In this document: piece after piece, positions 1 through 46,678 of the stretch
Layout of the letters: each line of letters begins with the position of its first letter
How positions within the stretch are numbered: the first letter of the stretch is position 1
Assembly (NCBI GenBank): GCA_902805855.1
Contig: CADCUJ010000022.1
Span: 1 to 46,678 of the forward strand
Direction of reading: 5' to 3'
Source of the DNA: an uncultured Nocardioidaceae bacterium
Lineage (GTDB): Bacteria > Actinomycetota > Actinomycetes > Propionibacteriales > Nocardioidaceae
DNA: 46,678 nt
Notes under the pieces: model-generated
What the model saw: only the letters and a program-made list of their open reading frames with translations
What the model was told of the DNA's origin: nothing
Databases searched by the model: none
Program-made: the position numbers and the translations under genes

Positions 1-1482
1 GAAGTACAAGATCTCCTTGTCGCCGTTGGCGTAGGTCACCTCGAGGAACCGGTTCTCCTCGGTCTCGGTGTACATCCGCTCGACGGTCGCCTGGATCATC
101 CCCTCCACGCAGGCCCGGGGCTCGCCGCCGAACTCTGCGAGGTCGTCGCTGTGCAGGGGCAGATCCGCGGTGAGGTACTTGGAGAAGATGTCGCGCGCGG
201 ACTCCGCATCGGGACGCTCGATCTTGATCTTCACGTCGAGGCGGCCCGGTCGCAGGATCGCGGGATCGATCATGTCCTCACGGTTGGAGGCCCCGATGAC
301 GATGACGTTCTCCAGCCCCTCGACACCGTCGATCTCGCTGAGCAGCTGCGGGACGATGGTGTTCTCGACGTCGGAGGAGACCCCTGAGCCGCGGGTGCGG
401 AAGAGGGAGTCCATCTCGTCGAAGAACACGATGACCGGCGTACCGCCGCTCGCCTTCTCCCGGGCCCGCTGGAAGACCAGCCTGATGTGACGTTCGGTCT
501 CGCCGACGTACTTGTTCAGCAGCTCGGGGCCCTTGATGTTGAGGAAGAAGGACCGGCCCGCCTTGACCGCCTGCCCGTCCCCGCTCTTCTCTGCCGTCTT
601 GGCCGCGACCTTCTTCGCCAGAGAGTTCGCGACCGCCTTGGCGATCAACGTCTTCCCGCAGCCGGGCGGTCCGTAGAGCAGGACGCCCTTCGGCGGCTTG
701 AGCTGGTGCTCCTTGAACATCTCCGGGTACAGGTACGGCAGCTCGATCGCGTCCCTGATCTGGTCGATCTGCCGGATCAGGCCGCCGATCTTCTCGTAGT
801 CGATGTCGGGCACCTCTTCGAGGACGAGCTCCTCGACCTCCGACTTGGGGATGCGCTCGTAGACGTAGCCGGACCGGCTGTCGAGCAGCAGCGAGTCTCC
901 CGCGCGCAAAGGCGAGGCACGCAGGGGCTCGGCGATCCGGACGACCCGCTCCTCGTCGGCGTTGGCGATCACCAGCACCCGGTCACCGTCGGCCAGGATC
1001 TCCTTGAGCATCACCACCTCGCCGACCTGCTCGAAGTCGAGCGCGGCGACCACGTTGAGGGCCTCGTTGAGCATCACCTCCTGACCGCGTTGCAGCGTGC
1101 CAAGGTCAACCGAGGGGCTGACGTTCACCCGCAGCTTGCGGCCGCCGGTGAACACGTCGATCGAGTCGTCGTCGTTGTGGTTCAGGAAGGTCCCGAAACC
1201 GGCCGGCGGCTGGGCGAGCCGGTCGACCTCCTCCTTGAGGCTGGTGATCTGGTCACGCGCTTCGCGCAGGGTCTGGGCGAGCCGCTCGTTCTGCGCGGTG
1301 ACCGCGGCCAGCGACCGCTGGGTCTCGCTCAGCCGCTGCTCGATCGCCCGCGAGTGCACAGGGCTCTCCGCGAGCCGGCGACGCAGGTCGGTGACCTCGT
1401 CCTCGAGAAAGCCGAGCTGGCTGCGCAGCTCCTCGGGCGTGCGAGAACCCGACCGTCCGGTACCACTGTCTGACGCTGGCAC
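1..1482 (-). CDS. mpa: Proteasome-activating AAA+ ATPase (Mpa/ARC), 3' end beyond window
   Basis: Hexameric ring ATPase that unfolds pupylated proteins and feeds them to the 20S proteasome in the cytoplasm. The visible 494 residues show an N-terminal coiled coil (about 15-85), the OB-fold region (about 90-240), Walker A GPPGCGKT near residue 272 and Walker B FFDEMD near 352, followed by the sensor and arginine-finger region ([16 protein letters not shown]). The family is usually close to 600 residues, so roughly 100 C-terminal residues, including the GQYL-like docking tail, lie left of base 1. I chose the GTG at 1482 because GGAGG (1491-1495) sits 8 nt before it; the GTG further upstream overlaps that ribosome site. 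It follows trmI on the same strand, with its own promoter in the 126-bp gap. Found in actinobacteria and few other bacteria. Confidence 0.95.
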
Positions 1483-1517
1483 GAATGTCACCTCCGCAGC
1501 ATGGGCTGTGCTTTTCG

Positions 1518-1545
1518 ACCCTACCTGCGGCGGGATAGATGTGAA
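1518..1545 (-). promoter_or_regulatory. Probable vegetative promoter of mpa
   Basis: On the minus strand TTCACA (1545-1540) and TAGGGT (1523-1518) are separated by 16 bp, a good match to an actinobacterial housekeeping promoter. The predicted transcript starts near 1511, giving a leader of about 29 nt that contains the GGAGG ribosome site. Sequence-based prediction only. Confidence 0.5.
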
Positions 1546-1608
1546 GGCTAAACAGGCCAGGCGCGCACGACGTGTCGCCGAATCGTTGCAAGCGCCGTCA
1601 CCGGCTGC

Positions 1609-2613
1609 TCATCCGCCGTACGGCTCGCCTCGAGACGGCTCGGTCCTTGCCTCCTCGGTGCCAGCCTCGCCGGCCTGCGGTGGCACGTCGCCCGGTCGCG
1701 GTCCCTGGTAGTCGACGCCGTAGGCGCCCGGAGCGGGTCGGCGCTTCTTCGTGGGCGCGCGCTCCCCGGGTGCCATCCGTCGTGCGGTGACCAGGAAGCC
1801 GGTGTGGCCGATCATCTTGTGGCTCGGGCGGATCGCCAGGCCCTCGACGTGCCAGTCGCGCACCAGACTCTCCCAGCAGTGCGGTTCGGTGAACCCGCCG
1901 TGCGCCCGCAACGTCTCCACGACCCGTCCCAGCTGCGTGGTGGTGGCGACGTACGAGCACAGCACGCCACCGGGAACCAGCGCCTCGGCGACGGCCGCGA
2001 CACACTCCCAGGGGGCCAGCATGTCCAGCACGGCGCGGTCCATGTCCGCTCTGGTGTCCGCCTCGCCCGAGGGGTCCTGCAACGAGGTCACCAGGTCACC
2101 GACGGTCATCCGCCAGGCCGGGTGCTTCCCGGCGAAGAACTGCGTCACGTTCGCGACCGCGACCTCCGCGAAGTCCGCACGCCGCTCGAAGGACGAGACG
2201 ACGCCGCGCGGTCCCACGGCACGCAGCAGGGCGCAGCTGAGGGCGCCGGAGCCGGCACCGGCTTCGAGCACCCGGGCACCCGGGAAGATGTCGGCGAGAG
2301 CGACTATCTGGCCTGCGTCCTTGGGGTAGACGACTGCGGCGCCACGAGGCATCGAGACCGTGAACTCGTTGAGCAGCGGCCGGAAGACGAGGTACTCCCC
2401 GCCGGCCGAGGACGCGACGGTGAAGCCCTCGGGTCGTCCGATCAGGTCGTCGTGGTCGATGGACCCTCGGTTGGTGAAGAACCGGCCGCCCGGCTCGAGG
2501 TTGATGTTGTGACGTCTGCCCTTGGTGTCGGTCAGCCGCACCCACTCGCCGGCTTGCAGCGGCCCCCGACGGACCCCGGCCCACGCAGGGTCATCGACCG
2601 GCTCTGCAGGCAT
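1609..2613 (-). CDS. trmI: tRNA (adenine-N1)-methyltransferase TrmI
   Basis: SAM-dependent enzyme that makes m1A58 in the T-loop of tRNA, acting as a tetramer. The 334-residue protein has the N-terminal beta-barrel region (GEWVRLTDTKGRRHNINL), a Rossmann SAM site VLEAGAGSGALS near residue 116, the acidic SSFERR strand, and the LDMLAPWE motif expected to contact the target base. The last 60 or so residues are proline-, lysine- and glycine-rich and look disordered; family members vary there. The ATG at 2613 is preceded by a TAGGCT hexamer ending 7 nt upstream, so the mRNA is probably leaderless. It lies between the M50 protease and mpa, the same order as the mycobacterial Rv2118c region. Confidence 0.92.
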   Translation of the reverse strand: MPAEPVDDPAWAGVRRGPLQAGEWVRLTDTKGRRHNINLEPGGRFFTNRGSIDHDDLIGRPEGFTVASSAGGEYLVFRPLLNEFTVSMPRGAAVVYPKDAGQIVALADIFPGARVLEAGAGSGALSCALLRAVGPRGVVSSFERRADFAEVAVANVTQFFAGKHPAWRMTVGDLVTSLQDPSGEADTRADMDRAVLDMLAPWECVAAVAEALVPGGVLCSYVATTTQLGRVVETLRAHGGFTEPHCWESLVRDWHVEGLAIRPSHKMIGHTGFLVTARRMAPGERAPTKKRRPAPGAYGVDYQGPRPGDVPPQAGEAGTEEARTEPSRGEPYGG

Positions 2614-2620
2614 GACGCGC

Positions 2621-2626
2621 AGCCTA
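2621..2626 (-). promoter_or_regulatory. Leaderless -10 element (TAGGCT) of trmI
   Basis: TAGGCT on the minus strand lies 7 nt before the ATG at 2613, placing the transcription start at or next to the start codon. No Shine-Dalgarno sequence is present. Confidence 0.55.
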
Positions 2627-2635
2627 TCGGCGCCG

Positions 2636-3799
2636 TCACCGGGAAGCGGCGAAGGCCTTGTCCACGTCCTCTGCGGTCAGCACGCCGTAGACGCTGCCGT
2701 CGGACTCGATGAGGAGGTACTCGGTGGCAGGCGTGCGTTGCATGGCCCGGATCAGCGGCTCCCCGGCCAGGTCGGCGGAGAAGGTGAGCCCCTCCTCCAT
2801 GGTGCGGGAGACCGCGCTGACCGGGAGCCACGGCCGCCGGTCCTCGGGCGTGGCGAGGACCGCGGCCTCGTTGACGATCCCGGTGGGCCGCCCGTCGGAG
2901 GCGAGGACCACGATGCTTCCCGCCTGCTGCTCCTGGGCTCGTCGTACCGCCTCGGCCAGGGGTAGGTCGTGTGCCACAGCGAGACTGCGGCGAGCGAGGG
3001 CTCGAGCCCGCAGCGCCGGGAGCCGGCGACGTACCTTTGCGGAGACGATCGAGGCACTGGCACCGCTCCACAGGAACGCCGCGATCACGAAGACGAGCAG
3101 GAAGTCCACCAGGGTCACGGGCACGTCGAACACCAGCTCGCGGACCAGCGGCCACCCCAGCACCACGATCGCGGTGATCCGACCGCCCCAGCCGGCGACG
3201 ATCGTGCCCTGGTGCTGACTTCCCTTCACCTTCCACACCGCTGCTCGCAGGACGCGTCCTCCGTCGAGTGGCAGCCCGGGGACCAGGTTGAGGACGCCGA
3301 CCAACAGGTTTGCGGTGGCGAGGGCACCGACGCCGAGCGCCACCAGGCCGCCGGAGGTGAGGAGGCTCAGGCCGAGGAAGACCGCGCCGACGGCGATCGA
3401 GGTGAGCGGTCCTACCACGGAGATGCCGAACTCGCGTCCGGGTGTCTCCGGCTCACCCTCGATCTCGGTGACGCCGCCGAGGAAGTGCAAGGTGATCGAC
3501 TTCACCGGGAGCCCGTAGTGGCGAGCCATCAGGGCGTGCGACATCTCGTGCAGCAGCACCGAGAGGTAGAGCAGGACCGCGAACGCGAGACCGGCGACGT
3601 ACTTCCAGCCGCCGAGCCCCGGAGCCGCGGCGTCCACCTGAGGGGCGAGCAGGACCGCGATCACGCCGGCGATCAGCAGCCACGAGGAGCGCACCAGCAC
3701 GTCCACGCCGGCTACCTGGCCGATCCGGAGCGTGCCCGGCTCTCGTGAGCGCGCGGGCATGCTGCGCGCGGGGTCTGAGCTCCCGCGGTCGGCCTGCAC
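2636..3799 (-). CDS. Site-2-protease-family zinc metalloprotease (M50) with CBS domains
   Basis: Intramembrane zinc protease of the M50B SpoIVFB-like subgroup. The 387-residue protein has several membrane helices, the zinc-binding HEMSH near residue 83 and the second metal-ligand motif NLVPGLPLDGGR near 177. A pair of CBS domains fills about residues 280-385, ending 23 bp before trmI begins. CBS domains in these proteases are thought to sense adenine nucleotides; the substrate here is unknown. The start is taken as GTG 3799 because TAGCGT ends 6 nt upstream. An internal start at Met-15 is possible. The gene is divergent from the recB-like nuclease, sharing a gap of about 80 bp. Confidence 0.9.
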   Translation of the reverse strand: MQADRGSSDPARSMPARSREPGTLRIGQVAGVDVLVRSSWLLIAGVIAVLLAPQVDAAAPGLGGWKYVAGLAFAVLLYLSVLLHEMSHALMARHYGLPVKSITLHFLGGVTEIEGEPETPGREFGISVVGPLTSIAVGAVFLGLSLLTSGGLVALGVGALATANLLVGVLNLVPGLPLDGGRVLRAAVWKVKGSQHQGTIVAGWGGRITAIVVLGWPLVRELVFDVPVTLVDFLLVFVIAAFLWSGASASIVSAKVRRRLPALRARALARRSLAVAHDLPLAEAVRRAQEQQAGSIVVLASDGRPTGIVNEAAVLATPEDRRPWLPVSAVSRTMEEGLTFSADLAGEPLIRAMQRTPATEYLLIESDGSVYGVLTAEDVDKAFAASR

Positions 3800-3805
3800 G
3801 GAACC

Positions 3806-3811
3806 ACGCTA
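3806..3811 (-). promoter_or_regulatory. Leaderless -10 element (TAGCGT) of the M50 protease
   Basis: TAGCGT on the minus strand is 6 nt from the GTG at 3799. It lies back to back with the recB-like promoter at 3870. Confidence 0.5.
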
Positions 3812-3869
3812 TCTCGGCTGTCCGGCGCCACGCAGGCGCTGGAGCCCACGAATGGTCGGTGCCCTCGCC

Positions 3870-3875
3870 TAGGGT
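3870..3875 (+). promoter_or_regulatory. Leaderless -10 element (TAGGGT) of the recB-like gene
   Basis: TAGGGT followed by 7 nt and the ATG at 3883. There is no ribosome binding site between them. Confidence 0.55.
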
Positions 3876-3882
3876 TTGTGCC

Positions 3883-4872
3883 ATGACACCGGACCCGGCA
3901 ATGCGAGGAACCGCCGTGCAGCCGACGCAGCCGGCACCGGATCCTCGGCCGGGCACGCCGGTGGACGGCGTCGACGTGCTCGGATCGCTGTCCCCGAGCC
4001 GGGCCGGCGACTTCTTGGCCTGCCCCTTGCTCTACCGGTTCCGAACCATCGACCGGCTTCCGGAGCCGTTCTCGCCGGACGCCGTTCGCGGCACCGTGGT
4101 GCACAAGATCCTCGAGGACCTCTTCGACCTGCCGGCCGCCCGGAGGACGCCTGCTCAGGCGGGCGCAATGGTGCAGCCGGCGTGGGAGACGGTGCTGGCC
4201 GAGGATCCGGAGATCGCCGAGATGTTCGGTCCCGAGGGCCCCGAGGTCGGTGCCTGGCTGGCCTCCTGCCACGAGTCGCTGGCGCGCTACTTCGCGCTCG
4301 AGGACCCGACCCGGTTGGAGCCGGCAGAGCGGGAGCTCTACGTGGAGACACTGTTGGACTCCAAGCTGCTGCTTCGGGGTTTCATCGACCGGGTCGACGT
4401 CGCGCCCTCGGGGCAGATCCGGGTGGTCGACTACAAGACCGGCAAGGCGCCGCACGAGGCGTTCGAGGCCAAGGCGCTGTTCCAGATGAAGTTCTATGCG
4501 CTGGTCCTCTGGAGGACCAGGGGTGTCGTCCCTGCGATGCTGCAGCTGGTCTACCTCGGCAGCGGTGAGATCTTGCGCTACTGCCCTGAGGAGCGTGACC
4601 TGCTCGCCACCGAACGCAAGGTGGAGGCGATCTGGAAGGCGATCAGCCGCGCGCAGGAGACCGGTGACTGGCGTCCCAACCGCAGCGCGCTGTGCGGCTG
4701 GTGCCCGCACCAGAGCATCTGCCCGGCGTTCGGCGGCACCCCGCCGCCGCTGCCGGTCCCGCGCGTCGCTGCCTCTGCCCCAGTCGGTCAGAAGGTCGTC
4801 AGCGGCTCGCTGGTTCCGGGGCCGGCGACAGGGTCGAAGGTGAGCGCGACGTCCTCGGGCGTGACCTCGTGA
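3883..4872 (+). CDS. RecB-family exonuclease (PD-(D/E)XK superfamily)
   Basis: Stand-alone single-strand nuclease domain related to the C-terminal nuclease of RecB/AddB (Cas4-like, PF12705). Of 329 residues, the visible motifs are SPSRAGDFLACPLLYRFR, GTVVHKILEDLF, the active-site strand GFIDRVDV, VDYKTG and the QMKFYAL motif. CxWC...C cysteines near the end (LCGWCPHQSICP) resemble the C-terminal part of an Fe-S cluster site. I placed the start at the leaderless ATG 3883 rather than earlier in-frame starts, because the protein begins naturally here before the SLSPS motif. The last 28 codons overlap the 3' end of dppF on the other strand. Position beside trmI matches mycobacterial Rv2119. Confidence 0.88.
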   Translation: MTPDPAMRGTAVQPTQPAPDPRPGTPVDGVDVLGSLSPSRAGDFLACPLLYRFRTIDRLPEPFSPDAVRGTVVHKILEDLFDLPAARRTPAQAGAMVQPAWETVLAEDPEIAEMFGPEGPEVGAWLASCHESLARYFALEDPTRLEPAERELYVETLLDSKLLLRGFIDRVDVAPSGQIRVVDYKTGKAPHEAFEAKALFQMKFYALVLWRTRGVVPAMLQLVYLGSGEILRYCPEERDLLATERKVEAIWKAISRAQETGDWRPNRSALCGWCPHQSICPAFGGTPPPLPVPRVAASAPVGQKVVSGSLVPGPATGSKVSATSSGVTS

Positions 4873-5879
4873 GGGGTGATCTCGCCGGCCGCGATCTCTT
4901 TGGCCCAGTGACAGGCGACCGTGTGACCGGTCTTGTGCTCGACGAGCGCCGGTCGCTCGGTGTCACAGAGCGTCGGCTGTCGGAACGGGCAGCGGGTGTG
5001 GAAACGGCAGCCGCTGGGCGGGTTCGCCGGAGAGGGCAGGTCGCCGGCGAGCAGGATCCGCTCACGCGACGCTTCTATGACCGGGTCCGGCACCGGCACC
5101 GCTGACATCAGCGCCTTGGTGTAGGGATGCAGCGGTTCGGCGTACAGGTCGTCGGAGGTTGCCTGCTCGACGATTCCACCGAGGTACATCACCGCCACCT
5201 CGTCAGAGACGTGGCGCACGACCGCGAGATCGTGCGCGATCACCAGGTAGGTGAGCCCGAGGTCGTCCTGCAGCTCCTCGAGCAGGTTCAGCACCTGCGC
5301 CTGGATGGACACGTCAAGCGCGGAGACAGGTTCGTCGGCGATCACGAACTTCGGTTCCATCGCGATCGCCCGCGCGATCCCGATCCGCTGCCGCTGTCCG
5401 CCGGAGAACTCGTGGGGGTACTTCTGCGCGGCGGACGCAGGCAGGCCGACCCGCTCCAGGAGATCGCGTACCCCAGTCTCGGAGTCGAAGGCGATCCCGT
5501 GTGCCGCCAGCGGTTCGGTGAGAATGGTTTCGACGCTTTGGCGGGGGTTCAGACTGGCCATGGGGTCCTGGAAGACCATCTGCATGTCCTGCCGCCGTTC
5601 GCGCAGATGCTCGCCCCTCAGCGAAGCCACGTCGACTCCCTCGAACATGACACTGCCCTCGGTGACCGGCGCAAGACGCAGGATCGCGCGTCCCAGTGTC
5701 GACTTCCCACAGCCCGACTCCCCGACCAGGCCCACTGTCCTGCCCCGTGGGATGTCGAGGTCGACACCGTCAACAGCCTTGACCGAGCCGACCTCACGCT
5801 CGATCAGGAGGCCGCTGCGGATCGGGAAGTGCACCTTCAGGCCGCGGACCGAGACCAGCGGCTCCGGCTGGGCGCTCAC
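4788..5879 (-). CDS. dppF: Peptide-type ABC transporter ATPase (DppF/OppF-like)
   Basis: Second ATPase of a dipeptide/oligopeptide importer, acting on the cytoplasmic face of the permeases. The 363-residue protein has Walker A GESGCGKST near residue 54, the signature FSGGQRQRIGIARAI, Walker B FVIADEPVSALDVS, the switch histidine in VIAHDLAVV, and a C-terminal oligopeptide/dipeptide domain with the PSGCRFHTRCPF cysteine motif. Its start overlaps the dppD stop by 4 nt, so it is the last gene of a coupled operon. Its 3' end overlaps the convergent recB-like gene by 85 bp. The substrate cannot be read from the sequence. Confidence 0.93.
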   Translation of the reverse strand: MSAQPEPLVSVRGLKVHFPIRSGLLIEREVGSVKAVDGVDLDIPRGRTVGLVGESGCGKSTLGRAILRLAPVTEGSVMFEGVDVASLRGEHLRERRQDMQMVFQDPMASLNPRQSVETILTEPLAAHGIAFDSETGVRDLLERVGLPASAAQKYPHEFSGGQRQRIGIARAIAMEPKFVIADEPVSALDVSIQAQVLNLLEELQDDLGLTYLVIAHDLAVVRHVSDEVAVMYLGGIVEQATSDDLYAEPLHPYTKALMSAVPVPDPVIEASRERILLAGDLPSPANPPSGCRFHTRCPFRQPTLCDTERPALVEHKTGHTVACHWAKEIAAGEITPHEVTPEDVALTFDPVAGPGTSEPLTTF

Positions 5880-6952
5880 CCGGACACCTTGTTCTTCGCC
5901 TGGTCCGTCGTCAAGGGGTTGTGACAGCGCAGGTCCCGGTCACGTTCGGCCACCAGCTCGGGCGTGTCCCGGCGGCAGGTGTCTGTGACGTTTCGACAAC
6001 GAGGCGCGAAGGCGCAGCCCTGGGCCCACGGCAGCACGTGGGTCGGAGACCCCGGAATGGGGCGGAGCGGAGCGCCCCGGGGGGTGTCGAGCCGCGGAAT
6101 GCTTTCCAGAAGCCCACCGGTGTACGGGTGACGTGGTTCGGCAAACAAGCGCTCACGCGTTGCCGCCTCCACGATGCGGCCTGAGTACATGACGTGAACC
6201 CTGTCGCACAGGCCGGCGACGACCCCGAGATCGTGGGTGATCATCAGTAGGGCGGCGCCGGTGTCGGCCACCAGACTCTTGAGCAGCTCGAGGATCTGCG
6301 CCTGGATGGTGACGTCGAGGGCGGTCGTCGGCTCGTCGGCGATGAGGAGCCGAGGCTCGCATGCCAGCGCCATCGCGATCAGCACGCGCTGCCGCATACC
6401 GCCTGAGAGCTGGTGGGGGTACTCCTTGAGCCGGCGTTTGGGGTCCGGGATTCCCACGGTTGTCAGCAGGTCAGCCGCGCGTGCTCGTGAGTCCCGCCTG
6501 CTCAGCCCGAAGTGGCGCTCGACGATCTCACCCAGCTGGGTCCCGAGGGGAACCACGGGGTTCAGAGAGGTCATGGGGTCCTGGAAGACCATCGCGATCT
6601 CACGCCCGCGTAGGCCTGACATCCGCTGCGAGGACCAGGCGAGGATGTTCTCGTTGTTGTAGATCACCGAACCAGAGGTCTGCACTCCTCGTCTCGGCAG
6701 CAGACCCATGATCGCCAGCGACGTCACTGACTTGCCGCTGCCGGACTCCCCCACCAGGCCGACATGCTCGCCGGGCCTGATCTCGAAAGACACCTCGTCA
6801 ACTGCATTGACCTTGCGCTGGCCGCGCACTCCGAACGTGACGCCCAGGTCGCGAACCGAGATGAGCGATCCGTCGGTGTTGGCCTGGTCCTCCCCCTTGC
6901 GCAGAGCCTTCGCCGAGTAGCCGGAGTTGATGGAGTCAGGGGTCATGCTCAT
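5876..6952 (-). CDS. dppD: Peptide-type ABC transporter ATPase (DppD/OppD-like)
   Basis: First ATPase of the importer, pairing with the dppF product. The 358 residues include Walker A GESGSGKSVTS near residue 69, signature LSGGMRQRVLIAMAL, Walker B LLIADEPTTALDVT and ITHDLGVV, then the C-terminal PF08352 region with a cysteine-containing GCAFAPRC segment. The first 27 residues before ISVRDLGV are a weakly conserved extension, so a slightly later start is possible. Overlaps dppC by 4 nt and dppF by 4 nt, indicating translational coupling. Confidence 0.93.
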   Translation of the reverse strand: MSMTPDSINSGYSAKALRKGEDQANTDGSLISVRDLGVTFGVRGQRKVNAVDEVSFEIRPGEHVGLVGESGSGKSVTSLAIMGLLPRRGVQTSGSVIYNNENILAWSSQRMSGLRGREIAMVFQDPMTSLNPVVPLGTQLGEIVERHFGLSRRDSRARAADLLTTVGIPDPKRRLKEYPHQLSGGMRQRVLIAMALACEPRLLIADEPTTALDVTIQAQILELLKSLVADTGAALLMITHDLGVVAGLCDRVHVMYSGRIVEAATRERLFAEPRHPYTGGLLESIPRLDTPRGAPLRPIPGSPTHVLPWAQGCAFAPRCRNVTDTCRRDTPELVAERDRDLRCHNPLTTDQAKNKVSG

Positions 6953-7887
6953 CGCCTCGACCTGGGGTCAAGGGCCTCGCGAAGCGCCTCACCGAGGAGG
7001 GTGAAGCCCAGCGCGGTGATCGCGATCGCTGCACCCGGTAGCAGTGCGAGCTGGGGGTCGTTCTCGAAGCGGTCCTGCGCGGCGACCAACATCCGTCCCC
7101 ACTCGGCATTTGCCGGATCGGACTCACCGAGGCCGAGGAAGGACAACGCCGCGACCTCGATGATCGCCGTGGCGAGGTTCAGCGTGGCCTGGACGATCGT
7201 CGGACCGACAGAGTTCGGAAGGACGTGACCCATCACGATGCGGCGTCGTCGGATGCCGAGCGCCGAGGCGGCCAGCACGTAGTCGCTTCTTCCCTGCGAC
7301 AGCATCGAACCGCGCAGCAGCCGGGCGAAGATAGGGACCTGGGCTGCGCCGATGGCAATCATGATGGCGTAGGCGTTCTGGCCCAGCACGGCGGCCACGC
7401 TCACGGCAAGCAGCAGGCTGGGTACCGAGAGCATGATGTCGACCACTCGCATCACGAAGGTGTCCACCCAGCCGCCCAGCCCTCCGGCTAGAACACCTAG
7501 GAAAGCGCCGATGGTCAGTCCGATCGCGGTGGAGGCAACGCCATACACCAAGGACTGCCGAGCCCCGAACAGGAGCTGGGTCAAGAGGTCCGAACCGAAT
7601 CTGTCGAGCCCCAAGACGTGGTTGTCGCTGGGCCCCGGCACGTCGGTCGGTGTCACTTCGCCGGACCACTCGGCCGAGCCAGGCTCGTACGGAGTGAGGA
7701 GCGGCGCGACGATTGCGATCACGATGAACGCCAAGACGATCAGGGCACCCAGGATCGCCGTGGGGTTGCGCCGCAACCGCTGCCACGCACCCCGCCACAG
7801 CGAGACGCCTTTCGCCTCGTCGGGTGAGATGAAGGGATCCGGCTCGGCGGCTGAGGGTGGAGGGGCGGGAGGCATAGTCGTGCTCAT
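6949..7887 (-). CDS. dppC: Peptide-type ABC transporter permease (DppC-like)
   Basis: Inner-membrane permease of 312 residues. An acidic cytoplasmic N terminus precedes one helix (about 40-62), then a periplasm-side loop and five further helices. The EAA-type loop contacting the ATPase is visible as DYVLAASALGIRRRRIVMGHVLPNS. The N-terminal OppC domain and the binding-protein-dependent inner-membrane component are both recognisable. Overlaps dppB and dppD by 4 nt each. Confidence 0.93.
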   Translation of the reverse strand: MSTTMPPAPPPSAAEPDPFISPDEAKGVSLWRGAWQRLRRNPTAILGALIVLAFIVIAIVAPLLTPYEPGSAEWSGEVTPTDVPGPSDNHVLGLDRFGSDLLTQLLFGARQSLVYGVASTAIGLTIGAFLGVLAGGLGGWVDTFVMRVVDIMLSVPSLLLAVSVAAVLGQNAYAIMIAIGAAQVPIFARLLRGSMLSQGRSDYVLAASALGIRRRRIVMGHVLPNSVGPTIVQATLNLATAIIEVAALSFLGLGESDPANAEWGRMLVAAQDRFENDPQLALLPGAAIAITALGFTLLGEALREALDPRSRR

Positions 7888-8888
7888 GAGACTCGCACCC
7901 GTGGATCGATCACTCCGTACGTCATGTCCACCAGCAGGTTGATGAGTGCATAGATCAGAGCGATGAAAAGGATGTAAGCCTGGAGCACCGGATAGTCCCG
8001 CCCGCTGATCGCAGTGAAGAGGTACTCACCGATTCCGTTGAAGGCGAAGACGGTCTCGGTCAGTACCGCACCCGAGAACAGTAGCCCGGCTTGCAGGCCG
8101 ATGGTCGTCACCACGGGGAGCAGTGCGTTTCTCAGCACGTGTCGACGGCTGACGATCCTGCGTGACAGTCCTTTGGACTCGGCGGTCCGTACGTAGTCCT
8201 CGTTGAGCACCTCGGCGACCGAGGCGCGCGTGATCCGCACGATGATCGCGAGTGGGATCGTGCCGAGGGCGACGGCCGGCAGGATCAGATGCACCAGCGC
8301 GTCGAAGGCGGCGTCCCACTCACGCGTCATCAGCCCGTCCAAGACGTAGAAGTTGGTGATGTGGGTCGCCTCGATACGCGGGTCCTGCCGAAGACTGCTC
8401 GGCAGCCAGTTCAGCCAGTCCGCGAAGACGAGTTTCAGCAAGATGGCGAGGAAGAAGACCGGCGTAACCACACCGAGCAGGGAGCCGGACACCACGAAGG
8501 TGTCGAGGGTCCGCCCCTGGTGTCTCGCGGCGAGGTAGCCCAACGGCACGCCCAGCACGACCGCGAGCAGGAGCGCGGAGAAACCCAGCTCGAGGGTCGC
8601 CGGGAACTTCTCGAAGAAAGTCTCGACCACCGGCCGGCCGTCCTGGATCGACGAACCGAAGTCGCCTGTGAGCAAAGCCTTGACGTAGCTGAAGTACTGC
8701 GTGACCAGCGGCTGGTCGAACCCGTAGGACTCGTTGATGCGCGCGATGCCCTCCGGCGTCGCACGCTGCCCGAGCATCGAGCGAGCCGGGTCACCGGGGA
8801 GCGCTCTGAGCCAGATGAACAGCAGGATCGAAAGCCCGACCAGCACCGGTACCAGCAGCGCCAGACGTCGCAGGACGAACCGCAGCAT
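7884..8888 (-). CDS. dppB: Peptide-type ABC transporter permease (DppB-like)
   Basis: Inner-membrane permease of 334 residues starting MLRFVLRRLALLVPVLVGLSILLF, the standard first helix of the DppB family. The EAA loop is DYVRTAESKGLSRRIVSRRHVLRNALLP. It also shows the typical LPGDPARSMLG segment after the first helix. A GAAGGA ribosome site lies just before the ATG. It is separated from dppA by 83 bp containing a strong hairpin, whereas all downstream genes overlap. Confidence 0.93.
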   Translation of the reverse strand: MLRFVLRRLALLVPVLVGLSILLFIWLRALPGDPARSMLGQRATPEGIARINESYGFDQPLVTQYFSYVKALLTGDFGSSIQDGRPVVETFFEKFPATLELGFSALLLAVVLGVPLGYLAARHQGRTLDTFVVSGSLLGVVTPVFFLAILLKLVFADWLNWLPSSLRQDPRIEATHITNFYVLDGLMTREWDAAFDALVHLILPAVALGTIPLAIIVRITRASVAEVLNEDYVRTAESKGLSRRIVSRRHVLRNALLPVVTTIGLQAGLLFSGAVLTETVFAFNGIGEYLFTAISGRDYPVLQAYILFIALIYALINLLVDMTYGVIDPRVRVS

Positions 8889-8927
8889 CTTTTCCTTCGC
8901 TCAGCCGAGCAGCCCGGGTGGGTGGAC

Positions 8928-8966
8928 GGCTGGGGCGTTCGACGGCACGCGACGAACGCCCCAGCC
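8928..8966 (-). repeat. Intercistronic 14-bp stem-loop between dppA and dppB
   Basis: GGCTGGGGCGTTCG (8928-8941) and its exact complement CGAACGCCCCAGCC (8953-8966) enclose an 11-nt loop. It starts 5 nt after the dppA stop. No uridine run follows on the minus strand, so a processing or stability element or partial attenuator is more likely than a full terminator. Confidence 0.75.
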
Positions 8967-8971
8967 TGTCG

Positions 8972-10627
8972 TCATTCGACGGTGACGTTGTTCCAGACCT
9001 CGTCTTGCACCGGGCTGGCCTGGTAGCCCTCGACCTCGGGTGCGAAGGCGAGTGACGGCACCGGGTGTGCGATCGGGACACCTGGCAGGAACTCCATGAT
9101 GTCCTGGTTGATCTGTTCGTAGACCGGCCGTGCCTCTTCGGGGGTGGCGATGCCCTTGGCCTCGGCGAGATCGTCGAACAGCTGCTGGTTGGTGAAGCCC
9201 CATTCGGCGGTCTCTGCCCCGAAGAACACCCCGACGAAGTTGTCAGAGTCGTTGTAGTCGCCGGTCCAGCCGAGCAGGTGGATCCCGTGGTCCTCTGTGC
9301 CCTGGATCTTGTCCAGGTAGTCAGGATCCCAGACGTCGGCGGTCGGCTTGATCTTCAGTCCGACCTCCTCGAGCTGAGTACGGATCACGTTGAAGGTGTC
9401 CTCCGGAGAAGGCATGTATGGCCGGCTCACCGCCGTCGGGTAGTTGAACTCGATGGTGGCGCCGTCGGCGCCGGCCTCCTCCAGCAGCTGCTTGGCCATC
9501 TCCGGGTCGTAGTCGTATGTCTCTACGTCCTCGGTGTAACCGTTGACCGAGTCGGGCATGAAGATCGTGGCAAGCTCACTGCCCGGTGGCAGCGAAGCGT
9601 CCGCGACCTCCTGCTTGTCGATCGCATACGCGATCGCCTGACGGACCTTCAGGTCGTCGAGCGGCTCCGTCTTCTGGTTCATGCCCAGGTAGAGGATGTT
9701 GAAGGGATCCCGGTTGACGATCTGGAAGCCTTCATCCTTGAGCGGCTCGATGTCGGCAGGCCCCACGAGGTCGAAGCCGTCGATCTCTCCGTTCATCAAC
9801 GCCGTGGCGCGCGCCTTGGGGTCCTCGATCGCCACCACCACAGCCGTGTCGATCTTCGCCTTCTCTCCCCAGTAGTCCGGGAAGGCCTTGAGCGTGACCT
9901 GCTTGCCCTGCTCCCATGAGCCGAGCATGAACGGACCCGTGCCAGTGGGCCGCTTGGTGGAGTACTCGGTGGTGCGCGGGTCAGAGGCTGCGTCGTCCTG
10001 GTACTTCTCCAAAGCGGTCGGACTCTGCATGGAGAACGCCGGCAAGGACATGGCGGGGACGAAGCCGGCGAAGGGCCCGGTCAGCTTGATCGTGACCTTG
10101 TCCTCCCCCTGAGGCGTGCAGGAGTCGTACAACGCCGCGTCGGCACGGTCACCCGTCGCGAACCCGCGGAAGATCACGCTGTAGTAGTACGTCAGGTCAT
10201 CTGTCTGCGCGCTTTCCGGCATGTTGTACCAACGGTCGAAGTTGAAGCAGACGGCCTCGGCGTTGAAGTCGGTCCCGTCGTGGAACTTGACTCCGGTTCG
10301 GAGGGTGAAGTCGTAGGTGAGGCCGTCCTCGCTGACGGTCCAGTCCGTTGCGAGCAGAGGAGCCGGGTCCGGCGTCCCAGGCTCGGTCCCGACCAGCCCC
10401 TCGTACATCTGACGGGCGACCCGGAAGCTCTCGCCGTCGTTGACGAAGACCGGGTCCAGAGCACCAGGCTCGGCCGACCCGGAAAAGACAAAGGTGCCTC
10501 CGCTGCCGCTCTCGGTACCTTCACCGCCCTGACCCTCGCGTTCACTCTGGGCACAGCTGCTGAGGACCAGCGCTGACGCGAACGCCACGATCGCAAGCCC
10601 GCGCTTCCCCCTACGGTTGATGTTCAC
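8972..10627 (-). CDS. dppA: Solute-binding lipoprotein of peptide-type ABC importer (SBP family 5)
   Basis: Extracytoplasmic substrate receptor, 551 residues. A signal peptide ends in the lipobox LSSC near residue 24, after basic residues NRRGKRG, so the protein is probably anchored by a lipidated cysteine. A Gly/Ser/Glu linker follows, then the SBP_bac_5 domain (GALDPVFVNDGESFRVARQMYEGLV and KFHDGTDFNAEAV). I took the GTG at 10627, with ribosome site GAGGTGG (10640-10634) 6 nt upstream, over an in-frame start five codons earlier. It is the first gene of the operon and separated from dppB by a hairpin, an arrangement that often lets the receptor be made in excess. The ligand could be a peptide, nickel or a sugar. 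Confidence 0.92.
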   Translation of the reverse strand: MNINRRGKRGLAIVAFASALVLSSCAQSEREGQGGEGTESGSGGTFVFSGSAEPGALDPVFVNDGESFRVARQMYEGLVGTEPGTPDPAPLLATDWTVSEDGLTYDFTLRTGVKFHDGTDFNAEAVCFNFDRWYNMPESAQTDDLTYYYSVIFRGFATGDRADAALYDSCTPQGEDKVTIKLTGPFAGFVPAMSLPAFSMQSPTALEKYQDDAASDPRTTEYSTKRPTGTGPFMLGSWEQGKQVTLKAFPDYWGEKAKIDTAVVVAIEDPKARATALMNGEIDGFDLVGPADIEPLKDEGFQIVNRDPFNILYLGMNQKTEPLDDLKVRQAIAYAIDKQEVADASLPPGSELATIFMPDSVNGYTEDVETYDYDPEMAKQLLEEAGADGATIEFNYPTAVSRPYMPSPEDTFNVIRTQLEEVGLKIKPTADVWDPDYLDKIQGTEDHGIHLLGWTGDYNDSDNFVGVFFGAETAEWGFTNQQLFDDLAEAKGIATPEEARPVYEQINQDIMEFLPGVPIAHPVPSLAFAPEVEGYQASPVQDEVWNNVTVE

Positions 10628-10681
10628 TACCAGCCACCTCACGTGTCGCGCCCTGTTGTTCGGGCAGGTCAGATCGATAGG

Positions 10682-10687
10682 ACCCTA
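10682..10687 (-). promoter_or_regulatory. Candidate promoter of the dpp operon
   Basis: TAGGGT on the minus strand is preceded, 18 bp upstream, by TGGAAC. It would give a leader of roughly 48 nt before the GTG at 10627. The 136-bp gap to metH holds no clear terminator, so some readthrough from metH is possible. Confidence 0.4.
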
Positions 10688-10763
10688 CTGCGAACCACCG
10701 TTGAAGTTCCACGGCGCGCGGGGGGGATCTTTGGTAGCAATATGGCAACGATTGCGATGCCAG

Positions 10764-14501
<3,738 letters not shown>

Positions 14502-14510
14502 GGGTTCCTT

Positions 14511-14565
14511 CCGGGCGTGAGGAGGTGTCGATGCCCGGCCTCAGGGCAACTCGAGCGACCTCACG
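14511..14565 (-). promoter_or_regulatory. Structured leader of metH: alternative hairpins or H-type pseudoknot
   Basis: On the minus strand CGTGAGG (14565-14559) is complementary to CCTCACG (14522-14516), and CCGGGC (14538-14533) to GCCCGG (14516-14511), an interleaved H-type arrangement. A competing hairpin pairs TGCCC (near 14548) with GGGCA (near 14532). The second stem covers the first bases of the GGAAGGA ribosome site. A possible -10, TATCGT, overlaps the 5' arm of stem 1; if used, only the two competing hairpins would be transcribed. It does not match any riboswitch class I can recall. Confidence 0.4.
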
Positions 14566-14681
14566 ATAGGCGGACGGCGGTGTCGGGACCGGGTCGCCGT
14601 CCCACATCGTGGCACGAGTTCTCAACATCTGGTCGCTCTTTGCGCAGGCGCCACCGGCCGTCCTCTCGGCGTACCGCCGAC

Positions 14682-14687
14682 TAGGCT
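14682..14687 (+). promoter_or_regulatory. Leaderless -10 element (TAGGCT) of the PAC2 gene
   Basis: TAGGCT followed by 7 nt and the GTG at 14695. Confidence 0.55.
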
Positions 14688-14694
14688 GATCGGT

Positions 14695-15546
14695 GTGATC
14701 GAGATCGACGAGGTCCCCGACCTCGACTCCCCCATCCTGATCGCGGCGTTCGAGGGTTGGAACGACGCCGCCGACGCCGCGTCGTCGGTGATCGACCACC
14801 TGATGCGGGTCTGGGACGCGGAAGTCGTCGCGACAATCGATCCCGAGGACTTCTACGACTTCCAGATGAACCGGCCGGTGGTCGGCAGCGACGACTCGGG
14901 AATGCGTCGGATCACCTGGCCCTCGACCCAGCTGGCGGTGGCCCGGCCTCCGGGCGCCCAGCGCGACATCGTGCTGCTGCGCGGGATCGAGCCGAACATG
15001 CGATGGCGGCAGTTCTGTGCCGAGCTCCTTGCTGCCAGCGACGAGCTCGGCACCCAGCTGGTGGTGACGCTGGCGGCGCTGCTGGCCGACACACCGCACA
15101 CGCGTCCGATCCCGGTGACCGGCACCGCCACGGAGCCGGAGCTGGTGGACCGCCTCAAGCTCGAGCAGTCGAACTACGAGGGGCCGACCGGCATCGTCGG
15201 GGTGTTTCAGGATGCGTGCACGCAGATGGACATCCCCGCGGTCTCCTTCTGGGCCGCGGTCCCGCACTACGTGGCCCAGCCGCCGTGCCCCAAGGCCACG
15301 TTGGCTCTGATCGGGCAGCTGGAGGACCTGCTCGACATCTCGATCCCGCTGGCCGACCTCCCGGAGGAGGGCAAGGCCTGGGAGCGGGGGGTGGACGAGC
15401 TGGCCGAGGAGGACGACGAGATCGGCGACTACGTGCGCGCCCTGGAGGAGACCCGGGACACCGCGGAGCTTCCCGAGGCGAGCGGCGAGGCGATCGCGCG
15501 CGAGTTCGAGAGGTACCTGAAGCGGCGCGACACCGGCGACGGCTAG
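14695..15546 (+). CDS. PAC2-family protein
   Basis: 283-residue member of the PAC2 family (PF09754), named for eukaryotic proteasome assembly chaperones. In actinobacteria the family occurs near proteasome genes, but its function is not settled. Recognisable segments are the N-terminal [18 protein letters not shown], the central [14 protein letters not shown] and the [40 protein letters not shown] region. The C terminus is acidic and helical. Start is the leaderless GTG at 14695. The stop codon shares the sequence CTAG with the convergent mshC stop, a 4-nt tail-to-tail overlap. Location beside metH resembles mycobacterial Rv2125. Confidence 0.88.
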
Positions 15547-16793
15547 CCGAGGTCGATGCCGAGGCGGGCGTCGACCAGGCGGCGGATCACGTCGCCGGCA
15601 CCTTGCTCGGAGCGGTCGGCGCCCTCATTGGTGGCCACCGACCAGCGGCGCACCGCCTCGGTGGCACTCGGCGCGTCCAGGTCGTCGGCGAGCGCTTCGC
15701 GGACTTCGTGCACGACGGGCGCGGTGGCTGCTCCCCGGCCGGAGCCGGACGACTCTCGGACCGCGACGCGCCAGTCGGTGAGCCACGTCTGCGCCCGGCG
15801 CAGATCCGCGTCGGTCCAGTTCCAGTCGCTGCGGTAGTGGTGCCGGAGCAGGGCCAGCCGAAGCGCCATCGGGTCGGTGCCCGAGTCGTGCAGCTGCGAG
15901 ACCAGCACCAGGTTTCCCTTCGACTTCGACATCTTCTCCCCGCCGTACCCGACCATGCCGGCGTGCACGTAGGTCTGAGCGAACCTCAGCCCGTCGAAGG
16001 CCGCCTGCGCCTCGGAGGCAGTCATCTCGTGGTGTGGGAAGACGAGGTCGCTGCCGCCTCCCTGGACGTCGAAGCGCTCCCCCAGGTACTCGAGCGCGAT
16101 CGCCGAGCACTCGACGTGCCAGCCGGGCCGCCCGCGCCCCAGACCGGAGTCCCAGGCTGGCTCCCCCGGCCGCTCGGCCTGCCACAGCAGGCAGTCCAGC
16201 GGGTGCTTCTTGCCCGGCCGTCCCGGATCGCCGCCCCGCTCGGCGAACAGGTCGATCATCCGCGGCTCGTCCAGCCCGGAGACCTGACCGAAGGCCGGGT
16301 CGGCATGGACCGAGAAGTACACGTCTGCGTCGACCTCGTAGGCGTGACCGAGCCGCTGCAGGCGCTCGATCATCTCGGTGATCGTCGAGATCGACTCCAC
16401 GGCGCCGACGTACCCCTGCGGCGCCAGCACCCTCAGCGCCTGCATGTCGACGCGGAACAGCTCGGTCTCCCGCTCGGCCAGCTCCGCCCAGTCCGCGCCT
16501 GTGGCCCGGGCGCGCTCGAGCAGCGGGTCGTCGATGTCGGTGACGTTCTGCACGTAGCGGACCTCGTGTCCCGCGTCGAGCCAGGCGCGGTAGAGCAGGT
16601 CGAACGCGACGTAGGTCGCGGCATGACCGATGTGGGTGGCGTCGTACGGCGTGATGCCGCACACGTACATCCGGGCCGGGCCGTCCGGACTGGTGGCGAC
16701 CACCGAGCCCGACGCAGTGTCGAACAGCGAGGGTGTCCGGGCGGTCCCGAGGTCGTCGAGCCTGGGCACCGCAGGGCTCGGCCAGGCTCGCAT
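15543..16793 (-). CDS. mshC: Cysteine:1D-myo-inositol 2-amino-2-deoxy-alpha-D-glucopyranoside ligase (mycothiol synthesis)
   Basis: ATP-dependent ligase that joins cysteine to GlcN-inositol in mycothiol biosynthesis. It descends from cysteinyl-tRNA synthetase. The 416 residues contain CGIT (near 44, first zinc ligand), the HIGH motif in THIGHAATY (near 54), the [10 protein letters not shown] zinc-site segment and KMSKSKGN (near 287). It lacks the long anticodon-binding domain of CysS, which separates it from that enzyme, and it is the expected length. The ATG at 16793 has TAGGCT 6 nt upstream. The presence of mshC implies the organism makes mycothiol. Confidence 0.95.
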
Positions 16794-16799
16794 GAGCGC

Positions 16800-16805
16800 A
16801 GCCTA
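16800..16805 (-). promoter_or_regulatory. Leaderless -10 element (TAGGCT) of mshC
   Basis: TAGGCT on the minus strand lies 6 nt before the ATG at 16793, in the 45-bp gap behind the SCO1664-family stop. mshC therefore probably has its own promoter. Confidence 0.5.
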
Positions 16806-16838
16806 ACCAACCGCAACGCAGCCGGCCTCAGGGTGCAC

Positions 16839-17651
16839 TCAGAAGGCGGGCCACGGGATCGCCGGCCACTCTCCAGAGGGCAACGGCATCCTGCGGTGGT
16901 CGAGCAGCCCCTCGACGCGGCGGCGCAGCGCGTCCACCTCGTGCCCGTCGAGAAGCTCGTCGAGCCGTTCCCGCACGCTGGATCCCGGGGTTCCCACGAC
17001 GTTCGCGAGGGTGCTCAGCGCGGCCGCGTCCTGGTCGACCAGCGGCTGGTCCGCCCAGCCCCACAGGATGGTCCGCAGCTTGTTGTCGACGTGGAAGCAC
17101 ACTCCGTGGTCCACCCCGTAGCGGTGGCCGTCGGGCATCGCGAGCACGTGCCCGCCCTTGCGGTCGGCGTTGTTCACCACCGCGTCGAAGACCGCCATCC
17201 TGCGCAGCGCGTCGGAGTCCTCGTGCACCAGCGACACCGGGGTGCCGTCGCCGTCGATCGCGTCCAGCACGTGCAGGTAGCCATCAGGCACCGCCTCCAC
17301 GGCCACGATGTCGACGGGCGACTGGTCCTCGTCGGGGTCGCACCATGCCTGGACCATCCCGGCCCCGGCTGGGCCCTCGCGCAGCAGCGTCCGGGGAACG
17401 ACGTTCCAGTCCAACGCCTCGGAGACGACATAGGCCGCGACCTCCCGGGGGGCCAGCGTCCCGTCGGGGAAGTCCCACAGCGGCCGCTCGCCTGCGACCG
17501 GCTTGTAGACGCACCGGACGGACTTCTCGCCCATGGCGACCTCGCCGAAGAACGTGATGTTGGAGGCAGGGAGCACCCGGCCGCGGATCGAGATCTCACC
17601 CTCCGCGAGCACCGCGGCCGTCGTCGAGGTCCCGGCGTCCAGGTCACTCAC
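16839..17651 (-). CDS. SCO1664-family protein (phosphatidylinositol-kinase-like fold)
   Basis: Conserved actinobacterial protein of 270 residues, TIGR03843 as I recall it, with a kinase-like core. The VRCVYKPVAGERPLWDFPDGTLAPREVAAYVVS segment gives a likely nucleotide-binding lysine. NNADRKGGHVL and YGVDHGVCFH resemble the catalytic and metal motifs of PI3/4-kinase or HipA-like folds. No substrate is known to me. The GTG at 17651 overlaps the end of DUF3090 by 8 nt; a longer in-frame extension upstream lies inside DUF3090 and is unlikely. Translational coupling and conserved order suggest the two proteins act together. Confidence 0.87.
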   Translation of the reverse strand: MSDLDAGTSTTAAVLAEGEISIRGRVLPASNITFFGEVAMGEKSVRCVYKPVAGERPLWDFPDGTLAPREVAAYVVSEALDWNVVPRTLLREGPAGAGMVQAWCDPDEDQSPVDIVAVEAVPDGYLHVLDAIDGDGTPVSLVHEDSDALRRMAVFDAVVNNADRKGGHVLAMPDGHRYGVDHGVCFHVDNKLRTILWGWADQPLVDQDAAALSTLANVVGTPGSSVRERLDELLDGHEVDALRRRVEGLLDHRRMPLPSGEWPAIPWPAF

Positions 17652-18222
17652 TCGTCCGACGAAAGCCGTTCGCGCGGGGACACAGGTGGCCGGAGGGATC
17701 GACCGGCCCGCCGCAGAACGGGCACGGCGGGCGACCAGCGGACACCACCGTCTGGGCGCGTTTGCTGAAGGCACGAGCCAACGCCGCAGGGAGCCGGACG
17801 AGCAGCACCTCCTCGGGCTCGGGCTCCTCGACCTCCTCCTCCGGCTGGTCGGGGCTGGCCACGGCCTCCTCGGTGAAGGGAAAGACCTCGACCACGATCC
17901 GCTCGTCGCTGGTGTCCCACGACAACGTCATCGTGCCGGCGCGGAACTCTTCCTCGATCGGCTGCTCGAGAGGGTTGCTGTCCTCGAGGTCGACCGGGGC
18001 CACCGCGGGGATCGTGCTGTCCACCTCGGCCGAGCGCATCACGTCGTCGAGCAGCTCGTCGATGCGCTCGGCGAGCACCGAGACCTGCTGCTTCTCCAGC
18101 GCCACGCTGGTGACCCGGGCACCGGCGCGTGCCTGCAGGAAGAATGTCCGCTGTCCGGGTGGGCCAACCGTCCCCGCGACGAAGCGTTCCGGCGGGTCGA
18201 AGCTGTGCACTACGGGGGGCAT
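17644..18222 (-). CDS. DUF3090-family protein with C-terminal zinc ribbon
   Basis: 192-residue conserved actinobacterial protein. The first 150 residues form the DUF3090 domain (PERFVAGTVGPPGQRTFFLQARAG and SVALEKQQVSVLAERIDELLD). The C terminus carries CPFCGGPVDPSGHLCP, a short zinc-ribbon-like cysteine cluster. Function is unknown. It sits between a histidine phosphatase and the SCO1664-family kinase-like protein. TAAAGT lies 6 nt before the ATG at 18222, so the gene probably has its own leaderless transcript despite a gap of only 9 bp to the phosphatase. Confidence 0.88.
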   Translation of the reverse strand: MPPVVHSFDPPERFVAGTVGPPGQRTFFLQARAGARVTSVALEKQQVSVLAERIDELLDDVMRSAEVDSTIPAVAPVDLEDSNPLEQPIEEEFRAGTMTLSWDTSDERIVVEVFPFTEEAVASPDQPEEEVEEPEPEEVLLVRLPAALARAFSKRAQTVVSAGRPPCPFCGGPVDPSGHLCPRANGFRRTSE

Positions 18223-18228
18223 ACCTCG

Positions 18229-18234
18229 ACTTTA
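18229..18234 (-). promoter_or_regulatory. Leaderless -10 element (TAAAGT) of the DUF3090 gene
   Basis: TAAAGT on the minus strand lies 6 nt before the ATG at 18222. It overlaps the stop codon of the upstream phosphatase gene. Confidence 0.45.
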
Positions 18235-18984
18235 GCCACGGGAACCGATGACTCCCGAACCGCCGCCGACGGCGGCGTCGCTCTCGTTCCGGGCGGCCCG
18301 CTTGCGTCCCGGTTTCCGCTTCGGGGGCTTCAGCCCGCTCAGGTCCCCGGCGACCGAGTTCACCGACAGCACGAAGGGGCGCAGCGCCGTGAACCGGATC
18401 ACCGACAACGACCCCGGGTCGACCATGAGCCGCTGGAAGAGGTCGAGGTGCATGCCGAGCGCGTCGGCCAGGATCGCCTTGATCACGTCGCCATGAGTGA
18501 CCGCCAACCAGACACCGTCAGGCCCGTGCTCCTGCTCCACCCGCGTGTCCCAGTCGCGGACCGCCGCCACGGCGCGCGACATCATCTGCGCCATCGACTC
18601 CCCGTCCGGGAAGTGCGCGGCTGAGGGATGAGCCTGGACCTGCTTCCACAGCGGCTCCTTGGCCAGCGACTTCAGCTCGCGGCCCGTCCAGCTGCCGTAG
18701 TCGCACTCGAGCAGCCGGCGTTCGGCCCGCACCCTCGTCGTCGGGTGCGCCTCCGACGCCGGCCGCGCGGGCTGCCGCTCGGCGATCGCCCGCGCCGTCT
18801 CCTTACACCGCTCCAGAGGCGAGGTGACCACAGCGGCCAGGGGCACCCCGGCAAGACGCCCGGCCGCAGACTCCGCCTGGCTGACCCCGTCGTCGTCGAG
18901 GTGCACCCCGCGGCTGCGCCCGGCCAGGACACCGGTCGCGTTGGCGGTGGTGCGCCCGTGCCGGGCCAGGATCACTGTTGCCAT
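18232..18984 (-). CDS. Histidine phosphatase, MSMEG_4193 family
   Basis: Phosphoglycerate-mutase-fold phosphatase of 250 residues. It has the RHG signature ILARHGRTTANATGVLAGRSRG at the N terminus, the second catalytic region SPLERCKETARAIAE, the acid RRLLECDYGSWTG and the C-terminal VTHGDVIKAILAD histidine. After the catalytic domain a basic tail (KPPKRKPGRKRAARNE) is followed by Gly/Ser residues. The substrate is unknown; I recall the family as TIGR03848, adjacent to DUF3090 and SCO1664-type genes. Its leaderless promoter is back to back with that of corA. Confidence 0.9.
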   Translation of the reverse strand: MATVILARHGRTTANATGVLAGRSRGVHLDDDGVSQAESAAGRLAGVPLAAVVTSPLERCKETARAIAERQPARPASEAHPTTRVRAERRLLECDYGSWTGRELKSLAKEPLWKQVQAHPSAAHFPDGESMAQMMSRAVAAVRDWDTRVEQEHGPDGVWLAVTHGDVIKAILADALGMHLDLFQRLMVDPGSLSVIRFTALRPFVLSVNSVAGDLSGLKPPKRKPGRKRAARNESDAAVGGGSGVIGSRG

Positions 18985-18990
18985 CCGGAC

Positions 18991-18996
18991 AGGGTA
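18991..18996 (-). promoter_or_regulatory. Leaderless -10 element (TACCCT) of the histidine phosphatase
   Basis: TACCCT on the minus strand lies 6 nt before the ATG at 18984. It is only 7 bp from the corA -10 on the opposite strand. Confidence 0.55.
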
Positions 18997-19003
18997 GAGG
19001 CTC

Positions 19004-19009
19004 TAACCT
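19004..19009 (+). promoter_or_regulatory. Leaderless -10 element (TAACCT) of corA
   Basis: TAACCT followed by 6 nt and the GTG at 19016. Confidence 0.5.
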
Positions 19010-19015
19010 TGGCGG

Positions 19016-19993
19016 GTGATCGTCGACAGCGCGCTCTACCGGAACGGGACCCGGGTGTCGGTGGACTGCGCGAAGGACGACCTTGCCTCGGTTCGCGACG
19101 CCGCGGCCGAGGGTGACTTCGTGTGGGTGGGACTCCACCAGCCGACCGAGCAGGAGCTCGACCAGGCGGCCAAGCTCTTCGAGCTCCACCCGCTCGCGGT
19201 CGAGGACGCGCTGCACGCCCACCAGCGGCCCAAGCTGGAGCGGTACGACTCGGTCCTCTTCCTGGTCCTCAAGACGCTGTGGTACGTCGACGAGAGGGAC
19301 GCCGTGGAGACCGGGGAGATCCAGCTGTTCGTCGGCGAGGACTTCGTGGTGAGTGTCCGCCACGGAGAGGGCACCGAGCTGCACACAGCGCGGATCGACC
19401 TCGAGCAGCGCACCCAGGTGCTCGGGCACGGGCCGTCCGCGGTCGTGTACGCGGTGTGCGACCGGGTGGTGGACAGCTACGGCGAGGTCGCGGCCTCGCT
19501 GGAGGTCGACGTCGACGAGGTCGAGCACTCCGTCTTCTCCCCCACTCGCAGCGATGACGCCGTCCGGATCTACGTCCTCAAGCGTGAGATGGCCGAGGCC
19601 CGGAGGGCGGTGAACCCGCTCAAGGAGCCGATGAAGCGCTTTGCGGCGGGCACGGTGCCCGGTGTCACCCCGGAGTCCGCACCGTTCTTCCGTGACGTGG
19701 CCGACCACGTGGCACGCGTCTCCGAGGCCATCGACTCCCTCGACTCCCTGCTGTCCACCGCCTTCGACGCGCACCTGGCCCGGATCAGCATCCAGCAGAA
19801 CGACGACGTGCGGAAGATCTCTGCCTGGGTGGCGATCGCCGCGGTGGGCACGTTCATCGCCGGCGTCTACGGGATGAACTTCGACTACATGCCCGAGCTG
19901 GAGTGGCGCTACGGGTACTTCGCCGTGCTCGGCTTGATGTTGGTGGCCTCGGTGGTGCTCTACCGGCTGTTCAAGAGGTCCGGCTGGCTGTAG
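19016..19993 (+). CDS. corA: CorA-family magnesium/cobalt transporter
   Basis: Pentameric divalent-cation channel, 325 residues. A large cytoplasmic N-terminal domain (about 1-260) includes VWVGLHQPTEQELDQ and the long helical stalk ending at QNDDVRKISAW. Two C-terminal membrane helices flank the selectivity signature YGMNFDYMPE near residue 285. The protein ends in the basic YRLFKRSGWL tail. Start is the leaderless GTG at 19016. Converges with uppP with 9 bp between stops. Confidence 0.94.
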   Translation: MIVDSALYRNGTRVSVDCAKDDLASVRDAAAEGDFVWVGLHQPTEQELDQAAKLFELHPLAVEDALHAHQRPKLERYDSVLFLVLKTLWYVDERDAVETGEIQLFVGEDFVVSVRHGEGTELHTARIDLEQRTQVLGHGPSAVVYAVCDRVVDSYGEVAASLEVDVDEVEHSVFSPTRSDDAVRIYVLKREMAEARRAVNPLKEPMKRFAAGTVPGVTPESAPFFRDVADHVARVSEAIDSLDSLLSTAFDAHLARISIQQNDDVRKISAWVAIAAVGTFIAGVYGMNFDYMPELEWRYGYFAVLGLMLVASVVLYRLFKRSGWL

Positions 19994-20002
19994 CTGTTTC
20001 GG

Positions 20003-20827
20003 CTACGCCGACAGGACGCCCAGCCCGGCCATGCTCAAGGTGAACGCGCCCAGCGCGATCCGGTAGAGCACGAAGGGCAGGTAGGACCGGGTGGTGACGT
20101 AGCGCAGCAGCCACGCGATCGCGGCGTACCCCACCAAGAAGGAGATCACGGTGGCGACCAGGGTCGGCCACGGACCGTAGGCGTTGTCTCCGCCCGGGAT
20201 CTCCGGGAGCTCGAAGAGGCCGGCGCCCACGACGGCCGGGATGGCGAGCAGGAAGGCGAACCGGGTCGCCGACTCGCGGTCGAAGCCGAGCAGTCGCCCC
20301 ATGCTGATCGTCGCTCCCGAGCGGGAGACCCCCGGGACCAGAGCGAGCGCCTGGGCGAGCCCGAGCAGGACGGCGCTGGACAGCGACATCTGGCGGATGC
20401 TCCGGTGGGACCCCCCGACCCGGTCGGCGATCCCCAGCACCACGCCCAGCACGATCAGCGTGCTGCCGATGATCCAGAGGCTGCGGAAGTCGCGCTCGAT
20501 GAGGTCCTTGAGCGCGACGCCGAGCAGCACGATCGGCAGCGACCCGACGATGATGTACCAGCCCATCCGCGCGTCCAGAACGCCCCGCCAGGACGGGTCG
20601 TACGTCGAGCGCACCCAGGCCGAACCGATCCGCCAGATGTCCTTGCGGAAATAGATGAGCACGGCCAGCTCGGTGCCGATCTGGATCACGGCGGTGAAGG
20701 CCGCCCCGGGGTCACCCCAACCGAACAGGTCGGGAAAGATCCGCAGGTGCGCGGTGCTCGAGATCGGCAGGAACTCGGTGAGCCCCTGGATCAGGCCGAG
20801 CACGACGGCCTTGGCGAAGTCGAGCAC
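20003..20827 (-). CDS. uppP: Undecaprenyl-diphosphate phosphatase (BacA/UppP)
   Basis: Membrane enzyme that dephosphorylates undecaprenyl diphosphate to recycle the peptidoglycan carrier lipid and confers some bacitracin tolerance. The 274 residues have about eight helices and both family signatures: GLIQGLTEFLPISSTAHLRI at the N terminus and VPGVSRSGATISMGRLLGFDRE in the middle. Start GTG 20827 has TAGCCT 6 nt upstream. Close to the DUF3090/phosphatase block as in mycobacteria (Rv2136c, from memory). Confidence 0.94.
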   Translation of the reverse strand: MLDFAKAVVLGLIQGLTEFLPISSTAHLRIFPDLFGWGDPGAAFTAVIQIGTELAVLIYFRKDIWRIGSAWVRSTYDPSWRGVLDARMGWYIIVGSLPIVLLGVALKDLIERDFRSLWIIGSTLIVLGVVLGIADRVGGSHRSIRQMSLSSAVLLGLAQALALVPGVSRSGATISMGRLLGFDRESATRFAFLLAIPAVVGAGLFELPEIPGGDNAYGPWPTLVATVISFLVGYAAIAWLLRYVTTRSYLPFVLYRIALGAFTLSMAGLGVLSA

Positions 20828-20833
20828 CCACGC

Positions 20834-20839
20834 AGGCTA
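20834..20839 (-). promoter_or_regulatory. Leaderless -10 element (TAGCCT) of uppP
   Basis: TAGCCT on the minus strand lies 6 nt before the GTG at 20827. It is divergent from the aldo/keto reductase promoter. Confidence 0.5.
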
Positions 20840-20888
20840 CGCAGCGGGTCGACGGCGAGGCGAACAGGCTCGCGCTGGCGGTGCTCGA

Positions 20889-20894
20889 TAGCGT
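20889..20894 (+). promoter_or_regulatory. Leaderless -10 element (TAGCGT) of the aldo/keto reductase
   Basis: TAGCGT followed by 7 nt and the ATG at 20902. Confidence 0.5.
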
Positions 20895-20901
20895 GCCGGT
20901 C

Positions 20902-21846
20902 ATGCAGCAACGGTTCCTCGGCCGCACCGGGCTGAAGGTCTCCCGGCTGGGGCTGGGCACCCTCACCTGGGGACGCGACACCGACGAGCATGAGGCCCGG
21001 GACCAGCTGGTCGCCTTCACCGAGGCGGGTGGAACCCTCCTCGACACCGCTGCCGGCTACGGCGACGGAGCATCCGAGGAGCTGCTGGGCTCCCTGCTCG
21101 GCGACGTCGTCTCCCGCGACGAGGTGGTGCTCGCCACCAAGGCGGGCATCAGCCGCGTCCGCGGCACCCGGGAGACGAACCTGTCGCGCGGGTTCCTGCT
21201 CCGGACCCTGGACGCGTCGCTGAAACGGCTCGGCGTGGACCATGTCGACCTCTGGCAGGTGCACGCCTGGTCCGAGGACACACCGGTCGAGGAGACGCTG
21301 GGCGCCCTGGACTTCGCGGTCACCAGCGGGCGGGCGTCGTACGTCGGCGTCTCCAACTACGGCGGCTGGCAGAGCGCTCACGCGGCCACCTGGCAGACGG
21401 CGGTCCCAGGGCGGGCGCGGCTGGCCTCGCACCAGGTGGAGTACTCCCTGCTGAGCCGGGAGGTGGAGAGCGAGGTGCTGCCCGCGGCCGTGGCGATGGG
21501 GATGGGCGTGCTGCCGTGGTCGCCACTGGGTCGAGGCGTGCTGACCGGCAAGTACCGATCGGGGACTCCGGCCGACTCGCGCGCCGCTTCGCCGCACTTC
21601 GCCGCCTTCGTGGGCGCCTACCTCGACCAGCGCAGCCAGCGGATCGTGGAGGCGGTCGCCCGTGCCGCGGACGGACTGGGTTGGTCCCCGCTGGAGGTGG
21701 CTCTGACGTGGGTCCGCGACCGGCCCGGGGTGAGCGCACCGATCGTCGGGGCGCGTACGTCGGCGCAGCTGCTCGGCTCGCTGACGGTCGAGCAGTGCGA
21801 GCTGCCTGAGGAGATCGTGACCGCGTTGGACGACGTGTCGGCCTGA
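20902..21846 (+). CDS. Aldo/keto reductase
   Basis: NADPH-dependent oxidoreductase with a TIM barrel, 314 residues. The catalytic tetrad is visible: Asp in LLDTAAGYGDG, Tyr in the same motif, Lys in VLATKAGI and His in DLWQVHAW. The C-terminal cofactor segment GVSAPIVGARTSAQLLGSL is typical of the YajO/AKR11-13-like group. Start ATG 20902 is chosen because a leaderless -10 lies 7 nt upstream and RFLGRTGLKVSRLGLG is the normal N terminus; the in-frame GTG at 20881 lies upstream of that promoter. Physiological substrate unknown. Confidence 0.92.
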   Translation: MQQRFLGRTGLKVSRLGLGTLTWGRDTDEHEARDQLVAFTEAGGTLLDTAAGYGDGASEELLGSLLGDVVSRDEVVLATKAGISRVRGTRETNLSRGFLLRTLDASLKRLGVDHVDLWQVHAWSEDTPVEETLGALDFAVTSGRASYVGVSNYGGWQSAHAATWQTAVPGRARLASHQVEYSLLSREVESEVLPAAVAMGMGVLPWSPLGRGVLTGKYRSGTPADSRAASPHFAAFVGAYLDQRSQRIVEAVARAADGLGWSPLEVALTWVRDRPGVSAPIVGARTSAQLLGSLTVEQCELPEEIVTALDDVSA

Positions 21847-21894
21847 GCGGTGGGATCGGCGCCCTGGCTTGAGCAGCCGTGGCACCATGTCGTC

Positions 21895-22146
21895 ATGCAT
21901 CGCGCATCGCACCCGACCGGTGCCGCCGGCTCGCGACGTCAGGGGCTGGGTCCGGGTGTGGAGTACGAGTTCGAGAAGCTCACCCTCAGTCGTGACCTGT
22001 CCCGCAACGTGGTGACTCGGTTGTTGACCGACCGGGCGGAGCGAGGTGGTTGGGAGATGGAGCGGCTGCTGCTGTTCCCCAACGGCACTCGGAAGGTGAC
22101 CCTGCGGCGCAAGATCATCCGTCAGCGGCGCCCGACGTACTTCTGA
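21895..22146 (+). CDS. DUF5703-family small protein
   Basis: 83-residue protein of a small actinobacterial family of unknown function. The conserved core is GVEYEFEKLTLSRDLSRN, LLTDRAERGGWEMERLLLFPNGTRKVTLRRKIIR. It is basic at the C terminus and contains no membrane helix. The ATG at 21895 is the best start; CACCAT, a weak -10, lies 6 nt upstream. It follows the aldo/keto reductase by 48 bp and faces the sulfotransferase-like gene. Confidence 0.8.
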   Translation: MHRASHPTGAAGSRRQGLGPGVEYEFEKLTLSRDLSRNVVTRLLTDRAERGGWEMERLLLFPNGTRKVTLRRKIIRQRRPTYF

Positions 22147-22222
22147 GAACCGCCTCGAGCCGACACCGGCCTCGGTAACGACCGGCTCCACCCGACGGAC
22201 ATGGTCAGGGAACGCGCGACCG

Positions 22223-23440
22223 TCAGCGGCGCAGGCGTGAACGGCGTGGTGCCTGGCGCATCCGCAGGTACACGCCCATCGGCCTGGCCATCGCAGGGTG
22301 CCGATCGGCGAGGTGCGCAAGGCGTCGTCCGACACGGAAGACGGCACCGCGGCCACGGCTCGCCAGCCGCGCCCGGCGAGAGATGCCCTCCACTGCGACG
22401 TCCGGTTTCCGTTTGCTCCACCACGACGTCGCGTAGTTCTCCGAGAGATCGGCGAGCGCGGTCATCGCCGCCTCGAGCAGCTCGTCGGTCGACACGGCGT
22501 CGGGACGGGCGCTGGTTCCCGTCGACGAAGGCAGCAGCTCCTCGAGGTCGCCGACCACCTGGTAACCGCCCGAGGCGACTCTGGCAACCGTGTCCTGGGC
22601 CCAGGCCGAGACCCACTCGAGCTCGGAGTCCGGGAGCTTCGGCTGGGGCGAAGTGCGGCTACGGCTCAGCGCACGGACCAGCGTCGCGTTGATCACCCGG
22701 TTGTACTGCCGCTCGTTGAGGCGGTGGTCCAGCAGTCCGTTCAGGCGGCGGATCACCTCGGTCCCCGCCACGCCGAGCGTCTGGTTGTCCCATCGGGGCG
22801 CATTGGTGAGCAGGCCGGCGTCGAATCCGACAACGCTGGCGAACCGCTTGACCAGCTCCTCCGGGTCTCCGCCCGAGGGAGGGACGGTCACCACGTGGAT
22901 CCGCTCGGGAGGAACCGCATCGGCCCAGATGTCCAGGATCGCCGACAGGTCCTGCCGCAGCCAGAAACCACGCGCGGGCTTGGCCGATCGGCGGTCAGGA
23001 TCGCGCACGGCATCGACGTACTCGTCCCAGGTCCAGGTCTGGTCGTGCTTGACCTCCTCCTGCCAGGCGGAGACCACCACGCGACCCAGGTCACGGGCGG
23101 TGACCACGACGTGCGCCTCCAGTCCGGCGAAGCTCGCGACGGCACGCCGCGCCTGCGCCGCCGTGGCCAAGCTGAGGTGCTCCTCGGACAGCAGGGTCAC
23201 CGGATGGTCGTCGTCCGCGACCCGGGAGGCCAGCGAGCTCCACTGGCCGGTTATCCGGTCGTCCCGGTCCTGTCGTCGACGGCGACCCAGCAGGTCCCAC
23301 ACGGCCAGCATCTGGGAAAGCGGCGAGTCGGCGGTCCCAGGATAGAAGACTCCCTGGTCCGCGAGCTCGTCTCGGTTCGCGCGCAGCACGTTCTGCAGGT
23401 AGGTCGTCCCGGTCTTGTGCAGCCCGATGTGCAGGTAGAT
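22223..23440 (-). CDS. Sulfotransferase-family protein with no canonical start before its cofactor loop
   Basis: The frame encodes IYLHIGLHKTGTTYLQNVL (about 23440-23384), the phosphate-binding loop with which sulfotransferase-family proteins normally start, followed by LRANRDELADQGVFYPG, a VVTARDLGRVVVSAWQEEV stretch containing the 3'-phosphate-type ArgSer region, and WLRQDLSAILDIWADAVPPERIHVVTVPP. No ATG, GTG or TTG occurs in frame upstream of this loop as far as I followed it into the M20 gene. The first canonical start is GTG 23389, which would delete the loop. Either a rare start codon is used, or the gene has lost its start, or there is a base error. The 3' part is a basic tail. Likely substrate (glycan or lipid) unknown. 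Confidence 0.65.
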   Translation of the reverse strand: MYLHIGLHKTGTTYLQNVLRANRDELADQGVFYPGTADSPLSQMLAVWDLLGRRRRQDRDDRITGQWSSLASRVADDDHPVTLLSEEHLSLATAAQARRAVASFAGLEAHVVVTARDLGRVVVSAWQEEVKHDQTWTWDEYVDAVRDPDRRSAKPARGFWLRQDLSAILDIWADAVPPERIHVVTVPPSGGDPEELVKRFASVVGFDAGLLTNAPRWDNQTLGVAGTEVIRRLNGLLDHRLNERQYNRVINATLVRALSRSRTSPQPKLPDSELEWVSAWAQDTVARVASGGYQVVGDLEELLPSSTGTSARPDAVSTDELLEAAMTALADLSENYATSWWSKRKPDVAVEGISRRARLASRGRGAVFRVGRRLAHLADRHPAMARPMGVYLRMRQAPRRSRLRR

Positions 23441-23465
23441 GCGTCTCGCGGCTCGGCCCTCTTCC

Positions 23466-24803
23466 CTACACCCGGTCGAGGAACCGGTCGAAGACCCGCG
23501 CGCCGAACTCGAGCGCGTCGATCGGCACTCTCTCGTCGACCCCGTGGAACAACGCGGTGAAGTCCAGGTCGGGGGGCAGCCTCAGCGGTGCGAAGCCGAA
23601 GCTGCGGATCCCGAGCTTGTGCCAGTGCTTGGCGTCGGTGCCGCCGGACATGAGGTACGGCGCGACCTTGGCCTCAGGATCCTCCTCCAGGATCGACGCC
23701 GTGATCGCGTCCACGAGGTCGCCGTCGAAGGTGGTCTCCAGCCCGCTCTGCTTGCTGACGTAGTCGACGGAGATCCGATCACCCAGCAGCTGGGCCAACG
23801 TCGCGAAGAACTCGTCCTCGTAGCCGGGCAGGAACCGGCCGTCGACGTGCGCCGTGGCCGCCCCGGGCACCACGTTGACCTTGTAGCCGGCCTGGAGCAT
23901 GGTCGGGTTGGTGGAGTGGCGGATCACCGCGCCCAGCATCCGCGCGGCGGACCCGAACTCCGCGACCAGGGACTCCGCGTTCGCCGGTGTCGCCGCCACG
24001 CCGGCCATCTCGCCGACCGCGGCGAGCAGGACCTGCATGGACGGGGTCAGCCGCACCGGCCACACGTGTGCCCCGACGCGGGCGACCGCGGCCGCAAGCT
24101 CGGTGACCGCGTTGTCGGGATGCCGCATGGAGCCGTGGCCGGCATGGCCCTTCGCGGTGAGCCGCATCCACGCCATGCCCTTCTCGGCGGCCTCGATCAG
24201 GTAGAGGCGCTGTCCGCGCACGGTGGTGCTGAACCCGCCAACCTCGCCGACCGCCTCGGTGCAGTCCGCGAGCAGGTCCCGGCGCTCGACGATCAGATGT
24301 TCCGCGCCTCCGTGCCCGCCGGCTTCCTCGTCGGCGGTGAAGCAGAGCACCACGGGCCTTCTCGGCACCGCACCCGCCCGCGCCCGAGCCCGGACCACCG
24401 AGAGCAGCATCGCGTCGAAGTCCTTCATGTCGACCGCGCCGCGACCCCACAGGTAACCGTCCTGGATCTCCCCGGAGAAGGGATGCACCGTCCAGTCGTC
24501 CGCGTTTGCGGGTACCACGTCGAGGTGGCCGTGCAGCAGCAACGGCCTCCCCGCCGTACCTCCCAGCTGGCCACTCGACTGGCCACCCCACTGGGCCACC
24601 ACGCTCGTGCGGCCCGGCTCGGACTCGAGCAGCTCGGGCTCGATGCCGACCTCCGACAGCAGGCTGGCGACCAGCTCTGCCGCCTTCCGCTCCCCCGGCC
24701 CCGAGCTGTCGCCGAAGTTGGTGGTGTCGATGCGGATCAGGTCCCGGCAGATGTCGACGACCTCGGTGGTGGGGTCGTACGACGGGCCGGGCGAGGTGGT
24801 CAT
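23466..24803 (-). CDS. M20-family zinc peptidase (ArgE/DapE/CPG2-like)
   Basis: Dinuclear zinc aminoacylase or carboxypeptidase, 445 residues. Motifs are LLLHGHLDVVPANADDW (first metal His/Asp), GRGAVDMKDF (bridging Asp) and VVLCFTADEEAGGHGGAE (catalytic Glu pair). The lid/dimerisation domain sits in the middle, and the last metal His is in the LFHGVDERVPID segment. Start ATG 24803 (MTTSPGPSYD) is chosen; longer open frame upstream runs into the tRNA gene. The exact substrate is not deducible. Confidence 0.92.
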   Translation of the reverse strand: MTTSPGPSYDPTTEVVDICRDLIRIDTTNFGDSSGPGERKAAELVASLLSEVGIEPELLESEPGRTSVVAQWGGQSSGQLGGTAGRPLLLHGHLDVVPANADDWTVHPFSGEIQDGYLWGRGAVDMKDFDAMLLSVVRARARAGAVPRRPVVLCFTADEEAGGHGGAEHLIVERRDLLADCTEAVGEVGGFSTTVRGQRLYLIEAAEKGMAWMRLTAKGHAGHGSMRHPDNAVTELAAAVARVGAHVWPVRLTPSMQVLLAAVGEMAGVAATPANAESLVAEFGSAARMLGAVIRHSTNPTMLQAGYKVNVVPGAATAHVDGRFLPGYEDEFFATLAQLLGDRISVDYVSKQSGLETTFDGDLVDAITASILEEDPEAKVAPYLMSGGTDAKHWHKLGIRSFGFAPLRLPPDLDFTALFHGVDERVPIDALEFGARVFDRFLDRV

Positions 24804-24915
24804 GGCCTTATCCTGACAGCCTCGGCCGATGCCGCAACCGGTGCCGGGTCCCGCCAGTGGTTTGCTAGAGTTGCGCCGCGCTCGCGGCGGCTCGCCGCTG
24901 CGAAAACGACACCTC

Positions 24916-25001
24916 GTCCGGGTGGCGGAATAGGTAGACGCGCTAGCTTGAGGTGCTAGTCCTCGTATTAGAGGGTGGGGGTTCAAGTCCCCCCTCGGAC
25001 A
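24916..25001 (+). tRNA. tRNA-Leu, anticodon GAG
   Basis: 86-nt class II tRNA. The acceptor stem pairs GTCCGGG with CTCGGAC (one G-U). The anticodon stem CTAGC/GCTAG encloses TTGAGGT, giving anticodon GAG. A variable arm follows, then the T-arm GGGGGTTCAAGTCCCCC. The 3' CCA is not encoded (ACCC follows), as is common in actinobacteria. Confidence 0.95.
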
Positions 25002-25011
25002 CCCAGAGAGA

Positions 25012-25030
25012 CCCCAGGTCTGACCTGCGG
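25012..25030 (+). terminator. Weak hairpin terminator candidate after tRNA-Leu
   Basis: CAGGT (25015-25019) pairs with ACCTG (25023-25027) around a 3-nt loop, with two further C-G pairs beyond a mismatch. GGTTTCG follows but there is no strong U run. Confidence 0.35.
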
Positions 25031-25068
25031 TTTCGTCATTGTGATACGAGCGCAGCCAGCTGCTTCGA

Positions 25069-25103
25069 TGGTTGAGGTGCGAGCGCAGCGAGCCTCGAAA
25101 CCA
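25069..25103. repeat. REP-like intergenic palindrome
   Basis: A 35-nt imperfect palindrome: TGGTTGAGGTGCGAGCG at the left and CGAGCCTCGAAACCA at the right, with GGTT/AACC and GAGG/CCTC outer pairs. I recall closely similar palindromes scattered between genes of Nocardioides and related actinobacteria. Only one copy is seen in this window. The 352-bp stretch 25002-25353 around it holds no gene I can support. Confidence 0.55.
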
Positions 25104-25320
25104 CCGCGCGGTAATCCGGAATCGCCGCTGATCGGTCGCGCCTAGAGCGTGCGTGAGCCTTCAACGGACTGTGCACGAAGAACTACCCGCACGAGCCATC
25201 CCTGCGGATACCGCTGCTCCCCGCTCGGAGCGCGGCTGGACGTGCTCGATGAGTGCACCGGAGGGGCGTGCTGCTGACCGGAGCGCACGACGGCGGCAGG
25301 CGCACCGGCAGGTGGTAGGA

Positions 25321-25342
25321 GTGGGGGGTCGTACTACCCCAC
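25321..25342 (+). repeat. Inverted repeat just before the small membrane protein
   Basis: GTGGGG (25321-25326) and CCCCAC (25337-25342) flank a 10-nt spacer and end one base before the GGGAGG ribosome site at 25344. It could be an operator or a leader hairpin; nothing in the sequence decides which. Confidence 0.4.
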
Positions 25343-25353
25343 GGGAGGTCTCG

Positions 25354-25686
25354 ATGCGCCGTCATCTACGCCGCTGGGGAGCGGTCTGGGTCCTGGTCAT
25401 CCTCTTCGCTGGTTCCTGGGTCGGGCAGTTCGTCGCTCAGCTGGCGCACTTCCGCTCCGAGCAGGCGTCGCACAACGAACCGTTCGTCTGGGCGGACTTC
25501 TACTCGAGCTTCTTCGCCAGCACCTTCGAGAACTGGCAGAGCGAGTGGTTGCAGCTGGTGTTCCAGGCGATCCTGCTCCTCGGTGCGAAGCACTGGATCT
25601 TCAAGGTCGATGCCGAGGACATCGAGCGGATCGAGGCGAAGATCGACGAGGTCAAGGACGCGCTGGGTCTGCCGCGCCCAGGCTGA
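25354..25686 (+). CDS. Small membrane protein, DUF6766-like
   Basis: 110-residue protein with one helix near the N terminus (WGAVWVLVILFAGSWVGQFV), a loop containing FYSSFFASTFENWQSEWLQ, a second helix (QLVFQAILLLGAKHWIF) and a short charged coil at the end. The FENWQSEWLQ segment resembles the DUF6766 family as I remember it, but that family is usually longer, so the assignment is tentative. The ATG at 25354 has ribosome site GGGAGGT. Its last 35 bp overlap the convergent GH15 gene. Confidence 0.7.
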   Translation: MRRHLRRWGAVWVLVILFAGSWVGQFVAQLAHFRSEQASHNEPFVWADFYSSFFASTFENWQSEWLQLVFQAILLLGAKHWIFKVDAEDIERIEAKIDEVKDALGLPRPG

Positions 25687-27535
25687 GCGCCGATTCCGCG
25701 TCCGCCAGCGCCTGTGCGGCGGTGACCAGACCGAGATGGCTGAATGCCTGCGGGAAGTTCCCCAGCAGCTCGCCGCTGGCGGGGTCGACCTCTTCGGAGA
25801 ACAGACCCAGCGCCGTGGCACGGCCCGCGGTCCGGAGCAGCACCTCGCGGGACCGGCTGACCTGCCCGGTGGCGGCTAGGGCATGGGCGAGCTGGAACGT
25901 GCAGAGCAGGAAAGTACCTTCTGCGGTTTCGAAGTCGTCGCCGCCTCGGTAGCGATAGACCATGCCCGTCTGGTCCGTCAGCGCGCGTTCGACGGCGTCG
26001 ATGGTCGCCAGCTGGCGTGGGTCGTCGGCGGGCAGGAAGCCCACGATCGGCATCAGCAGCGCCGAGGCGTCCAGGTCATCCGAGCCGTAGTACTGGGTGA
26101 AGGCGCCGACCCGTTCGTTCCACCCGCTGGTGAGGATCGACTCGCGGATCTCCTGCCTGGTGCGCGACCACGCCTCGGCCCGGTCAGGGCAACGCAGCTG
26201 TTCGGCCATCGCCACGCCACGGTCCAGGGCGACCCAGCACATCAGCTTGCTGTGCAGGTAGGGCCGCGCCGGGCCGCGGATCTCCCAGATCCCCTGGTCG
26301 TCCTCGTGCCATCGTGCCGCAGCCGCCTCCACGGCTGCGACCAGGAACATCCGGGTGCGCTCGTCGAGCTCACCGAGCTGGTCACGCAGGGTGTAGGCGG
26401 CGTCCAGCACCGAGCCGTAGACGTCGAGCTGACGCTGGAGCCAGGCGCCGTTCCCCGACCGGACCGGTCCGCTGTCGCGCCACCCGGACAGGTGCGGGAT
26501 CTCCCGCTCGGACAGATCCCGCTCGCCACCGACACCGAACATGATCTGCAGGTCCGCCCCTCGCTCGAGCTGGGTGCCGGCCGCCCTGGCGAGGAAGTCG
26601 AAGAAGAGCATCGCCTCGTCCGGGCATGCGGCCACGAACAGGCCCTGCAGCGTCATGCTCGCGTCGCGCACCCAGGTGAACCGGTAGTCCCAGGTGCGGC
26701 CACTGCCGATCCCCTCCGGGAGGCTGGTGGTAGGAGCGGCGACCATGGCACCGCTGCGGGCATAGGTCAGTCCGCGCAGCACCACGCCGCTGTGGTGCAC
26801 CAGCTCGCGAAGGGGGCCTTCGTAGCGCTGGTGCAGCTGCGACCAGCTCTCCCACGAAGCGACGGTGCCCGCGAGCCGGCGCCGGACCTTGCGCGGCGGC
26901 CACGGTCTGAGCGCCGGTCCCCAGGCGTCACCCTGCTCGAGCGCCACTGTCAGACCCTGCCCGGCCTCCAAGGTGATGGTGCCCGTGGCAGCCGCTCCGT
27001 CGAGCTCGAGCTCCACGTCCGTGCTGAGCATGAGGACGGTGGCTCCACCGTTGGTGATGACGCCTCCGGTGATGTGGTCGAGGCGGGGGTGCACCAGCCC
27101 GAACTCGGGTCGCGGCACGAACTCCACCCGCACCGGCACGGACCCACGGGTGCACCGCGCCTCCCGCAGCAGGACTCGGGGGGAACCGAGGCCCAGGTCA
27201 TGGCCACGCTCCCGGGCACCCAGGGCCAGCGCGTCGATCACCACCAGCTCACCGCCGGAACCCGACCAGGTGGTCTCCAGCACCAGCCCGGGACCGCGGT
27301 AGCGCCACGTCGAGGTGTATCCGCCGTCGCCAGGGTCAGCAGCGGTGTCATCACCGGGGTCGTTCGCCGGGGCAACGGAGAAGTGACCTGCGTTCGGGTC
27401 CAGGAGACGACCGAAGACAGGCTGGCTGTCGAAGCGCGGGAGGCACAACCAGTCGACTGACCCGCCAGCCGTCACCAGGGCGGATGTCGCGCAGTCGGAC
27501 AAGAAGGCATGGTCCGCGATCGGTACGTCGCTCAT
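25652..27535 (-). CDS. Glycoside hydrolase family 15 (glucoamylase/trehalase-like)
   Basis: Inverting alpha-glucosidase-fold enzyme of 627 residues without a signal peptide, so probably cytoplasmic. The N-terminal beta-sandwich runs from IADHAFLSDCATSALVTAGGSVDWLCLPRFDSQPVFG to about residue 240. The (alpha/alpha)6 barrel follows with RTWDYRFTWVRDASMTLQGL, the general acid Glu in QGIWEIRGP (near 417) and the general base Glu in ETAEGTFLLCTFQ (near 539). Actinobacterial members include trehalases, so trehalose or maltodextrin are plausible substrates; the sequence does not choose. It follows the polytopic membrane protein by 20 bp and is probably cotranscribed. Confidence 0.9.
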   Translation of the reverse strand: MSDVPIADHAFLSDCATSALVTAGGSVDWLCLPRFDSQPVFGRLLDPNAGHFSVAPANDPGDDTAADPGDGGYTSTWRYRGPGLVLETTWSGSGGELVVIDALALGARERGHDLGLGSPRVLLREARCTRGSVPVRVEFVPRPEFGLVHPRLDHITGGVITNGGATVLMLSTDVELELDGAAATGTITLEAGQGLTVALEQGDAWGPALRPWPPRKVRRRLAGTVASWESWSQLHQRYEGPLRELVHHSGVVLRGLTYARSGAMVAAPTTSLPEGIGSGRTWDYRFTWVRDASMTLQGLFVAACPDEAMLFFDFLARAAGTQLERGADLQIMFGVGGERDLSEREIPHLSGWRDSGPVRSGNGAWLQRQLDVYGSVLDAAYTLRDQLGELDERTRMFLVAAVEAAAARWHEDDQGIWEIRGPARPYLHSKLMCWVALDRGVAMAEQLRCPDRAEAWSRTRQEIRESILTSGWNERVGAFTQYYGSDDLDASALLMPIVGFLPADDPRQLATIDAVERALTDQTGMVYRYRGGDDFETAEGTFLLCTFQLAHALAATGQVSRSREVLLRTAGRATALGLFSEEVDPASGELLGNFPQAFSHLGLVTAAQALADAESALSLGAADPARP

Positions 27536-27555
27536 CGCACTCGTGATCCGGCGGC

Positions 27556-28785
27556 CTAGTGGATGGCCACGGCGGCGACAGAGGCAGCGGTCAGGTAGAG
27601 CGAAGTGATGCCGATCGGGAGACGTCGGACCCGGTCCTGGACGCGCAGCACCGCCACGACTGCGCTCACCAGCGCGGTGAGCACCACGATGCCGAGCTGA
27701 AGGATGAGCAGGCTGCCTGCCGGGACCAGCTCGGCATCGAGACCGTCGACGGCGGGCCCGAACAGGTCCCAGCCGAATCCGAACGGGTCACCGAGTAGTC
27801 CCGGGAGCAGTTGCGCGCTGGTGAACAGCCGGTTGCGCTCCAGGGCGACCGCCACGACGATGCCTGCGACGAGTGGCACGGCTGCCTTGGCTACTCCGGG
27901 CCGGGTGCCAACCAGATCTGCGGCCTTCCCCATCAGCGTCAGGAAGCCGGCGAAGACCGCACAGGCGGCAACGAGGCCGAGCGACGTATAGACGCTGTAG
28001 CGGGTCAGGCTCACTCCGGTGGTCAGCTCGGTCCAGACCTCGGCCCGTCGTACCAGACCGAACAGGAGGCCGCCGGTGACCACGCCCAGCAACACCTCCG
28101 CGCCGCGAGGCGGGGTCCAGTCGGCCAGCCGACGGCCGGGGGTGAGCGCGATCCAAGTCAGCGTTATCCCGATGGGCTCGGCGCTGGCCAACCACCGGGT
28201 GCGACCGAATGCCATGCATCCGCCGACGGTCACGATGGTGTACACCGCCAGCGCCGCGCCCAGCGCGCGCGGTGACAGAGCGTCGAGGTAGACACCGACG
28301 TACCAGACAAGCGGCAACGCGACCACGGTGGCGGGCCACACCGTCGTTGGACGGCTCTCCCGCTCCGCACCACTGATCACCCGGCTGACCGCGTCCCAGG
28401 GGTCCACCCACCGCCACACCGGGCCGAGCAGCAGTGCTGCGGCCGCGAGCAACGGCATGGCCAGGCCGATCACCAACGCAGGGGCGAGGTTCTCCAGCTC
28501 GCTGTTCAAGCCGAGCCTGCCCGCCGCGATCGCGGTGAGCAGCAGCAGCAGGGCGATCGTTCGGCCTACTACCTGAGCGTTCGAGAGCCGTCCCTCCCAC
28601 GAGGTGGCCGGCCGGTCCTGCCTGCCGGGGCGTGCGCGGCGACCGGGCACGACCAGCGAGACGGCGAAGACGACAGCGGCGCAGCCACCGGCGGTGAGGG
28701 CCAGCGGGACGTCGACGTGCGGGTGGCCGGCGACGGGGTGCGCGAACACGACTGTGCCCGGACCGGACCCGACGTTCAGAAGCAC
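27556..28785 (-). CDS. Polytopic membrane protein of unknown function
   Basis: 409 residues with about 9-10 predicted membrane helices, among them LALTAGGCAAVVFAVSLVV, IALLLLLTAIAAGRLGL, VIGLAMPLLAAAALLLGPVW and SLLILQLGIVVLTALVSAVVA. A WRWVDPWDAVSR motif in a cytoplasmic loop is the most distinctive feature. No transporter family is recognised. Start GTG 28785 has TACGCT 6 nt upstream. It precedes the GH15 gene in a likely two-gene operon. Confidence 0.75.
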   Translation of the reverse strand: MLLNVGSGPGTVVFAHPVAGHPHVDVPLALTAGGCAAVVFAVSLVVPGRRARPGRQDRPATSWEGRLSNAQVVGRTIALLLLLTAIAAGRLGLNSELENLAPALVIGLAMPLLAAAALLLGPVWRWVDPWDAVSRVISGAERESRPTTVWPATVVALPLVWYVGVYLDALSPRALGAALAVYTIVTVGGCMAFGRTRWLASAEPIGITLTWIALTPGRRLADWTPPRGAEVLLGVVTGGLLFGLVRRAEVWTELTTGVSLTRYSVYTSLGLVAACAVFAGFLTLMGKAADLVGTRPGVAKAAVPLVAGIVVAVALERNRLFTSAQLLPGLLGDPFGFGWDLFGPAVDGLDAELVPAGSLLILQLGIVVLTALVSAVVAVLRVQDRVRRLPIGITSLYLTAASVAAVAIH

Positions 28786-28791
28786 CGACGC

Positions 28792-28797
28792 AGCGTA
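28792..28797 (-). promoter_or_regulatory. Leaderless -10 element (TACGCT) of the polytopic membrane protein
   Basis: TACGCT on the minus strand lies 6 nt before the GTG at 28785. Confidence 0.45.
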
Positions 28798-28933
28798 CCC
28801 AGCAGGCAGCCGTCGCTCCTCGACGTCGAGGGAGAATCTCCCCGCCACTCGAGTCTTTGGGGTCCGAGGGGTGGACATTGCCGGGAAAGCAAGCACAATG
28901 GGGAACCGGCATGCGCCGCGGAAGGGGACCCAC

Positions 28934-30760
28934 ATGCGCAGACTCGCCTCTCGGACCATCACCATCGCCCTGAGCCTGGCTCTGATCGGGCTGGCGCCAC
29001 CGGCGGTGGCTGACCACACCGATCCGCGCACGCGACAGGCACCGACACAGGGCGAACCGGTCACTGGCGAGGACCGCGGAGGCGGCACCTGGCGGCACAT
29101 CGACCAGATCTCCCCGATCCCGGGGGGTGCACCGAACCCCGCGCTGACCGGCGGTGGCACCGACCTGGAGTTCTTCCAGCCGGCGGGCAGCGAAGATGTG
29201 TTCGGGTCGTTCGGTTCCCTAGGACAAGACAACGGACCCGCCGTCGGACAACGGATCATCCGACTGCTCGACAACGGCAAGGTCGACCCGCAGTGGGTTG
29301 CTGACCACGGCTCCGCGCACTGCAAACCCGCAAGCACCGGCGTCACAGGGCTGCAGCACGACACTCAGGTTGCCAGGCTCAACAAGATAACGCTGGTCAC
29401 GGACACCACCGATTCCACCGGTCGCTGTCACGACTCCGGCGGTGGTGGGATCGAGATCATCGCCGGCAGCCGGACCCACCAGGCCGACTACATGCCACGC
29501 GAGATCCACCTGGTCCGGTTCCCCGGGACCACGCACACGAACACCGTCGACGGGCGTTACCCCTGGATCGTCTACAGCAGCAACGCAAACTTCGGCGGCA
29601 GCATCGATCGAAACTGGATCGAAGTGATGAACATGCGGTCGTGCTTCGGCGACCAGAGCTGGAACCGCGCCATGCGGCGCCGCGAGTGCCGTCCGGTCGT
29701 CTCCCGGATCCAGCTGCAGGACAGCTGGACCAAGCAACGCGACCAGGACTCCGGAGAGCTCGAGCCCGAGCCTGCCACGTGCCACGACATCACCTTCGCC
29801 AAGAACCGGCTCTACTGCGCGGCGCTCAACTCCACGCTGATCCTCGACGTCTCCAACCTGCTGCGCGACAACGGGACGGTGCGAGGGGAGTCGCTCAACT
29901 GTCCGATCGTGGGTGCCACTCAGACCAAGGCCAATGTCAAGGTCACCGACTGCAGCCAGACCGACAACGCGCCGCAACGCGCCACCGGGTGGGAGTTCCT
30001 GGACACCTTCCAGCACCCCGGCCGTGACTGTGTGCCAGGCCCGGACGGCGACACCAGCCGAGACTGCAACTCGAACGTGGACGTACCTTCCGACGAGGGC
30101 GTAGCGGTGTCGCACGAGGCCGACCCCACGCCGGACGAGAACTTCATGTTCGTCACCGACGAGCGCGGCGGCGGTGTGATACCGCCTGGCTCCACCTGCT
30201 TCCCGACGGTCGACAATCCCACAGGGACGAGCAACGGTGGCGCGCACGCGTTCGACATCAGCAACCCGCGCGACATCAAGTACGCCCGGACACCGGGCGG
30301 GGAGAAGGCGGTTTACATCAGCGATCCCGTCGTCGCCGCCCCGACGTTCTGCGACATCCACGTGATCGAGCAGATCCCAGGCGAGCAGCGGTTCATCGCC
30401 GCGTACTACACCCAGGGGATCAAGATCGTCGACTACTTCGTGAACGGGCAGGGAGAGATCCAGTTCCACGAGCGAGCCTCGTTCACCCTGCCGCAGGCGA
30501 ACACCTGGGCGGCCGAGGACTTCAAGATCCGCCGCAACGCCGACGGGACGCGGACGTACTTCATCGCCACCAACGACATCAGTCGCGGCATCGACATCGT
30601 CAGCTGGACCGGTCGGCCGAACCTGCCTGGAGCGAACCCACCGCGGACCGAGTCCGGCACCGCGGAGATGAACGCCGGGCTGGTTGGTTTCTCGGCGCTC
30701 ACCCTGCTCGCTGCGGCCGGCTACCGACGTCGCCGTAACCGGGGAGTCGCCGCGGACTGA
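28934..30760 (+). CDS. Secreted LVIVD/beta-propeller-like protein with C-terminal membrane anchor
   Basis: 608 residues. A signal peptide (MRRLASRTITIALSLALIGLAPPAVA) is followed by a long extracytoplasmic region with spaced cysteine pairs. Repeated strand motifs such as RLYCAALNSTLILDVSNLL, HAFDISNPRDIKYAR and YTQGIKIVDYFVNGQGE resemble LVIVD repeats. The C terminus has a hydrophobic stretch (MNAGLVGFSALTLLAAAGY) then RRRRNRG, a membrane anchor without a clear LPXTG. Start ATG 28934 has GGGGA upstream. Function unknown; a surface-exposed beta-propeller is my inference. It ends 79 bp before the Asp/Ala repeat peptide on the same strand. Confidence 0.8.
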   Translation: MRRLASRTITIALSLALIGLAPPAVADHTDPRTRQAPTQGEPVTGEDRGGGTWRHIDQISPIPGGAPNPALTGGGTDLEFFQPAGSEDVFGSFGSLGQDNGPAVGQRIIRLLDNGKVDPQWVADHGSAHCKPASTGVTGLQHDTQVARLNKITLVTDTTDSTGRCHDSGGGGIEIIAGSRTHQADYMPREIHLVRFPGTTHTNTVDGRYPWIVYSSNANFGGSIDRNWIEVMNMRSCFGDQSWNRAMRRRECRPVVSRIQLQDSWTKQRDQDSGELEPEPATCHDITFAKNRLYCAALNSTLILDVSNLLRDNGTVRGESLNCPIVGATQTKANVKVTDCSQTDNAPQRATGWEFLDTFQHPGRDCVPGPDGDTSRDCNSNVDVPSDEGVAVSHEADPTPDENFMFVTDERGGGVIPPGSTCFPTVDNPTGTSNGGAHAFDISNPRDIKYARTPGGEKAVYISDPVVAAPTFCDIHVIEQIPGEQRFIAAYYTQGIKIVDYFVNGQGEIQFHERASFTLPQANTWAAEDFKIRRNADGTRTYFIATNDISRGIDIVSWTGRPNLPGANPPRTESGTAEMNAGLVGFSALTLLAAAGYRRRRNRGVAAD

Positions 30761-30811
30761 GTGGGCCGCGTTTGCACCGACAGGCCGTGGGTAGTTCCGG
30801 CAAGTCCGGCG

Positions 30812-30817
30812 TACCCT
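30812..30817 (+). promoter_or_regulatory. -10 element (TACCCT) of the repeat-peptide cassette
   Basis: TACCCT would start transcription near 30824, giving a leader of about 16 nt that contains the AAGGAG ribosome site. No good -35 is seen. Unlike the leaderless promoters in this window, this gene has a proper ribosome site. Confidence 0.45.
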
Positions 30818-30839
30818 TGCGCCGACGGAAGGAGCAGCC

Positions 30840-31079
30840 ATGACCACGACTCCCCAGCCACCTCCGGAGAACCCGCAGGGCGACCCACTCAGTGACGAGG
30901 ACATGGAGACTCTCAGCACCGGGACCGGACCGGGCCTCGGAGCGGACGCGGACGCCAGCGACGCTGATGCCGATGCGAGCGACGCGGACGCCGACGCGAG
31001 CGACGCGGACGCCGACGCCACGGACGCCGACGGCACCGACGGGGACGCCTCCGACTCGACGGACGGCGACGCCTCCTGA
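30840..31079 (+). CDS. Asp/Ala/Ser heptad-repeat peptide, candidate RiPP precursor
   Basis: 79-residue acidic peptide. Residues 1-34 look like a leader: MTTTPQPPPENPQGDPLSDE with DMETLSTG following and Gly-rich residues at the boundary. Residues 35-79 are built almost only from Asp, Ala, Ser, Thr and Gly. Three DADADA(S/T) heptads (41-61) are preceded by a partial unit and followed by degenerate ADGTDGDASDSTDGDAS. It has no signal peptide, cysteine or aromatic residue. The ATG has AAGGAG 5 nt upstream. Its stop overlaps the probable start of the JmjC/cupin gene. The precursor role is inferred from gene order and composition; a plain disordered acidic protein is the alternative. Confidence 0.7.
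   Translation: MTTTPQPPPENPQGDPLSDEDMETLSTGTGPGLGADADASDADADASDADADASDADADATDADGTDGDASDSTDGDAS
30960..31022 (+). repeat. Three 21-nt tandem repeats encoding DADADA(S/T)
   Basis: Units at 30960-30980, 30981-31001 and 31002-31022 each encode one heptad. Units two and three differ only in the last few bases, while unit one has synonymous T-for-G/C changes. This points to a recent duplication plus selection on the peptide. Confidence 0.8.
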
Positions 31080-32227
31080 GCGCAGCGGGCCGAGCAGAGC
31101 CGAACGCACTCTCACTGCTGTGCGGTGACACCCAGGCCTTCGTCGACAAGGTCTGGGCGTCACACATCCACGTCCACCACGCCGCTCCGCGTGATCTCGT
31201 CTCGCTGTTGTCCCTCGACGACGTCGACCATCTGCTGACGAGTACCGCCCTCCGGGCGCCGGCACTTCGCATTGCCAAGGACGGCTCGGTGCTGCCGACG
31301 AGCTCATTCACCAGGTCTGCGACCCTGGCCGGTCAACAGCTGACCGGGCTCGTCGACGTACCCAAGGTGCTCGACCTGTTCGACGGCGGTGCCACCGTCG
31401 TGCTCCAAGGGCTGCACCGCTACTGGCCGCCTCTCACCGAGCTGGTGCGGGGCCTCGAGCTCAGTCTCGGTCACGCCTGCCAGGCCAACGCCTATCTCAC
31501 CCCTCCCGGGTCGCAGGGGTTCGCGGTGCACAGCGACAGCCACGACGTGTTCGTCTTCCAGACCCACGGCACCAAGCAGTGGGAGGTCCACGACGACTCC
31601 GGTGCCAGACAAGTCCTGCTGGAGCCGGGCACCAGCATGTACCTGCCTACGGGCACGCCACATGCGGCGCGGGCCCAGGACGCGGCGTCCCTGCACGTGA
31701 CGGTCGGTGTCCACCAGACGACGTGGCGCGACGTGCTGTCACGGGTGGCGCAAGGCGTCCTCAGCGAGGACAGGTACGACGGCGCCGTACCAGCGGGCTT
31801 CCTCGACGACCCGACCGCCTTCCACCGCGAGCTGGGCAAGCACCTGGCGGCCTTCCAGCGCGAAGTTGCCGCCGCGGCTCCCGAGCCGGTCGTCGCCGGT
31901 GAGGTGGACCGGTTCCTGCGCAACCGGAACCCCGCTCTGCGCGGCGGGCTGGCGGACAGGGTCGCGCTGTCCGCGATCACCGACGAGACCGTGCTCCAGC
32001 GGCGAGCGACGGCAGCCTGCCGGATTCTCGCGCAAGGTGAGCGGCTACGTGTGCTGCTCGGGGACCGCGAGGTATGGATGCCGCTGCGCCTCGAGGAGGC
32101 GATGAGGTACGTCGCCGGGCGGGACTCGTTCTCGCCGATCGAGCTCTCCACCTGGCTCGACCAGCCCAGCCGCCTCGTGCTGGCCCGACGACTGGTCCGT
32201 GAGGGACTCCTGCGGGTCGGGCTTTGA
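31076..32227 (+). CDS. JmjC/cupin-4 family Fe(II)/2-oxoglutarate-type oxygenase
   Basis: Predicted hydroxylase of the cupin_4/ribosomal-oxygenase (RoxA/NO66-like) superfamily. Key segments are VVLQGLHRYWPPLTELV, LGHACQANAYLTPPGSQGFAVH, the metal-binding HxD in VHSDSHDVFVFQ and the distal His in PTGTPHAARAQ (about 152, 154 and 196 from the start used here). A C-terminal winged-helix-like region follows. The first canonical start is TTG 31208, but the frame is open and family-like well before it (ALSLLCGDTQAFVDKVWASH). I propose CTG 31076, overlapping the peptide stop as CTGA. Coupling to the peptide gene suggests the peptide is its substrate. The C terminus overlaps the next gene by TTGA. Confidence 0.8.
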   Translation: MSAAGRAEPNALSLLCGDTQAFVDKVWASHIHVHHAAPRDLVSLLSLDDVDHLLTSTALRAPALRIAKDGSVLPTSSFTRSATLAGQQLTGLVDVPKVLDLFDGGATVVLQGLHRYWPPLTELVRGLELSLGHACQANAYLTPPGSQGFAVHSDSHDVFVFQTHGTKQWEVHDDSGARQVLLEPGTSMYLPTGTPHAARAQDAASLHVTVGVHQTTWRDVLSRVAQGVLSEDRYDGAVPAGFLDDPTAFHRELGKHLAAFQREVAAAAPEPVVAGEVDRFLRNRNPALRGGLADRVALSAITDETVLQRRATAACRILAQGERLRVLLGDREVWMPLRLEEAMRYVAGRDSFSPIELSTWLDQPSRLVLARRLVREGLLRVGL

Positions 32228-33117
32228 GCGTCTCCTTCCGATGCTCGTCCAGCAGTGAGGAACGCGAGGAGTCCCTGGTCGGCAGCGCATCCACGGTCCG
32301 CTCGTTCCTTCTCGTCGAGGCCCCTGGGACGTGGGGCCTCGACGCGGTGCGCGACAACCGGCTGCCGGCGCCGGTGAAAAGCCGACTGGCTCGCGAAGCG
32401 AACCGGAACGGCGTCCGGCTGCTCTTCATTCGCCGGCACGGACGCCGCCGCTCACGCGCGATCACCGTGTTCGCGGCTCACGCGGACCCGCTGCGGCCGT
32501 GGCTGGAGACCACTGCCCTCGACGCGCCCGAGGACCTGTTGGGCATCGACCTGGCCAGCCTCGGAGCAGGGCGCTCGCCCGGCCTGGCCCCGCGCTCGGC
32601 GCCGCTGTTCCTCGTCTGCACCCACGGCAGGCACGATGTCTGCTGTGCCGAGCGCGGCAGGCCGGTCGCCGCCGCGCTGCACGAGGTGATGGCCGAGAGC
32701 ACCTACGAGGTCTCGCACATCGGCGGAGACCGGTTCGCCGGCAACCTGCTCGTGCTCCCCCACGGTCTCTACTACGGCCGGTTGACGCCCCAGGCCTCGG
32801 TCGCGCTGGCCAGAGGGCACATCGAGGGGCACCTGGACCTCGAGCACCTGCGTGGCCGCAGTGGGTACCCGTTCCCGGTCCAGGCCGCCGAGATCTACCT
32901 GCGCAACGACGTGGGTCGGACCGCGCTCGACGGGCTGCGGCTGGTGCGCCAGGCTCGCTCCGGGGCAGAGACGGCGGCCGAGTTCACCGACGGGGAGCGC
33001 TCGTGGATCGTCCGCGTCGAGACCGGCCGGGCCCTCCCGGAACAGCTGACCTGCCAGGCGAACGCGTCGAGCCGCGGAATGACCCATCGGCTGCTGTCGG
33101 TCGCCGAGTCCGGCTAG
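32224..33117 (+). CDS. Sucrase/ferredoxin-like thioredoxin-fold [2Fe-2S] protein
   Basis: 297-residue member of PF06999. The conserved N terminus FRCSSSSEEREESLVGSAS, WGLDAVRDNRLP, and the cluster motif VCTHGRHDVCCAERGRPVAAAL are present. HIGGDRFAGNLLVLPHGLYYGRL is also typical. The cysteines match thioredoxin-like [2Fe-2S] ferredoxins. Electron transfer to the neighbouring oxygenase, or iron supply, would be a natural role but is inferred. TTG 32224 overlaps the oxygenase stop by 4 nt, so translation is coupled. It converges with guaB1, 6 bp between stops. Confidence 0.87.
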   Translation: MSVSFRCSSSSEEREESLVGSASTVRSFLLVEAPGTWGLDAVRDNRLPAPVKSRLAREANRNGVRLLFIRRHGRRRSRAITVFAAHADPLRPWLETTALDAPEDLLGIDLASLGAGRSPGLAPRSAPLFLVCTHGRHDVCCAERGRPVAAALHEVMAESTYEVSHIGGDRFAGNLLVLPHGLYYGRLTPQASVALARGHIEGHLDLEHLRGRSGYPFPVQAAEIYLRNDVGRTALDGLRLVRQARSGAETAAEFTDGERSWIVRVETGRALPEQLTCQANASSRGMTHRLLSVAESG

Positions 33118-33123
33118 CGGCGA

Positions 33124-34572
<1,449 letters not shown>

Positions 34573-34582
34573 CTACTGCGGG

Positions 34583-35035
34583 CTACCGGGCGAGCACAGC
34601 CAGCGCCTGGTCGGCGTGGACGTCCATGTCCGTCTCGCTGGTGATCACGTCCTTGACCATCTGGTCGGTGCCGATCACGAAGGTCGCGCGCTTCACCGGT
34701 GTGATGAACTTGCGACGCACGCCATAGGAGACCGCGACCTCCCCGGACTCGTCGGAGAGCAGCGGGAAGTCGAAGGAGTTCTGCTCGGCGAACTCAAGCT
34801 GCTTGGCGACCGGGTCGGTGCTGATCCCCACCCGCTGCGCGCCGGCCGACTCGAAATCGTCCTTGAGGTCCCGGAAGTGCTGGCCCTGCTTCGTGCACCC
34901 CCCGGTCATCGCGGCCGGGTAGAAGAACAGGGTGACCGGCCCGTTCTCCAGCAGTCGGCTGAGCCGGGTGGGCGACCCGTGCTGGTCGGGCAGCTCGAAG
35001 TCGGGAGCGGTGGATCCGGTCGCCAGGGTCTTCAT
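34583..35035 (-). CDS. Peroxiredoxin (BCP/AhpC-TSA family)
   Basis: 150-residue thiol peroxidase that reduces hydroperoxides. The peroxidatic Cys is in FFYPAAMTGGCTKQGQHFRDL; the usual TPGCT appears as TGGCT, with Thr and Cys kept. No second Cys is seen in the BCP resolving position, so it is probably a 1-Cys type. VKRATFVIGTDQMVKDVI is the normal C-terminal strand pair. Start ATG 35035 overlaps the DUF1295 stop by 4 nt. Confidence 0.92.
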   Translation of the reverse strand: MKTLATGSTAPDFELPDQHGSPTRLSRLLENGPVTLFFYPAAMTGGCTKQGQHFRDLKDDFESAGAQRVGISTDPVAKQLEFAEQNSFDFPLLSDESGEVAVSYGVRRKFITPVKRATFVIGTDQMVKDVITSETDMDVHADQALAVLAR

Positions 35036-35847
35036 GCGGTTCTCCTTCTCGGTGGCAGTGGGAGGAACCCACTGGTGCGGTGGACGTAGTCCTCGTATCC
35101 GGGACGTCGACTCGACATCTCCTTCTCCAGCAACGGCTTGCCGGTGCCCTTCGCGAGCAGCCAGGTCATCGCGACCGGTGAGAGGACCGTGAGGATCCCC
35201 GGCCACGCATCGAAGGCGATGAGCGAGAGCCCCCACCACACGCACGCGTCGCCGAAGTAGTTGGGGTGCCTGGTGTAGCGCCACAGGCCCCGGTCGAGCA
35301 CCTGACCCTGGTTCGCCGGATCGTCGCGGAACCGCTGCAGCTGGGCGTCGCCGACGGTCTCGAAGGCCATCCCGACCAGCCACACGGCGGCACCGGTCCA
35401 GGCGAGCGGGCCGAGGGGGCGGTTCTGGAACGCGGCCACCTGGATCGGCAGCGAGACGAACCACATCACCACGCCCTGGGTGAGGTAGATGCGGGTGAGC
35501 GCGTACAGCCGCCGGTTGCCTTTCGCTCGGGACAGCAGCTCCGCGTACCGAGGGTCCTCGCCGTGCCCACGCGAGCGTCGCCAGATGTGCAGGGCGAGCC
35601 GGAGTCCCCACCCCGCTGTCAGCGCGGCCACCAGCAGACTCCGGGCGGGGTGCCCGACGTCGAGGCCACGGGAGACGGCGTAGGAGACCAGCGCGATCGT
35701 GACGAAGCCGAGCCCCCAGACCACGTCCACCACGGCGTGCTTGCCCATCCGCGCCGCCACGGCGTAGGTGACCCCGAGCAGGGCCAGGACCGCCGCGACG
35801 GTGAGCGGCAGGAGGCCGGCGAAAGCCGACCAGTCGAAGGAGTCCAT
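35032..35847 (-). CDS. DUF1295-family membrane protein (isoprenylcysteine methyltransferase/steroid reductase fold)
   Basis: 271-residue integral membrane protein with about six helices. The C-terminal signature RGLWRYTRHPNYFGDACVWWGLSL and EKEMSSRRPGYEDYVHRTSGFLP match DUF1295. The fold is shared with protein isoprenylcysteine methyltransferases and steroid 5-alpha reductases. Its ATG overlaps the Cfa stop (TGATG), so the two are translated together; members next to Cfa-like methyltransferases are common in actinobacteria, which suggests a role in modified lipid metabolism. Confidence 0.88.
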   Translation of the reverse strand: MDSFDWSAFAGLLPLTVAAVLALLGVTYAVAARMGKHAVVDVVWGLGFVTIALVSYAVSRGLDVGHPARSLLVAALTAGWGLRLALHIWRRSRGHGEDPRYAELLSRAKGNRRLYALTRIYLTQGVVMWFVSLPIQVAAFQNRPLGPLAWTGAAVWLVGMAFETVGDAQLQRFRDDPANQGQVLDRGLWRYTRHPNYFGDACVWWGLSLIAFDAWPGILTVLSPVAMTWLLAKGTGKPLLEKEMSSRRPGYEDYVHRTSGFLPLPPRRRTA

Positions 35848-37169
35848 CAAGCGGTGCGCACCGATGGCATCAGGCTGCGACCGTCGGTGGCGGGCTTGAC
35901 GGCCAGGATCTGGTCGACTCCCATCCGGCCCTCCTCGAACGCCAGGGCTGCACCGACGAGGTACAGCCGCCACACCCGGGCAACCTCCTCACCGACCAGC
36001 GCCACGACCTTGTCCTGGTTCGCCTCGAAGGTCGCGTACCAGGCGCGGATCGTCGACACGTAGTGCTCTCGCATCGCATGCACGTCACGCACCTCCAGCC
36101 CTGATTGCTCCATCAGCGCGACCGTCTCCCCGACCGGACGCATGTGCATGTCCGGCGCGATGAAGGACTCGATGAACGGGCCGCCGCCGGGTCTCGTTGC
36201 GCGTGACATCTGCTGGATCAGCACTCGGCCGCCGGGTCGCAGCTGACGGTGGATCTGTTCGGTGAAGGTCGGGTAGTTCGCTGCGCCCACGTGCTCGCCC
36301 ATCTCGATCGACGACACGGTGTGGAACGGCCCGTCCTCGACGTCGCGGTAGTCCTGCAGGCGTACGTCGACCTGCTCCCGCAGCCCGCGCTCGTGCACCC
36401 GGGCCCGCACGAAGTCGCGCTGCTCGGCGGACAGGGTGACCGCGACGACGTCGACCCCGTAGTGCTCGGCAGCGTGCAGGCACAACGAACCCCACCCGCA
36501 GCCGATGTCGAGGTGTCGGCCGCCCCGCTGCAGCCCCAGCTTTCGGCAGACCAGGTCGAGCTTGTCGCGCTGCGCGTCCTCGAGCGTGTAGTCCGGGTCG
36601 GCGCTGGTGAAGTACGCGCAGGAGTAGGCCATGTGCTGGTCGAGGATGAGCGCGTAGAAGTCGTTCGAGAGGTCGTAGTGGTGGGCGATCGCGTCCTGAT
36701 CGCGGCGCGCACTGTGCAGCCGACCGCGCAACCTGGCCTGGGACGCAGGCGGCCGCGGTGGCCTACCCCACAGCTGCCCCAGCAGACCCAGGCGGTGCGC
36801 CGTCCGCGCGGCTCCGGCGAGTGTCGCGTAGCCCAGCGTGGCCGACGCACCGTGCTCACGCGTTGCCCGACAGATGGTGGGCAGCGCATCGAGCAGGTCA
36901 CCCTCGATGTCGAGCTCGCCGGTGACGTAGGCCTGCGCGAGTCCCAGCTCACCTGGGTGCAGCACCAGTCTCCGCAGAGCCATCGGATCCCGCACCACGA
37001 CGGTGGGTGCGTCGGCAGCACCCGCCGTACTGCCGTCCCAGGCGCGGATCCGGATCGGTGGGGAGCCGACGAAGAACGGCGACACCAGCTCCACCAGACG
37101 GCCTGCGGCACCCTCCGACGGCGCAGTCAGCGTCGTCGGCCGGTTCGCGGGTCGGTCGGTCAGCGTCAT
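35847..37169 (-). CDS. Cyclopropane-fatty-acyl-phospholipid synthase-family methyltransferase
   Basis: 440-residue SAM-dependent methyltransferase acting on unsaturated acyl chains of phospholipids. An N-terminal lipid-binding domain (about 1-165, including LVLHPGELGLAQAYVTGELDIEGDL) precedes the Rossmann domain with DIGCGWGSLCLHAAEHYG near 218. SSIEMGEHVGAANYPTF and RATRPGGGPFIESFIAPDMHM are Cfa motifs. It could form cyclopropane or 10-methyl fatty acids; no FAD-linked reductase of the tuberculostearate pathway is adjacent. Start ATG 37169 has GGAGAGG upstream. First gene of a cfa-DUF1295-peroxiredoxin operon. Confidence 0.9.
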   Translation of the reverse strand: MTLTDRPANRPTTLTAPSEGAAGRLVELVSPFFVGSPPIRIRAWDGSTAGAADAPTVVVRDPMALRRLVLHPGELGLAQAYVTGELDIEGDLLDALPTICRATREHGASATLGYATLAGAARTAHRLGLLGQLWGRPPRPPASQARLRGRLHSARRDQDAIAHHYDLSNDFYALILDQHMAYSCAYFTSADPDYTLEDAQRDKLDLVCRKLGLQRGGRHLDIGCGWGSLCLHAAEHYGVDVVAVTLSAEQRDFVRARVHERGLREQVDVRLQDYRDVEDGPFHTVSSIEMGEHVGAANYPTFTEQIHRQLRPGGRVLIQQMSRATRPGGGPFIESFIAPDMHMRPVGETVALMEQSGLEVRDVHAMREHYVSTIRAWYATFEANQDKVVALVGEEVARVWRLYLVGAALAFEEGRMGVDQILAVKPATDGRSLMPSVRTA

Positions 37170-37262
37170 CGCCTCTCCTGTCGGTCAGCGCTCTGTGGGT
37201 TCGTGCGTCGGCGGCGCCAGGATTGCCGCGGGTCCGGGGCGAACACGCTCTCATCGGGTCAC

Positions 37263-37268
37263 TACCCT
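37263..37268 (+). promoter_or_regulatory. Leaderless -10 element (TACCCT) of galK
   Basis: TACCCT followed by 7 nt and the ATG at 37276. Confidence 0.55.
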
Positions 37269-37275
37269 GGGCGGC

Positions 37276-38463
37276 ATGCCTTCTGCACAGGTGTCTGCCG
37301 GTGTCCCGGACGAGATCGCCGACTCGCTGGTCAGCCGCTTCCACGACACGGTCGGGCGGGAACCGGTTGGCTGCTTCGTCGCGCCGGGCAGGGTGAACCT
37401 CATCGGGGAGCACCTCGACTACAACGACGGCAAGTGTCTGCCGATGGCGCTTCCGCACGCGACCTACGCTGCGCTCGCCCCACGCGACGACGACCGGGTG
37501 AACCTGACCAGCCTGCAGGAGGAGGAACCCTGGCAGGGCAGGCTTGGCGCCCTCGGACCAGGGCACGCAGAGGGGTGGGCGGCGTACGTAGCCGGGGTCG
37601 CCTGGGCGTTGCAGGAGGACGGGCTGGACATTCCCGGCCTCGACATCGTCGTCGACAGCCGGGTGCCGGTCGGTGCCGGGCTGTCCAGCTCTGCGGCGCT
37701 GGAGTGCTCCGTCGCGGTCGGGTTGTGCGCGCTCATCGGACTCGAGCTGGACCATGACCTGCGGCGACGGCTGGTCTCCGCCTGCATGCGGGCCGAACGA
37801 GAGGTCGCTGGAGCACCGACCGGCGGCATGGACCAGACGATCGCGCTGCTCGCCGAGCGCGAGCATGCCTTGCTGCTCGACTGCCGTGACTGGTCGACGG
37901 AGCAGGTGCCGTGGGACCCGTCCGCACACGGGCTCGAGCTGCTGGTGATCGACACCCGGGCGCAGCACTCGCACAGCGACGGGGGCTACGAGTCCCGCCG
38001 CAACGACTGCGAAGAGGCCGCTCGTTCGCTCGGTGTCGACACGCTGCGTGAGGTCGACGACACCTCCGCGGCGCTCGAGTCCCTGTCCGACACGCGCATC
38101 CGACGGCGCGCCCGGCACGTGTTCACCGAGATGGCGCGGGTCGAGGCCGCCGTCGATCTGTTGCGCCGCTCGGAGTACGAGAGCCTGGGTCAGGTATTCA
38201 CCTCGTCTCACGCCTCGCTGCGCGACGACTTCGAGGTGTCCTGTCCGGAGCTCGACCTCGCCGTGGACACCGCGACCGAGGAGGGCGCGCTGGGCGCCCG
38301 GATGACCGGAGGCGGCTTCGGCGGGTCGGCGATCGCCCTGGTGCCCGGCGACCGGCTCGACACCGTCGGTGAGGCGATCGTGCAGGCCTACCGAAGTCGT
38401 GGGTGGGAGGAGCCAGGTCTGCTGCCGGCGAACCCGGGCGACGGTGCCCGCCGGCTCAGGTAG
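37276..38463 (+). CDS. galK: Galactokinase (GHMP kinase)
   Basis: Phosphorylates galactose to galactose-1-phosphate in the Leloir pathway. The 395 residues carry the sugar signature PGRVNLIGEHLDYNDGKCLP (near 38), the ATP loop PVGAGLSSSAALE (near 133), the catalytic-base region PTGGMDQTIALL (near 184) and MTGGGFGGSAIALV (near 344). No galT or galE is nearby, so it stands alone; a role with another sugar is possible. Start ATG 37276 is leaderless; an upstream in-frame extension runs into the cfa promoter region and is unlikely. Confidence 0.93.
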   Translation: MPSAQVSAGVPDEIADSLVSRFHDTVGREPVGCFVAPGRVNLIGEHLDYNDGKCLPMALPHATYAALAPRDDDRVNLTSLQEEEPWQGRLGALGPGHAEGWAAYVAGVAWALQEDGLDIPGLDIVVDSRVPVGAGLSSSAALECSVAVGLCALIGLELDHDLRRRLVSACMRAEREVAGAPTGGMDQTIALLAEREHALLLDCRDWSTEQVPWDPSAHGLELLVIDTRAQHSHSDGGYESRRNDCEEAARSLGVDTLREVDDTSAALESLSDTRIRRRARHVFTEMARVEAAVDLLRRSEYESLGQVFTSSHASLRDDFEVSCPELDLAVDTATEEGALGARMTGGGFGGSAIALVPGDRLDTVGEAIVQAYRSRGWEEPGLLPANPGDGARRLR

Positions 38464-38472
38464 CCCGCGGGC

Positions 38473-39792
38473 TCAGGTGGCCGCCACTCCCCCGATGCGT
38501 CCCTGGCGGAACGCCTCTACGAACAGTCCGTGGTCCTGGCGGGTCGTCGACGCGTAGTCGATCCCAAAGTCGACCAGGTCGGCGGTGAACTCGCGTCGGC
38601 GCCCCTGCAGTGCCTCCGCGATCGCCGCCTCGACCTGGAAGTCCACCAGGTCCTGCTCGCTGTCCTCGTCCGACGCGCAGTGCACCTTTGCGGTCGCGCG
38701 TCCGAGCAGCTCGACCACCTTGGCCATGTCGGCCGGCTCGTTGATGTCCGACCAGTCCAGGTCCGCCTCGTAGGGCGAGACCTCGGAGACGACGAAGCCG
38801 ACACCGTCCAGATCGGTGTACCCGAGCAGCGGGTCGGTGTGCACCTGCAGGGCTCGCTGGCTGACGACCGTGCGGTGCCCCTCGTGCTCGAAGTACCGCT
38901 CCACCTGCTCGGTGTCGACGAACCTGCTCACCGCAGGGATGTTCGCCTGCTTCATGGAGAGCACCACGTCGTTGTCGAGAGACTGTGAGTACCCCTCCAC
39001 CAGGAAGCTGTACGCCGGGAGCCCGGCACTGCCGATGCCGAAGCCGCTCTTGCCCACCACGTCGCGCACGTCGTAGAACAACGAGCGGTCGAACCGCTTC
39101 GCGTTGGGGATCGTGTCCAGGTACTGGCGGAACGACCGCAGTACCTTCTCGCGCTCCGACCTGCCCAGGCGCCGTACCGTCGAGTCCTCGGAGAACGTCC
39201 GGACGTTGTCCTCGATCCGGGTCATCTTGTCGAGCATCCGGTAGCGGGTGAGCCCACGCGCTGCCACCAGCACGTCGAGCACCGGACCGGAGGTGTTGTC
39301 CAGGTGCAGCGCGAAGTCGTCGTCCTCGGTGTCGGACTTCAGGTAGTGGTTGACCTGGCTGAGATAGGCGCGGACGTAACGGGCGATCAGTGCCCGAATA
39401 TCGTCTTCCGGAAGCGCCTTCTGCCAGCCCATCAGCGCCAGGCTCGCAGAGAACCGGCGCAGGTCCCACGAGAAGTGACCGACGTAAGCCTCGTCGAAGT
39501 CGTTGACGTCGAAGACCAGACGACCGGCTGAGTTCATGTAGGTGCCGAAGTTCTCGGCGTGCAGGTCTCCGTGGATCCAGATGTGGTCGGTGCGCTCATC
39601 CGCCCACGGGTCACGCATCTTGGCGATGTCGGCGTAGAACAGGCAGGCGGTGCCCCGGTAGAACGCGAACGGGTCCATCGCCATCTTGCGGTACTTCACC
39701 CGGAAGGCCTGCGGGTTCGCCTGCATCAGCTCGTCGAAAGCGTCCTCGAGCACGTCGATGATCAGCTTCGTGCGTTCCTTGGGCCTGGCCAC
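38473..39792 (-). CDS. DUF2252-family protein
   Basis: 439-residue protein of the DUF2252 family (PF10009), which has a kinase-like fold. Motifs are DPFAFYRGTACLFYADI, IHGDLHAENFGTYMNSAGRLVFDVNDFDEAYVGHFSWDLRR (resembling the catalytic HxDxxxxN and metal DFD of aminoglycoside phosphotransferases), and GSAGLPAYSFLVEGYS. Function is unknown. Start GTG 39792 has TAGGAT 7 nt upstream. Convergent with galK, 9 bp between stops; a 12-bp palindrome AGCCCGCGGGCT at 38462-38473 covers the junction. Confidence 0.9.
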   Translation of the reverse strand: MARPKERTKLIIDVLEDAFDELMQANPQAFRVKYRKMAMDPFAFYRGTACLFYADIAKMRDPWADERTDHIWIHGDLHAENFGTYMNSAGRLVFDVNDFDEAYVGHFSWDLRRFSASLALMGWQKALPEDDIRALIARYVRAYLSQVNHYLKSDTEDDDFALHLDNTSGPVLDVLVAARGLTRYRMLDKMTRIEDNVRTFSEDSTVRRLGRSEREKVLRSFRQYLDTIPNAKRFDRSLFYDVRDVVGKSGFGIGSAGLPAYSFLVEGYSQSLDNDVVLSMKQANIPAVSRFVDTEQVERYFEHEGHRTVVSQRALQVHTDPLLGYTDLDGVGFVVSEVSPYEADLDWSDINEPADMAKVVELLGRATAKVHCASDEDSEQDLVDFQVEAAIAEALQGRRREFTADLVDFGIDYASTTRQDHGLFVEAFRQGRIGGVAAT

Positions 39793-39799
39793 CCGCCCG

Positions 39800-39805
39800 A
39801 TCCTA
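39800..39805 (-). promoter_or_regulatory. Leaderless -10 element (TAGGAT) of the DUF2252 gene
   Basis: TAGGAT on the minus strand lies 7 nt before the GTG at 39792. Confidence 0.5.
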
Positions 39806-39826
39806 CGGTGCCGGGAGCGACCAGCC

Positions 39827-39931
39827 TCAGAAGGTGATCAATGCGAGGACGTCGCCGGTGAGGTGGGAGAAGGAGGAGACCCAGACGAAGTATCCGACCA
39901 GGGCCGCCAGCACACCGAGTGCCACTCTCAT
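39827..39931 (-). CDS. Putative 34-residue single-pass membrane peptide
   Basis: A small open frame encodes MRVALGVLAALVGYFVWVSS and then FSHLTGDVLALITF. One hydrophobic helix spans the N-terminal half. CAGACT, a slightly off -10, ends 7 nt before the ATG at 39931, the same leaderless geometry as neighbouring genes. It sits alone between the DUF2252 gene and an aldo/keto reductase. Supporting evidence is limited to hydrophobic pattern and promoter spacing. Confidence 0.4.
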   Translation of the reverse strand: MRVALGVLAALVGYFVWVSSFSHLTGDVLALITF

Positions 39932-40011
39932 GACGCCGAGTCTGCCCGTGGTGGGAGACGAACCGGTGAACGCGCGATGGCCGGCTGCGGGTCTCTCGAC
40001 GACAGCTCGTG

Positions 40012-40845
40012 CTAGTCGCCCGGGAAGCTGTCGGGGTCGGGGCCGATCCGCTCGCCACGCTCGAGCTTCTCGATCGCGCTCATGTCGTCGTCGTCGAGCT
40101 CGAAGCCGAAGATGTCTGCGTTCTCCTCGATCCGGGAAGCCGTCACCGACTTGGGGATCACGACGTGTCCGAGCTGGACGTGCCAGCGCAGGACGACCTG
40201 TGCCGGGGTGCGCCCGTGCTTGTCGGCCAGGCTCGTCACCGCCTCGTCCTGCAGCAGCGCGCCCCCCTTCGCGATCGGGCTCCACGCCTCGGTGAGCACA
40301 CCGAGCTCCTCGTTGGTGCGCCGAACCTTCTGCTGCTGCAGGTACGGGTGCAGCTCGACCTGGTTCAGCACCGGGACGACCTCGCACTCGTCGGACAGCC
40401 GACGAAGGTGGTCCGGCTGGAAGTTCGACACGCCGATCGCCCTGATCCGCCCGTCGAGGTACAGCTTCTCCATGGCTCGCCACGTGTCGACGTACAGGTT
40501 GCGCGTTGGGATCGGCCAGTGGATGAGGTACAGGTCCAGCACGTCCAGACCGAGCCGCTGCATGCTCGCGTCGAAAGCGCGCAGGGTGCTGTCGTAGCCG
40601 TGCTCGGGGTTGGCCAGCTTGGTGGTCACGAACACCGCGTCCCGGTCCAGGTCCGACTCACGGACCGCCTCGCCGACCTGCGTCTCGTTCTCGTACGCCG
40701 CGGCGGTGTCGATGTGGCGGTAGCCGACGTCCAGAGCCGTCTGCACGGCCAGCTTGGTCTCGTCCGGAGGTACCTGGAAGACGCCGTAGCCGAGCTGCGG
40801 GATCTCCACGCCGTTGTTGAGGACCAGGTTCGCGGTTGCGTTCAT
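40012..40845 (-). CDS. Aldo/keto reductase (2,5-diketo-D-gluconate reductase-like, AKR5)
   Basis: 277-residue NADPH-dependent carbonyl reductase. Features are NNGVEIPQLGYGVFQVPPDE, catalytic Asp and Tyr in YRHIDTAAAYENE, Lys in VFVTTKLANPEHGYD, His in LDLYLIHWPIP, SNFQPDHL and the cofactor-binding VIPKSVTASRIEENADIFGFELDDDD near the end. This is the AKR5 type rather than the type at 20902. Start ATG 40845 has TACCCT 7 nt upstream. Substrate unknown. Confidence 0.93.
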   Translation of the reverse strand: MNATANLVLNNGVEIPQLGYGVFQVPPDETKLAVQTALDVGYRHIDTAAAYENETQVGEAVRESDLDRDAVFVTTKLANPEHGYDSTLRAFDASMQRLGLDVLDLYLIHWPIPTRNLYVDTWRAMEKLYLDGRIRAIGVSNFQPDHLRRLSDECEVVPVLNQVELHPYLQQQKVRRTNEELGVLTEAWSPIAKGGALLQDEAVTSLADKHGRTPAQVVLRWHVQLGHVVIPKSVTASRIEENADIFGFELDDDDMSAIEKLERGERIGPDPDSFPGD

Positions 40846-40852
40846 GCCAGTC

Positions 40853-40858
40853 AGGGTA
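40853..40858 (-). promoter_or_regulatory. Leaderless -10 element (TACCCT) of the AKR5 gene
   Basis: TACCCT on the minus strand lies 7 nt before the ATG at 40845. Confidence 0.55.
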
Positions 40859-40929
40859 GCCGCCCGTTACCGTCTCGAAACCCACGAGGCACACCGCCGC
40901 GAACCGCGACGGGAGCGCCGGAGGGGACG

Positions 40930-41544
40930 TCAGCCTGGACGGCTGAGGCCGGCAGCCTTCAGCTCGATCTCGGCGAGGGCGTCGATCACCTCGGCGTCGC
41001 CGCGGCGCCAGGCTCCGGCTGGATCATCACTCACCTTCGCCAGCAGGTGCATCGGTTGGCGGGCCAACGCACGCAGGGCGAACAGGTCGAGGTCCTCGGA
41101 GGAGTCGATGAACCGCTGCCCCGCTGTCGCCTGTTGGATGAAGCGCCACCGCCGCGGGAGGTAGCTGGCCAGGGCGATCACGATCGGGATCGCTCCCACT
41201 GCGATCGCCAGCCAGAACGCCAGGTCACCCACTGCCTCGACCTGTGCCGCTCCGGCTCCGGCGATCTGGTCCGCGGCGTCGCCTGCCCCGTCGAAGGGGA
41301 CTCTCGCCTCGTCCCCTACCAGTGGCAGGTCGCCCACCGTCGTACCCGCTTCACGCAGCCGGTCCGCCAGCCCACCGCCGGCCGCTGAGATCTCCCGGCC
41401 GGGTTCGGCGAGGGTCAGGGTCGCGTCTCGGACGATGAAGGCGAGCTGTACGCACAGGTAGACCCAGACCAGCAGCAGGACATCGCCGAGCTGCTGGCCG
41501 AGACGGCGTCCCTCGGAGTCGGCATAGATCTTCACCGCCCCCAT
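40930..41544 (-). CDS. Membrane protein of unknown function
   Basis: 204 residues with one helix near the N terminus (VLLLVWVYLCVQLAFIV), a roughly 65-residue extracytoplasmic segment rich in Ala, Gly and Asp, and a second helix (FWLAIAVGAIPIVIALASYL) followed by a basic RRWRF and a cytoplasmic C-terminal tail. I recognise no family with certainty. A start at the GTG three codons in (VKIYADSEG) is also possible, with GGGGG in front. The ole operon diverges from it across a 206-bp gap holding a tandem repeat. Confidence 0.7.
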   Translation of the reverse strand: MGAVKIYADSEGRRLGQQLGDVLLLVWVYLCVQLAFIVRDATLTLAEPGREISAAGGGLADRLREAGTTVGDLPLVGDEARVPFDGAGDAADQIAGAGAAQVEAVGDLAFWLAIAVGAIPIVIALASYLPRRWRFIQQATAGQRFIDSSEDLDLFALRALARQPMHLLAKVSDDPAGAWRRGDAEVIDALAEIELKAAGLSRPG

Positions 41545-41575
41545 CTACCCCCGATCGCGGCCTCGACGCCCCGAG

Positions 41576-41652
41576 CCCCATCTCAACCGGCACGGGCCCC
41601 ATCTCAACCGGCACGGGCCCCATCTCAACCGGCACGGGCCCCATCTCAACGG
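41576..41652. repeat. 21-bp tandem repeat (3.7 copies) upstream of the ole operon
   Basis: Perfect units at 41576-41596, 41597-41617 and 41618-41638, and a 14-nt partial unit at 41639-41652. Each unit begins CCCCATCTCAAC and ends CACGGG. The 21-bp period equals two helical turns. It occupies the intergenic gap between the membrane protein (starts 41544) and oleA (starts 41751). Confidence 0.9.
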
Positions 41653-41750
41653 TTCCAGAGGCTGTGCCTTGGGGGTCATGGGAGAATCGCCGTTGGCGCG
41701 GAGAAAGCAACGCATGAAAGTACCCCGCCGTTACAGCAGAGAGGGAAATC

Positions 41751-42776
41751 ATGCTCGGCAACAGGACCTTCCACCTGTCCAACACCAGCGTCTTGTCGGT
41801 CGAGGCTGAGGATGCCCCCCGGATCGTCACGTCGGCGCAGTTCGACGAGCAGCTGCACGGCACCTACGAGCGCCTCGGCCTCCGGCCCGGCATGCTCGAC
41901 GGACTCGTCGGCATCCGGGAACGGCGCTGGTGGGACGACGGAGTGACCCATGTCGAAGGCGCCGCGATGGCCGGCGCCAAGGCCATCGCCGAGTCCGGCA
42001 TCGACAGCGCGGACATCGGCTTGATGGTCAACACCTCGGTGAGCCGAGCCCACCTCGAGCCCTCCACGGCGGTCGCGGTGCACCATGCCCTCGGGCTGGC
42101 CGACCACTGCCAGAACTTCGACGTGTCCAACGCCTGCCTCGGGTTCGTGAACGGTATGCAGATCGCGGCCGCGATGATCGAGTCCGGGCAGGTCGAGTAC
42201 GCGCTGATCGTCAACGGCGAGGACGCCCGAGCGGTGCAGGAGGCCACGTTGGCGCGGCTCGTCGGACCGGAGACCACCGTCGCCACGCTGATGGACGAGT
42301 TCGCGACGCTGACCCTCGGCTCCGGGGCGGTCGCGATGGTTCTCGGCCCGGCGGACCGGCACCCCGAGGGGCACCGGCTGCTGGGCGGCGCCAGCCGCGC
42401 GGGGACCGAGCACCACCAGCTGTGCGTGGGCGACCTGGACATGATGCGGACCGACGCGCGAGGACTGCTGGCAGCCGGGATCACCCTCTCGCGAGCCCTC
42501 TGGGTGGAGGCGGCCGGCGAGTTCGACTGGGCGAGCGGGATGGACCGCTACATCATCCACCAGGTCTCCCAGGTCCACACCGGTGCCGTCTGCGAGGCCC
42601 TCGGGGTGGACAAGTCCAAGGTGCCCCTGACCTTCCCCACCTACGGCAACATCGGTCCCGCTTCGGTCCCGTTCACCCTCGCGAAGGAGAAGCAGGACCT
42701 GCAGCTCGGTGACCGGGTGCTGCTGATGGGCATCGGCTCGGGCCTGAATGCGTCCTGCACCGAGATCGCCTGGTGA
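41751..42776 (+). CDS. oleA: OleA, thiolase-superfamily acyl-CoA condensing enzyme
   Basis: Head-to-head Claisen condensation of two long-chain acyl-CoAs into a 2-alkyl-3-ketoalkanoic acid, the first step of long-chain olefin synthesis. The 341-residue ketoacyl-synthase-III-like protein has the catalytic Cys in DVSNACLGFVNG (residue 129), His in YIIHQVSQVHT (near 270), Asn in FPTYGNIGPASVP (near 300) and the OleA-type Glu in SRAHLEPSTA. ATG 41751 follows ribosome site GAGAGGG. It overlaps oleBC by GTGA. Context with oleBC and oleD separates it from FabH. Confidence 0.93.
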   Translation: MLGNRTFHLSNTSVLSVEAEDAPRIVTSAQFDEQLHGTYERLGLRPGMLDGLVGIRERRWWDDGVTHVEGAAMAGAKAIAESGIDSADIGLMVNTSVSRAHLEPSTAVAVHHALGLADHCQNFDVSNACLGFVNGMQIAAAMIESGQVEYALIVNGEDARAVQEATLARLVGPETTVATLMDEFATLTLGSGAVAMVLGPADRHPEGHRLLGGASRAGTEHHQLCVGDLDMMRTDARGLLAAGITLSRALWVEAAGEFDWASGMDRYIIHQVSQVHTGAVCEALGVDKSKVPLTFPTYGNIGPASVPFTLAKEKQDLQLGDRVLLMGIGSGLNASCTEIAW

Positions 42777-45328
42777 CCGAAGCGGCCCGACTCCCGCCCG
42801 CTGACCTTCCCGGCCTCGACAGCCGATGGTCCCGGCTGGTCCGGGCCGTCGACGCGGACGGGATCGAGCGCACCTGGCACGCCCTGGACACCGGGGTCCG
42901 CGACCCGGAGCTGACGCTGCTGTGCGTGCACGGCAACCCGACGTGGTCCTACCTGTGGCGCGGGCTGCTGGCGGCCGCACCCTCGTCGTGGCGGGTCATC
43001 GCTCCCGACCAGCTCGGCATGGGGTACTCCGAGCGGCTCCCCGGTCCCCGGACCCTGACCCAGCGGGTCCACGACCTCCGGGGCCTCACCGACGCCCTAG
43101 GGGTCCACGGTCTCGTGGTCGTCGTCGCGCACGACTGGGGGGGCCCGGTCTCGCTGGGGTGGGCCGGTGACCACCACGCGCAGATCCGCGGCGTCGTGCT
43201 CACCAACACCGCGGTGCACCTCCCGGCGGGGGTGGCAGGCCCGGCCCTGATCCGGCTCGCGCACGTCCCCGGTGTCCGCGACGTGGTGTGCCGGCTCACC
43301 CCGACCTTCGTGCGGGCGACGACTGCACTCTCGCGGCCGCCCCTGCCGGCCGATGTCCGAGCGGCCTTCGCGGCGCCGTACGCCACAGCCGAACGACGGC
43401 GGGCGGTCGCGGACTTCGTCGCAGACATCCCCTTCCACCCCGGCCATCCCACGTACGAGCCGCTGGAACGCATCGCGGAGACCACCCGCAAGCTCGACGT
43501 ACCTGCCCTGCTGTTGTGGGGACCCCGAGACCCGGTGTTCGGCCAGCCCTACCTCGACGACCTGCGACAGCGCTTCCCGCGCACCGACCTGCACCGCTAC
43601 GAGCACGCCTCGCACCTGGTGACCGAGGACGCCCCCGACTACGCCGACGCCGCCGTCACCTGGGTGCGCGACCTGTTATCGGAGGACCGAGCGAAGCCGG
43701 CCGAGCCGGTCACGGCGCGACCCCGGTCATCGGTGGGCGAGCGGCTCGCTGCCCGGGCCGGCGACGCGTCTCCGGCTGTCGTGGACGTCGGCCGGGTCAC
43801 CGTGTCCTGGGGCCTGCTGGCCCGCCGAGTCGAGGAGATCGCCGCCGGGCTGGCCGCCGGCCCCGTCCGTCCGGGAGACCGGGTGGCCCTGCTGATCCCC
43901 CCGTCGGCGGACCTGACCGCAGCGGTGTACGCCGTCTGGCGCGCCGGAGGAGTCATCGTCGTGGCCGACAAGGGCCTCGGAGTGCGCGGGATGGGACGCG
44001 CCCTGCGGGGAGCACAGGTCGACCACGTCATCGGCACCGTGCAGGGACTCGCCGCCGCCCGGGTGATGCGCCTGCCCGGCACTCGGATCACGACCGGGTC
44101 CGCTCCGCCGGTCGTACGCCGAGCACTCGGTGCCCCGCTCACCCTCGCCGGCCTTGCCAGGACCGGACGCGGTGCACCACTGCCACCTCGCGCAGCCATG
44201 GAGGACGAGTGCGCTGTGGTGTTCACCTCCGGCGCCACGGGTCCGGCCAAGGGCGTCGTCTACCGGCATCGTCAGGTGCAGGCTCAGCTGGAGCTGGTCA
44301 GGTCGACGTACGCGCTGACCGAGCACGACCGGATCGTCGCCGCCTTCGCCCCGTTCGCGCTACTCGGCCCTGCGCTCGGGATAGGTTCTGCCGTCCCCGA
44401 CATGGACGTCACCGCCCCCGGTACGCTCACCGCCGTCACCCTTGCCGAGGCCGTCGCCGCGATCGAGGCGACCGTCGTGTTCGCCTCGCCGGCCGCGCTG
44501 CGCAACGTGCTCCGGACCGCGTCCGACCTGGCCCCCGGCCAGCGTGAGGCGCTGCGCCGGATCCGGCTGGTGATGTCGGCCGGCGCCCCGGTCCCGGCAG
44601 CTCTGCTGCGGTCGGCGCAGCGGCTCCTGCCCACCGCTGACCTCCGCACGCCGTACGGGATGACCGAGGCGCTGCCGGTCACCGACATCTCGCTTCCGGC
44701 GATCGAGGAGGCGGGCTCCGGCAACGGGGTCTGCGTCGGCAGGCCGCTGCCGGGTGTCGACGTCGCCCTCGGTGCCCTGTCCGCCTCCGGAGACGCCGAC
44801 GGTGCGCCGGCCACGGAACCGGAGGTCACCGGAGAGGTGTGTGTGCGCGCGGACCACGTCAAGGACCACTACGACGCACTGTGGGGCACCGAGCGGTCGA
44901 GCTCCCGCGACGAGGGCTGGCATCGCACCGGTGACGTGGGACATCTCGACCGGCAGGGCCGGCTCTGGATCGAGGGCCGGCTGCCGCATGTCATCCGCAC
45001 GGCCCGAGGCGTGCTGACCCCGGTCGGTATCGAGCAGCGCGTCGAGACCCTGCCGGCAGTCGCCGCGGCCTCGGCGGTCGGGATCGGCCCGGCCGGTGCC
45101 CAGCAGGTCGTGCTCGTCGTGGTGCCCGCCCGAGGATCATCGAGGCGCTGGTCCTCGCCGGTGGCGCCACCATCGCTGGCCGATGCCGTCCGAGGCGCGG
45201 CGGCGGTCGAGGTGGCCGCCGTGCTCGTAAGGCACACCCTGCCGGTGGACGTGCGGCACGCGTCGAAGGTGGACCGGCGCAAGGTCGCGGACTGGGCGAC
45301 CAAGGTGCTGGCCGGAGACGGCGGCTGA
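42773..45328 (+). CDS. oleBC: OleBC fusion: beta-lactone decarboxylase plus beta-lactone synthetase
   Basis: 851-residue two-domain protein. Residues about 30-300 are an alpha/beta hydrolase of the haloalkane-dehalogenase type, with VHGNPTWSYLWRG, nucleophile Asp121 in VVVVAHDWGGPVSLGW and the terminal His in HASHLVTEDAPDY. This is OleB, which decarboxylates a beta-lactone to a cis-olefin. Residues about 315-850 are an AMP-dependent ligase with FTSGATGPAKGVVYRHRQ (near 484), RTPYGMTEALPVTD and GWHRTGDVGHLDRQGRLWIEGR. This is OleC, which closes the beta-lactone. The fusion is known in actinobacteria such as Micrococcus luteus. Starts by GTGA overlap with oleA. Confidence 0.93.
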   Translation: MTEAARLPPADLPGLDSRWSRLVRAVDADGIERTWHALDTGVRDPELTLLCVHGNPTWSYLWRGLLAAAPSSWRVIAPDQLGMGYSERLPGPRTLTQRVHDLRGLTDALGVHGLVVVVAHDWGGPVSLGWAGDHHAQIRGVVLTNTAVHLPAGVAGPALIRLAHVPGVRDVVCRLTPTFVRATTALSRPPLPADVRAAFAAPYATAERRRAVADFVADIPFHPGHPTYEPLERIAETTRKLDVPALLLWGPRDPVFGQPYLDDLRQRFPRTDLHRYEHASHLVTEDAPDYADAAVTWVRDLLSEDRAKPAEPVTARPRSSVGERLAARAGDASPAVVDVGRVTVSWGLLARRVEEIAAGLAAGPVRPGDRVALLIPPSADLTAAVYAVWRAGGVIVVADKGLGVRGMGRALRGAQVDHVIGTVQGLAAARVMRLPGTRITTGSAPPVVRRALGAPLTLAGLARTGRGAPLPPRAAMEDECAVVFTSGATGPAKGVVYRHRQVQAQLELVRSTYALTEHDRIVAAFAPFALLGPALGIGSAVPDMDVTAPGTLTAVTLAEAVAAIEATVVFASPAALRNVLRTASDLAPGQREALRRIRLVMSAGAPVPAALLRSAQRLLPTADLRTPYGMTEALPVTDISLPAIEEAGSGNGVCVGRPLPGVDVALGALSASGDADGAPATEPEVTGEVCVRADHVKDHYDALWGTERSSSRDEGWHRTGDVGHLDRQGRLWIEGRLPHVIRTARGVLTPVGIEQRVETLPAVAAASAVGIGPAGAQQVVLVVVPARGSSRRWSSPVAPPSLADAVRGAAAVEVAAVLVRHTLPVDVRHASKVDRRKVADWATKVLAGDGG

Positions 45329-45336
45329 GGCCGAGC

Positions 45337-46314
45337 ATGCGGGTGCTGCTCACCGGGGCTTCGGGAATGCTGGGCCGGGAGACCGCCCGCTCCCTGCTCT
45401 CGCGCGGCGACGACGTGACCGTGCTGCAACGTCGGCCATCCGGCCTCCCCTGCGCCGAGGTGCTCGCCGACGTGGCCGACCAAGATGCAGTACGACGAGC
45501 CGCAGCCGGTCAGGACGCCGTGCTGCATCTGGCGGCGAAGGTCGACGTCGTCGGGCCATGGCAGGAGTACGTGCACGCCAACATCGAGGGGACGCGGAGC
45601 GTCGTTCGGGCGTGCCGCGCGAACGACGTCGGTCGGTTGGTGCACGTGTCCTCCCCCGCCGTCGCCCACGGCGGGCAGCCGCTGGTGGCAGCCGGTGCGG
45701 CGCCCGCCGATCCCCGGCGCGCGCGAGGTCACTACGCCCGGTCCAAGGCGTTCGCAGAACAGCACGCCCTCGCCGCCGACTCACCGGAGATGGCCGTGTT
45801 GTGCATCCGCCCGCATCTGGTGTGGGGCCCGGGCGACACCCAGCTCGTCGAGCGGATCGTGTCCCGCGCGCGGGCAGGAAGGCTGCCGCTCGTGGGATCC
45901 GGGGCCGCGTTGATCGACTCGACGTACGTCGAGAACGCCGTGGACGCGCTGGTCGCAGCGCTGGACGTCCTTCCGGGCGTGCACGGCGAGGCGCTGGTGG
46001 TGTCGAACGGTGAACCGCGGCCGGTCGCCGAGATCCTCGCCAGGATCTGTGCAGCCGCACAGGTCCCGGCTCCCCGTGGCCGCGTGCCCGTTCCTCTTGC
46101 GACGGCAGCCGGGACGCTGCTCGAGGGCCTCTGGCGGGTGACCGACCGGCGCGACACACCCCCGGTGACCAGGTTCCTCGTCGAGCAGCTCACCACCGCG
46201 CACTGGTTCGACCAGCGCCACACCCGCGTCGCCCTGCGCTGGACGCCTCGGATCCCACTCGAGGAGGGCTTCTCGCGGCTCGCCGCGTCGTTCGCCGCCG
46301 ACCGTGCGGCCTAG
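45337..46314 (+). CDS. oleD: OleD, NAD(P)H-dependent 2-alkyl-3-ketoacid reductase
   Basis: 325-residue extended short-chain dehydrogenase. It has the Rossmann loop VLLTGASGMLGRETA at the N terminus, VLHLAAKVDVVGPWQEYVHANIEGTRSVV, the catalytic Ser in HVSSPAVAHGG and the Tyr133/Lys137 pair in HYARSKAF. It reduces the OleA product to the 3-hydroxy acid used by OleC. It follows oleBC by 8 bp. The stop codon overlaps the leaderless -10 of def. Confidence 0.92.
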   Translation: MRVLLTGASGMLGRETARSLLSRGDDVTVLQRRPSGLPCAEVLADVADQDAVRRAAAGQDAVLHLAAKVDVVGPWQEYVHANIEGTRSVVRACRANDVGRLVHVSSPAVAHGGQPLVAAGAAPADPRRARGHYARSKAFAEQHALAADSPEMAVLCIRPHLVWGPGDTQLVERIVSRARAGRLPLVGSGAALIDSTYVENAVDALVAALDVLPGVHGEALVVSNGEPRPVAEILARICAAAQVPAPRGRVPVPLATAAGTLLEGLWRVTDRRDTPPVTRFLVEQLTTAHWFDQRHTRVALRWTPRIPLEEGFSRLAASFAADRAA

Positions 46315-46317
46315 GAT
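46312..46317 (+). promoter_or_regulatory. Leaderless -10 element (TAGGAT) of def
   Basis: TAGGAT followed by 7 nt and the ATG at 46325. Its first three bases are the oleD stop codon. Confidence 0.5.
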
Positions 46318-46324
46318 GTCGGCC

Positions 46325-46678
46325 ATGTCCGAGCCGACCTCCGGGGCTGTCCCGGACCCGGGCCTGCTGCCCTCGGGCGGAGACGTGCGGCCCATTGTGC
46401 GGTGGGGGAACCCGGTGATGCACCGCATGCAGGAACCGGTCACCAGCTTCGACGACGAGCTGCGCAGGCTCGCCGCGGACATGGTCGCCACGATGTACGC
46501 CGCGGACGGTGTCGGGCTGGCTGCCTGTCAGATCGGGGTGGACCGTTCCATCTTCGTCTTCGACTGCCCCGACGACGAGCACCGAGGTCATCAGGGCGTG
46601 GTCTGCAACCCGGTCATCGCCTTGCCGGTCGGCCGTGACCGCAAGCTCGACGACGCCGAGGAGGGGTGCCTGTCGCTG
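46325..46678 (+). CDS. def: Peptide deformylase, 3' end beyond window
   Basis: Removes the formyl group from nascent protein N-termini. The visible 118 residues contain motif 1 GVGLAACQIG (usually GxGLAAxQ) and reach EEGCLS, motif 2, whose Cys is a metal ligand. The HEXXH motif 3 is outside the window. A 25-residue N-terminal extension rich in Pro and Gly precedes IVRWGNPVMHRM, slightly longer than many deformylases. Start ATG 46325 is leaderless. Confidence 0.93.
   Translation, partial: MSEPTSGAVPDPGLLPSGGDVRPIVRWGNPVMHRMQEPVTSFDDELRRLAADMVATMYAADGVGLAACQIGVDRSIFVFDCPDDEHRGHQGVVCNPVIALPVGRDRKLDDAEEGCLSL

Follow-up and report, generated by a model that had tools for sequence, protein, structure and literature searches.

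An actinobacterial three-gene cassette with an Asp-rich repeat peptide and a NO66-like oxygenase appears to encode an undescribed family of modified and perhaps metal-binding peptides

The window, i.e. the whole 46.7-kb stretch of DNA that was analysed, contains at 30840-33117 three genes tightly packed on one strand, encoding a small peptide, a JmjC-type oxygenase and a PF06999 protein (Table 1). The 79-residue peptide of the original prediction is real and has the sequence given there. Its residues 1-33 are leader-like and include the motif PLSDEDMET, and residues 34-79 form an Asp/Ala/Ser repeat core with a best repeat period of 7.

Table 1. Features of the cassette and their positions in the window
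Feature	Position	Strand	Remarks
Candidate precursor peptide, 79 aa	30840..31079	+	Shine-Dalgarno-like GGAAGGAG precedes the ATG; Asp-rich ORFs of relatives in equivalent position
Asp-rich core of the peptide	30939..31076	+	Partial ADADAS, three DADADAS/T heptads, then DADGTDGDASDSTDGDAS
JmjC_2 (PF08007) Fe(II)/2-oxoglutarate-type oxygenase, ROX/NO66-like	31076..32227	+	Start codon uncertain
C-terminal winged-helix-like domain of the oxygenase, candidate leader-binding	31994..32218	+	AlphaFold2 model
Suc_Fer-like (PF06999) protein, thioredoxin-like ferredoxin domain	32224..33117	+	Motifs CTHGRHDVCC, SHIGGDR and C-terminal LTC

The repeats of the window peptide differ between copies in their Ala, Ser, Thr and Gly codons, chiefly at the third base. 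Among 123 peptides, the window's included, 28% of the between-copy codon differences (1058/3725) are synonymous in the peptide frame versus 14% in either alternative frame. Stop-free stretches with at least 14 Asp per 40 residues occur 73 times at the cassette site of 80 related loci and not once away from it (794,101 bp), and the peptide core is the sole such stretch in the window. A chance low-complexity ORF is ruled out by the frame-specific synonymous excess and by this base rate. Low-complexity cores score poorly in profile searches, and the window peptide has no Pfam match at E ≤ 1, with EF-hand, thrombospondin-3 and RTX repeats among the families considered, and no NCBIfam match; with the same reservation, no Pfam match at E ≤ 0.1 was obtained for the window peptide together with one relative. 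The peptides of seven relatives match no NCBIfam precursor family. No clear common site indicative of a promoter motif or iron box emerged when k-mers were surveyed in 113 upstream regions.

The second protein matches PF08007 (E 8.7e-20, 71 bits versus a cut-off of 22) and has a candidate metal site, H152-x-D154...H207, plus K167 (numbering from CTG31076). These four residues and N138 do not vary among 16 or among 26 members, in line with the HxD...H oxygenase originally proposed. The metal-site and Lys positions align with those of NO66 in a profile alignment, and a PDB profile search also returns NO66 (1.7e-30). In structure comparison of the oxygenase model, NO66 is closest (Z 27.3 over 365 residues), and MINA53 (Z 25.5) and YcfD/RoxA types (Z 17.2-18.5) are matched as well. 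The oxygenase thus shares with NO66/RIOX1, MINA53 and YcfD/RoxA the full-length fold, including the C-terminal domain, and the positions of HxD...H and Lys, so that, as regards fold and metal site, the claimed kinship to protein side-chain hydroxylases is borne out by enzymes of that title; ROX enzymes carry out beta-hydroxylation. However, the window oxygenase is 23% identical to NO66, its family is patchily distributed, and, unlike these enzymes, it has genes for an Asp-repeat peptide and a PF06999 protein as neighbours. The winged-helix region, approximately residues 307-381, consists in the AlphaFold2 model of strands followed by three helices, where an RRE domain has the strict element order beta3-alpha3; it aligns with the ribosomal oxygenases and is a general feature of the ROX fold, and searching 15 members for PqqD or other RRE Pfam domains gave no match. 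More distant PF08007 oxygenases occur in RiPP-like settings. A phage origin received no support from tblastn with the oxygenase at 1e-5, which gave no match in 50,697 phage records.

The TTG31208 start chosen by the ORF caller truncates the conserved N-terminus of the oxygenase. The frame is open upstream of this codon but contains no ATG, GTG or TTG there, which may reflect the use of CTG or a base error; the likeliest start is CTG31076, which overlaps the peptide TGA. In all 15 listed relatives a GTG or TTG, accompanied in one by an ATG, is located at or shortly after the peptide stop, and ordinary translational coupling therefore fits better than a frameshift fusion of peptide and oxygenase or readthrough, both of which are disfavoured.

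The third protein, whose start TTG32224 overlaps the oxygenase stop (TTGA), matches PF06999 (E 2.2e-18, 67.5 bits versus a cut-off of 34.9). Its modelled domain resembles 1m2a_B (Z 12.4 over 87 residues) and matches the thioredoxin-like [2Fe-2S] ferredoxins of Aquifex and Azotobacter, in agreement with the thioredoxin-fold ferredoxin expected at this position. Apd1 possesses an HxxxH pair. The corresponding Cys2-His2 ligand set of Apd1-type proteins is absent from the PF06999 proteins linked to the oxygenase, in which HxGGD was found in 119/123 (119 of the 120 assignable), with one HxGGC and three unassignable pattern matches. Compared with unlinked paralogues, where the HxxGH type prevails (15 of 17 assignable among 20 fetched), the linked proteins thus carry Asp in place of the second [2Fe-2S]-site His and have a conserved Cys close to the C-terminus. 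The Apd1-type thioredoxin-like ferredoxins described in the accessible part of PMC11126956 fall in the same Pfam family. In one genome that lacks an oxygenase match, an HxGGD/LTC-type PF06999 protein is encoded immediately downstream of a PF01497 periplasmic-binding-type gene.

The distribution of the cassette was assessed in 141 stretches gathered via the oxygenase, with those identical over the first 150 residues removed. An adjoining PF06999 gene and a readable upstream side are present in 119 of them, and conservation of the small ORF beside the oxygenase, a check set beforehand, was found in 118 of these 119 as an upstream Asp-rich or DGGADGG-type ORF (two, L041 and L089, lie close to an upstream edge); the remaining one, L095, has a weaker acidic repeat peptide. 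The other 22 comprise six cut at the upstream edge (the window itself, listed as L001, and L020, L033, L106, L111 and L151, the last without PF06999), two that are second pieces of interrupted oxygenase frames (L017 and L018), four cut at the downstream edge (L022, L096, L097 and L138), three with an Asp-rich label and no PF06999 match (L101, a broken frame, L105 and L146), and seven with neither. One scan yielded at least 590 oxygenase relatives, and among the best 80, which were looked at, 74 have the Asp-rich ORF, plus L095 at 0.25. Conservation of the small ORF next to the oxygenase extends across many actinobacterial families. Linkage is imperfect: Asp-rich or acidic repeats occur without a detected PF06999 gene in L105, where the upstream side is partly masked, and in L146. 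Seven JmjC_2 stretches without PF06999 (L123, L125, L130, L152, L153 twice and L154) have no Asp-rich or DGGADGG-type ORF above the threshold, and L125 has an acidic non-repetitive ORF. Genome G055 encodes a divergent oxygenase with neither neighbour, and its sole PF06999 protein is a His-type paralogue located elsewhere. Among 46 related genomes that are at least 90% complete, 19 lack an oxygenase match at 1e-10.

In 25 loci of about 11-20 kb, in which ORFs of at least 100 aa were compared, only the oxygenase (25) and the PF06999 gene (23) recur across families, and a larger biosynthetic cluster was not found. The other recurrent groups stem from antisense or shifted reading frames within these two genes or from synteny inside a single genus, and ABC ATPases occur in six loci at varying distance. 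The observation that the window encodes no protease or exporter holds generally, since neither recurs across lineages in these loci.

In relatives, the peptides combine a conserved leader-like motif with variable Asp-rich repeats after it, which bears out the leader-like N-terminus noted at the outset. The pattern L-x-D-D/E-D/E-I/M-x-T is found in 114 of 126 peptides, at least two of the hits (L007 and L146) being spurious. The DADADAS heptads are present in the window peptide as described but are not a general feature, because relatives mostly have DADGTDG- and DGDATD-like repeats (type I) or, in another oxygenase clade, EGPADGGA...DGGADGGA repeats (type II). The median net charge is -25 with a median of 23 Asp per peptide; the peptide start or frame is wrong for L007, L029, L105, L107, L122, L127, L142 and L146, which affects lengths and composition slightly, and the Asp-rich parts of all but the last were observed separately. 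Asp is the most abundant core residue overall (28%), and Gly, Ala, Thr and Ser are likewise regular in the repeats; in type II cores Asp is sparser and mostly precedes Gly. Core type largely tracks two oxygenase clades, with 6 label changes versus 22.5 in shuffles, in a tree of 86 rows with Nocardioides thinned and the window's own oxygenase omitted as a duplicate of L001, where labels are regex-based (L038 and L048 are labelled II, yet their peptides are type I) and L095 and L146 were set by hand to type I, the label of L146 deriving from another ORF and its acidic repeats having been identified by eye. The window's own family includes members with either core type. The small gene thus has the make-up of a RiPP precursor: it is short, encodes a conserved leader and a variable core, and lies directly upstream of the oxygenase.

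No paper was found for four repeat strings in the open-licence literature, where absence carries little weight. The sole related hint there is one sentence in the accessible part of Bregman et al. 2025 (PMC12710340), according to which fish and algal JmjC-RRE proteins have their closest bacterial homologues (~30% identity) in RiPP-like contexts. These JmjC proteins with RRE-like folds share at least the Pfam family (PF08007) with the window oxygenase; the available text mentions neither a precursor or repeat peptide nor a leader motif, a PF06999 partner or a distribution. In canucin A, as far as the accessible text of PMC9266682 goes, the Fe/2-oxoglutarate enzyme CanE hydroxylates the beta-carbon of Asp in the linear precursor, aided by the leader-binding CanB1; it acts on one C-terminal Asp of a lasso peptide, with neither Asp repeats nor a PF06999 partner mentioned, and the likeness to the window oxygenase is one of chemistry as described. 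Nitrilobacillin-type MNIO and alphaKG-HExxH hydroxylases, which the available part of PMC13060819 describes as forming beta-hydroxyaspartate in ribosomal peptides, belong to enzyme families other than JmjC_2 and act on single or few sites. SmaO/SmaX, which also give beta-hydroxyaspartate in a ribosomal peptide, are mentioned in the part of PMC13097080 available, and an unspecified cupin cluster in that of PMC13118837. The main text of the decRiPPter paper (PMC7794033) contains none of six terms sought in connection with the cassette.

The explanation we consider rather probable is that the three genes form a compact RiPP-like system whose oxygenase adds hydroxyl groups to the repeats, with Asp beta-carbons as the likeliest sites, and whose product plausibly binds metal. 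By comparison of relatives, the putative precursor is organised as a conserved N-terminal segment followed by an Asp-rich tandem-repeat core. The adjoining oxygenase would bind the leader, perhaps via its C-terminal winged helix, a role that is uncertain because this domain is general to the ROX fold and has no PqqD/RRE Pfam match. With Fe(II), O2 and 2-oxoglutarate it would hydroxylate many residues of the repeats, and family chemistry and gene linkage point to the beta-carbon of Asp as the most likely site; the lower density of Asp in type II cores means that the modified residue could be another. The dedicated Suc_Fer protein, with its altered candidate [2Fe-2S] ligands, may assist the pathway as a source of electrons or iron. 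What results would be a strongly acidic peptide with many hydroxyl groups, which may act inside the cell or exit through general pathways, there being no linked protease or exporter. In favour of this explanation are the linkage of the three genes, the confinement of such Asp-rich stretches to the cassette site, the leader pattern, the tracking of oxygenase clade by core type, the invariant metal site and NO66-like fold, the HxGGD site of the linked PF06999 proteins and the RiPP-like settings of more distant PF08007 oxygenases. The nearest characterised relatives of the oxygenase hydroxylate ribosomal proteins, which counts against it, as do the imperfect linkage and the lack of a recurring protease or exporter. 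A further reading, tentative and somewhat doubtful, sees here an undescribed class of ribosomal peptides distributed over the actinobacterial phylum, in which genetically encoded poly-(beta-hydroxy-aspartyl) chains, made by the NO66-like oxygenase, would bind iron or other hard metals and be loaded or unloaded by the dedicated Cys/His/Asp [2Fe-2S] protein.

The close full-length match to NO66, MINA53 and YcfD/RoxA types, together with the lack of linked export or maturation genes, is what would be expected if the oxygenase were a bacterial ROX enzyme acting on a ribosomal or housekeeping protein, with the Asp-rich peptide as regulator, pseudo-substrate or assembly partner. This is unlikely, since the patchy presence of the oxygenase would be odd for a ribosome modifier, the peptide occurs at nearly all intact cassettes, its core type tracks the oxygenase clade, and distant JmjC_2 relatives are found in RiPP-like clusters. 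The oxygenase might instead modify the peptide elsewhere or otherwise, by Ala/Ser/Thr hydroxylation, Asp-Gly oxidation, desaturation or cross-linking, so that the product is not poly-hydroxyaspartate; we give this little credence, because Asp is the richest core residue, recurs in type II cores, and is accompanied by an oxygenase whose closest families beta-hydroxylate. It would nevertheless agree with the regularity of Gly, Ala, Thr and Ser, with the fewer, mostly Gly-preceding Asp of type II cores, and with the varied chemistry of Fe/2-oxoglutarate RiPP enzymes in the accessible part of PMC13097080.

The extreme acidity of the peptides would also suit an unmodified, disordered metal or iron buffer, with the oxygenase and the PF06999 protein sharing its operon as iron-dependent sensors or regulators, and the PF01497 neighbour is compatible with such a role. 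That neighbourhood is, however, a single anecdotal example, and a simple buffer would need neither a leader-like motif nor the matching of core and oxygenase clade, making this account improbable.

If the RiPP-like explanation is right, an acidic peptide hydroxylated at multiple sites has so far been overlooked in many actinobacteria, the ROX/NO66 oxygenase fold gains a peptide-tailoring role in bacteria, and three genes provide a simple route to repeated hydroxyaspartate. The linked PF06999 proteins would then constitute a natural set of [2Fe-2S]-type proteins with Asp at a His ligand position. The poly-(beta-hydroxy-aspartyl) reading, if true, would hint at peptide-modifying bacterial relatives of the eukaryotic ribosomal oxygenases.

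The window carries a candidate precursor peptide gene, a JmjC_2 oxygenase gene and a PF06999 gene consecutively on one strand. These are the genes named in the original prediction, and both proteins have Pfam matches.

Cassette genes in the window
Feature	Coordinates	Strand	Database match
Candidate precursor peptide, 79 aa	30840-31079	+	No match in Pfam or NCBIfam
JmjC_2 oxygenase	Open frame to 32227, likeliest start CTG31076	+	PF08007 (Pfam E 8.7e-20)
Suc_Fer-like protein	32224-33117	+	PF06999 (Pfam E 2.2e-18)

The peptide gene has a Shine-Dalgarno-like sequence. TTG31208, the first ATG, GTG or TTG codon in the oxygenase frame, falls within sequence that relatives conserve, so translation must start further upstream, most likely at the CTG codon that overlaps the peptide stop TGA. 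All 15 relatives listed in the comparison of oxygenase starts have GTG or TTG near the peptide stop; between 31076 and 31210 of the window, CTG31076 is the only obvious candidate, unless the assembly contains a base error there.

Among 58 genomes, counting the one the window comes from, 35 have an oxygenase relative at E 1e-10. All 35 also encode some PF06999 relative, versus 9 of the 23 oxygenase-negative genomes. In close relatives an Asp-rich ORF lies directly 5' of the oxygenase gene and a CxHGxxDxCC protein is encoded 3', while more distant relatives have repeats like EGPADGGASGTPGVQDGGADGGA at the same upstream position. A collection of 84,980 species, one genome per species, contained at least 590 oxygenase relatives; the best 80 of them are all actinobacterial by title, including Acidimicrobiia, Nitriliruptoraceae, Euzebyaceae and Egibacteraceae MAGs. 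A first pass over these 80 found an ORF with at least 0.30 Asp upstream of the oxygenase in 74, and one with 0.25 in locus L095. Among the remaining five, the matches in L033, L106 and L111 are no more than about 60 bases from the end of their contig, L073 was settled in the later peptide survey, and the contig of L050 is equal in length to the one that L013 comes from, which does have the ORF. A PF08007 family search of 198 genomes of the phylum gave matches in 29, comprising more cassettes and several JmjC_2 genes without a cassette.

The pooled set of 141 distinct oxygenase stretches was classified by script. The predicted occurrence of the small ORF beside the oxygenase and PF06999 genes across actinobacteria was borne out: an Asp-rich or DGGADGG-type ORF was found in 118 of the 119 stretches with an adjoining PF06999 gene and a readable upstream side, the exception, L095, having an acidic repeat peptide below the threshold. 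No such ORF was found in seven pooled JmjC_2 stretches without PF06999; acidic peptides without a PF06999 match occur in L105, L146 and L101 (a broken frame). In L146 (genome G170), where no PF06999 neighbour was found, a different acidic repeat, PTEDDENLDAPGEHSQDTGDE, is present twice in the ORF 5' of the PF08007 oxygenase. At least 14 Asp per 40 residues occurred in 73 stretches at the cassette site versus none elsewhere in 794,101 bp; together with the recurrence beside the oxygenase, this rules out a chance ORF.

The 126 peptides have a median length of 81 residues, 23 Asp and a net charge of -25. The leader pattern L-x-D-D/E-D/E-I/M-x-T was matched in 114 of them, at least two of these matches being spurious. 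Past residue 30, Asp makes up 28% of the residues, Gly 24%, Ala 13%, Thr 12% and Ser 8%, and there is hardly any Cys; Asp residues are usually spaced by 2 or 3, and 100 of 123 peptides contain D-x-D-G. Where repeat copies differ, the synonymous share in the peptide frame is twice that in each other frame. The core type, with DADGTDG-/DGDATD-like (I) or DGGADGG-type (II) repeats, largely sorts with two oxygenase groups, requiring 6 changes on a tree of 86 oxygenases; shuffles required 22.5, and none of the 200 came as low. Both types occur in the window's own family, following the oxygenase clade.

Only the oxygenase (25/25) and PF06999 (23/25) genes recur across families among ORFs of at least 100 aa when 25 loci, each about 11-20 kb long, are compared, and no dedicated protease, exporter or regulator was seen there, which extends the original remark on the lack of a protease or exporter to related loci. 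Other shared ORF groups were antisense or alternative frames of the cassette genes, single-genus synteny (L112-L116), and ABC-type ATPases at varying distance in six loci.

The model of the PF06999 protein (pLDDT 93) includes a ferredoxin domain of the thioredoxin-like kind, which matches 1m2a_B with Z 12.4 across 87 residues. Yeast Apd1, also of PF06999, has a pocket of two Cys and two His (PMC11126956), whereas Asp occupies the second His position in 119 of 120 assignable cassette-linked proteins; three further matches were not assignable. The 20 unlinked matches fetched comprise 15 with His, two with Asp and three unresolved by the script. One Asp-type exception, L173, is near a contig end, and the oxygenase of that genome also ends at one. 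The other, L169, with HxGGD and LTC, is directly 3' of a PF01497 periplasmic-binding-type gene (L183:5992-7757) in G049, a genome with no oxygenase match; this neighbour hints at iron handling. In G055 the PF06999 relative is a His-type paralogue, and the divergent oxygenase has neither cassette neighbour. Seven Nocardioides-group loci (L064, L065, L066, L070, L072, L077, L081) carry an additional His-type paralogue 5' of the peptide. Cys277, in the C-terminal region, is invariant in an alignment of 22 sequences; its LTC pattern occurs in 100 of 106 proteins judged full-length, and of the six misses, L126 and L129 have this Cys within LSQC, while the rest are matches that are cut or fall in a broken or wrong frame.

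Alignments of 16 and of 26 members of the oxygenase family show no variation at H152, D154, H207 or K167. The closest fold match of the AlphaFold2 model of the oxygenase (mean pLDDT 91) is human NO66 (Z 27.3, 365 residues, 23% identity), followed by MINA53 (Z 25.5) and bacterial YcfD types (Z 17.2-18.5); PDB sequences matched in a profile search include NO66 (1.7e-30) and E. coli YcfD (1.6e-10). Enzymes of this type beta-hydroxylate His or Arg, and because of the fold a ribosomal oxygenase remains the rival explanation. The patchy presence of the oxygenase, which had no match in 19 of the 46 genomes with a completeness of 90% or more, and its tight linkage argue against this. Residues 307-381 of the model form strands and then three helices, the order by which Bregman et al. 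define a RiPP recognition element (PMC12710340); no PqqD-like Pfam match was found in 15 oxygenase members. In a single sentence, that paper places the closest bacterial homologues of certain eukaryotic PF08007-RRE proteins in RiPP-like contexts. More distant PF08007 proteins encoded on Streptomyces plasmids do have RiPP-like surroundings. The neighbours at L152:4655-6050 are a 48-aa ORF, a peptidase of the S9 family and an ABC transporter; the L152 peptide, read by eye, contains LEPDEIEVI, reminiscent of the cassette leader motif. At L154:390-7821 the neighbours are YcaO, TfuA, methyltransferase and carbamoyltransferase genes, and a third plasmid locus (L153:3989-8801) has two cupin genes with an MFS transporter and an M13 peptidase.

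The comparisons show a conserved cassette: the peptide is built like a precursor, the site of the oxygenase is intact, peptide types match oxygenase types, and the PF06999 partner is specialised. The peptide is probably the substrate of the oxygenase, with Asp C-beta as a somewhat favoured main target; metal binding by the product is a more tentative suggestion. Since Asp beta-hydroxylation in RiPPs has precedents in CanE (PMC9266682), PesHI and SmaO (PMC13097080), the chemistry itself would not be new. No printed description of the cassette was found in the open-licence literature; the precursor class, the PF06999 partner and an NO66-like enzyme acting on Asp repeats would be new.
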